DNA of 38,526 nucleotides from contig JAJYUW010000008.1 of the NCBI GenBank assembly GCA_021792335.1, forward strand, positions 1 through 38,526. Direction: 5' to 3'. Of the stretch, positions 1 to 38,526 are shown piece by piece; position 1 is the first letter of the stretch, and every line of letters begins with the position of its first letter. Both the position numbers and the translations under genes were made by a program. The notes below the pieces were generated by a model. It saw nothing but the letters and a program-made list of their open reading frames with translations. It was not told the origin of the DNA and ran no database searches. The stretch comes from Pseudomonadota bacterium (lineage in GTDB: Bacteria > Pseudomonadota > Gammaproteobacteria > Burkholderiales > Sulfuricellaceae).

Positions 1-2538
1 TGCGGCGTCGATCAGGCCGGCCATCAGCTTGTGGCCGATGGCTTTGTGTTGCCACTGGTCGCTGACCACCAGGGCGAATTCGCAGCTTTCCCCATCCGGA
101 TTGATGGCGTAGCGGCACACCCCGATCTCCACTTCCTTGCCGTTTTCCTCGGTCACGGCAATCAGCGCCATTTCGCGGTCATAGTCGATCTGCGTGAAGC
201 GCACCAGCATGGTTTGCGAAAGTTCATGCATGGTGTTCATGAAGCGGAAATATTTGGTCTCTTCCGACAGGTTGCGCACGAACTCCTGCACCATTTCGGC
301 ATCCTCCGGGCGGATCGGGCGGATCGTGATATCGGTGCCGTCCGGCAGCTGCCAGTCGGTAACCAGATGGGAAGGGTAGGGATAGATCGCCATGTGGGCA
401 TAGCGGTCGCCGGAGAGCGGGAAAAAGTCCACCATTACGCGGGCATCCGCCGCCAGTGCGCCATGCTCGTCCACGATCAGCGGATTGATGTCCATTTCCT
501 TGAGCCAGGGCAACTCGCAGACCATTTCTGACACGCGCAGCAACAGGCTTTCCAGCACTTCCATCTGGATTGGCGGCATGTGGCGGAAGGCGCCGAGCAG
601 TTTGGAGACCCGCGTGCCATTGATGAGCTCGCGTACCAGGAAACGGTTCAGCGGCGGTAGCGCGACGGCGCGGTCGCCCAGGACCTCCACCGTGGTGCCG
701 CCGGCACCGAAGGTGATCACGGGGCCGAACACCGGGTCGGAGGTGACGCCCACCATCAGTTCCCGTCCGTTGGGCTTGACCACCATCGGCTGGATGGCGA
801 TGCCGTCGATGTGCGCATTGGGGCGGTTCTTCTTCACTTCGGTGATGATTTCGTTGTACGCGGCCCGCACTGCCGGAGAATTCATCAGGTTGAGCTTGAC
901 GCCGCCTGCGTCCGACTTGTGGGTAATGTCGGGCGAGTTGATTTTCATCGCCACCGGGTAGCCAAGTTGCTGCGCCAGCAACAGCGCCTCGCCAGGGGAG
1001 CGCGCGATGACGGTGTTTGCCACCGGAATGCGGAAGGCCGCCAGCAGCGCCTTCGATTCCATTTCAGAGAGTACCTTGCGCCGCTCCGCCAGGGCGGTTT
1101 CAATCAGCATGCGCGCCCCTTCCAGATCCGGCTCGTCATGGTGCGACAGGGGGCCGGGCGTTTGCGCCAGCAGACGCTGGTTGCAGTAAAAGGCGGTGAT
1201 GTAGGAGAACGCTTCAACCGCCGATTCTGGCGTGCTGAAGGTGGGAATCCTGGCTTGGGCAAAGGCTGCCCGGCCCTCGCTGATCTGGATGTCGCCCATC
1301 CAGCTGGTGAGCAAGGGCTTGTTGAATTTTCCGGCAATCTCGATCAGCGACTGAGCCACTTCCAGCGGGCGCGTCATCGCCTGGGGGGTGAGTATCACCA
1401 GCGCACCGTCCACGCCGGGATCTTCCATGCAAATGGTGACTGCGTCGCGGTAGCGTTCCGGTGTGGCATCGCCGATGATGTCCACCGGGTTGTTGTGCGA
1501 CCAGGTGGCAGGCAGTACTTTGTTGAGCTGCTCGATGGTCTGCTCGGACAGGCTGGCGACGCTCACGCCCAAGTCGACTGCATGGTCGATCGCCATCACG
1601 CCCGGTCCGCCGCCGTTGGTGATGATCGCCAGGCGGTTGCCGCTGGAACGGTGGCGCGAAGAAAGCGCCTTGGCGGCGGAAAACAGCTCGCCGATCGACA
1701 TCACGCGCACCACGCCGGCGCGGCGGACGGCGGCATCGAACACGTCGTCTGAGCCGACCAGCGCGCCGGTGTGCGACATCACCGCTTTCGAGCCGGCGGC
1801 ATGACGGCCGACCTTGACCACGAACACCGGCTTGCTGCGGGCGGCGGCGCGCAGGGCGCTCATGAAGCTGCGCGATTTGTGGATGCCCTCGATGTAGATC
1901 AGGATGCTTTCGGTCTTCGGGTCCGAGGCGAGATAGTCGAGGATTTCGCCGAAGTCGACGTCGGCCGAGGTGCCCATGGAAACCACGCTGGAAAAGCCGA
2001 TATCGTTGGCCGGTGCCCAGTCGAGAATGGCGGTGCAGAGCGCGCCGGACTGAGAGACCAGCGCGAGGTTGCCGGACTTGATGTTGCCCTTGAAGAACGT
2101 GGCGTTGAGCCCGATGCCGGTGCGCATGATGCCGAGACAGTTGGGGCCGATGATGCGCACGCCATAGGTTTTTGCATTGGCCAGCATGGCGCGCTCGATT
2201 GCCGCACCGTGAGCGCCTACTTCGCTGAAACCGGCGGAAAGTACCACTGCGGAGCGCACGCCGTGCCTGCCGCAGGCCTCTATGATGTCGGGCACGGTCT
2301 CGGCCTTGGTGCAGATTACCGCCAGCTCTACCGGCTTTCCGATATCCTCGATCGAGGCATAGGCGCGCTTTCCCTGTATCTTCTTGTGGGTCGGGTTGAT
2401 CGGGTAAAGCGTCCCCTTGAAGCCGCTTTCCAGCATATTCTTGAACACGATCGCACCAACCGAGTCGGGGCGTTCGCTGGCGCCGATGACGGCGACCGAA
2501 TTAGGGGAAAATAGTGTGCTGAGGTAATGTTGTCCCAT
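1..2538 (-). CDS. Pat-type protein lysine acetyltransferase (NDP-forming acyl-CoA synthetase-like + GNAT), C-terminus cut by window edge
   Basis: The ORF starts at ATG 2538 and is open to base 1 (846 codons visible). Translation gives, in order, a CoA-binding Rossmann domain (about residues 5-135, starting MGQHYLSTLFSPNSVAVIGA), a succinyl-CoA-ligase-like domain (about 145-460), an ATP-grasp domain (about 490-710) and the start of a GNAT domain (from about 735, with DITIRPIRPEDAEMVQEF). Family members are near 890 residues, so roughly 45 are missing. Pat/YfiQ proteins acetylate lysines, classically the catalytic lysine of acetyl-CoA synthetase; the synthetase part acts mainly as a regulatory sensor. 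His256 in a SHTGAL motif aligns, in my reading, with the phosphohistidine loop of true NDP-forming synthetases. A deacetylase-family gene is divergently transcribed next door. Family call is confident; the protein substrate is inferred. Confidence 0.9.
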   Translation of the reverse strand, partial: MGQHYLSTLFSPNSVAVIGASERPDSVGAIVFKNMLESGFKGTLYPINPTHKKIQGKRAYASIEDIGKPVELAVICTKAETVPDIIEACGRHGVRSAVVLSAGFSEVGAHGAAIERAMLANAKTYGVRIIGPNCLGIMRTGIGLNATFFKGNIKSGNLALVSQSGALCTAILDWAPANDIGFSSVVSMGTSADVDFGEILDYLASDPKTESILIYIEGIHKSRSFMSALRAAARSKPVFVVKVGRHAAGSKAVMSHTGALVGSDDVFDAAVRRAGVVRVMSIGELFSAAKALSSRHRSSGNRLAIITNGGGPGVMAIDHAVDLGVSVASLSEQTIEQLNKVLPATWSHNNPVDIIGDATPERYRDAVTICMEDPGVDGALVILTPQAMTRPLEVAQSLIEIAGKFNKPLLTSWMGDIQISEGRAAFAQARIPTFSTPESAVEAFSYITAFYCNQRLLAQTPGPLSHHDEPDLEGARMLIETALAERRKVLSEMESKALLAAFRIPVANTVIARSPGEALLLAQQLGYPVAMKINSPDITHKSDAGGVKLNLMNSPAVRAAYNEIITEVKKNRPNAHIDGIAIQPMVVKPNGRELMVGVTSDPVFGPVITFGAGGTTVEVLGDRAVALPPLNRFLVRELINGTRVSKLLGAFRHMPPIQMEVLESLLLRVSEMVCELPWLKEMDINPLIVDEHGALAADARVMVDFFPLSGDRYAHMAIYPYPSHLVTDWQLPDGTDITIRPIRPEDAEMVQEFVRNLSEETKYFRFMNTMHELSQTMLVRFTQIDYDREMALIAVTEENGKEVEIGVCRYAINPDGESCEFALVVSDQWQHKAIGHKLMAGLIDAA

Positions 2539-2655
2539 GGTCTTGCGCTCGCTGTTATTTAGGGTAAATATAAGCATATGGCACGAAAGCCTGACATAGG
2601 GGCTTTCAGCCACTCTCTTGTATATTATAGATGACTAAACTATTTTGGGTGTGAC
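2539..2655. promoter_or_regulatory. Divergent promoter region between the acetyltransferase and the deacetylase
   Basis: This 117-bp AT-rich gap separates two divergent start codons, so it must hold both promoters. On the plus strand a TATATTATAGA stretch (2621-2631) is a plausible -10 region. On the minus strand TATATT-like sequence lies near 2564-2572. No convincing -35 boxes were found, so individual elements are weak. Confidence 0.4.
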
Positions 2656-3579
2656 GTGCATACAGCCTATATTAACCACCCCGACTGTCTCAAGCATGAA
2701 ATGGGCGGGCAGCATCCTGAGTGCGCGGCTCGGCTGAGGGCGATTGAAGATCAGTTGATTGCCTCTGGTCTGTTGCCCTACCTTCAGCATTATGATGCGC
2801 CTCTTGCCACATTCGAGCAACTAGCGCGCGTACATGAGGCTCATTACATCGAGACCGTTAAATCTGCTTCGCCCGAGGAGGGTCTGGTTTATCTGGATCC
2901 CGACACGGCGATGAACCCCTTTACCCTGAATGCGGCCTTGCGTGCTGCCGGGGCGGTGGTCCTGGCGACAGATCTGGTGCTGGAACGCAAGGTGGAGAAC
3001 GCCTTCTGCGCGATCCGCCCCCCGGGGCATCATGCCGAATCCGCTCGTGCAATGGGTTTCTGCTTCTTCAACAACGTCGCGGTTGGCGTGGCGCACGCCA
3101 TGGCGCATTACGGGCTGAAGCGAGTCGCCATTGCCGATTTTGATGTGCATCACGGCAACGGAACCGAGGAGATTTTTCGCGATGACCCGCGCGTGATGCT
3201 TTGCTCCACCTTCCAGCACCCGTTCTACCCGCATTGCGGTGCGGATAGCGGCAATGACCACATCATCAATGTGCCCCTGCCGGCAGGGACGGATGGGGAG
3301 GGGTTCCGCAAGGCGGTGAGCGAACAGTGGCTGCCGGCGCTGGAGCACTTCAGGCCGGAAATGCTGTTCATTTCTGCCGGTTTTGATGCTCACTGGGAGG
3401 ATGATATGGCCATGTTCAAGCTCAGGGAGTCCGACTATGCCTGGGTGACGCAGCAGATCAAGGACATTGCGGAAAAGTATGCCCATGGCCGTATCGTCTC
3501 GGTGCTTGAGGGCGGCTACGAACTTCACGCACTGGGGCGCAGCGTGGCTGCGCACATCAAGGTGCTGAGCGGTCTCTAA
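2656..3579 (+). CDS. Histone deacetylase-family deacetylase (class II HDAC-like / AcuC-type amidohydrolase)
   Basis: 307 aa from a GTG start at 2656 (HTAYINHPDCLKHEMGGQHP follows the initiator, the usual N-terminus of the family). Hallmarks are all present: RPPGHHAE (121-128, active-site His pair), DFDVHHGNGT (161-170, Zn ligands D163 and H165), STFQHPFYP (184-192), SAGFDAH (240-246, Zn ligand D244) and a C-terminal EGGY. The fold is a zinc-dependent arginase-like deacetylase acting on acetyl-lysine, acetylated polyamines or similar amides. No signal peptide, so cytoplasmic. Its position opposite a Pat-type acetyltransferase suggests protein-lysine deacetylation of the same targets (as AcuC does for acetyl-CoA synthetase in Bacillus), but the substrate is not provable from sequence. 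Confidence 0.9.
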   Translation: MHTAYINHPDCLKHEMGGQHPECAARLRAIEDQLIASGLLPYLQHYDAPLATFEQLARVHEAHYIETVKSASPEEGLVYLDPDTAMNPFTLNAALRAAGAVVLATDLVLERKVENAFCAIRPPGHHAESARAMGFCFFNNVAVGVAHAMAHYGLKRVAIADFDVHHGNGTEEIFRDDPRVMLCSTFQHPFYPHCGADSGNDHIINVPLPAGTDGEGFRKAVSEQWLPALEHFRPEMLFISAGFDAHWEDDMAMFKLRESDYAWVTQQIKDIAEKYAHGRIVSVLEGGYELHALGRSVAAHIKVLSGL

Positions 3580-3580
3580 A

Positions 3581-3610
3581 CTGCCCTATTTTCCGCAGTT
3601 CTGGCATAAT
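3581..3610 (+). promoter_or_regulatory. Candidate sigma-70 promoter of the small secreted basic protein
   Basis: CTGCCC (3581-3586, weak -35) and CATAAT (3605-3610, good -10) are separated by 18 bp and lie just after the upstream stop codon, about 35 bp before the next start codon. Confidence 0.4.
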
Positions 3611-3645
3611 TCCCGGGCGTTTTTAATAAACTTGAGGAATTGACC

Positions 3646-3846
3646 ATGAAAAAACTGCTGACCATTCTCGCTGCCGTCGCTTTTGCCGCCACGACAGCGC
3701 TTCCCGCGGCGGCTGCCGAGTCCAACGAACTTGTCGCTGCTCCGGCGGCGAAGACTGCCAAGGGCGGGCATAAAGCCAAAAAGGCCAAGAAGGTCAAAAA
3801 GACCGCCAAGCGCAAGTCCACGCACGCGCGCAAACACCGCCGCTAA
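3646..3846 (+). CDS. Small secreted Lys/Arg/His-rich protein, unknown function
   Basis: 66 aa. ATG 3646 is preferred over an in-frame TTG at 3640 because GAGGAA (3634-3639) lies 6 bp upstream of it. Residues 1-23 form a clear signal peptide (MKKLLTILAAVAFAATTALP then AAAA), with likely cleavage before ESNEL. The mature part of roughly 42 residues is dominated by Lys, Arg, His and Ala, with KAKKAKKVKKTAKRK-like runs, and ends HARKHRR. It has no cysteine. I do not recognise a family; composition resembles acid-shock or nucleic-acid/polyanion-binding secreted peptides, but that is only resemblance. It sits alone between the HDAC-like gene and the DUF4337 gene, 34 bp before the latter, and may share its transcript. 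Confidence 0.7.
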   Translation: MKKLLTILAAVAFAATTALPAAAAESNELVAAPAAKTAKGGHKAKKAKKVKKTAKRKSTHARKHRR

Positions 3847-3880
3847 TCCCGTTCCAGCGTTCTCAATCCGAGGTTAAACC

Positions 3881-4450
3881 ATGTCAGGTGACGGTTTTCA
3901 CGTTCACGGTGCGCACGACCATGAGGTCGAACATCAGGCCCAACACGGGCCGGGGTTGGCCCAGTCGGTCGCCATTTTTACCGCCATCCTTTCCACCGTC
4001 GGCGCGATCGTCAGCTACCAGGGCGGCGCCACCCAGAACGAAGCGATGTTGTACAAGAACGAAGCGGTGCTGCAGAAGTCGCATGCCTCCGACCAGTGGA
4101 ATTTTTATCAGGCCAAGAGCACCAAGGGCCACCTGATGGAACTGGCGGCCGCTATCGCACCGGCGGATAAGCAGGAGTTCTACAAGAAGCAGATCGAGAA
4201 ATACAATCAGGAGAAGAAGGAAATCAAGGCGGTCGCCGAGGAACTGGAGAAAAAATCCGAGGAGGCCAACAAACATAGCGAACACATGATGCATCCGCAT
4301 CACCGCCTGGCGCAAGCCATGACGCTGATCCAGATTGCCATCGCGCTCGCTTCCATGACCGTGCTGACGCGCAAGCGGTGGCTGTTCGCCGGTGCCGGCA
4401 TCGCAGCCGCGGGTGGTTGCGCATTGTGGGCTATGGCCTGGCTGGCATGA
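3881..4450 (+). CDS. DUF4337 family membrane protein
   Basis: 189 aa, ATG 3881 with a GAGG-type ribosome binding site near 3869. A His-rich N-terminus (HVHGAHDHEVEHQAQHG) is followed by a membrane helix (about 27-46), a long charged, probably coiled-coil region (about 55-140, rich in Lys/Glu with KKEIKAVAEELEKKSEE) and two C-terminal membrane helices (about 143-162 and 166-188). This layout and the TQNEAMLYKNEAVLQKSHAS region fit DUF4337, whose function is unknown. The stop codon overlaps the start of the next gene (ATGA at 4447-4450), so the two are translationally coupled and may act together at the membrane. Confidence 0.8.
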   Translation: MSGDGFHVHGAHDHEVEHQAQHGPGLAQSVAIFTAILSTVGAIVSYQGGATQNEAMLYKNEAVLQKSHASDQWNFYQAKSTKGHLMELAAAIAPADKQEFYKKQIEKYNQEKKEIKAVAEELEKKSEEANKHSEHMMHPHHRLAQAMTLIQIAIALASMTVLTRKRWLFAGAGIAAAGGCALWAMAWLA

Positions 4451-5070
4451 AGGAGATCCTTTACGACTGGGGTGGCGCCAACGCCTGGCTGTTTCATCTT
4501 GTCAACGATGTGCGCGCCGGCTGGCTCGACCAGTTCATGCTGTTCGGCACCGCCATCGGGGACCACACCAGCTTTGTGCCGATACTGTGTTTGCTGATGC
4601 TGGCGGCGGTGTTTACGGTTTCACTAACCTACTCGCGCGATCCTTCCCACGGGGAACAAGCCGCCCTGCTTTGGCTCGGCGCAATCGCCGTGTTCGCCAT
4701 CGGCTACTGGCTGGACGGCGCATTGCTGGACTGGCTCAAACCGGTGCTGGATTTCCCGCGCCCTCCGCTGGCACTGGGAGAGGCCAATGTTCACATTGTT
4801 GGCGAGGCCAAGTTCCATCACAGCTTTCCCAGCGGCCATTCCTCCTTCGCCATGCTGGTGTGTGCCTCGTTTTGGCCGCTCGGCCGCTACTGGCAGATCG
4901 GCGGCGTGTTTTTCATGCTTTGGGTCGGCCTGTCGCGCATCAGCCTGGGTGCACATTTTCCCGCCGACGTGCTGGGTGGTTTTTTTCTCAGCCTGCTGGT
5001 GGTGCTGGTGGTGCGCTTTGCGATCAATCGCCTGGCCATTGCCGCTCGTTATCCGGCCAGCTTGCGATAG
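4447..5070 (+). CDS. PAP2-family membrane phosphatase
   Basis: 207 aa starting at ATG 4447, which overlaps the upstream TGA; a longer in-frame reading from 4378 would run through the DUF4337 gene and is rejected. The three acid phosphatase motifs are present: KPVLDFPRPP (motif 1), PSGHSS (motif 2) and SRISLGAHFPADVLGG (motif 3). Several hydrophobic helices place it in the inner membrane with the active site facing the periplasm. Members dephosphorylate lipid phosphates such as undecaprenyl pyrophosphate or phosphatidic acid; the exact substrate cannot be read from sequence. The 3' end overlaps the convergent rsgA gene by 22 bp. Confidence 0.88.
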   Translation: MKEILYDWGGANAWLFHLVNDVRAGWLDQFMLFGTAIGDHTSFVPILCLLMLAAVFTVSLTYSRDPSHGEQAALLWLGAIAVFAIGYWLDGALLDWLKPVLDFPRPPLALGEANVHIVGEAKFHHSFPSGHSSFAMLVCASFWPLGRYWQIGGVFFMLWVGLSRISLGAHFPADVLGGFFLSLLVVLVVRFAINRLAIAARYPASLR

Positions 5071-5903
5071 ATTTCCAGGCGCCGGGGATCGATCTTGCCG
5101 GTTGCGGCCGCTTCCAGCAGGGCGCAGCCCGGCTCGACCAAATGGCGGCAATTGCTGAAGCGGCAGCGGCCGCCCAGGTAGGGCCGGAATTCGACGAAGG
5201 CATGGGCGATGTCTTGCGCGCTGACATGGGCCAACCCGAATTCCTGCAAGCCGGGCGAGTCGATGATGTGGCTGTCGCCGTCGAGGTGGTAGAGGCGCGC
5301 ATGGGTGGTGGTGTGCTTGCCGGAATTCAGCGCCTGCGAGATTTCGCGCGTGTGCGCCTGCACATCGGGCAGCAGGGCGTTGATGATGCTCGACTTGCCC
5401 ATGCCTGATTGCCCTACCAGCACGCTGGTTTCGCCCTGCAAGTAGGGGCGCAGCGGGCTGATGTCCTGCTTGGCCGACAGGGTCAGCAGCGGGTAGCCGA
5501 GGTCGCGGTAGAGCTGCAACTGCCCTAATGCCGCGCGCGTTTCCTGTTCCAGGTCGCACTTGTTGAGTACGATCAGCACCTTGAGTCCGGCGACCTCGGC
5601 CGCGAGCAGGCAGCGGCTGACAAGATCCTCATAGAAGCTCGGTTGCGCAGCCACCACGATGATGATCTGGGTGACGTTGGCGGCGATGATTTTTTCGCGG
5701 AATTCGTCGGAGCGGAACAGCAGCGAAGTGCGTGGCTCTATGGATTTGATCACGCCCTGGGCGGGACCGGTCATTTCGATCCTCAGGCGGTCGCCGCAGG
5801 CGACGCCGCCTTTCTTGCCGCGGGTGACGCAGGAGACGAGGCCGCCGTCCGCGGTTTCCACCTCGAAGTGCCGGCCAAAGGCGGCGACGACCTGACCGTA
5901 CAA
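5049..5903 (-). CDS. rsgA: Ribosome small subunit-dependent GTPase A
   Basis: 284 aa. The start appears to be TTG at 5903 (reading MYGQVVAAFGRHFEVE), with AGGCGG five bases upstream. The GTPase motifs are in the circularly permuted order typical of RsgA: G4 NKCD first, then G1 GQSGMGKSS, then G3 DSPG. An N-terminal OB fold precedes them and a C-terminal zinc knuckle (C-x4-C-x-H-x5-C, GRCRFSNCRHLVEPGC) follows. RsgA helps late 30S subunit maturation in the cytoplasm. It lies 16 bp downstream of the cytochrome c gene on the same strand and so may be co-transcribed with it and the M48 peptidase. Confidence 0.95.
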   Translation of the reverse strand: MYGQVVAAFGRHFEVETADGGLVSCVTRGKKGGVACGDRLRIEMTGPAQGVIKSIEPRTSLLFRSDEFREKIIAANVTQIIIVVAAQPSFYEDLVSRCLLAAEVAGLKVLIVLNKCDLEQETRAALGQLQLYRDLGYPLLTLSAKQDISPLRPYLQGETSVLVGQSGMGKSSIINALLPDVQAHTREISQALNSGKHTTTHARLYHLDGDSHIIDSPGLQEFGLAHVSAQDIAHAFVEFRPYLGGRCRFSNCRHLVEPGCALLEAAATGKIDPRRLEIYRKLAG

Positions 5904-5919
5904 AGTCGCCGCCTGATGC

Positions 5920-6228
5920 TTATTTGAAATGGTAATAGGCGTTGTTCAGGTAGGCGCCGACGTGGTTTTCTTCCTCGGGAAACCAGTTTGCGCCGGCATT
6001 GGCGTTGCAGCCGCTGATGCGTGCCTGGAGCTGTTGCGGGCTTTTCACCTTGCGTTCGAGACGGGAGTAAATGGCGGAGCCGTCACCGCCCACCATGGAA
6101 ACGTGGCAGCTGACGCAGGATTTGCCGTGCAGGGTTTTGCCGATCTTCGCGTCGCCTTTGGGGAAGGGGCCGGCAAAAGACGGTGCGCTGGCGAGCAGCA
6201 GGCCGAAAAGCATGACGATAAGTTTCAT
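5920..6228 (-). CDS. Small periplasmic monoheme c-type cytochrome
   Basis: 102 aa, ATG 6228, preceded by GGAGAC-type ribosome binding sequence. Residues 1-19 (MKLIVMLFGLLLASAPSFA) are a signal peptide. One heme motif, CVSCH, lies at about residues 37-41 (KSCVSCHVS). The C-terminal part reads NWFPEEENHVGAYLNNAYYH and contains no methionine, so the distal heme ligand is not the usual C-terminal Met; Met43 or a His (HVGAYL) are candidates. Such small cytochromes shuttle electrons in the periplasm; partner unknown. It lies between an M48 peptidase (24 bp gap) and rsgA on the same strand. Confidence 0.88.
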   Translation of the reverse strand: MKLIVMLFGLLLASAPSFAGPFPKGDAKIGKTLHGKSCVSCHVSMVGGDGSAIYSRLERKVKSPQQLQARISGCNANAGANWFPEEENHVGAYLNNAYYHFK

Positions 6229-6252
6229 GGGGGTCTCCGTTGGGCTGTGTTG

Positions 6253-7503
6253 TCAGATGTTACCACTACTGCCCTGCAGATGCGCAATACGGATCGCCGC
6301 CGGCGGGTGGGAATCGTAGAACGCGGAATGCAGGGGATCGGGCGTAAGCGTCGCGGCATTGTCGTTGTAGAGCTTGACCAGCGCCCGGACCAGATCCTGT
6401 GCGCTGGCATTTTTCGCTGCATAGCTGTCCGCCTCGAATTCGTTCAGGCGCGAATAAAAACTCATCAGCGGCTGCAGCAGGAAGGTGAATGCGGGCATTG
6501 CGAGCAGGAACAGCAGGAGACCGGTGGCGGTGCTTTGCGTGGTGACGCCGAGGCCATGATAGAACCATGCCTTGTCCATCAGCCAGCCCAGCAGCCAGAG
6601 TCCGGCGAGGCTCATGGCGGCCATCAGGACGATGCGCTTGACGATGTGGCGGTGCTTGAAGTGCCCCAGCTCGTGGGCCAGCACCGCGATGATTTCGTCG
6701 TGGCCGAGGCGTGCCAGCAAGGTGTCGAAAAACACGATGCGCTTGGATTTGCCGAAGCCGGTGAAATACGCGTTGCCGTGGGTGCTGCGCCTGGAGCCGT
6801 CCATCACGTAAAAGCCTTGCGCCCTGAAGCCGCATTTATCCAGCAGCTGTTCGATGCGGCCTTTCAGCGTCGGGTCGTCAAGCGGCATGAACTTGTTGAA
6901 CAGCGGCGCGATGAAGGCGGGATACACCGCCAGCACCAGCAGGTTGAACGCCATCCATGTTCCCCACACGTAGAGCCACCAGTATTCCCCCATCTGCGCC
7001 ATCAGCCACAGCACGCCGAGCACCAGCGGGATGCCGAGCAGCGCCCCGAGCAGCACCTGCTTGGCGAGGTCGGCAAAAAACAGCGCCACGGTCATTTTGT
7101 TGAAGCCGAAACGGGCATCGATGCCGAAGGCGCGGTACAATCCCAGCGGGATTTCTATCACTGCGGAGATGGCGAAAACGCTCAGGATCAGCGCGGTGCC
7201 CTGCCACAACCCCGGTCCGAGCAGGTTCTGCCACAGGGTGTTCAGCGCATCGATTCCGCCGCCCAGGGTGAAGGCCAGTAGCAGCGCGACTTCCAGCAGG
7301 ATGTTGAGGTTGCCCAGGCGGGTCTTGGCGATGCTGTAATCCGCTGCCTTGTGGTGCGATTCGAGGCTGATGCTGCCGGAAAAATCCGTCGGCACGCTGT
7401 CGCGGTGCGCCCGGATGTGGCGTATATGGCGCAACGCGAGCCAGTAGCGCAGCAGCGTGCTGAGCGCGAGTGCTATGATGAAAACCAGGGTAAACGTTTG
7501 CAT
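6253..7503 (-). CDS. M48 family (Ste24/HtpX-like) integral membrane zinc metallopeptidase
   Basis: 416 aa, ATG 7503. The zinc site HELGH (in VLAHELGHFKHRH) with a downstream FEADSYAA motif supplying the third ligand is characteristic of M48 Ste24-type peptidases. Multiple membrane helices flank the catalytic domain (N-terminal helix, helices around 60-210, and two after the active site), and the region FYVMDGSRRSTHGNAYFTGF matches the family consensus. It probably cleaves membrane or misfolded proteins from the inner membrane. Divergent from orn with a 60-bp gap and followed by the cytochrome c gene, an arrangement commonly seen in betaproteobacteria. Confidence 0.92.
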   Translation of the reverse strand: MQTFTLVFIIALALSTLLRYWLALRHIRHIRAHRDSVPTDFSGSISLESHHKAADYSIAKTRLGNLNILLEVALLLAFTLGGGIDALNTLWQNLLGPGLWQGTALILSVFAISAVIEIPLGLYRAFGIDARFGFNKMTVALFFADLAKQVLLGALLGIPLVLGVLWLMAQMGEYWWLYVWGTWMAFNLLVLAVYPAFIAPLFNKFMPLDDPTLKGRIEQLLDKCGFRAQGFYVMDGSRRSTHGNAYFTGFGKSKRIVFFDTLLARLGHDEIIAVLAHELGHFKHRHIVKRIVLMAAMSLAGLWLLGWLMDKAWFYHGLGVTTQSTATGLLLFLLAMPAFTFLLQPLMSFYSRLNEFEADSYAAKNASAQDLVRALVKLYNDNAATLTPDPLHSAFYDSHPPAAIRIAHLQGSSGNI

Positions 7504-7563
7504 GGGAAAATTTATAATGAATCAGGATACAATAGAGCGCTTTTGCACTGTTAGGTTCCCATT

Positions 7564-8112
7564 ATGGCACAAGACAACAACCGCCTCATCTGGCTCGACA
7601 TGGAGATGACCGGCCTGTTTCCCGAACGCGACCGCATCATCGAGATTGCCCTGGTCATCACCGATTCCAATCTGGACACCATTGCCGAAGCACCGGTTCT
7701 GGTGGTGCACCAGTCCGACGAGGTGCTCAATGGCATGGATGACTGGAACAAGGCGACCCACGGCAAATCCGGCCTGATCGACAAGGTCAAGGCGTCGAAG
7801 CTGGATGATGCGGCCGTCGAGGCGCAGCTGATCGAGTTTCTCAAGGAATACATCCCGGCAAAAAAGTCGCCGATGTGCGGCAATTCGATCTGCCAGGATC
7901 GCCGCTTCATGGCGAATTACATGCCCAGGCTCGAAGATTATTTCCATTACCGCAACCTCGACGTGAGCACGCTGAAGGAACTGGCCAAGCGCTGGGCGCC
8001 GAAGGTTTACGGCGGTTTCAAGAAGGAGAACAGCCACACTGCGCTGGCTGACGTGTACGAATCCATCGGCGAACTGAAGTATTACCGCGCCAATTTCCTC
8101 CGTGAGTCTTAA
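7564..8112 (+). CDS. orn: Oligoribonuclease (DEDDh 3'-5' exonuclease)
   Basis: 182 aa, ATG 7564. The Exo I motif [16 protein letters not shown] (first acidic pair), Exo II with [10 protein letters not shown] and the Exo III His ([18 protein letters not shown]) are intact, matching the essential enzyme that degrades 2-5 nt RNA fragments and linear di-nucleotides from cyclic-di-GMP turnover. Length is the normal 180 or so. A TATAAT-like sequence (7513-7518) in the shared gap may be part of its promoter. The glucan phosphorylase gene follows 26 bp later on the same strand, so some read-through is likely. Confidence 0.97.
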
Positions 8113-8138
8113 AGCGTTTCAGGTCGTAAGGATAGAGC

Positions 8139-10697
8139 ATGAAGCAAGGGTCTACATTCGTCATCGAGGTCAACCCGAAAATTCCGCGCAAGCTGCTGCG
8201 CCTGGAAGAGCTGGCTAACAATCTCTGGTACAGCTGGGACAAGCCGACACGAACCTTGTTTGCACGCCTCTACCCCAGCTTGTGGGATGCGGTGGGGCAC
8301 AACCCCAAGGTGTTCCTGCGCCGGGTTGACGAGAACCGCCTGGTGGAGGCGGCGGAAGACCAGGTTTTTCTCGCTACCGTGAACCGCGTGCTGTCGGCTT
8401 ACGACACGTATCACAACGAACCGCTGCGCCGTAGCAGTAACCACGAACAGTTCCAGGAAGGCGACCTGATCGCTTACTTCTGTGCCGAGTTCGGCTTTCA
8501 CGAGAGCTTTCCCATCTATTCCGGCGGCCTCGGCATTCTTGCCGGCGATCACTGCAAGGCGGCGAGCGACCTGCGCCTGCCCTTCGTCGGCGTCGGCCTG
8601 CTTTATCGCCAGGGGTACTTCTCCCAGATCATAGATGGCGAAGGCAACCAGATCGCCACCTACACCGATTCGGATTTCGAGGATCTGGCCATTATCCCCG
8701 CCCAGGGAGAGGATGGCAGAGAGGTGCATGTTCCAGTCGCTCTGCCCGGGCGGGAGGTGATGGTCAAGGTATGGCAGGCCCGTATCGGACATGTCACCCT
8801 GTACCTGCTCGATACCGACCTCGAGGCAAACACGCCCGAGGATCGCGACATCGCCCATCAGCTCTATGGCGGCGACCGCAACATGCGCATCATGCAGGAG
8901 ATCATACTTGGCGTCGGCGGGGTGCTCGCCCTCAAGGCCCTTGGGCTCAAGCCCACGGTGTGGCATATAAACGAGGGCCATGCCGCCTTCCTGGTGCTGG
9001 AGCGCGCCCGCCACCTGGCCGCCGGGGGGCTGGATTTTGCCGGCGCACTGGAAGCGGCCGCAGCCAATACCGTGTTCACCACCCATACGCCGGTGCCCGC
9101 GGGGCACGACCAGTTTGCTGAAAACATGGTATGGGATTATTTCCAGTACATGTGCCACGAGCTGAAAATCGGCAAGGAGGAATTCCTCGCCCTGGGCAGG
9201 ACGCCGGACGGACCGGATTTCAACATGACGGCCCTGGCGCTCAACGGCTCCCGTTTTCATAACGGCGTCAGCCAGATCCATGGCGACGTGTCATCGCGCA
9301 TCTGCGCCAGCCAGTGGCCGCAGGTGATGCCCGATGAAAACCCGATGAGCTATGTCACCAACGGTGTGCACGTGCCCACTTTTCTGGCGCAGGAATGGAT
9401 CGACCTGTTCGACAATGTATTCGGCTACGAATGGCGGCACCGCCTTTCCGACCAGAGCTACTGGACGCGCATCGACGAGATTCCGGACCAGCTGTTCTGG
9501 AGCGTGCGCCAGTCGCTCAAGTCGCAAATGCTTCAACTGGTGCGCGCCCGCATCAGCGAACAGCATTTCCGCAACCACGGCTCCGAGGCCCATCTCGACC
9601 GGCTGCTGAAGTATGTCGACCCCTACAATCCGAATGTGCTCACGATAGGCTTTGCCCGCCGCTTCGCCACTTACAAGCGCGCTGCGCTGCTGTTTGAGAA
9701 CATCGAATGGCTGAGCCAGATCATTTCCGAGTCCGACCGTCCGGTGCTATTCCTCTTCGCCGGCAAGGCGCACCCTGCCGACCATCCCGGCCAGGATCTG
9801 ATCCGGCAGATTCAGAATATCTCCCGCGTGCCGGAATTCGAAGGCAAGGTGCTGCTGGTGGAAGGCTATGATCTGGGGCTGGCGCGCCGTCTGGTGGCGG
9901 GTGTGGACGTATGGCTCAACAATCCGGTTTACCCGCTCGAGGCGAGCGGCACATCGGGCATGAAGGCGGGCATCAACGGCGCCATCAATTTAAGCGTGCT
10001 GGACGGCTGGTGGGGAGAAGGCTACGATGGCACCAACGGCTGGGCGATCAAGCCGGCACCCACCTACCTGGATGACTACCGCCGCAACAAGGAAGACAGC
10101 CAGACCCTGTACGAGATTTTGCAGGACAGCGTCGTTCCCCATTATTACAGCCGCGGAAAAATGGGCTACTCGCCGGAATGGCTCAAGCGCTCCAAGCGCT
10201 CCATGGCCACCCTGTTGCCGCGCTTCAATTCAAATCGCATGGTGGGCGAATATGTTTCCCGCTTTTACCTGCCAGCCAGCCGCCAGGGGGCGCTGTACGC
10301 CCGGAAAGGGTACGAAAACGCGAAGCGCCTTTCGGCCTGGAAAAGGAGGGTCCGCACGGCATGGCAGGGCGTCGAAATCCGCCGCCTGGATGAGCCGAAG
10401 AAGCGCATTCAGTTCGGTGACAATGTGCATTTTGAAGTGGCCCTGAAGCTGAACGGCCTGGTTCCGGAAGATATAGTGGTCGAACTGCTGATGCGGCGTC
10501 CGACCCGCAAAGAGATGAAGGATTACCTGCACTTCAGTTTTGCGTTCCAGGGCGTCATGGAGGCGACTGGCGAGCACCTCTTCGTCCTTGACCTGGCTCC
10601 CGAACACTGCGGCCGGCAGGATTACAAGATCCGCGTTTACCCCTGGGATGAGATGTTGACCCATCCGCTGGAAATGGGGCTGATGGTGTGGCTTTAA
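8139..10697 (+). CDS. glgP: Alpha-glucan phosphorylase (DUF3417-containing GlgP type)
   Basis: 852 aa, ATG 8139. An N-terminal DUF3417 domain (about 10-120, with RLEELANNLWYSWDKPTR) precedes the phosphorylase body (YSGGLGILAGDHCKAASDL, HINEGHAAF, TNGVHVPTF). The PLP-binding lysine is K609 in EASGTSGMKAGINGA. The C-terminal 100 or so residues (KRIQFGDNVHFEVALKLNG) form a beta-rich extension typical of this subgroup. The enzyme phosphorolyses alpha-1,4-glucan to glucose-1-phosphate in the cytoplasm. It converges with glgA, the biosynthetic partner, and the two stop codons overlap (10694-10697), so breakdown and synthesis genes here are adjacent but on separate transcripts. Confidence 0.94.
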   Translation: MKQGSTFVIEVNPKIPRKLLRLEELANNLWYSWDKPTRTLFARLYPSLWDAVGHNPKVFLRRVDENRLVEAAEDQVFLATVNRVLSAYDTYHNEPLRRSSNHEQFQEGDLIAYFCAEFGFHESFPIYSGGLGILAGDHCKAASDLRLPFVGVGLLYRQGYFSQIIDGEGNQIATYTDSDFEDLAIIPAQGEDGREVHVPVALPGREVMVKVWQARIGHVTLYLLDTDLEANTPEDRDIAHQLYGGDRNMRIMQEIILGVGGVLALKALGLKPTVWHINEGHAAFLVLERARHLAAGGLDFAGALEAAAANTVFTTHTPVPAGHDQFAENMVWDYFQYMCHELKIGKEEFLALGRTPDGPDFNMTALALNGSRFHNGVSQIHGDVSSRICASQWPQVMPDENPMSYVTNGVHVPTFLAQEWIDLFDNVFGYEWRHRLSDQSYWTRIDEIPDQLFWSVRQSLKSQMLQLVRARISEQHFRNHGSEAHLDRLLKYVDPYNPNVLTIGFARRFATYKRAALLFENIEWLSQIISESDRPVLFLFAGKAHPADHPGQDLIRQIQNISRVPEFEGKVLLVEGYDLGLARRLVAGVDVWLNNPVYPLEASGTSGMKAGINGAINLSVLDGWWGEGYDGTNGWAIKPAPTYLDDYRRNKEDSQTLYEILQDSVVPHYYSRGKMGYSPEWLKRSKRSMATLLPRFNSNRMVGEYVSRFYLPASRQGALYARKGYENAKRLSAWKRRVRTAWQGVEIRRLDEPKKRIQFGDNVHFEVALKLNGLVPEDIVVELLMRRPTRKEMKDYLHFSFAFQGVMEATGEHLFVLDLAPEHCGRQDYKIRVYPWDEMLTHPLEMGLMVWL

Positions 10698-12220
10698 GAA
10701 AGTCCTGAGTTCTGAGTGGAAAGTCCGAGTAGTTGAGACTCAGAACTCAGAACCGCTCCGTAGAGCGCCAGGTAATCTGCGGCACTTTTTTCCCAACTGA
10801 AATCCCGCTCCATGCCGTTGCGCAGCAGGCTGCGCCATGTCGCATGGTCGCGGTAGACGGCGAGCGCGCGCCTGACGCAGGCGTGCAAATCCCCGGCAGT
10901 CATATGCCTGAAGACAAAACCGGTGGCGCTGTGGTCGGCCAGCGTCCTTGGGTTGGCATCGACCACCGTGTCGGATAGCCCGCCGGTGGCGTGCACCACC
11001 GGTGGCGTGCCATAGCGCTGGCTGTACATCTGGTTCAGGCCGCATGGCTCGAAGCGTGACGGCATCAGGAACAGGTCCGCGCCCGCCTCGATCAGATGCG
11101 AAAGGCCCTCGTCAAAGCCGATCATCGCTGCCACCTTACCCGGATGCGCCCGGGCGAGCTTTCTGAACCCTTCTTCCAGGACCGCATCGCCCGTTCCCAG
11201 CAGCACGATCTGCACCGGCTCTTCAAGCAGATGCGGCGCGACTTTCAATAGCAGGTCCAGCCCCTTCTGGTGGGTGATGCGGCTGATTATGCCGAGCAGC
11301 GGGGTAGCCGGGTCGAGGGCTAGCCCCATTTTTTCCTGCAGGACACGCTTGTTGGCGGCCTTGCCAGCTATATTGTCAGCGTCGTAAGCCTGAATCAGGT
11401 GCCGGTCGGTGGCGGGGTTCCAGTCCTTGGTGTCGATGCCGTTGACGATGCCGGTAAGTTGCTTGCGGCGGTGGGCAAGCAACCCCTGCATGCCGAAGCC
11501 GAGCGGCTCTTTCTGGATTTCCCGCGCATAGTTCGGGCTGACGGTGGTGATGTGGTCGGCGTAATACAACCCAGCCTTGAGGAAGGAAAAGTTGCCGTAA
11601 AATTCCACCCCTTCCATGTTGAAGCATTCCGGTGGCAGGCCGACCTGGTCAAAGGTCTGCGCGGGAAAGATGCCCTGAAAGGCGAGGTTGTGGATGGTCA
11701 TCACCGATGCCGCTTTTTTCCTGCCCGGCGCAAAATGCAACAGGGCGGGTGCGAGCCCGCTCTGCCAGTCATTGCAGTGAACGATGCCGGGGCGAAACGA
11801 CAAGGGCGACGCGTCGCTGCCAAGGATTGCGCCGATGCGGGAGAGCAGGGCGAAACGCCGGGCGTTGTCGGGCCAGTCGGTGCCGGATGGATCCTGGTAG
11901 GGGCTGCCGTCGCGCTGGTAGAGCGCGGGGCAGTCGATGATAAAAAGCGGCACGCCGCTGCCCGGCAGCTTGGCCGAAATCAGGCGCGCCTCACCGGTTT
12001 CCGGAAGATCGTGGAAGACATGGAGCAGCCGCTTGTTCTTGATCCCGGCGAGCACTTTCGGGTAGCCCGGCACCAGAACCCGGACATCCGCACCCAGTTC
12101 ACGCAGGGCGGCGGGAAGCGAGCCGCTGACATCAGCCAGTCCCCCGGTCTTGATCAGGGGGTAGATTTCAGGGGTGACGAAAAGAACTTTGGGCGTGGCG
12201 GACAAGGCGTTTTTTTTCAC
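10694..12220 (-). CDS. glgA: Glycogen synthase (ADP-glucose:starch glucosyltransferase)
   Basis: 508 aa, ATG 12220. The GT5 N-terminal motif KTGGLADVSGSLP begins at K24, the ADP-glucose lysine. The GT-B C-terminal domain contains ISRITHQKGLDLL and the nucleotide-sugar motif MPSRFEPCGLNQMYSQRYGT. It elongates alpha-1,4-glucan from ADP-glucose. The usual family end is around LYGAVL; here 18 more residues (491-508, rich in Ser, Gln and Leu) are encoded by a 13-bp inverted repeat at 10705-10750, so the tail looks like an acquired repeat sequence. Its promoter has a perfect extended -10 (12256-12261). Confidence 0.95.
   Translation of the reverse strand: MKKNALSATPKVLFVTPEIYPLIKTGGLADVSGSLPAALRELGADVRVLVPGYPKVLAGIKNKRLLHVFHDLPETGEARLISAKLPGSGVPLFIIDCPALYQRDGSPYQDPSGTDWPDNARRFALLSRIGAILGSDASPLSFRPGIVHCNDWQSGLAPALLHFAPGRKKAASVMTIHNLAFQGIFPAQTFDQVGLPPECFNMEGVEFYGNFSFLKAGLYYADHITTVSPNYAREIQKEPLGFGMQGLLAHRRKQLTGIVNGIDTKDWNPATDRHLIQAYDADNIAGKAANKRVLQEKMGLALDPATPLLGIISRITHQKGLDLLLKVAPHLLEEPVQIVLLGTGDAVLEEGFRKLARAHPGKVAAMIGFDEGLSHLIEAGADLFLMPSRFEPCGLNQMYSQRYGTPPVVHATGGLSDTVVDANPRTLADHSATGFVFRHMTAGDLHACVRRALAVYRDHATWRSLLRNGMERDFSWEKSAADYLALYGAVLSSESQLLGLSTQNSGLS
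10705..10750. repeat. Perfect 13-bp inverted repeat spanning the glgA 3' end; possible bidirectional terminator
   Basis: CTGAGTTCTGAGT (10705-10717) and ACTCAGAACTCAG (10738-10750) are exact reverse complements separated by 20 nt. It lies immediately after the glgP stop codon and inside the last codons of glgA. No T-run follows in either direction. The CTGAGTTCTGAGT type of sequence is a familiar interspersed palindrome in proteobacterial genomes, by my recollection. Confidence 0.8.
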
Positions 12221-12255
12221 TGCACTATATTCTTTGGAAATAGTTACAGACTTGA

Positions 12256-12285
12256 ATTATAGCAGACCCTTGTTGCCGCCAACAA
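12256..12285 (-). promoter_or_regulatory. glgA promoter with extended -10 and overlapping dyad
   Basis: Reading on the minus strand, TGCTATAAT gives a perfect TATAAT (12256-12261) with a TGn extension. TTGTTG (12280-12285) is an 18-bp-spaced -35. The dyad TTGTTG-CCGC-CAACAA (12270-12285) overlaps the -35 and could be a repressor site. The start codon is 35 bp downstream of the -10 box. Confidence 0.6.
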
Positions 12286-12392
12286 AGGAGAGGCTGCCCT
12301 GTTTGGCGGGGCGAGCTGCGGTTGGATTTTTTCGGGTCAAAAGCGTTTCCCGAATTTCCGCCATGCCGGTTAGGTTAAACCCGGATTATCCA

Positions 12393-14243
12393 TTAAGCGT
12401 CGTTCCTGGCTATTTCTGCTGAAGGCGCCACTGTCGGAGTGTAGTCGGGCCACGGCTCGCCGTCCGGCAGCACAGGTCCGCGGCATTCCGGGAAGATGCG
12501 GTTCTTGCAGCCACGGCAGACGGCCGGGTCGAGGGTGAAATAGATGGCATGGGTCACGTTGGATCGGGCCGGGAAGAAGCCGCCCACGCCGATGTCTTTC
12601 AGGTAATCTCCCTTGCTCAGGAATTTGTACACATTGTCCTTGAGTCGGTAGAAGTACAGGCCGCCGCCCATTTTCCTGCGCCGCTTCGCTTCCTGCGCCA
12701 GCATTTCCGCGCCGGCCACGTCGACGAAATTGATGCCGCTGGCCATGATGACCACGGTTTTCTGCAATGGGTTGGCTTCGTCGATCTGCAGCAGCCCGCC
12801 CTGGATGTGATCGACTGCGCCAAAGAAGATGGAGCCGTTGATGCGCATCATCCGCACCTGGGGGCATTCCTTGTGGCCCTTGGCATCCTCGAAGTGGTAG
12901 GCGCCTTCTACGCCGGCAGGCACCACGGGCGCCATGGAGGGGCGGGAAACGCGATACAGGTAAAGGATCAGCGATACCATGATGCCGACGAAAATGCCTT
13001 TTTCCAGGTTGATCAGGGTGCCGATCAAGGTGATCCAGAGCACCAGCGTTTCGGAGCGGCTGGTGCGCCAGATGCTGCCGATGTGATGAAAGTCGATCAA
13101 ACCCCATGCCACCAGGAACAGAATGCCGGCCATGGCCGCGGTGGGCAGATAGGCGGCGAGCGGCGCCACCAGGAGCACAGTCAGCGCCAGCGCGATGGCG
13201 GCGAACACCGTGGCGAGCGGGGTGATGGCGCCGGAAGCGTAGTTTACGCCGCTGCGGTTGAAGGAGCCGCTGGAAGCGTAGGCGGAAAAAAAGCTGCCGA
13301 CAATGTTGGACAAACCCTGGCCGATGAATTCCTGATTGCCGTCGATGCGCTGCTCGGATCTGGTTGCGATGGCACGCCCGATGGAGACCGCCTCGGTCAG
13401 CGCCAGCATGGTAACCACCAGCGCTGGGAAGAACATGTGAACCAGCGTGTTATAGGAAAAATCCGGATGAGAGAGCGGCGGCAGGTGCGAGGGCAGCGCG
13501 CCGACTGTCTTGATGTGGGTCGTGTCGAAGCCTTCCAGGGCGGTGAGAAGATAGGCGATCAGGCTGCCCACGACCATGGCCACGATCATGTAGGGAAGTT
13601 TCGGCAGGAATCGCTTGGCAAGTATGCCGGTGATCAGGGTGATCAGGCCGATGCTGGTGACCCAGGGATTGAGGTCGCCAATTTGCAGAAACAACTGGTG
13701 GATGGTTTCAATAAACGTCGTCCCGCGCGGGATTTTGATGCCGAAAAAGTTTTTGATCTGGCTGGCGGCGATCAGGATCGCTGCGCCGGCGGTGAAGCCC
13801 AACACCACGGTGTGAGAGATGAAATTGACCAGAACCCCCATGCGCGCAAGCCCCAGAACGAGCTGAAACACGCCGGTGAGAAAGGTGAGGGTCAGCACCA
13901 TGCTGACGAATTCGGGGGTGCCGGGCGCGGCGACATGGGAAACCGAGGCGAATACGGCAATCGAAATCGCGGTGGTGGGGCCGGACACCAGATGCCAGCT
14001 GGAGCCGAACAGGGCCGCGACAATCGCCGGCATCATCGCGGCGTAGAGGCCGTATTCCGGCGGCAGTCCGGCAATGGTGGCGAATGCCACGCCCTGCGGT
14101 AGAACGATCAGGGCGCCCGTAACCCCGGCGGTCAGATCGGCGCGGAGAGCATCTTTGGTGACCATGGGCCACCAGCGCAGGAAAGGAAATACTCGGTACA
14201 GCCAAAGCCTGCATGAGGGGCGGTTCGCTAACATGGTTTCCAA
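12393..14243 (-). CDS. SulP family inorganic anion transporter with STAS domain
   Basis: 616 aa from TTG 14243, chosen because AGGGAG sits 7 bp upstream; ATG 14234 (fourth codon) is the alternative. The SulP signature region (LTAGVTGALIVLPQGVAFAT, PPEYGLYAAMMPAIVAALFG, SGPTTAISI) and about 12-14 membrane helices are followed by a STAS domain (about 440-560). After STAS there is a Cys-containing tail (CRGCKNRIFPEC, then a Pro-rich end). SulP proteins carry sulfate, bicarbonate or related anions through the inner membrane. It is divergent from the chromate resistance genes across a 195-bp AT-rich gap; since chromate is a sulfate mimic, a link is plausible. Substrate not determined. Confidence 0.92.
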   Translation of the reverse strand: METMLANRPSCRLWLYRVFPFLRWWPMVTKDALRADLTAGVTGALIVLPQGVAFATIAGLPPEYGLYAAMMPAIVAALFGSSWHLVSGPTTAISIAVFASVSHVAAPGTPEFVSMVLTLTFLTGVFQLVLGLARMGVLVNFISHTVVLGFTAGAAILIAASQIKNFFGIKIPRGTTFIETIHQLFLQIGDLNPWVTSIGLITLITGILAKRFLPKLPYMIVAMVVGSLIAYLLTALEGFDTTHIKTVGALPSHLPPLSHPDFSYNTLVHMFFPALVVTMLALTEAVSIGRAIATRSEQRIDGNQEFIGQGLSNIVGSFFSAYASSGSFNRSGVNYASGAITPLATVFAAIALALTVLLVAPLAAYLPTAAMAGILFLVAWGLIDFHHIGSIWRTSRSETLVLWITLIGTLINLEKGIFVGIMVSLILYLYRVSRPSMAPVVPAGVEGAYHFEDAKGHKECPQVRMMRINGSIFFGAVDHIQGGLLQIDEANPLQKTVVIMASGINFVDVAGAEMLAQEAKRRRKMGGGLYFYRLKDNVYKFLSKGDYLKDIGVGGFFPARSNVTHAIYFTLDPAVCRGCKNRIFPECRGPVLPDGEPWPDYTPTVAPSAEIARNDA

Positions 14244-14438
14244 AATGTAACTCCCTGAAATTAATTTAGAATTAGTCTATATATAAGCCTTTTATTATCC
14301 TATCTTTAATGAGTCTTCGCAAGGCTTGTTGGATGGGCGTCAAATGGCGTGTCGTGTCCGAGATAAAAATAAAAAATGTTTATAACAAAACAAATAGGTG
14401 TAGAATATGTTACAAAATAGTGATAGGAGTGCGGGATT
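14244..14438. promoter_or_regulatory. AT-rich divergent control region between SulP and chrB
   Basis: The 195-bp gap is much more AT-rich than its flanks. Toward chrB, TAGAAT (14401-14406) is a candidate -10, with a near-dyad TGTTTATAACA (14377-14387) upstream that may be an operator. Toward SulP, GATAAT- and TATATA-like sequences (about 14277-14300, minus strand) are candidate -10 elements. AAGCCTT/AAGGCTT arms lie about 30 nt apart near 14284-14326. ChrB is a known family of chromate-responsive regulators and could act here, but no binding site is established. Confidence 0.45.
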
Positions 14439-15395
14439 TTGAAATCTTTGTTCAGTACTGAAAAATGGTTGGCCCTGGTCGTGAGTTTGCCGACCTCGAG
14501 TACCGCATTACGCATGCGGGTGTGGCGTGCGCTAAAAGCACTTGGATGTGCCGTGTTGCGCGATGGCGTCTACTTGCTTCCCGCCGGGCGGGGGTTGAGG
14601 CAGGCTTTGCGCATGCACGCGGAAGAAATCAAGCAGGGCGGCGGAAATGCCTATTTGTTGAATGTCACCAATCCGTCCACCGAGGAGAAATCGGATTTCC
14701 AGGGCCTGTTTGACCGCCGAGAGGAATACCGCGAACTGGTGCGACGGATCGGTGCGTTCCAGGCGGGGTTTGCGGCGCTTGACGCAAATGCCGCACGGCG
14801 TCAGCTCAAGCTGCTGCGGCGTGACCTGGAAGCGCTGGTGGCGGTGGACTATTTTCCGGGGGCGGGGAAAGCGAATGCGGAAGACGCGCTGACTGAAGCC
14901 GAGGCGGTTTTTCTTGCCAGGATGACGCCGGGAGAGCCAGGCGCCACCCCCGGTGCGGTCAAGCCGCGCAAGAAGTCGGCGTACCGGAACCGCCTTTGGG
15001 CCACCCGCCGTCATTTGTGGGTGGACCGTATGGCGAGTGCCTGGTTGATCCGCCGCTTCATCGATCCGCAGGCGCGTTTCATGTGGCTGGAGGCGCCGGA
15101 AGATTGCCCGCCACAGGCTGTGGGGTTCGATTTTAACGGTGCCGATTTTACCCATGTCGGCAACCGGGTGACGTTCGAGGTACTGCTGGCCAGTTTCGGG
15201 CTGGAGTCTGATGCGGCCCTGGTGAAGATGGGCGGCCTGGTGCATTGTCTCGATGTGGGCGGCACGCCGGTGGCGGAAGCGGCCGGGGTGGAGATGGTGC
15301 TGGCCGGTATTAGGCAGCGCTGCGCGGATGACGATGCGTTGCTGGCGAACGTATCGGCGATTTTTGATTCGTTGTATGCGGGTTTGACTGAATAA
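14439..15395 (+). CDS. chrB: ChrB-type chromate resistance regulator
   Basis: 318 aa. The start is TTG 14439, with AGGAG (14425-14429) nine bases upstream; no in-frame ATG fits. The N-terminal part (KWLALVVSLPTSSTALRMRV, LRDGVYLLPAG) is the ChrB N-terminal domain and the C-terminal part from about 185 (NRLWATRRHLWVDRMASAWL, IRRFIDPQARFMWL) is the ChrB C-terminal domain. ChrB is reported in other bacteria as a chromate-sensing regulator of the chr operon. chrA follows 46 bp later in the same direction. Confidence 0.9.
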   Translation: MKSLFSTEKWLALVVSLPTSSTALRMRVWRALKALGCAVLRDGVYLLPAGRGLRQALRMHAEEIKQGGGNAYLLNVTNPSTEEKSDFQGLFDRREEYRELVRRIGAFQAGFAALDANAARRQLKLLRRDLEALVAVDYFPGAGKANAEDALTEAEAVFLARMTPGEPGATPGAVKPRKKSAYRNRLWATRRHLWVDRMASAWLIRRFIDPQARFMWLEAPEDCPPQAVGFDFNGADFTHVGNRVTFEVLLASFGLESDAALVKMGGLVHCLDVGGTPVAEAAGVEMVLAGIRQRCADDDALLANVSAIFDSLYAGLTE

Positions 15396-15441
15396 CCAAG
15401 CGTTCTTTGCAGTGAGAACAATTTTTTAAAGGAGAGCCCTC

Positions 15442-16776
15442 ATGTCTGAAAATACCGCACCCCCCGCGCCGACGCTCGGCGAGGCCCTCAAGTACTGGCT
15501 CAAGCTCGGCTTCATCAGCTTCGGCGGCCCCGCCGGGCAGATTTCGATGATGCATCAGGAGCTCGTCGAGCGGCGGCGCTGGATTTCCGAGCACCGCTAC
15601 CTGCACGCCCTCAACTACTGCATGCTGCTGCCGGGGCCGGAGGCGACCCAGCTCGCCATCTACATCAGCTGGCTGCTGCATGGCGTGCGCGGCGCGGTGG
15701 TGGCGGGGGTGCTGTTCTTCCTGCCGGCCTTCGTGCTGCTGTCCCTGCTGGCAGGCATCTATCTGGCCTTCGGCGACGTGCCCGCCGTGCAGGGCATCTT
15801 CTACGGCATCAAGCCCGCCGTCGTCGCCGTGGTGCTGTTTGCCGCCTGGCGCATCGGCGCGCGTGCGCTGAAGAACGAGGTGCTGATGGGGATTGCGGCG
15901 CTGGCCTTTATCGGCATCTTCTTTTTCCGGATCGACTTTCCCTGGATCGTGCTGGCTGCCGGCCTGCTCGGCGCGGTGGGCGGCAAGCTGATGCCGGCAA
16001 AGTTCAAGGGCGGCGGCAGCCACGGCCCCAGCCACAAGGCCTACGGCCCGGCGCTGATCGACGACGATACGCCGCCGCCGGCTCATGCCCGGTTTTCCTG
16101 GGGCAAGCTGACGCTGACGGTCGCGGTGTTCGTGCTGATCTGGCTCGCCGCCATGCTGGCGATCAGCGGTATGCCAGACCTGTACAACATGGGCGAGTTC
16201 TTCACCAAGGCCGCCTTCCTCACCATCGGCGGCGCTTATGCCGTGCTGCCCTATGTCTATCAGGGCGGTGTGGAGCACTTCGGCTGGCTGACCGGCCCGC
16301 AGATGATGGACGGCCTGGCGCTGGGCGAAACCACGCCGGGGCCGCTGATCATGGTGGTGACCTGGGTCGGCTATCTCGGCGGCGTCGCCAAGACAGTATT
16401 CGACAATCCCATCATCGCCGGCCTCGCCGGCGCGGGCGTCGCCACCTTCTTCACCTTCCTGCCAAGCTTCTTTTTCATCCTGGCCGGCGGGCCGCTGATC
16501 GAGGCGACGCGCGGCGAGCTGAAATTCACCGCGCCGCTGACCGCCATCACCGCGGCCGTGGTCGGCGTGATTCTCAATCTCGCCACCTTCTTCGCCTGGC
16601 ACACCTTCTGGCCCCAGGCCACCGAGGCCGCGCCCTTTGCCGGCCCATTCGACGCCCTCCCGGTGGTCGTCGCCATCGCCTCCTTCGTCGCGCTGTGGAA
16701 GTACAAGGCCGACATCATGAAGGTGATCGGCGCCTGTGCGGCCATCGGCCTGATTTACTCCTTCATTGCCTTCTAA
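15442..16776 (+). CDS. chrA: Chromate efflux transporter ChrA (two-domain CHR family)
   Basis: 444 aa, ATG 15442, with AAAGGAG just upstream. Two CHR domains: the first with SFGGPAGQISMMHQELVERR and LLPGPEATQLAIYISWLLHG (about 28-80), the second with IGGAYAVLPYVYQGGVEHFG and LGETTPGPLIMVVTWVGYLG (about 255-315), separated by a hydrophilic linker near 190-210 (GGGSHGPSHK). About 10-12 membrane helices. It exports chromate from the cytoplasm, driven by the proton motive force in studied members. The gene is noticeably richer in C and G than its chrB neighbour. Confidence 0.95.
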   Translation: MSENTAPPAPTLGEALKYWLKLGFISFGGPAGQISMMHQELVERRRWISEHRYLHALNYCMLLPGPEATQLAIYISWLLHGVRGAVVAGVLFFLPAFVLLSLLAGIYLAFGDVPAVQGIFYGIKPAVVAVVLFAAWRIGARALKNEVLMGIAALAFIGIFFFRIDFPWIVLAAGLLGAVGGKLMPAKFKGGGSHGPSHKAYGPALIDDDTPPPAHARFSWGKLTLTVAVFVLIWLAAMLAISGMPDLYNMGEFFTKAAFLTIGGAYAVLPYVYQGGVEHFGWLTGPQMMDGLALGETTPGPLIMVVTWVGYLGGVAKTVFDNPIIAGLAGAGVATFFTFLPSFFFILAGGPLIEATRGELKFTAPLTAITAAVVGVILNLATFFAWHTFWPQATEAAPFAGPFDALPVVVAIASFVALWKYKADIMKVIGACAAIGLIYSFIAF

Positions 16777-16786
16777 AGGAAACGCC

Positions 16787-16915
16787 ATGTCTTATGTGAT
16801 CAAACCGTTGTCCTGCGACCCCGGCGTCAAAAACGGTGCCCATGTCGATGCCTGCATGGACAACCTGAATCTGGCCGCCGCGTCGGCCGAACTCTCCTGC
16901 GCGCAAGGAGCATGA
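16787..16915 (+). pseudogene. chrC: Internally deleted chrC-like superoxide dismutase remnant (42 codons, still open)
   Basis: ATG 16787 follows AAGGA by 6 bp and sits 10 bp after chrA. The first 12 residues, MSYVIKPLSCDP, match the usual start of the Fe/Mn superoxide dismutases found in chromate operons. The rest, including HVDACMDNLNLAAASAEL, resembles the C-terminal end of the same family (YVDAFM-N-I-W-like). All metal ligands and the core of roughly 150 residues are missing, so it cannot be an active dismutase. The reading frame is intact and its stop overlaps the rhodanese start (ATGA at 16912), so it may still serve translational coupling. The family assignment is from memory of consensus and is the uncertain part; a novel microprotein is the alternative. 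Confidence 0.5.
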
Positions 16916-17232
16916 ACGTGGATCGCACCATCAAGCCTGAAAACCTGAAAGCCGCGCTGGCGGATAAGCATCTCATCGACGTGCGCCGCAAGGCCGACCT
17001 TGAAGCCTCCAGCGAGACCCTGCGCGGCGCGGTTTGGCACGACCCAGAAAAACTCTCCGCATGGGCCGACACGCTGCCCAGGGACCAGGACATTGTCCTC
17101 TACTGCGTACGGGGTGGTTCCGTTTCCAACAGCGTGGTGGATGCCTTGCAGGCCAGGGGGCTCAAGGCTCGTTTCATCGAGGGCGGCATCGAAGGCTGGA
17201 AGGCGGCGGGCGGGGAGGTCGCCGCCAGATGA
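16912..17232 (+). CDS. Single-domain rhodanese-like sulfurtransferase
   Basis: 106 aa, ATG 16912 overlapping the previous stop, with AAGGAG just upstream. Motifs: LIDVRRKADLEAS (CH2A-like), active-site loop with Cys in VLYCVRGGSVSNSV, and FIEGGIEGWKAAGGEV at the C-terminus. There is no signal peptide, so it acts in the cytoplasm. Rhodanese domains of this form are common in chr operons; the role may be sulfur transfer or thiol-based oxyanion handling. Intact, unlike the genes on both sides. Confidence 0.88.
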   Translation: MNVDRTIKPENLKAALADKHLIDVRRKADLEASSETLRGAVWHDPEKLSAWADTLPRDQDIVLYCVRGGSVSNSVVDALQARGLKARFIEGGIEGWKAAGGEVAAR

Positions 17233-17244
17233 ACGGGGTGACCC

Positions 17245-17599
17245 GTGAACGCCCGAAAATCGACCGCGTCGCCGGCTAGACAAAACATGCTCCGCGACCG
17301 CCGCATCCTCTACGCCACCGCCTTCCTGCGTGCGCTGGCCACCGGCATGATGGGGGTGCTGCTCGGCATTTACCTCGCGCGCATGGCGTTCACCCCCTCG
17401 CAAATCGGCCTGGTGATCAGTTCCGGCCTGGCGGGCGCGACCCTGGGCGGCTGCCCCAGGCTTTGCTGGACTCCTGATGCAGTTTCTGGCGATTTCCACC
17501 CCGCTCTTCGTTGGAGCGGGCATGAAAATTACCTATGACTTGATGCTGTATCTGTCATTCCGTGGCATCAAGCCCCCCGAGGAACGGGAGGGTAAATAA
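17245..17599 (+). pseudogene. MFS transporter remnant with large internal deletion
   Basis: A GTG start at 17245 opens a frame reading LRDRRILYATAFLRALATGM then MGVLLGIYLARMAFTPSQIG, i.e. the first two helices of a chr-operon MFS transporter. After about 17450 the match ends. A different frame, from 17459 to TAA 17597-17599, reads MQFLAISTPLFVGAG, MKITYDLMLYLSFRGIKPPE, EREGK, which looks like the C-terminal end of the same family. About 115 of some 400 residues remain, and the two parts are out of frame with each other by one base. A non-functional gene left by an internal deletion is the simplest reading. Confidence 0.65.
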
Positions 17600-17646
17600 A
17601 TACGGTTCAACACTGCCTTGTCCGGAAGGCGCGCGTAAGCGGCATT

Positions 17647-17666
17647 CCAGACCGGGGTGTGTCTGG
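17647..17666. terminator. Short hairpin between convergent MFS remnant and response regulator
   Basis: CCAGAC (17647-17652) and GTCTGG (17661-17666) pair across an 8-nt loop directly after the regulator's stop codon. No T-run follows on either strand, so intrinsic termination is doubtful. Confidence 0.3.
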
Positions 17667-19061
17667 CTAAGCGGGGGGTTCGGCTTGATTCTCTCCGGCG
17701 TTGTAGGTTTTAAGCTTTCGCCATAAAGAGACACGGTTGATATCAAGAACCTGAGCGGCTACAGTCTGGTTGCCTCCAACCTCGTTCAGCACCCATCGGA
17801 TGTATTCCTTTTCCTGCTCTTCCAGGGTCATGATCGCCCCGTCCTTTTTCCTGAACCGGGTACCGCTTTCAAGCAGGTTATCGGGAAGATGCGCCAACTC
17901 TATCGCGTGGCTATTGGTAATCGCCGTGCCTCTTTCGACAATGTTCTCCAGTTCGCGCACATTGCCCGTAAATTCATGGTTCATTAGCTTTGCCAGCGCT
18001 TCCGGGGATATTTCCGTGACATTTTTCTTCATCTGCGCAGCGTATTTCTGCAAAAAATGGTTGATCAGTAAAGGAAGGTCATCCATGCGCTGGGATAGCG
18101 CGGGAATATGCAGATTGACGACATTCAGCCTGAAATACAAATCCTGGCGAAATGATCCTCGCTTGACTTCTTCAGTGATGTCGCGGTTTGTGGCCGCAAC
18201 GATGCGGACATCAACCTTAACTGGTTTTGTGGCGCCCAGGCGGAGCACCTCCTTCTCCTGGATGACCCGCAATAGCTTGACCTGCATCTCCGTAGGCATC
18301 TCGGTGATTTCATCCAGAAACAGCGTGCCGCCGGACGCGGCTTCCATCAGCCCTGTTTTTGATGTAGTTGCCCCAGTGAACGCGCCTTTCTCGTGCCCGA
18401 AAAGTTCGTTGGATAGCAGTTCCATGCTAAATGCGCCGCAGTTGACAGCTATGTATGGGCCGTTGACCCGGTTGCTTTGGTTATGCAAGTAGCGGGCGAA
18501 TAGTTCTTTCCCGGTGCCGCTCTCGCCGGTGACGAGGACATTGCAGTCCGTAGGCGCGATTTGCTTTGCAAGATCGAGCAGCCGCCGCATGCCGGCGTCC
18601 TGCGTGATGATCTGCACTTTGCCCTGATAGCGTTCGACTTGTTCCCGCAACTGCCTGTTTTCGCGCCGCAGGCGAACCTTCTCCATGGCTTCGCCGGTGA
18701 TTTTTCTGACTTCCTCCAGGCGGAACGGCTTGGCGATGTAATAAAAGGCGCCTTCCTTCATCGCTTCCACGGCGGTCTCTGCCGTCGCATAACCCGTGAT
18801 CATGATCACTTCCGTGTCGGGAGAGGCCGCCCGGCATGCCTTTAATAGCTGCATCCCGTCCATCTTTTCCATTTGCAGGTCGGTCAATACGACGTCGAAT
18901 GGCTGGTCCTTGATCAGCGCCAGCGCCTCCTCGCCACTCTGGGTGCCCGCAACCTCGTAGCCCTCCTTAGACATGACGTGCTTGAGATTTTTCAGGGCGA
19001 CTTCTTCGTCGTCGACGATGAGCACTTTTCCGTGTTTTTGCATTTTGTCGCGTAATTCCAT
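17667..19061 (-). CDS. NtrC-family sigma-54-dependent response regulator
   Basis: 464 aa, first ATG 19061 (a second, M7, is possible). Receiver domain about 12-125 with acidic DD (17-18), phospho-acceptor D61 and K111. AAA+ sigma-54 activation domain about 150-380 with Walker A GESGTGKE (179-186) and the sigma-54 contact loop GAFTGA (226-231). Fis-type helix-turn-helix at about 425-455 (GGNQTVAAQVLDINRVSLWR). It should activate sigma-54 promoters by ATP hydrolysis after phosphorylation. It lies 15 bp downstream of the histidine kinase gene on the same strand. The best target in the window is the -24/-12 promoter at 20757-20772. Confidence 0.95.
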   Translation of the reverse strand: MELRDKMQKHGKVLIVDDEEVALKNLKHVMSKEGYEVAGTQSGEEALALIKDQPFDVVLTDLQMEKMDGMQLLKACRAASPDTEVIMITGYATAETAVEAMKEGAFYYIAKPFRLEEVRKITGEAMEKVRLRRENRQLREQVERYQGKVQIITQDAGMRRLLDLAKQIAPTDCNVLVTGESGTGKELFARYLHNQSNRVNGPYIAVNCGAFSMELLSNELFGHEKGAFTGATTSKTGLMEAASGGTLFLDEITEMPTEMQVKLLRVIQEKEVLRLGATKPVKVDVRIVAATNRDITEEVKRGSFRQDLYFRLNVVNLHIPALSQRMDDLPLLINHFLQKYAAQMKKNVTEISPEALAKLMNHEFTGNVRELENIVERGTAITNSHAIELAHLPDNLLESGTRFRKKDGAIMTLEEQEKEYIRWVLNEVGGNQTVAAQVLDINRVSLWRKLKTYNAGENQAEPPA

Positions 19062-19076
19062 AGGCTTGTGAAGCGA

Positions 19077-20549
19077 TTAAGTGTCTTGAAGCGGCAATCT
19101 GATATTAAAGGAGGTTCCCTGATCTGGCGCGCTATTCACGGAAATGCAGCCATCATGCTCCTCGATAATTTCATGAACAATGAACAGGCCCAGCCCCATT
19201 CCCTTGCCAACATCCTTGGTGGTGAAGAACGGATCGAATATCCGCGGGAGGATTTCAGGGGGGATTCCGTGGCCATTGTCCTTGACCGTGATATCCACGG
19301 CGTTTGCTTCTGTGTGGCAACCCGGAAATAAATCAGGGTTGCTTTCCGGTTTCTCGGAAGGTATGTGCTTGCGCGCCGAAATCGATACTTTGCCCCTTTC
19401 CCCCGCGGACTCCACCGCATTCTTGACCAGGTTGAGAATGGCCTGCTGCAATCTCTGGCGGTCTGCAGGAATGACGATGTCTTCAGGGATGTCGATTGCA
19501 ACCGTCGCTTGTGCGGGAATCTCGCCTTTGATGAAGCGCACGGTTTGATAAACGAGTTCCCGGAAGGGCGCCGGCTCCTTGCTAAACGCCTTGTCGCGCG
19601 CAAAATTCAGCAGCGACCGGACTATCGTTCTTGCGCGCTCTGTCTGCTCGTCAATTTGCTTCAATAATTCTCTTTTTGCATCCGTGTCGGCGTCTTCTAT
19701 CTCTTCCAGCAAGATCTGGCAGGAAGACGAAATGTTCGACAGCGGGTTGTTGAGTTCATGGGCTACCCCGGACAACATCGTTCCCAGGGACGCGAGCTTC
19801 TCCGAGCGCAGCAGGTGCTTCTGCCTCAACTCCAGCTCCCTGAGCATGTGGTTGAATGTGTTGATGATAGAAACGATTTCGCGGTCACGGGAAGGCATGG
19901 ACAGCTTGTTGAGTTCGCCCCTGGAAACCGCATCTACGCTGTTTTCCATTTGCTTCAGCGGAAGCACTACGCTCCGCAGCAGGGCTTGCCCGATCGCAAT
20001 AATCAACCCTGCCACGACGGCCAGAGAAAAGATCAGGGTTCTTTTGAACGAATCGAGCGAAGACTGAACCAGTCGTCGTTCAGTGCCGGCCATGTCCTCC
20101 GCGATGTCAACGATCACCTTGCCGGCAGACCTGATCCGGTGCTCAAGGCGGCGGGCCCGGGCCAGGTCTTCATTGCCTGCCCGGACGTAGTCCTCCATCA
20201 GCTTGCTGTATTTTTCCAGTTCGTCATGCAGCGTTCCTATGCGCTGTGACGCCTGCAGCACTGCAAAGTCGGACTTGTCTTTTACCAACAGGGTTTGCAT
20301 CTTGCTGACGTAGCGAACGTTCTCCTGGTAGTCGGGCGCCTGTCCGTGCAGGAAGTAGTTCCGCTCGAACCTGCGAATTTCCAGGGCCGTATCAAAAAGC
20401 TCCGAGATTCTTTCGCCGAGAAAGATTTTTTCCTCGATCAGAGTGAGCTTCGCAAAAGTGAACGCCGTGCCGCCAAGGATGAGGATGGCGATTGCGAAAT
20501 AACCGAGAATAATTTTCTGGCGCAGTGAGGACTGGAAGTTGATTTTCAT
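19077..20549 (-). CDS. Membrane sensor histidine kinase (HAMP-HisKA-HATPase), partner of the sigma-54 regulator
   Basis: 490 aa from ATG 20549 ([11 protein letters not shown]); a 42-codon upstream extension to 20675 lacks family character and is rejected. TM1 is about 12-34, a helical periplasmic sensor about 35-170 (contains [20 protein letters not shown]), TM2 about 171-191, HAMP about 192-244, HisKA with H264 in [13 protein letters not shown], and HATPase with N box, [20 protein letters not shown] and [18 protein letters not shown]. Architecture resembles ZraS/HydH-type kinases. The signal is unknown; neighbouring SulP and TauE/SafE genes suggest sulfur oxyanions or envelope stress. No strong Shine-Dalgarno was seen. 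Confidence 0.92.
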
Positions 20550-20582
20550 GATTAACAAAACATTACTCCAAGTTGTTGCTAT

Positions 20583-20619
20583 ATGCAACGCACGTGCATT
20601 AATTTGCAATACTATGCAA
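20583..20619. promoter_or_regulatory. Two tandem TGCA dyads: candidate enhancer (UAS) for the sigma-54 regulator
   Basis: ATGCA-N7-TGCAT (20583-20587 / 20595-20599) and TTGCA-N6-TGCAA (20604-20608 / 20615-20619) have centres about 20.5 bp apart, two helical turns. They lie about 140-175 bp upstream of the -24 box, a normal distance for NtrC-type enhancers, and only about 35-70 bp from the kinase start codon, so autoregulation of the kinase-regulator operon is also possible. Confidence 0.55.
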
Positions 20620-20756
20620 GTTTCAGAATCAGAAGGGTTTTCATGGAATATGTGAATCCGGATTTTCTCTTGCATGTTACATAATTAAACGCTAATAGCC
20701 CTGAAGAATGCTCATGCAGGGCAATAACACATTCATTAACAATATGTTATAAAAAA

Positions 20757-20772
20757 TGGCATGGAAGGTGCT
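20757..20772 (+). promoter_or_regulatory. Sigma-54 (-24/-12) promoter of the 66-aa gene
   Basis: The 16-mer from 20757 begins TGGCATG and ends GTGCT. The invariant GG (20758-20759) and GC (20770-20771) have exactly the consensus spacing of TGGCACG-N4-TTGCW. The predicted start of transcription is near 20783, about 40 bp before ATG 20823. Confidence 0.75.
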
Positions 20773-20822
20773 TAGTTAATTGTGAATTGTAATTTCAACT
20801 CACATTATTAAGCGGGGGAACA

Positions 20823-21023
20823 ATGAAAGCATTATTTCGAAAAATTGATCGGTTGTTTACGGCTATCTCTTATGCAGAGGCGGGAGATCTGGATGCGGTG
20901 CAAAAAATTCTCGATGAAAACAAGTTGGAGAGGGAAAGCAGGAAGATCCGGAAAAGTGATGGCATGGCAAATGGCATTTCATTTCCCGAGTTCATGCTGA
21001 CGGCCCAACAGGAGGCCAGGTAA
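20823..21023 (+). CDS. Small (66 aa) cytoplasmic protein under sigma-54 control, unknown function
   Basis: ATG 20823 with a strong GGGGGA ribosome binding site (20814-20819). The sequence MKALFRKIDRLFTAISYAEA then GDLDAVQKILDENKLERESR predicts an amphipathic helix pair; the C-terminal end is less charged. No signal peptide, no membrane helix, no cysteine. I recall similar short proteins next to TauE/SafE permeases and sigma-54 regulators in sulfur-metabolising proteobacteria, but know no function. A role as adaptor or regulator of one of the transporters or the kinase is a guess. Its own promoter (20757-20772) marks it as a prime target of the adjacent two-component system. Confidence 0.78.
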   Translation: MKALFRKIDRLFTAISYAEAGDLDAVQKILDENKLERESRKIRKSDGMANGISFPEFMLTAQQEAR

Positions 21024-21237
21024 TAGAGCGTGAGCGCATTTGGACAAGACAAGATCGGTTCACTGGGCTGACACATCGCAGCCTTGGAACTCTCGGGAGT
21101 CTCGACTTTATCTTTGCGCAAATTACTAACGCTATTCCTGAAGGCGGCATAGCCATGTGGGCACTCGACATGCCCGGATTATTAAATTTAACCGCATATT
21201 TTTTTGTGCGTGTAGAACGATAAAGTTAGAAAAATTT
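21024..21237. other. 214-bp gap before the second SulP gene, no clear element
   Basis: Nothing coding was recognised here. The second half is AT-rich and could hold a weak promoter for SulP, but no good -10/-35 or -24/-12 pair was found. No strong terminator follows the 66-aa gene, so read-through from its sigma-54 promoter into SulP is possible. Confidence 0.4.
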
Positions 21238-22929
21238 ATGGACACTGCGATTCGCTTCTTTCCCTTTTTACGAATGTTCCGATTAGACGGCGAGACAATC
21301 AAGGCGGACTTGATTGCCGGCCTCACCGTCTCACTCGTCGCTATCCCCCAAGCCCTGGCTTATGCGCAACTGGCTGGGGTTCCGGCCTATTATGGTCTTT
21401 ATGCAGCTTTGATACCCACAATTGTTGGCGCATTGTTTGGGTCTTCCGGGCAGCTCTCGACCGGACCAGTTGCCATGACGTCGCTATTGACCGCGGCTAG
21501 CGTTGCCCCATTGGCAGCCCATGGAAGTGAACAGTTCATTGCCTATGTGATCCTGTTGGCCCTGTTGTCCGGTATTTTCCAGGTCGCTTTTGGCGCTATG
21601 CGGATGGGTGTGTTGCTCAACTTCCTGTCGCATCCGGTTTTGATGGGTTTTATTAATGCGGCTGCAATCATTATCGGTTTGTCGCAACTTCCAACATTAT
21701 TGGGCATCCCTGCCCAGCAGTCTGACCATTTCCTGCTTGATATCTGGCAGGTTATATCCAGCATCGATATGGTGCATGAACTTTCTCTGGGCTTTGGCCT
21801 TTCGGCAATTATCCTTTTAGTGTGCTTCAAAAAATTTGCGCCAAAACTGCCAGGGGTCTTGATCACGGTTTCTTTGTTGACTTGGGCAAGCTACCTACTT
21901 GGATATGCGAAAATGGGTGGCAAGGTGGTTGGAAATGTGCCTCAAGGATTGCCGACTTTTAGCATGCCGCTTTCGGATTGGCATGCTACCGTTGCTCTTT
22001 TGCCAGCCGCTTTCGTGATCGCGCTTATCAGCTTCATGGAAGCCATGTCCAGTTCGAAGGTGATTGCCCTCAAAACACGTCAACCCTGGGACGAAAACAA
22101 GGAGCTGATTGGTCAAGGGCTTGCAAAGATTGCCGCTGCTTTCAGCCACTCAATGCCAGTTAGCGGCTCGTTTTCCCGTTCGGCATTGAATCTGGCCTCG
22201 AATGCCAAGACTGGGCTCTCTTCGATTTTTGCCGCGCTCTTTGTATTGCTTACACTGCTGTTTTTCACCTCGTTACTCTATCATTTGCCTAAACCTGTGC
22301 TTGCCGCGATTATCATGATGGCAGTCATTGGGCTGATTAATTTCCGCGTCTTCACAAAGGCGTGGCGCACCAATAAGGATGATGGCGTTGCTTCAATAGT
22401 AACTTTCATTGCTACGCTCGTATTTGCACCAAGTATTCAGAATGGCATTCTGACGGGGATCATTCTATCCCTGGCCTTGTTGCTGTACCGCATGATGCGT
22501 CCAACCATCACATCACTTGGAATTCAGCAAGGCTCCATGCTCCGTGATGCTGATCGTAACAACCTCCCCCAAATACACCCGAAGTTAGGCGCAATCCGCT
22601 TTGATGGAGCGCTCAGATTCGTCAATGTTTCATATTTCGAGGAAGCGCTATTAAAACTGGAAAGAGATCGCCCGGGGATAAGTCATATTCTGGTGAAATG
22701 CAGTGGGGTTAACGATCTGGATTCATCTGGCGTGGAGATGATTTTCAATCTGGTCGAGCGCTTCAAAAATATGGGGATTACCTTGACTTTCAGTGGGCCG
22801 AAAAAACAGGTCCTGAGTGTCATGAATCGAAGCGGACTTTCCCAAAAAATCGGCGAAGAAAATATTTTTGCGACCGACCGGGAAGCGATCGATGGGCTTT
22901 GTCGGCAACTGGAACCAAACCCGGTTTGA
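21238..22929 (+). CDS. SulP family anion transporter with STAS domain (second copy)
   Basis: 563 aa from ATG 21238 (MDTAIRFFPFLRMFRLDGET); a GTG at 21157 would add 27 residues of poor quality. SulP core about 15-410 (AGLTVSLVAIPQALAYAQLA, PAYYGLYAALIPTIVGALFG, STGPVAMTSLL) and a STAS domain about 440-555 (GALRFVNVSYFEEALLKL, VNDLDSSGVEMIFNLVERF). The conserved DSSG of STAS is present. Likely a sulfate or related anion symporter in the inner membrane. Base composition is lower in GC than the first SulP gene and the chrA region, and it is only distantly similar to the first copy. It follows the sigma-54-driven 66-aa gene and probably belongs to its regulon. Confidence 0.92.
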   Translation: MDTAIRFFPFLRMFRLDGETIKADLIAGLTVSLVAIPQALAYAQLAGVPAYYGLYAALIPTIVGALFGSSGQLSTGPVAMTSLLTAASVAPLAAHGSEQFIAYVILLALLSGIFQVAFGAMRMGVLLNFLSHPVLMGFINAAAIIIGLSQLPTLLGIPAQQSDHFLLDIWQVISSIDMVHELSLGFGLSAIILLVCFKKFAPKLPGVLITVSLLTWASYLLGYAKMGGKVVGNVPQGLPTFSMPLSDWHATVALLPAAFVIALISFMEAMSSSKVIALKTRQPWDENKELIGQGLAKIAAAFSHSMPVSGSFSRSALNLASNAKTGLSSIFAALFVLLTLLFFTSLLYHLPKPVLAAIIMMAVIGLINFRVFTKAWRTNKDDGVASIVTFIATLVFAPSIQNGILTGIILSLALLLYRMMRPTITSLGIQQGSMLRDADRNNLPQIHPKLGAIRFDGALRFVNVSYFEEALLKLERDRPGISHILVKCSGVNDLDSSGVEMIFNLVERFKNMGITLTFSGPKKQVLSVMNRSGLSQKIGEENIFATDREAIDGLCRQLEPNPV

Positions 22930-22961
22930 GCGGATAGACGCTGAATGGAGGGTGTTTTTTA

Positions 22962-23010
22962 TTAACGCCCGCTCCGTGCGGGTCGTTAACCTTCCTCTTG
23001 AAGGGGAAGG
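22962..23010. repeat. Two palindromes between SulP and the TauE/SafE operon
   Basis: First: TTAACGCCCGC (22962-22972) pairs with GCGGGTCGTTAA (22978-22989) with one bulge. Second: CCTTCCTCTT (22990-22999) pairs with AAGGGGAAGG (23001-23010) with one mismatch; it is nearly identical to the 21-bp palindrome at 30196-30216. They sit between convergent genes and may act as a bidirectional end structure, though T-runs are lacking. Confidence 0.6.
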
Positions 23011-23049
23011 AACTCATTCCTTAAGCTCCAGAAAGAACGAAGCACTACA

Positions 23050-23763
23050 CTAAATTTCTTTTCTGACTTTGGCTTTATGCATGGTCAGGCCCACACCCTT
23101 GAACAGGAAGAAGATGGCAAAGCCCCACCACAGGGTGTACAGCACATAGAATGCAAGGATTCCAGTGACGAGAAGCGCTTTCTCGCCGATGTGTTCCGGC
23201 GGAATGGTATAGAAGTTGTACGCGGTTTCGACGGCCTTGTTTTTTACGGCATGGACCAGTTTCGCTTCCTCGATCATTTTCGCCTGTTTGAGTTTCTTGT
23301 CGAGCCGTTCAAGAATCTGCCACCAGGTTTCCATAACCTTGCGTTCGTCAAGGCCATATATGGCCGTTACCGCTTTGCCGTCGTTGTTGTACATGCGGTC
23401 CGAATCCGCCAGCACCTTGTCCATCAGCCCGCCAAGATCGCCGCTGACTTCCATGGTTTTGCCTCTTGCCCAGGCCTGCGCGCCTGCGGTGGACAATACA
23501 CCTAGCGCCGTTTCGGCCTGTGCCGCCTTTTCCATCTCTAAGGTCACCGCAAAGGGTTTGCCGCGAAACGCTGCGTTTTCTTCCTGAAGCTTGGGGATAA
23601 AGTATGACGATCCCTTCGACAGTTTATTGAACATGTCGTCGGAGAACTGCAGGCCGGTCCTGCCAGCGCCGTAGATGGGCGAGAAAATCATCGCCAGCAC
23701 ACCGCAGAAGGTGATTGCGAGGAAGGCGCCAATTGAGAAGGACTTGTTGTCGACGATGATCAT
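23050..23763 (-). CDS. Two-helix membrane protein coupled to TauE/SafE permease, unknown function
   Basis: 237 aa from ATG 23763, chosen because AGGGAGGA lies 6 bp upstream and the ATG overlaps the permease stop (ATGA 23760-23763). TM1 about 10-30 (SIGAFLAITFCGVLAMIFSP), a charged helical loop of about 165 residues that should lie in the periplasm (rich in Lys, Glu, Ala; no cysteine), and TM2 about 196-221 (TGILAFYVLYTLWWGFAIFF). Short basic C-terminus. The architecture resembles a ligand-binding or scaffold subunit of the permease. I know no named family. Translational coupling argues strongly for a stoichiometric partner of the permease. Confidence 0.8.
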   Translation of the reverse strand: MIIVDNKSFSIGAFLAITFCGVLAMIFSPIYGAGRTGLQFSDDMFNKLSKGSSYFIPKLQEENAAFRGKPFAVTLEMEKAAQAETALGVLSTAGAQAWARGKTMEVSGDLGGLMDKVLADSDRMYNNDGKAVTAIYGLDERKVMETWWQILERLDKKLKQAKMIEEAKLVHAVKNKAVETAYNFYTIPPEHIGEKALLVTGILAFYVLYTLWWGFAIFFLFKGVGLTMHKAKVRKEI

Positions 23764-25046
23764 GATTGTTCCTCCCTCCGCAACGCGCCGATGCTGGTGA
23801 CGAATTTGCCGATAACCCATGCGCCGAATGTCACGACAACGATCCAGAAGACGATGTTTCCGCCTATCTCAATGGCGTTGACCACAGGTCTGGACATCTC
23901 GATGTACTCAAGCTCGACCATTTTCTTGGGCAGCGTGCTTGCCCGGTTGATGAACCCGGCAAGAATTGATAATGCAAAGAACCCCCTGATTTGGCAGCCA
24001 CTGACGACCTTGGTGGTGAGGGCGCCCACCTGTATGCCGATCAGGGAGCCGATCAGCATGCCGATGGCGAGCGTGTAAAAGACGTAGCCGTAAATCGCAT
24101 ACTGGAAGATGGATGCAAGTCCGGCGGTGAAGATGATCTGCAGGATATCCGTGCCAACGGTGGTGGCGGTGGAGACGCCGAAGACATAGACGAACATCGG
24201 GAAAGTGATAAATCCGCCGCCGACGCCCATGATCGCCGCCAGCATGCCGACTATGAGGCCCCCTATCGCCAGGAACAGCCATGAGATTTTCTTGCCGCCT
24301 TCGACAAAATCATGGTCGAAGCTGATCATCGGCGGGATGTTCACTTTCTGCAGCTGCAGCGCAAAGTTCGTGGTGGCTATCCGGGCCTGACGACTGCGGT
24401 CCTCACAACTTAATCCGGCGGCCCGCGCCTTGAGATAGTCTATCAGGGAGTAGAGGCTGAGGAAGCCGAGGAGAACGGCGTAGACGGTGCTGATGAATGC
24501 CTCGCTCAACAATGGGTCCTTGTTGTAAAGCCCCAGATTGATCGCGCCGCCGATGAATGTCCCGGCAGCCGAACCAACCAGAAACGCCAGCGCGAGCTTG
24601 ACCGAGACGTTGCCCAGTTTTGCATGCACCGTCGTTCCCATGATTGCTTTGGCAAAGATATGGAATACGTCCGTTCCCACTGCCAGGATGCCTTTCACGC
24701 CGGCGGCCATCAGTGCCGGGGCGATGATGAAGCCCCCTCCCGCACCGATGGCGCCGGTGATGAGTCCGGCGAACAGGCCGATGGCGATCGAGACGAGAAA
24801 GATATTGGTGGTGTAGAAAGCAGGGGCGTAGGCGGTTTTGCCGCCGAGCATCGGCACTGCTTCCACCAGGGCCACGCCAAGTATGGGAAGAAGCAGGAGA
24901 AGCAGCATCATTTTCTTGTTCTTGACGATGTTCGTCGAAATTTCCATGTCCCACTGGGCGTGGGCTCGTGAAGCTGCCATGAGAAATTCGTACAGCTTCC
25001 TTGGGCCGCTCATGGATTTGGCAGCCTCGTTATTGTGGTCGTTCAT
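23760..25046 (-). CDS. TauE/SafE family sulfite/sulfonate exporter-type permease
   Basis: 428 aa from ATG 25046 (MNDHNNEAAKSMSGP); an in-frame extension to 25217 would overlap DUF1841 and the promoter region and is rejected. A cytoplasmic N-terminus of about 50 residues leads to about 8 membrane helices with the two glycine-rich half-repeats typical of the family: GLITGAIGAGGGFIIAPALM and GMLAAIMGVGGGFITFPMFV, each followed by a GTD motif (VGTDVFHIF and VGTDILQII). A hydrophilic loop of about 55 residues separates the halves. Family members export sulfite, sulfoacetate and other small organosulfur anions. It is the first gene of an operon with the two-helix membrane protein. Confidence 0.92.
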   Translation of the reverse strand: MNDHNNEAAKSMSGPRKLYEFLMAASRAHAQWDMEISTNIVKNKKMMLLLLLLPILGVALVEAVPMLGGKTAYAPAFYTTNIFLVSIAIGLFAGLITGAIGAGGGFIIAPALMAAGVKGILAVGTDVFHIFAKAIMGTTVHAKLGNVSVKLALAFLVGSAAGTFIGGAINLGLYNKDPLLSEAFISTVYAVLLGFLSLYSLIDYLKARAAGLSCEDRSRQARIATTNFALQLQKVNIPPMISFDHDFVEGGKKISWLFLAIGGLIVGMLAAIMGVGGGFITFPMFVYVFGVSTATTVGTDILQIIFTAGLASIFQYAIYGYVFYTLAIGMLIGSLIGIQVGALTTKVVSGCQIRGFFALSILAGFINRASTLPKKMVELEYIEMSRPVVNAIEIGGNIVFWIVVVTFGAWVIGKFVTSIGALRREEQS

Positions 25047-25179
25047 TGAAGTGTTCCCGGTTTGATGGTTCTTGTCCCGCTGGCATGCCGCCAGGCGCAG
25101 TTTAAACTGAAGCGCAGGGGATGGAAAGGAGGCGATTTTCGGCAAAAAGGGCAAAAAGTTCTTTTTTTGATGGCCCTGA
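25047..25179 (-). promoter_or_regulatory. TauE/SafE operon control region with a 12-bp palindrome
   Basis: CAGTTTAAACTG (25098-25109) is a perfect palindrome 52 bp upstream of the TauE/SafE start, and CTGGC-GGCAT-GCCAG (25080-25094) is an overlapping-length dyad closer to the gene. A tandem TTTTTGCC repeat on the minus strand lies near 25140-25157. A poor -24/-12-like match begins in the CTGGC dyad, with GG and GC at correct spacing but otherwise weak. Downstream of DUF1841's upstream neighbour no other gene fits here. Confidence 0.4.
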
Positions 25180-25602
25180 TCAGCACTTCTCCAGACATTC
25201 GAAATAAATAGCGGCATCCGGCGCAGTGCCCCGGCGCTGCGCCTGCCAGATCATCTCTCCCAGGCAGTCCATGATCAGGTGCTCGGTATCGTGCGCATTA
25301 CCGGTTTTCTCCAGCAGGCGCCGGTAGTGAGCGGCGATGCCGCGCGGCTGGTCGATCGGCTGCTGTTCGCGGATCGCCAGGTGCAGGCTCAAGTGGAGGA
25401 AGGGATTGGTTTCGCCCATTTCCGGCAGGTAGTCGCGCCCGGCGTAGCGTTCCGGGTGGTCGAACAGGGCGTGATATTCCGGGTGTTGCTGCATCAGTTC
25501 CAGGGCGATGCTTTCAAGACCGGAAAGCGGGTGCTGTTCGCGGTATTTGCGCCAACTGTCGAAGAAAAATTGGCGCGCCTGGTCGCGGCTGGGGTTAAAC
25601 AT
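25180..25602 (-). CDS. DUF1841 family protein
   Basis: 140 aa from ATG 25602 (MFNPSRDQARQFFFDSWRKY, the family's normal start); nine upstream codons are ignored. Helical, soluble, no signal peptide. Conserved pieces include PEYHALFDHPERYAGRDY and NPFLHLSLHLAIREQ, plus HDTEHLIMDCLGEMIWQAQR near the C-terminus. Function unknown; the family is mostly betaproteobacterial. The start overlaps the stop of the FIST gene by 8 bp, indicating translational coupling. Confidence 0.87.
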   Translation of the reverse strand: MFNPSRDQARQFFFDSWRKYREQHPLSGLESIALELMQQHPEYHALFDHPERYAGRDYLPEMGETNPFLHLSLHLAIREQQPIDQPRGIAAHYRRLLEKTGNAHDTEHLIMDCLGEMIWQAQRRGTAPDAAIYFECLEKC

Positions 25603-26686
25603 GGCGGAACAGGCCGAGCACGGCGGCATACTGCAGTATCTGGTTGATGCCGTTAAGAGGGCCGATTTCCCCGTTGCCGTAGAAGCCGATCAGGGGCATG
25701 CCGGGAAAGCGCCGTCTGACAAGATCGAGATCGCGGTCTACGCCGCCATAAAAGTACGGGCCGCGCCCCATGCAGGGGAAGAGCAGTCCAAAATCCGGCG
25801 TTTCGCCTATTTCCTGTGCCAGCTTGTCGAGGGTAAGGCGCATGTCGCGCTCGGCCGAGAGCGGCTGGCGTATCGCCCAGAACATGCGTTCGCCGGGGGT
25901 GAGGCGGGTGGACAGGGTGACCGACTTGTCCTCGCTGTTGGCGGAAATGATCGGCGCCAGGCGGAAGCGGCCCTGGTCGATCGCCGTGGCTGGGTCGCCG
26001 CCATCGATAATCCCGGCCATCAGCAGGTGCAGGGGGATATCATCCAGTGCGCGGAGATCGAGCGGCAATTCTCGCGCCAGCACGTTGAGTGCAGGTTGCC
26101 GTCCCAGGGTGACGAGGTCATAGCCGCTGGCCTGGGTGATTTCGAGCGGCTCATTCAAGGCCCGGATGCCCTGCGACACGCCGACTACACCCCTGGCACC
26201 CGCCAGCCGTGTTTCGCAACGGCCGCTTGCAGCCACCCTGGCGCCGCACCAGACCTTGAAAGGCCCCTGCCCGGTGGCGTCGCCCGAAATGCCGCCGAAG
26301 CGTCGGCCGGGTTCACTTATCCATGCGGAGTTGAGCGCGTTGGGGGCGGCCAGGGAAAGCAGGAGATTGTCCGCTTGCGGGTTCATTTCCGGGGCCAGGC
26401 TGACGTCGCCGCCGAATGCCATGGCGGCGGCGGCCGGCGTGTCCAGTACCCAGTCCTGCTCAGTGAAGATGCCTGCGGCAGAGCAACCGATGATGCGCGC
26501 GCAACTGCTGGCACGGGATGCTGCCAGCAGGGCGGGCTGCGGGTCACGGGCAAATTCCGCGGTGAGAAACAGCAGCACGCTGCTGGCAATGCTCAGCCCG
26601 GCTTTCTCCATGGCGGCGCGAACTGCCTGGGCGGCGAGCTGTGGTCCGGCGATGTGGGCGGTCGCGAGTCCGGTGGCGATGGTCAT
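25595..26686 (-). CDS. FIST N- and C-domain protein (putative sensory domain protein)
   Basis: 363 aa, ATG 26686. FIST domains are predicted small-ligand (possibly amino-acid) sensing modules. The N domain (about 30-220) contains FARDPQPALLAASRA and IIGCSAAGIF, the C domain (about 225-355) contains LFPCMGRGPYFYGGVDRDLD and PLIGFYGNGEIGPLNG, both family hallmarks. No output domain is attached, so it stands alone, as is common in betaproteobacteria. Upstream lies a palindromic repeat; downstream it overlaps DUF1841 by 8 bp. Confidence 0.88.
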   Translation of the reverse strand: MTIATGLATAHIAGPQLAAQAVRAAMEKAGLSIASSVLLFLTAEFARDPQPALLAASRASSCARIIGCSAAGIFTEQDWVLDTPAAAAMAFGGDVSLAPEMNPQADNLLLSLAAPNALNSAWISEPGRRFGGISGDATGQGPFKVWCGARVAASGRCETRLAGARGVVGVSQGIRALNEPLEITQASGYDLVTLGRQPALNVLARELPLDLRALDDIPLHLLMAGIIDGGDPATAIDQGRFRLAPIISANSEDKSVTLSTRLTPGERMFWAIRQPLSAERDMRLTLDKLAQEIGETPDFGLLFPCMGRGPYFYGGVDRDLDLVRRRFPGMPLIGFYGNGEIGPLNGINQILQYAAVLGLFRHV

Positions 26687-26716
26687 TTAAAATAAGATTC
26701 CAAAAACGGCAATTTG

Positions 26717-26800
26717 GCCACGGATTCACACAGATTTAGAAGAATTTTATCCGTGTTCATCTGTGTTGCCTAGAGGCGCCTACTTTTGGTAATCCGTGGC
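26717..26800. repeat. 84-bp nested inverted-repeat element between FIST and nth
   Basis: Outer arms GCCACGGATT (26717-26726) and AATCCGTGGC (26791-26800) are exact reverse complements; inner arms CACAGAT (26729-26735) and ATCTGTG (26759-26765) also pair. The last base touches the nth stop codon. The CCACGGATTCACACAGAT type of sequence is a widespread interspersed repeat in environmental proteobacteria, as I recall it. Confidence 0.75.
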
Positions 26801-27432
26801 TAGACAGTTTTCTCTGAATATTCGCACAGGTCTCGGATCAGGCAACGGGCGCACTCAGGCTTGCGCGCCTTGCACACATAGCGCCCGTGCAGGATGAGCC
26901 AGTGGTGTGCGTCGTGGCGAAATGCGGTCTCTACGAATTTTAGCAGGTTCTTTTCCACTCCCAGCACGGTTTTTCCCGGCGCGATACGGGTGCGGTTGGC
27001 GACGCGGAAGATGTGGGTATCCACCGCAATGGTGGGCTCGCCGAAGGCGGTGTTCAGGATGACATTGGCGGTCTTGCGCCCCACGCCGGGCAGCTTTTCC
27101 AGTTCTTCCCGGCTGCGCGGCACCTCGCCGCCGTGGTGCTCGAGCAGCAGCCGGCAGGTTTCTATCAGGTGCCTGGCCTTGCCTTTGTAGAGGCCGATGG
27201 ATTTGACGTAGGATTCCAGCCCGTCCTGGCCGAGATCGAGTATCTGTTGCGGCGTGTTTGCCACGGCGAATAGCCTCTTGGTGGCCAGGTTGACGCTTTT
27301 GTCCGTGGCCTGGGCCGACAGCACCACCGCCACCAGCAGCTCGAAGGGCGTGTGGTAAACGAGTTCGGTGGTGGGGTGTGGATTGGCTGCCCGGAAGCGG
27401 GTGAAGATTTCGCGGCGTTTGGCGGCATTCAT
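26800..27432 (-). CDS. nth: Endonuclease III (DNA glycosylase/AP lyase)
   Basis: 210 aa, ATG 27432. Helix-hairpin-helix LPGVGRKTANV with catalytic Lys, catalytic Asp in AVDTHIFRVANR, and a C-terminal [4Fe-4S] cluster motif C-x6-C-x2-C-x5-C (CKARKPECARCLIRDLC). It removes oxidised pyrimidines in base excision repair. Its position after rsxABCDGE is the same as in E. coli and many proteobacteria, though here a 184-bp gap with a repeat element separates them. Confidence 0.97.
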   Translation of the reverse strand: MNAAKRREIFTRFRAANPHPTTELVYHTPFELLVAVVLSAQATDKSVNLATKRLFAVANTPQQILDLGQDGLESYVKSIGLYKGKARHLIETCRLLLEHHGGEVPRSREELEKLPGVGRKTANVILNTAFGEPTIAVDTHIFRVANRTRIAPGKTVLGVEKNLLKFVETAFRHDAHHWLILHGRYVCKARKPECARCLIRDLCEYSEKTV

Positions 27433-27469
27433 GCGCTTAGCTTAGCATAAACGTAAAAAAGCTATTGAA

Positions 27470-27589
27470 CCGCAGAGGACGCGGAGGAAAATTCAAGAGA
27501 ATGCCGAGTTATGGTTGACCACTTACCGGATGAATACATTACATTGCTTCAGCGTCTGAATTCCTTTGCGTCCTCCGCGTCCACTGTGG
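27470..27589. repeat. 120-bp inverted-repeat element between rsxE and nth
   Basis: Left arm around CGCAGAGGACGCGGAGGA (27471-27488) and right arm TCCTCCGCGTCCACTGTGG (27571-27589) pair with two mismatches. The spacer holds no recognisable gene. Similar to the widespread 'ccacagaggacgcagagg' interspersed repeats. It fills most of the rsxE-nth gap, so may weaken or terminate read-through. Confidence 0.7.
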
Positions 27590-27616
27590 TGAATGCCCTT
27601 TGCGATGTCCCGGCTT

Positions 27617-28318
27617 TCAGGCGGCAGCGCTGCCGGGCTGGAGACTCGGTGCGGCCTGCTGCGGGGACTTCTTGCTGGCGCGCTGGTCTATCCAGTTTTT
27701 GCCGGCGATGATCAGGCCGAGGCCGAGGAAAGCGCCGGGGGGCAAGATCGCAAACAGGAAGCCCTGGTAATCGGGGAAGACGGTAATCACGAATTGCTTG
27801 GCGGATTCGCCCAGCGCCAGGTCGATGCCGGAAAACAGGGTGCCCTTGCCGAACACTTCGCGCATCGCGCCCAACACGCCGAGAGTCAGCGTAAGGCCGA
27901 AGCCGACGATGAAGCCATCCACCATGGAGGGTAAGAGTGGATTTTTCGAGGCGAAGGCTTCGGCACGGCCAAGCACATTGCAGTTCACCACGATGAGCGG
28001 CACGAAAATGCCCAGCACCAGGTACAAGGGTTGCATATAGGCGTTCATCACCAGCTGGATGATGGTGACCAGCACGGCAATGATGAGGATGAAAACAGGG
28101 ATGCGGATTTCATTCGGCACCCAGTTGCGCACCACCGATACCGCCGCGTTGCTGCAGGCCATCACGAGTGCGGTGGCAAGCCCCAGGCTGATGCCGTTGA
28201 CCACGGTGGAGCTGACCGCCAGCAACGGGCACAGACCGAGCAGGGCGACGATGCCGGCATTGTTTTTCCAGATGCCGTTCCAGATGATTTCCTTGTAGCT
28301 GATCGTACTGTCGCTCAT
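27617..28318 (-). CDS. rsxE: Rnf/Rsx electron transport complex subunit E
   Basis: 233 aa, ATG 28318. MSDSTISYKEIIWNGIWKNN then NAGIVALLGLCPLLAVSSTV is the classic RsxE/RnfE N-terminus. About six membrane helices, with ADP-like half-repeat shared with RsxA, including VNCNVLGRAEAFASKNPLLP. Together with RsxA it holds a membrane-embedded [2Fe-2S] site in the Rnf complex. The C-terminal tail is Ala/Gln/Pro-rich. Last rsx gene before nth. Confidence 0.95.
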   Translation of the reverse strand: MSDSTISYKEIIWNGIWKNNAGIVALLGLCPLLAVSSTVVNGISLGLATALVMACSNAAVSVVRNWVPNEIRIPVFILIIAVLVTIIQLVMNAYMQPLYLVLGIFVPLIVVNCNVLGRAEAFASKNPLLPSMVDGFIVGFGLTLTLGVLGAMREVFGKGTLFSGIDLALGESAKQFVITVFPDYQGFLFAILPPGAFLGLGLIIAGKNWIDQRASKKSPQQAAPSLQPGSAAA

Positions 28319-28442
28319 TTTGCATGCTCCTGTTTATATCAGATTGCGCCGCAGGCGCACCGCGTCCCCCTCTCCCGTCTCGCCGTGGTCGCTGCGAAGC
28401 AGCGGGAACCCGGCGGGGACACTCCTTGCGGGTGCGGGAGGG
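28319..28442. repeat. GC-rich palindromic repeats between rsxG and rsxE
   Basis: CGCTGC-GAA-GCAGCG (28390-28404) is a perfect hairpin, flanked by CCCTCTCCC-like (28370 region) and GGGAGGG/GGGTGAGGGG-like (28435 region) arms, the same style as the repeats at 30137-30311. No coding sequence here. Confidence 0.55.
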
Positions 28443-29084
28443 CTAGGGGTGAGGGGAATCGGCCGGCAAGGAGAAAATTTTGTCGCGGTTGGCGTTAAAA
28501 TATTTCAGCGACTTGTGCACGGCTTTCACCACTGCGCGCGGTGTTACTGTGGCGCCCGCCATGTGCTCGAACTTGCCGCCGTCCTTTTTCACTTTCCAGT
28601 CCTGATCCGGATATTTCGACAGCGACTTTCCTTCGAAGATCCTGATCCAGCTGTTCTTGGCGATATCGATATAGTCGCCCAATCCCGGCGTTTCGTTGTG
28701 CGCCACCACGCGCACGCCTGATATCACGCCGTCTCCCTTGATGGCGACGATCATCCTGATTTTTCCACTGTAGCCGTCGGGCGCGATCACTTCCAGCACC
28801 GCGGCGTAGGGCTGGCCTTCCTTGCTGGCGCGATACACCGGCGTGGGTTCCTTGTTGCCCAGTTCGGCAGAGGGCGGCAGTAGCGCGGCGTCCTTGATGA
28901 TGTCGTTGTCGTATTGTGACCTGGGAAGGATCTGGCCGATCAGCGCCAGCTTGGCCTGCTTCTCGGTCTCGGCGATGATGGGTCGGGTCACCAGGTAGGT
29001 GACGGCGAGCAGCGCCGTGCCGATGATCGCGAAGGCGGTGAGGATGCCGGCGGTGATCGAGGCGTGGCGAAGGATGCTGGTCAT
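28443..29084 (-). CDS. rsxG: Rnf/Rsx electron transport complex subunit G (FMN-binding)
   Basis: 213 aa, ATG 29084. One N-terminal membrane helix (about 12-34) followed by a periplasmic FMN-binding domain. The covalent flavinylation motif is GATVTPRAVV (Thr in the S/T-GAT-x-T pattern) near residue 180, and VVAHNETPGLGDYI is the usual upstream motif. FMN is attached through a phosphoester to Thr. Gap to rsxD is 4 bp. Confidence 0.95.
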   Translation of the reverse strand: MTSILRHASITAGILTAFAIIGTALLAVTYLVTRPIIAETEKQAKLALIGQILPRSQYDNDIIKDAALLPPSAELGNKEPTPVYRASKEGQPYAAVLEVIAPDGYSGKIRMIVAIKGDGVISGVRVVAHNETPGLGDYIDIAKNSWIRIFEGKSLSKYPDQDWKVKKDGGKFEHMAGATVTPRAVVKAVHKSLKYFNANRDKIFSLPADSPHP

Positions 29085-29088
29085 GATC

Positions 29089-30114
29089 TCATTCCGCTTT
29101 CGTGTTGTGGCCGAACACCCGCGGTTGGGTATAGGCGTCGATCAGCGGTACGGCTGCATTCATGATCAGAACGGAAAAGGCGATGCCGTCCGGATAGCCG
29201 CCGAACACGCGTATGAGGTATTCGAGCAAGCCGACGCCGGCGCCGAAGATCAGCTTGCCCCGTGGCGTAGTGGGAGAAGTGACGTAGTCAGTGGCGATGA
29301 AGAATGCGCCCAGCATGGCGCCGCCGGTGAACAGGTGGAACATGGGCGATGCGTAGCGGCTGCCGTCGATACCGTAGAACACCGCAGCGATGAGGATGAG
29401 GGTGGCGAGGAATGAAACCGGAATATGCCAGGTGATGATGCGCTTCTGCCACAGGAAAAGGCCGCCGAGCAGGTACATGGCCGCGATGATCTCACTACCC
29501 TTGCCGCCGAAAGCGCCGAAGATCGGCATCTGCTTCACATCGCTTACGGCATGCTGGAGCTGCAACTGGGTTTTCAGGGTGTCCAGGGGGGTGGCCATGG
29601 TCACCGCATCCAGCTTGACGCCGGACAGGGTGCCGCTGAAATAGTATTGCAGCGCCTCGATAAATCCGACCGGATGCTGCGACAGCATCAGCGGTGCGGG
29701 CCACTGCGTCATGAAGGCGGGAAAGGAGATCATCAGCACGGCGAACCCCACCATCGCCGGGTTGAACAGGTTGTTGCCGAGCCCGCCGTAGAGATGCTTG
29801 GCGACGATGATGGCAAAGGCAGTGCCGACGACGATCAGCCACCAGGGCGCCATGGGAGGGATGGAAAGCGCCAGCAGCCAGGCCGTGAGCAGGGCGCTGC
29901 CGTCAAAGAGGAAAAATTTCAGCGGATATTTGCGCAACCGCAACATCGCCGCCTCGGCGGCAATCGCCGTGACGCTGGACAGGGCGAGACTGATCAGTAT
30001 GGCGGGACCGAAGAAATAATAATAGGCGCAGATCGCCGGGACCAGGGCGCCCAGCACCATGAGCATGATGGTGCTGACGCTGCGGTCGGGGGTAAGGACG
30101 TGGGGTGCGCTCAT
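29089..30114 (-). CDS. rsxD: Rnf/Rsx electron transport complex subunit D (FMN-binding, membrane)
   Basis: 341 aa, ATG 30114 overlapping the rsxC stop (ATGA). About 9-10 membrane helices. The covalent FMN threonine lies in AVTMATPLDTLK, and the conserved GGLGNNLFNPAMVGFAVLMI and FIATDYVTSPTTPRGKLIFG are present. RsxD is homologous to NqrB and forms part of the ion-translocating core. Very well conserved. Confidence 0.96.
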   Translation of the reverse strand: MSAPHVLTPDRSVSTIMLMVLGALVPAICAYYYFFGPAILISLALSSVTAIAAEAAMLRLRKYPLKFFLFDGSALLTAWLLALSIPPMAPWWLIVVGTAFAIIVAKHLYGGLGNNLFNPAMVGFAVLMISFPAFMTQWPAPLMLSQHPVGFIEALQYYFSGTLSGVKLDAVTMATPLDTLKTQLQLQHAVSDVKQMPIFGAFGGKGSEIIAAMYLLGGLFLWQKRIITWHIPVSFLATLILIAAVFYGIDGSRYASPMFHLFTGGAMLGAFFIATDYVTSPTTPRGKLIFGAGVGLLEYLIRVFGGYPDGIAFSVLIMNAAVPLIDAYTQPRVFGHNTKAE

Positions 30115-31856
30115 GAGGCTTCCGTGTTGTTTTTTACTCCCTCCCCCTCAAACCCTCTCTCCAACTCTCCCCTAGAGGGGGAGAGGGCGATCGTCCCTTC
30201 CCCTTCAAGGGGAAGGTTAGGATGGGGATGGGTTCGGGAGGGTGGAGAGGGTGATGGGGCATCGAGATTTTCACCCCTCTCCCCGGCCCTCTCCCGCAGG
30301 GGGAGAGGGAGAAGAGCAGCGGCGGCTTCTGCCTTCTTCGCTTTGGCGCGTTCCACCGCGGCCTGAATCGCGGCTTTTTTTGCTGCCGCCTCAGGGTCCT
30401 CGACCCCGCTGGCTGCGGCCGCGGCTTTTGCCGCTGCCGCGGCTTTCTCGGCGAAGCGTGCGGCTTTTTCCTGTTTCTCGCGCTCTATGCGCTGCTGCTT
30501 GAGTTCGAAGCGCTCTTTGGCCTGTTCTGCAAGTTTCTTTTCCATGTCGCGCATCGCAATTTCGCTCTTGGCGAAACGATAGTAGGAGACCAGCGGGATG
30601 TGGCTCGGGCAGACATAGCTGCAGGCGCCGCATTCGATGCAGTCGAACAGGTTGTAGGCGCGGGCCTTGTCGAAATTCTGGCTGTGCGAGAACCAAAATA
30701 GTTCCTGCGGCTGCAGTTCGCACGGGCATGCCTGGGCGCACCGCCCGCAACGGATGCAGGGCATGGGCGGGGGCGGCGGCGGGAACAGCGCGGGCGAGGC
30801 GGCGATCACGCAGTTGACTGCCTTGGCCAGCGGCGCATTCAGGTTGTTGAGGCCGAAGCCCATCATCGGGCCGCCCAGGATGTAGTGGGTGGTGTCTGGC
30901 CTGGCGCCGCCGGCGAGCTGAATGATTTCCGCAATCGGCGTACCGATCAGCGCCTCGAAATTGCGCGGCTCGGGGACGTTGCCGGTCACGGTGACGATGC
31001 GGGAAATGACCGGCTCGCCGTGGTTGACGGCGCGGTGCACGGTACAGGCAGTGCCGGTGTTGGAGCAGGTGACGCCGATGTTGACGGGGCGCTGCCCGGC
31101 AGGAACTTCCTTGCCGGTGAGCAGCTTGATCAGCTGCTTCTCGCCGCCGCTGGGGTAGAGCGTGGGCACCACCACCACCTCGTAACCGGTTCCCTGGCAG
31201 GCAGCCCGCATGGCAGCCGCCGCTTCGGGCTTGTTGTCCTCGATGCCGATCAGCACTTCTTTTGGGCACATCAAGTGCGCCATGATCTTGATGCCTTCCA
31301 CGACCTCGGCGGCGCGCTCGCGCATCAGCCGGTCGTCGGAGGTGATCCAGGGCTCGCATTCCGCGCCGTTCAGCACCAGGGTCTTGATCCCGGCTGGCGC
31401 GCCCGGGTTGAGCTTGACATAGGAGGGGAACACCGCGCCGCCCAGGCCGACCACGCCGGCATCGCGCAGCCGGAGGCGCACCGCGTCGGGGTCCGCATTC
31501 CGGTAATCCAGGGGTGCGCGTTCGATCCAGCGCTCCTCGCCATCCGCTTCTATCGTGATGCAAAGATCCGGCAGGCCGGATGGGTGCGGCACCGCATGGG
31601 GTTCGATCGCGCTGACGGTGCCGGAAGTCGGCGCATGCACGGCGGCGGAGATGAAGCCGTCGGCGGCGCCTATCATCTGGCCTTTCAGTACCTGGTCGCC
31701 CACCTTCACGACCGGTATGGCCGGGTTGCCAATGTGCTGGCGCAGCGGGACGGTCAAACGCTTAGCCAGCGGCGCGGGAGCGATCGGCAGGCGGTTCGAT
31801 TCCTCTTTATGTTCGGGGGGGTGGACGCCGCCGTGGAATTTGTAGAACGTTCTCAA
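30111..31856 (-). CDS. rsxC: Rnf/Rsx electron transport complex subunit C, with repeat-derived C-terminal tail
   Basis: 581 aa from TTG 31856 (reading RTFYKFHGGVHPPEHKEESN), 2 bp after the rsxB stop; an ORF extending to 32204 runs through rsxB in another frame and is rejected. An N-terminal barrel-like domain leads to the NADH/FMN-binding domain (GLGGAVFPSYVKL, GAECEPWITSDDRL) and two [4Fe-4S] motifs (CIRCGRCAQACPCEL and CIECGACSYVCPSHIP). A typical Lys/Glu/Ala-rich coiled coil follows. The last ~66 residues (about 516-581, rich in Pro, Arg, Glu, Ser) come from palindromic repeats at 30137-30311 rather than from family sequence. Confidence 0.94.
   Translation of the reverse strand: MRTFYKFHGGVHPPEHKEESNRLPIAPAPLAKRLTVPLRQHIGNPAIPVVKVGDQVLKGQMIGAADGFISAAVHAPTSGTVSAIEPHAVPHPSGLPDLCITIEADGEERWIERAPLDYRNADPDAVRLRLRDAGVVGLGGAVFPSYVKLNPGAPAGIKTLVLNGAECEPWITSDDRLMRERAAEVVEGIKIMAHLMCPKEVLIGIEDNKPEAAAAMRAACQGTGYEVVVVPTLYPSGGEKQLIKLLTGKEVPAGQRPVNIGVTCSNTGTACTVHRAVNHGEPVISRIVTVTGNVPEPRNFEALIGTPIAEIIQLAGGARPDTTHYILGGPMMGFGLNNLNAPLAKAVNCVIAASPALFPPPPPPMPCIRCGRCAQACPCELQPQELFWFSHSQNFDKARAYNLFDCIECGACSYVCPSHIPLVSYYRFAKSEIAMRDMEKKLAEQAKERFELKQQRIEREKQEKAARFAEKAAAAAKAAAAASGVEDPEAAAKKAAIQAAVERAKAKKAEAAAALLPLPLRERAGERGENLDAPSPSPPSRTHPHPNLPLEGEGTIALSPSRGELERGFEGEGVKNNTEAS
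30137..30311. repeat. Cluster of three palindromes inside the 3' end of rsxC
   Basis: CTCTCCCCT/AGGGGGAGAG near 30166-30187, CCTTCCCCTT-C-AAGGGGAAGG (30196-30216, perfect), and CCCTCTCCC-gcagg-GGGAGAGGG (30287-30309). They read in frame as the RsxC tail. Such CCCTCTCCC/GGGAGAGGG palindromes usually are intergenic. Related copies: 22990-23010, 32437-32457 and the 28319-28442 gap. Confidence 0.75.
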
Positions 31857-31858
31857 TA

Positions 31859-32413
31859 TTACGCCGCTTTCTTTATCTCGATCACCGGGTAGTGCCACTT
31901 CCAGTTGGCGATGTTTTCCTTTACCGGCAGCATCGCGATGCAATCCACCGGACAGGCCGGAACGCACAATTCGCAGCCGGTGCACTGATTGGCGATGACG
32001 GTGTGCATCAGTTTCGATGCGCCGATGATGCAGTCCACCGGGCAGGCCTTGATGCAGGCGGTGCAGCCGACGCATGTGCTTTCGTCGATGAAGGCGATCT
32101 GCTTGGGCTTGGGGCCGGAGCCCTGGTCGCCGCCGACCGGTTTGAACTCGACGCCGAGCAGTTCGGCCAGGCTTTTTGCCACGTTGTCGCCGCCGGGTAC
32201 GCACTGATTGGGTTCGGCCTTACCCGCGGCCACCGCTTCGGCATAGGGCCGGCAGCCGGCGTAGCCGCACTGTCCGCACTGGGTTTGCGGCAGGGTGGCC
32301 TCGACCTTTTCGACCAGCGGGTTGCCCTCGACCTTGAACCTGATCGAGGCGTAACCGAGAACCGCGCCCAGGACGATGCCCAGGAATACCATGACCAGAA
32401 TGGCGCTAATCAA
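31859..32413 (-). CDS. rsxB: Rnf/Rsx electron transport complex subunit B (ferredoxin-type)
   Basis: 184 aa, ATG 32413. One N-terminal membrane helix ([20 protein letters not shown]), a CxxCx4Cx15C-type cluster ([11 protein letters not shown] ... NQC) and a 2x[4Fe-4S] ferredoxin domain ([16 protein letters not shown] and [16 protein letters not shown]). It transfers electrons from the soluble donor into the complex. Directly followed by rsxC. Confidence 0.96.
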
Positions 32414-32436
32414 AACAAGCGCCCTTCTCGGTTGCC

Positions 32437-32457
32437 CCTTCTCCCTCTGGGAGAAGG
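32437..32457. repeat. Palindrome in the rsxA-rsxB gap
   Basis: CCTTCTCCC (32437-32445) and GGGAGAAGG (32449-32457) are exact reverse complements with a 3-nt loop. The 91-bp gap 32414-32504 holds nothing else recognisable. Same style as the other rsx-region repeats. It could act as an mRNA processing or stability structure in the operon. Confidence 0.65.
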
Positions 32458-32504
32458 TTGGGATGAGGGCTGCCCCTCGTGGGAAAAGGAGGGGGTAAGA
32501 GCCA

Positions 32505-33083
32505 TCATTTCACCAGACCGGCAAATCCAAGGAACGCCAGGCTTAACAGGCCGGCAGTCACCATGGCGATGGCCGAGCCCCGGAATGGCGCCGGGATGGC
32601 GGCACCCTCCAGGCGCTCGCGCATGGCGGCAAACAGCGTCAGCACCAGCGTGAAGCCGATTGCGCCGCCGAAGCCGAAGAGCAGGGATTCGATGAAATTG
32701 TGGTTTTCCTGCACGTTGAGCAGGGGGATGCCGAGCACGGCGCAATTGGTGGTGATCAGCGGCAGGTAAATGCCCAGCACCTGGTACAGCATCGGACTGG
32801 ACTTGCGGATGAACATCTCGGTGAACTGGACGATGGCCGCGATCACCACGATGAAGGACAGGGTGCGCAGGTAGCCGAGATCGTTGGGGATCAGGAAGTG
32901 GTGGTCTACCAGATAGCTCAGGCCGGAAGCCAGCGTGAGGACGAAGGTGGTCGCAGCGCCCATGCCGACTGCAGCCCCGAGCTTCTTGGATACGCCCATG
33001 AAGGGGCAGAGGCCGAGTATTTTGACCAGCACGATGTTGTTGACCAGCACCGTGCCTATCAGAATGAGAAAATAGTTTTCCAT
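32505..33083 (-). CDS. rsxA: Rnf/Rsx electron transport complex subunit A
   Basis: 192 aa, ATG 33083. [20 protein letters not shown] then [20 protein letters not shown] is the canonical RsxA/RnfA start; the conserved [20 protein letters not shown] is also present. Six membrane helices, pseudo-symmetric with RsxE, and the two share the membrane [2Fe-2S] cluster. First gene of the operon, with the AT-rich 180-bp region 33084-33263 as the promoter. Confidence 0.96.
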
Positions 33084-33263
33084 GGTGAGGGCTGCCTTGG
33101 CTTTGTTGCCTTATTCCATCATTCCGATTTCAGATTTCAGGATATCTATCTCTTATGTAAGATATCACTTATTGAAATAACTGAAAATAATAAATTTAAA
33201 AAATTTGTAAAAATATTGCTCGTTGCCGTTTCCCTGCCACCGGGCGTTTTCCTGCGCCTGCAT
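33084..33263. promoter_or_regulatory. AT-rich region upstream of the rsx operon, after ald
   Basis: A tandem GATTTCAG repeat (about 33126-33140), GATATC at 33141-33146 and 33161-33166, and a TTTCAG/CTGAAA pair (33128-33133 or 33135-33140 with 33181-33186) form imperfect dyads. The block 33185-33220 is almost pure A/T. It must contain the rsx promoter on the minus strand, but no confident -35/-10 pair could be assigned. Confidence 0.4.
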
Positions 33264-34376
33264 TCAGTCCAGAACGGCCTCCGGCGCCATCGCCGGATAG
33301 CCGAGATCGGCGGCAAGGCCGGCATGGGTTACATGGCCAAGATGCAGGTTGAGCCCGTTGCGCAATCCAGTATCCGCTTTCAGCGCTACACGGTAACCCT
33401 TGCCGGCAAGCTGCAGGACATAGGGCAGGGTGGCGTTGGTCAGCGCCTGTGTCGAGGTGCGCGCGCAGGCTGCCGGCATGTTGGTTACGCAGTAATGTAC
33501 CACGCCTTCCTCGATGTAAGTCGGGCTGGAGTGGGTGGTGGGGCGGGAGGTGTCGGCGCAGCCGCCCTGGTCGATCGCCACGTCCACTAGCACCGAGCCG
33601 GGTCTCATGCGTTGGATGAGATTGCGGCCCAGAAGTTTTGGCGCGCGCTTGCCGGGCAGCAGTATCGAGCCGACCACCAGGTCGGCTTCGCTCACCAGTT
33701 CCTCGATTGCATGGGCTTCGGAATAGCGCGTTCTGATATGACCGTCGAAAACCTCGTCGAGGTGGCGCAGACGCGGCAGGCTGATGTCCAGCAGGGCGAC
33801 ATCTGCCCCCAAGCCCAATGCCATCCTGGCGGCATGGGTGCCGACCGTGCCTGCGCCCAGCACCACCACCTTGCCGGGGAGAACGCCGGGGACGCCGCCG
33901 AGCAACACGCCGCTGCCGCCATTGGCAAGCTGCAGCGAGGCGGCGCCGGCCTGGATGGCAATTCGTCCGGCCACTTCCGACATCGGTGTGAGCAGGGGCA
34001 GCGCACCATGGGGGTCAGTGACGGTTTCATAGGCGATGCCGACGATCTTGCGTTCCATCAGGCGCCGGGCGAGATCCGGGTCGGCGGCCAGATGCAGATA
34101 GGTGAACAGCACCTGTCCTTCGCTGAGCAGCGGAATTTCGCTTTCCTGCGGCTCCTTGACCTTGACGATCAAGGGGCAGGCGTACGCTTCGGCGGCGGAA
34201 GCGGCGATCCGGGCGCCCGCCGACTGGTACTGGGCATCGCTGAAGCCGATGCGCTCGCCGGCACGGTTTTCCACCCGCACCTCATGGCCGGCATCGATCA
34301 GCGCCCGCACGCCCGCGGGCGTGATGCCGACGCGGTATTCGTGGTCCTTGATTTCCCTGGGAACGCCGATCAGCAT
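33264..34376 (-). CDS. ald: Alanine dehydrogenase (NAD-dependent)
   Basis: 370 aa, ATG 34376. MLIGVPREIKDHEYRVGITP then AGVRALIDAGHEVRVENRAG is the family start. Substrate-binding K in VKVKEPQ and His in FTYLHLA, the nucleotide-binding GAGTVGTHAARMALGLGADV, and a substrate-loop-type C-terminal region (NMPAACARTSTQALTNATLP) are intact. It converts alanine to pyruvate and ammonia, feeding carbon and nitrogen metabolism. It is 7 bp downstream of pyrD on the same strand (34384), suggesting co-transcription. Confidence 0.96.
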   Translation of the reverse strand: MLIGVPREIKDHEYRVGITPAGVRALIDAGHEVRVENRAGERIGFSDAQYQSAGARIAASAAEAYACPLIVKVKEPQESEIPLLSEGQVLFTYLHLAADPDLARRLMERKIVGIAYETVTDPHGALPLLTPMSEVAGRIAIQAGAASLQLANGGSGVLLGGVPGVLPGKVVVLGAGTVGTHAARMALGLGADVALLDISLPRLRHLDEVFDGHIRTRYSEAHAIEELVSEADLVVGSILLPGKRAPKLLGRNLIQRMRPGSVLVDVAIDQGGCADTSRPTTHSSPTYIEEGVVHYCVTNMPAACARTSTQALTNATLPYVLQLAGKGYRVALKADTGLRNGLNLHLGHVTHAGLAADLGYPAMAPEAVLD

Positions 34377-34383
34377 GGCTATC

Positions 34384-35424
34384 TCACTTCACTTTGCAAG
34401 ACATGCATTCGGCGTTTTCGATTTCCCCCGCGCACTCCGCCAACAGTTCCGGGCCGCGGTAGATCAGGCCAGTGTAGATCTGCACCAGGCTGGCGCCGGC
34501 CTGGATTTTTTCTGCCGCGTCTAGCCCGTTGAGGATGCCGCCGACGCCGATGATGGGGATTTTTCCCTGCAAGGCGATGGAGAGTTGCTTGATCACGGCG
34601 GTGGATTTCTTGCGTACCGGCGCGCCGGAAAGTCCGCCGCTTTCCTCCGCATGGGGCAGCCCCTCCACACCTTCGCGTCCGATGGTGGTGTTGGTGGCAA
34701 TGACGCCGTCTATGCCGTGTTTCAGCAGCAGATCGGCAATCGCGATGACTTGTTCCGTATCGAGATCGGGCGCGATTTTCAGGGCCAGCGGTACGTATTT
34801 GCCATGCTGTTCGGCGAGCGACTTCTGCTCCGCCTTCAGCGCGGCAAGCAGATTCTCCAGTTCGTCCGACTGCTGCAGTTGGCGCAGGTTCTTGGTGTTG
34901 GGCGAGGAAATGTTGACCGCGACATAGCTGGCGTAAGGATAGACCTTGCGCAAACAGGTCAGGTAATCGTCGGCGGCCTTTTCGATCGGCGTGTCGAAGT
35001 TCTTGCCGATGTTGATGCCGAGTATGCCCTTGTAGCTGCTGCGCTTGACGCTGCTGACCAGGTAGTCCACGCCCTTGTTGTTGAAGCCCATGCGGTTGAT
35101 GATCGCGTTTGCCTTCGGCAGGCGAAACAGGCGCGGCTGCGGGTTGCCGGGCTGGGGGCGGGGCGTGACCGTGCCGATCTCGATGAAGCCGAAGCCGAGC
35201 GCGCCGAGCGCATCGATATAGTCGCCGTTTTTGTCCATCCCAGCGGCGAGGCCGACCGGGTTGGGGAAGTTCAGGCCCATTACGGTGCGGGGCCTTGCCT
35301 TGACGCGCGGGGCGAGCAGGCACAGCATGCCGAGCCGGTGGGCATCGCGCATGGCGCGCAGGCCCAAACCGTGAGCGGTTTCGGCGTCGAAACTGAAAAA
35401 TATGGAACGGATGAATGAGTACAT
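34384..35424 (-). CDS. pyrD: Dihydroorotate dehydrogenase (quinone), class 2
   Basis: 346 aa from ATG 35424 ([20 protein letters not shown]); an in-frame extension of 33 codons is not family-like. The N-terminal amphipathic helices bind the membrane and quinone pool. FMN barrel motifs include [27 protein letters not shown], catalytic Ser loop [14 protein letters not shown], and [28 protein letters not shown] binds FMN phosphate. It oxidises dihydroorotate in pyrimidine synthesis, passing electrons to quinone. A C-terminal [14 protein letters not shown] includes two cysteines of no known role. Confidence 0.95.
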
Positions 35425-35503
35425 GCCGCATTTTACCCCCGAACCTGCGACAAAATGCAACCCGGACGCTAGAATGGGTAAGGAATCAGCCCATAAAAAT
35501 CGG

Positions 35504-35639
35504 TTGAACCGCCAGGAAGTCAAGGACGCCGGGTAATGACGAAGAAAAGGTCGTTTAGCCGAATCACACTATGGGCGATCTGCAAGCATCCGGTTACGGC
35601 ATGAATTTCTTGGCGTCCTTGGCGTCTTTGCGGTTTCAA
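35504..35639. repeat. 136-bp imperfect inverted-repeat element between pyrD and an unknown gene
   Basis: Left arm 35504-35530 (TTGAACCGCCAGGAAGTCAA then GGACGCC) pairs with the right arm 35612-35639 (GGCGTCCTTGGCGTCTTTGC then GGTTTCAA) with a few mismatches. The 80-nt spacer holds no recognisable gene. It belongs to the widespread 'accgcaaagacgccaagg' type of interspersed palindromic element. It fills most of the 225-bp gap 35425-35649. Confidence 0.7.
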
Positions 35640-35649
35640 TAGCCGTTTT

Positions 35650-36423
35650 TTATAGGCTTTTGAGCCGCAGGATATCCTCAGTTCGGGTTTTACTTATTTC
35701 CTTGACGGCCATGCGGAAAAACGGTCGCAGTGTTTTCTTCAGATGCGGTTCGACTTCCGCATTCTGAATGTTTTTCAGAACACAAAAAATCGCCAGGGCA
35801 TAGACGAATTCATCCTCGGTCAGGTATCCCAGTGTTTGCACGGACGTTCCGCAGCCCGAGCATCCGCCTCTGCAGACCGTCAACGCGCTGTTTGCCAGGA
35901 ATAATCCGAAACCCATGAATACCGCCAGTAAATCCGATGCGGGTCCTCGAAGTTCTTCTCCTCCGGGTGAACCCTCCTCGATTGCTCTACCCAAGTGGTA
36001 TGCGAGTTGTTGCGCAAATGCCGCGATCAGTGCATGCGGTTTTCTGATCATGGCGGGATCGAATGCAATTGGAATGCTCTGCTTTTCCCCCTCGATGGAT
36101 ACAGCGCCCTGCGGGCCTCTTGGCGTAGCGCTGGATATGGCCGGCGGGGGCTCCGGATTTGTGCCGGGGGCGAGTGCGGCCAGTTCGCACGGCCAGCCTT
36201 GCATGCCCGCATAGGCCCTTACCCGCCCGAAGGCTGCCGAGATCCTTTCTTCCGCGGTGTCCAATGCTTTATCCGGGAAATGCCGGTCGGTAGGGGTGAC
36301 TAGAATGGTGTCTTGATAAAAGACTTCGCCCCCGAAATTCCTTAGAGCCCAGGCATAGGCGTTGAATAACCATACTGTACTGCCTTCGTCAAGCAAAGGC
36401 TTGCTGCGAAATAGGCCTAACAT
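35650..36423 (-). CDS. Uncharacterised protein, possibly a degenerate zinc metallopeptidase
   Basis: 257 aa from ATG 36423 (MLGLFRSKPLLDEGSTVWLF); GTG 36435 is a possible earlier start. Neither has a good Shine-Dalgarno. In the middle, AFAQQLAYHLGRAIEE (136-150) occupies the place where, by memory, related proteins have a HELAH zinc motif, followed by ASDLLAVFMGFGLFLANSAL (162-181). Here the motif reads QQLAY (138-142), so all three catalytic residues would be lost. A Cys-rich CRGGCSGCG (184-192) follows the helix and could bind a metal. No signal peptide. Function unknown. Confidence 0.65.
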   Translation of the reverse strand: MLGLFRSKPLLDEGSTVWLFNAYAWALRNFGGEVFYQDTILVTPTDRHFPDKALDTAEERISAAFGRVRAYAGMQGWPCELAALAPGTNPEPPPAISSATPRGPQGAVSIEGEKQSIPIAFDPAMIRKPHALIAAFAQQLAYHLGRAIEEGSPGGEELRGPASDLLAVFMGFGLFLANSALTVCRGGCSGCGTSVQTLGYLTEDEFVYALAIFCVLKNIQNAEVEPHLKKTLRPFFRMAVKEISKTRTEDILRLKSL

Positions 36424-36528
36424 AGTCGTTGACACCGATTACTGGCTAATGCCGGTTAGTAAAAAAGCAAACGAACAGTATGAATTATCCGCGCTGCAAT
36501 GTCATCGGCGGGTATTGAGATACGTTGC

Positions 36529-36546
36529 GGCCGAATGAATTCGGCC
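36529..36546. repeat. 18-bp palindrome upstream of the unknown gene
   Basis: GGCCGAAT-GA-ATTCGGCC is a perfect 8-bp-arm palindrome within the 182-bp non-coding gap 36424-36605. The flanking sequence 'gttgcggccgaatgaattcggccctac' is a commonly seen intergenic motif. Confidence 0.6.
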
Positions 36547-36605
36547 CTACAAGAAAATCACGCAAATTCACCATGACTGCCTACCAGGCTCGCTTACCGC
36601 AAAGC

Positions 36606-36980
36606 TCAAGCGAACAGGCGGTGCGAAAGATAGAACGCCAGAAACAAGCCCATGGCGACGAGCAGGGCAGCCAGCAATATATCCGGCAAGGTGGAGGGCG
36701 AAGCGCCTTGCTCCGCCCGGTCAATTTCCCTTTCCAGCAGAATGAAGCGCCCCGTTGCCACCGCGATCATCGCGGTTCCCAGCAGCACCAGGGCCAGACC
36801 CAGCAGCGCCGCATCATGTTCGCTGGCTACCGGGACTCGTTTCAGGGAAATACTGGTAATATTAAGAAAAATCGTGAACTTTTCCACCAGGAAGCCGAAT
36901 GCCATAATAGCGATGCTGGTGCGTATCCAGGCCAGGAACGTCCGTTCATTGGCGGAATGGTCGCCGAAATTGCGTTTCAT
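36606..36980 (-). CDS. DUF202 (YidH-type) small inner membrane protein
   Basis: 124 aa, ATG 36980. The family signature NERTFLAWIRTSIAIMAFGF (11-30) forms the first membrane helix, with helices also at about 59-80 and 99-121. Function is unknown in all members. It lies 28 bp downstream of the phosphomannomutase start-side neighbour's stop? No: the upstream gene on this strand ends at 37009, so the two are close (28 bp) and likely co-transcribed. Confidence 0.87.
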   Translation of the reverse strand: MKRNFGDHSANERTFLAWIRTSIAIMAFGFLVEKFTIFLNITSISLKRVPVASEHDAALLGLALVLLGTAMIAVATGRFILLEREIDRAEQGASPSTLPDILLAALLVAMGLFLAFYLSHRLFA

Positions 36981-37008
36981 GGCTTTTGTCCTTTTCCCAT
37001 AATCAAAT

Positions 37009-38385
37009 TTAAAATGGCAGCGTCAAATCCGGCGCCGCCGCCAGCAGCACTTCCCGAAACTCACCCTGTATCCGCTTCAGCGCCGCCTCGTTATCCCCCT
37101 CGAAGCGCAGCACGATCACCGGCGTGGTGTTGGAAGGCCGCATCAGACCGAAGCCATCAGCGTACTCTACCCGCAGACCATCGAGAGCGATGATTTCCCT
37201 GGCGCTGGGGAACCTGGCAGTCTTCCGCAGCCGGTCGATCAACGCGTAATGCGCGCTTTCCTCCATCCTGATCTGCAGTTCCGGCGTATTCACCGTGTCC
37301 GGCAGGCCGTGCAGGGTGGCGTCGATGTCCGCCTGCCGGGAGAGAAATTCGAGCATGCGCGCGCCGGCGTAAAGGCCGTCGTCGAAGCCGTACCAGCGTT
37401 CCTTGAAGAAGATGTGGCCGCTCATTTCGCCCGCCAGCAGGGCGCCGGTTTCCTGCATTTTGGCCTTGATGAAGGAGTGGCCGGTCTTCCACAGCAGCGG
37501 CCTGCCGCCGCGTTCGCGGATCCATGAGAACAGGTTGCGGGTGGATTTGACGTCGAAGATGATTTCCGCGCCGGGGTTGCGTGACAGCACGTCCTGGGCG
37601 AACAGCATCAGCTGGCGGTCGGGGAAGATGATCCGGCCATCCTTGGTGACCACGCCCAGGCGGTCGCCGTCGCCGTCGAAGGCGAAGCCGATTTCGGCGT
37701 CGCTGGTTTTGAGGCGTGCGATCAGGTCGCGCAGGTTTTCCGGCACCGAGGGGTCGGGGTGGTGGTTGGGGAAGCTGCCGTCAACGATGCAGAACATTTC
37801 CTCCACCTCGCAGCCCATGTCGCGGAAGAGCATGGGTGCGAATGCGCCGGCTACGCCGTTGCCGCAGTCGACGATGATCTTCATCTTGCGCGCCAGTTTG
37901 ACGTCGGAAACGATGCGCTGGATGTATTCGCCGGCGATGTCGTGGCTGCTGTAACCGCCGCTGCCGTTGACCAGGTCGTTGTTCTCCAGCCGTACCCGCA
38001 GTGCCTGGATCGCGTCGCCGGACAGGGTTTCGCCGCCCAGCACCATTTTCAGGCCGTTATAGTCGGGCGGGTTGTGGCTGCCGGTGAGCATGACCGCGGA
38101 GTGGGTGTTGAGCTGGTGGGCGGCGAAATAGGTCATGGGCGTGGCGACCAGGCCCAGATCGATGACGTCGATGCCGCTTTTGCGGATGCCGCGCGCCAGA
38201 GCGCCCGCCAGTTCAGGGCCTGAGAGGCGGCCGTCGCGACCGATGGCGATGGCGGTTTGTTTGCGCGCCACCGCTTCGGAGCCGATGGCATGGCCGATGG
38301 CTGCGACGATTTCGGGGGTGAGTGTTTTTCCCACGATACCGCGGATGTCGTAGGCTTTGAAGATTTCCTTGGGGAGTGTGGTCAT
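37009..38385 (-). CDS. Phosphomannomutase/phosphoglucomutase (AlgC/ManB type)
   Basis: 458 aa, ATG 38385. FKAYDIRGIVGKTLTPEI at the N-terminus, phosphoserine loop LTGSHNPPDYNGLKM, Mg-binding FAFDGDGDRLGVV and the sugar-ring specificity region GEMSGHIFF, plus the C-terminal phosphate loop RPSNTTPVIVLRFEGDNEAA. It interconverts hexose 1- and 6-phosphates for LPS, exopolysaccharide and glycogen precursor supply, so it connects to glgA/glgP in the same window. It reads into the DUF202 gene with a 28-bp gap. Confidence 0.95.
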   Translation of the reverse strand: MTTLPKEIFKAYDIRGIVGKTLTPEIVAAIGHAIGSEAVARKQTAIAIGRDGRLSGPELAGALARGIRKSGIDVIDLGLVATPMTYFAAHQLNTHSAVMLTGSHNPPDYNGLKMVLGGETLSGDAIQALRVRLENNDLVNGSGGYSSHDIAGEYIQRIVSDVKLARKMKIIVDCGNGVAGAFAPMLFRDMGCEVEEMFCIVDGSFPNHHPDPSVPENLRDLIARLKTSDAEIGFAFDGDGDRLGVVTKDGRIIFPDRQLMLFAQDVLSRNPGAEIIFDVKSTRNLFSWIRERGGRPLLWKTGHSFIKAKMQETGALLAGEMSGHIFFKERWYGFDDGLYAGARMLEFLSRQADIDATLHGLPDTVNTPELQIRMEESAHYALIDRLRKTARFPSAREIIALDGLRVEYADGFGLMRPSNTTPVIVLRFEGDNEAALKRIQGEFREVLLAAAPDLTLPF

Positions 38386-38526
38386 GGAGATTCCGTAGCA
38401 GGGTTGCGTTGATCCTGCACCGAATTATGAAGGTTTTGCGCTGGCATTGCCACAGTGGAACCTGTCGCGAATAGGGAGAAGAAACAACAGGGGCGGGTAT
38501 GCCGCTGCCCCGTTTACGGTTGGCAA
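38386..38526. other. Upstream region of the phosphomannomutase gene to the window edge
   Basis: 141 bp with no recognisable gene. It must contain the promoter of the minus-strand gene; CATAAT on the minus strand (near 38424-38429) is a candidate -10. Confidence 0.3.

Follow-up and report, generated by a model that had tools for sequence, protein, structure and literature searches.

A candidate sigma-54 two-component module with a 66-aa protein gene and anion transporters in a Sulfuricellaceae genome, and its possible link to inorganic carbon

The locus, its promoter and a putative activator site

The window, by which we mean the whole stretch of 38,526 nucleotides that was analysed, belongs to a fragmented, 75%-complete genome (G000:C259). 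It contains a gene for a 66-aa protein (P0001; 20823 to 21023, plus strand), whose ATG is preceded by the ribosome binding site GCGGGGGA, so the earlier note's description of this reading frame was borne out. An intergenic region of 273 bp (20550 to 20822) has this gene on one side and, on the other, a divergent minus-strand pair made up of a sensor histidine kinase (19077 to 20549; HAMP, HisKA and HATPase_c domains) and an NtrC-type sigma-54 response regulator (17667 to 19061; receiver, Sigma54_activat and HTH_8 domains). Both had been proposed from the letters, and both are confirmed by their Pfam domains and by an intact GAFTGA motif in the regulator. SulP2 (21238 to 22929, plus strand) starts 214 bp behind the 66-aa gene in the same direction, and has both the Sulfate_transp and the STAS domain of SulP/SLC26 anion transporters (PF00916, E 2e-96; PF01740, E 1.1e-18); its best match among solved structures is a plant chloroplast sulfate transporter.

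Three further transporter genes were found in the window: SulP1, a second SulP transporter (12393 to 14243, minus strand; PF00916, E 5.1e-99), a ChrA chromate-type anion transporter (15442 to 16776, plus strand; PF02417, E 4.9e-74), and a TauE/SafE (TSUP) transporter (23760 to 25046, minus strand; PF01925, E 1.9e-38). The gene preceding ChrA (14439 to 15395) is presumably ChrB-like, and another gene near the 66-aa gene presumably rhodanese-like. The reading frame beside TauE (23050 to 23763, minus strand) has no Pfam or NCBIfam match. When the sister genome (locus L016) was compared with window positions 23050 to 25046, it gave no TauE match, and the neighbour at 23050 to 23763 was reduced to its last 41 residues; its ChrA match also skips about 218 residues relative to 15442 to 16776. 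These gaps are either real deletions or assembly faults.

A -24/-12 element with exact GG-N10-GC spacing, TGGCATGGAAGGTGCT (20757 to 20772, plus strand), is present 51 bp before the ATG of the 66-aa gene, as the earlier note had stated, and has the same letters in the sister. It scores 10 in our home-made consensus count, in which GG and GC are obligatory. A loose consensus with up to three mismatches gave 185 matches in the window against 202 expected and is uninformative by itself. The information lies in position: a box of at least 9.5 was found 32–65 bp 5' of the aligned start in 12/12 short-form relatives of the small gene (described below), while no box of at least 9 was found within 300 bp of the 11 other copies. 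Scanning 764,646 positions in 22 loci returned 16 sites with scores of at least 10, and for 11 of these the aligned start of a short-form gene lies 32–65 bp downstream. With GG-N10-GC in a context near TGGCAC-N5-TTGCW and its position conserved in all 12, the element is predicted to be a sigma-54 promoter. The 66-aa gene had been called the only gene directly behind it. It is the nearest, but SulP2 follows in the same direction with one weak terminator-like site in the 214-bp gap (21093 to 21105), in a region that shows no enrichment of such sites over shuffles (2 against 3.9 expected).

The putative activator site is a conserved palindrome of the form GTTGC-N5-GCAAC, GTTGCTATATGCAAC (20575 to 20589), which is centred 241 bp before the ATG of the 66-aa gene and comes within 26 bp of the kinase ATG. 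It overlaps the left half of the first of two TGCA dyads that the earlier note had proposed as distal activator sites. The letters of both dyads are there, but as activator sites neither recurs beyond the sister among the 12 short-form upstream regions: TGCA-N7-TGCA occurs in two (window and sister) and TTGCA-N6-TGCAA in the window alone. The sister keeps the first GTTGC-N5-GCAAC site with one spacer letter changed, and its second TGCA dyad is broken.

We derived the GTTGC-N5-GCAAC motif by reading the 12 short-form upstream regions. With at most one mismatch, it lies within 400 bp upstream of all 12 short forms and of none of the 11 other copies; across 500 dinucleotide shuffles of the 12 regions, an average of 0.25 and at most 3 had a site. 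Paired sites were observed in nine of the 12, at 99–109 bp (108–109 bp in six), against a shuffle mean of 0.012 for pairs 95–125 bp apart. Since the motif was drawn from these same regions, the loci outside the window's class are the better test. In the window, GTTACATAATTAAAC (20676 to 20690), 101 bp from the first site, matches the placement of the relatives' second site; with three mismatches here and two in the sister, it is a possible degenerate second activator site that is not callable on its own in the window.

The palindrome alone does not define a regulon, given that 11 whole genomes have 2–8 perfect copies each, compared with 0–6 for a control pattern. The small gene has one perfect copy in nine of these genomes and a site with one mismatch in the other two. 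Of the four perfect palindromes in the window's own genome, only GTTGCTATATGCAAC has an all-A/T spacer. SulP1 stands just behind the regulator in several relatives. The motif, with zero or one mismatch, was also observed just before SulP1 at L023:13013-13027, L025:8853-8867 and L022:13324-13338, in the first two of which that SulP1 stands behind the regulator; no sigma-54 box of at least 9.5 was found near these three sites.

The regulator has the features of the NtrC type, namely a receiver, a sigma-54 AAA+ domain with GAFTGA and a Fis-type helix-turn-helix, together with predicted distal palindromes upstream of the promoter in 12/12 relatives. It scored below the cut-offs of all 25 NCBIfam models listed: AtoC (445, cut-off 714), NtrC (396, cut-off 559) and the PEP-CTERM regulator (369, cut-off 503) were rejected as names for it, as was ZraR at its curated cut-off. 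Among the 15 readable relatives of the short-form and outside-class sets, 14 have [ND]RVSLWRKLK as the recognition helix, a count in which L128 was unreadable and L125 and L141 are one gene; the remaining case, L065, has NRSSLWRKLK.

Relatives of the module and of the small protein

Matches to the small protein were found in 9 of 300 genomes of the window's order. In its family, 14/22 genomes matched at E up to 0.01 and 13 were counted, with G665 (E 0.0056, in a 1,381-aa frame) left out; L003, whose match lies inside a 1,004-aa frame, was dropped. In all, 23 copies were taken together with their flanks, the family supplying 19 and three other genomes of the order four. They comprise 12 short forms, 10 N-terminally extended forms (mostly MRISS-like) and the odd copy L022, which belongs to neither group and was tallied with the extended forms. 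Searches of plasmids found nothing at E up to 1.

In 12/12 short-form loci of the order, the small gene is accompanied by the kinase, the activator site and the sigma-54 box. Each of the 11 loci other than the window has a kinase homologue transcribed away from the small gene, with 94% identity to the window's kinase in the sister and 51–56% in the other ten. The regulator was seen in 11 of the 12 loci (96% identity in the sister, 64–72% elsewhere), one being missed because its contig ends. An anion transporter comes next in the same direction in 11/12: SulP in six (three of them a long version), TSUP in four, and ChrA in one, where a 102-aa reading frame stands between. In L025, ChrA is convergent with the small gene. 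On the co-occurrence check suggested with the original observation, the kinase is divergent in 12/12 short forms and TSUP is next in 4/12.

All ten extended forms stand directly before a SulP2 homologue, abutting or overlapping it, and they, like L022, are without promoter box and activator site. Nine of the ten are preceded by a receiver-domain match in the same orientation; three of these matches we take, by their look, to be OmpR-like, and in L019 and L020 a kinase upstream of the extended form was confirmed by Pfam. L021:9832-11994 encodes a 720-aa SulP with an insertion of ~127 residues mid-protein, followed by NDH/Hyf-like subunit genes, and similar split SulP matches were seen in L019, L025, L060 and L062.

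When the phylum was searched with 23 rows, 8/398 genomes matched, the window's own included. The class of one such match was then searched, and 24 places in 14/48 genomes matched at E up to 0.01. In each of the 21 loci inspected there, which amount to 16 neighbourhoods, genes for a kinase, SulP, Chr or TSUP protein lie no farther than 1.5 kb away; L137, L138 and L153, second repeats of known neighbourhoods, were left uninspected. Among loci of a control pattern, 4/49 had such genes, and all four were small-gene neighbourhoods. Outside the window's class, 14/16 loci have the activator site and 12 the spaced pair (shuffle means 0.30 and 0.01). This set comprised 15 loci of the other class and L092, with L148 omitted for too little upstream sequence; none of the 16 had been used to define the motif, although the L088 site had been seen by eye before testing. 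A box of at least 8.5 stands 31–84 bp before the match in 12/17 outside loci, L147 has one of 8.0, and L148, L149, L159 and L160 have none of at least 7.5. L148, L159 and L160 also have no site at up to one mismatch and no kinase match within a locus of 3 kb or shorter. Small YAEAG/YAEEG reading frames were observed directly before ChrB-ChrA in L148 and L159, where the small protein may stand outside this circuit.

Four weaker protein matches, L029, L030 and L031 from the window's class (E 5.5e-4 to 8.8e-4) and L163 from its order (E 6.1e-4), have boxes of 10–11 at 36–46 bp and diverged sites. We accepted them as relatives because a divergent kinase homologue (31–41% identity) and a downstream SulP adjoin. 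L164-L170 and L044, without such neighbours, were taken as chance matches. In the last phylum search, 24/398 genomes matched at E up to 0.005, and several of these matches are due to chance.

The 66-aa protein has a conserved core around FTAISYAEAGDLDAVQKIL, which is kept over the 23 copies in the order, and a variable tail. Between window and sister, its gene has seven differences in synonymous codons and three in nonsynonymous ones. AlphaFold2 places helices at residues 2–19 and 23–46 (mean pLDDT 71, pTM 0.41), a predicted helical hairpin for which Foldseek gave a best E of 3.6. Neither Pfam (E up to 0.001) nor NCBIfam (E up to 1) matched the protein; the model contains helices only, with no sign of a universal-stress (Usp) alpha/beta domain.

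Longer relatives carry more than the core. In the other class, the core occurs twice, side by side, in 8/14 genomes, and the second core, where read, is joined to a domain of ~120 residues; in L123 both cores are fused. The L124 domain (L124:9792-10256) was modelled as alternating alpha/beta (mean pLDDT 70, low over the first 27 residues), and universal stress proteins made up 12 of its top 13 solved-structure matches (best Z 9.9, rmsd 3.1, 110 aligned); the best Foldseek E was 4.8e-3. The Pfam Usp model gave no match at E up to 10 in five longer-form proteins. L029-L031 and L163 combine the core with a C-terminal part that aligns weakly to the L124-type domain, and a PDB sequence search with the L029 longer form had a best E of 0.28. 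From the one case modelled, the further domain looks universal-stress-protein-like. Because longer relatives add this domain to the core, the 66-aa protein is probably the minimal form of a family with such longer members.

Inorganic carbon and the competing explanations

The neighbourhoods of several relatives point towards inorganic carbon. DabA stands behind SulP in L124 (E 3e-236) and L126 (E 5e-236). In genome G014, the small gene (at 93.1 kb) is the first of a run that continues with a long SulP and NDH-like genes. The opposite strand then carries a CsoSCA-like gene (PF20686, E 2.5e-7), an 879-aa reading frame and a LysR-type gene, and RuBisCO follows at 109 kb on the same strand as the small gene, all within 17 kb. 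Since the CsoSCA-like and LysR genes lie on the other strand, this RuBisCO link is one of place only. A RuBisCO model matched 20/22 family genomes, including the window's own, although it also matches genomes like B. subtilis. Across the same 22 genomes, DabA was found in seven, the small protein in 13 and both in one (Fisher p=0.0066, with genomes that are not independent and with G665 entered as having no small protein); ancestry or an overlooked longer form could account for this exclusion. The SulP, Chr and DAC families include inorganic-carbon transporters, according to the available text of PMC10880623. PMC12628692 describes a low-CO2 growth test in E. coli for proteins of Thiomicrospira pelophila, which a carboxysome-linked SulP and a DAC passed and another SulP and a Chr protein failed. 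Taken together, the DabA adjacency, the RuBisCO neighbourhood, the replacement pattern and the published roles of SulP, Chr and DAC favour inorganic carbon. We hold with moderate confidence, from evidence that consists of associations, that this is what the module answers.

Conservation of promoter, site and gene order, together with the predicted folds, lets binding, signal, substrate, co-transcription and protein function be proposed as follows. The divergent kinase would sense a shortage, most likely of inorganic carbon (CO2/bicarbonate), and phosphorylate the NtrC-type regulator. The regulator would bind GTTGC-N5-GCAAC ~200 bp upstream of the predicted start, and in most relatives also at ~100 bp, and drive the -24/-12 promoter through sigma-54. 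The 66-aa gene would then be the leader gene of a transporter unit, with the small protein and, by read-through, an anion transporter as output: SulP here and, elsewhere, TSUP, ChrA, a long SulP with NDH-like genes, or SulP with DabA. The small protein itself would most likely be a helical-hairpin accessory regulator of a transport or sensing step, much as TeaD is for TeaABC, and the module may serve bicarbonate uptake in bacteria that fix CO2. As a whole, we judge this explanation of sigma-54 two-component control in response to inorganic-carbon shortage to have somewhat better than even prospects.

Its parts differ in strength. That the 66-aa gene is a sigma-54 target of the adjacent two-component system is well supported by comparison across relatives. 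The earlier proposal that the small protein is a main output of the system holds insofar as it is a conserved predicted target, with the module kept together in 12/12 loci of the order and in most loci outside the class. Its further suggestion, that the protein tunes the nearby transporters, is consistent with the association of one of three unrelated transporter families with 11/12 short forms. A regulon centred on the small protein is too narrow a description, because the transporters look like co-regulated outputs and the longer relatives carry a further domain. That promoter and dyads are chance matches is barely credible to us: the loose consensus is at chance level in the window and perfect palindromes number 2–8 per genome against 0–6 for the control pattern, but chance would not account for a position conserved in 12/12 relatives or a site in 14/16 loci outside the class. 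An untranslated or dispensable leader, acting as upstream ORF or attenuator of the transporter operon, would fit a short, first-placed reading frame with a variable tail. We find this very improbable, given a protein core that persists across the order's 23 copies as well as at loci beyond the class, a similar core fused to a further domain elsewhere, and L025, where the next transporter is convergent and so leaves nothing behind the small gene to lead.

Two other alternatives deserve more weight, although we consider each unlikely. The small protein might act back on the kinase or regulator, as a feedback element or adaptor, instead of on a transporter. The kinase-regulator pair is the constant neighbour of the short forms and the transporter varies between SulP, TSUP and ChrA; a same-strand receiver match lies upstream of 9/10 extended forms (with Pfam-confirmed kinases in L019 and L020); and a universal-stress domain is found inside the kinase KdpD (fold match 7ji4). 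A transporter link is favoured by the extended forms that abut or overlap SulP in 10/10 cases, and by L148, L159 and L160, which have Chr or SulP genes and no kinase match (locus 3 kb or shorter). That the transporters belong to three unrelated families speaks against a fixed structural subunit and makes a single physical partner less likely, while the kinase links and the stress-protein-like longer forms argue for a regulator role. The system might also answer sulfur or other anions, since sulfate, sulfite and chromate are among the substrates of the SulP, TSUP and ChrA families, and the transporters would then move those and not bicarbonate. The Pfam names (sulfate permease, TauE sulfite exporter, chromate transporter) and the plant sulfate transporter matched by SulP2 fit this, as do nine TSUP/PSE operons of unassigned substrate in the D. 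vulgaris sigma-54 set (available text of PMC4641369). Against it stand the adjacency of DabA, the RuBisCO/CsoSCA-like neighbourhood and the pattern of replacement with DabA, and inorganic carbon remains our preferred reading of the signal.

A broader reading is tentative, and we would sooner expect it to fail than to hold. In it, the unnamed family, a YAEAG/FAEAG hairpin with or without a universal-stress-like domain, would be the hallmark of a sigma-54 pathway for inorganic-carbon scarcity and a plug-in regulator for SulP, TSUP, ChrA and SulP-DabA, with a two-site enhancer that both the window's order and another class of the phylum retain and that has diverged in other orders of the window's class.

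Comparison with known systems

To our knowledge, LysR-type regulators apart, little has been established about how chemoautotrophic bacteria detect a lack of CO2. The module offers a concrete candidate, with a kinase, a regulator with a defined putative DNA site, a promoter, transporters and a small protein; the site and the gene order would also give SulP, TSUP and ChrA genes without an assigned substrate a regulatory context. A literature search found no description of this module, which is no proof of absence.

The AtoSC, ZraSR and NtrBC type is alike in having a kinase with a receiver-AAA-Fis GAFTGA regulator, distal palindromes and a -24/-12 promoter. The module differs from these systems in its own motif, GTTGC-N5-GCAAC, and in its likely targets, a small protein and anion transporters. 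In D. vulgaris, small proteins with a similar FAEAG core presumably occur beside TauE genes. For the same organism, the available parts of PMC3333781 and PMC4641369 describe DVU0539, and DVU0946 with DVU2133-2132, as likewise sigma-54 regulators of transport or hypothetical-protein operons; regulators there are tied to lactate use, and the likeness to our module is by description only.

For the small protein, the nearest precedent by analogy is TeaD of Halomonas, a universal-stress-family protein that is encoded beside the TRAP transporter TeaABC and modulates it (available text of PMC9006882). The model of the longer relative matches the TeaD fold at Z 8.7. In contrast to TeaD, the 66-aa protein is without a universal-stress domain, and the transporters and their regulation are unrelated.

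Inorganic-carbon uptake in chemoautotrophs involves the same families (SulP, Chr, DAC/DabAB) in RuBisCO hosts (PMC10880623, PMC12628692). The main texts of both papers contain no mention of sigma factors or two-component systems, and that of PMC10880623 none of a small protein. In Thioalkalivibrio, the available text of PMC5744179 places G372_RS0112645, a sigma-54 GAFTGA regulator, six genes upstream of a RuBisCO/carboxysome operon; it is tied to carbon fixation by place and expression, and resembles our regulator, by description, in being of the GAFTGA kind.
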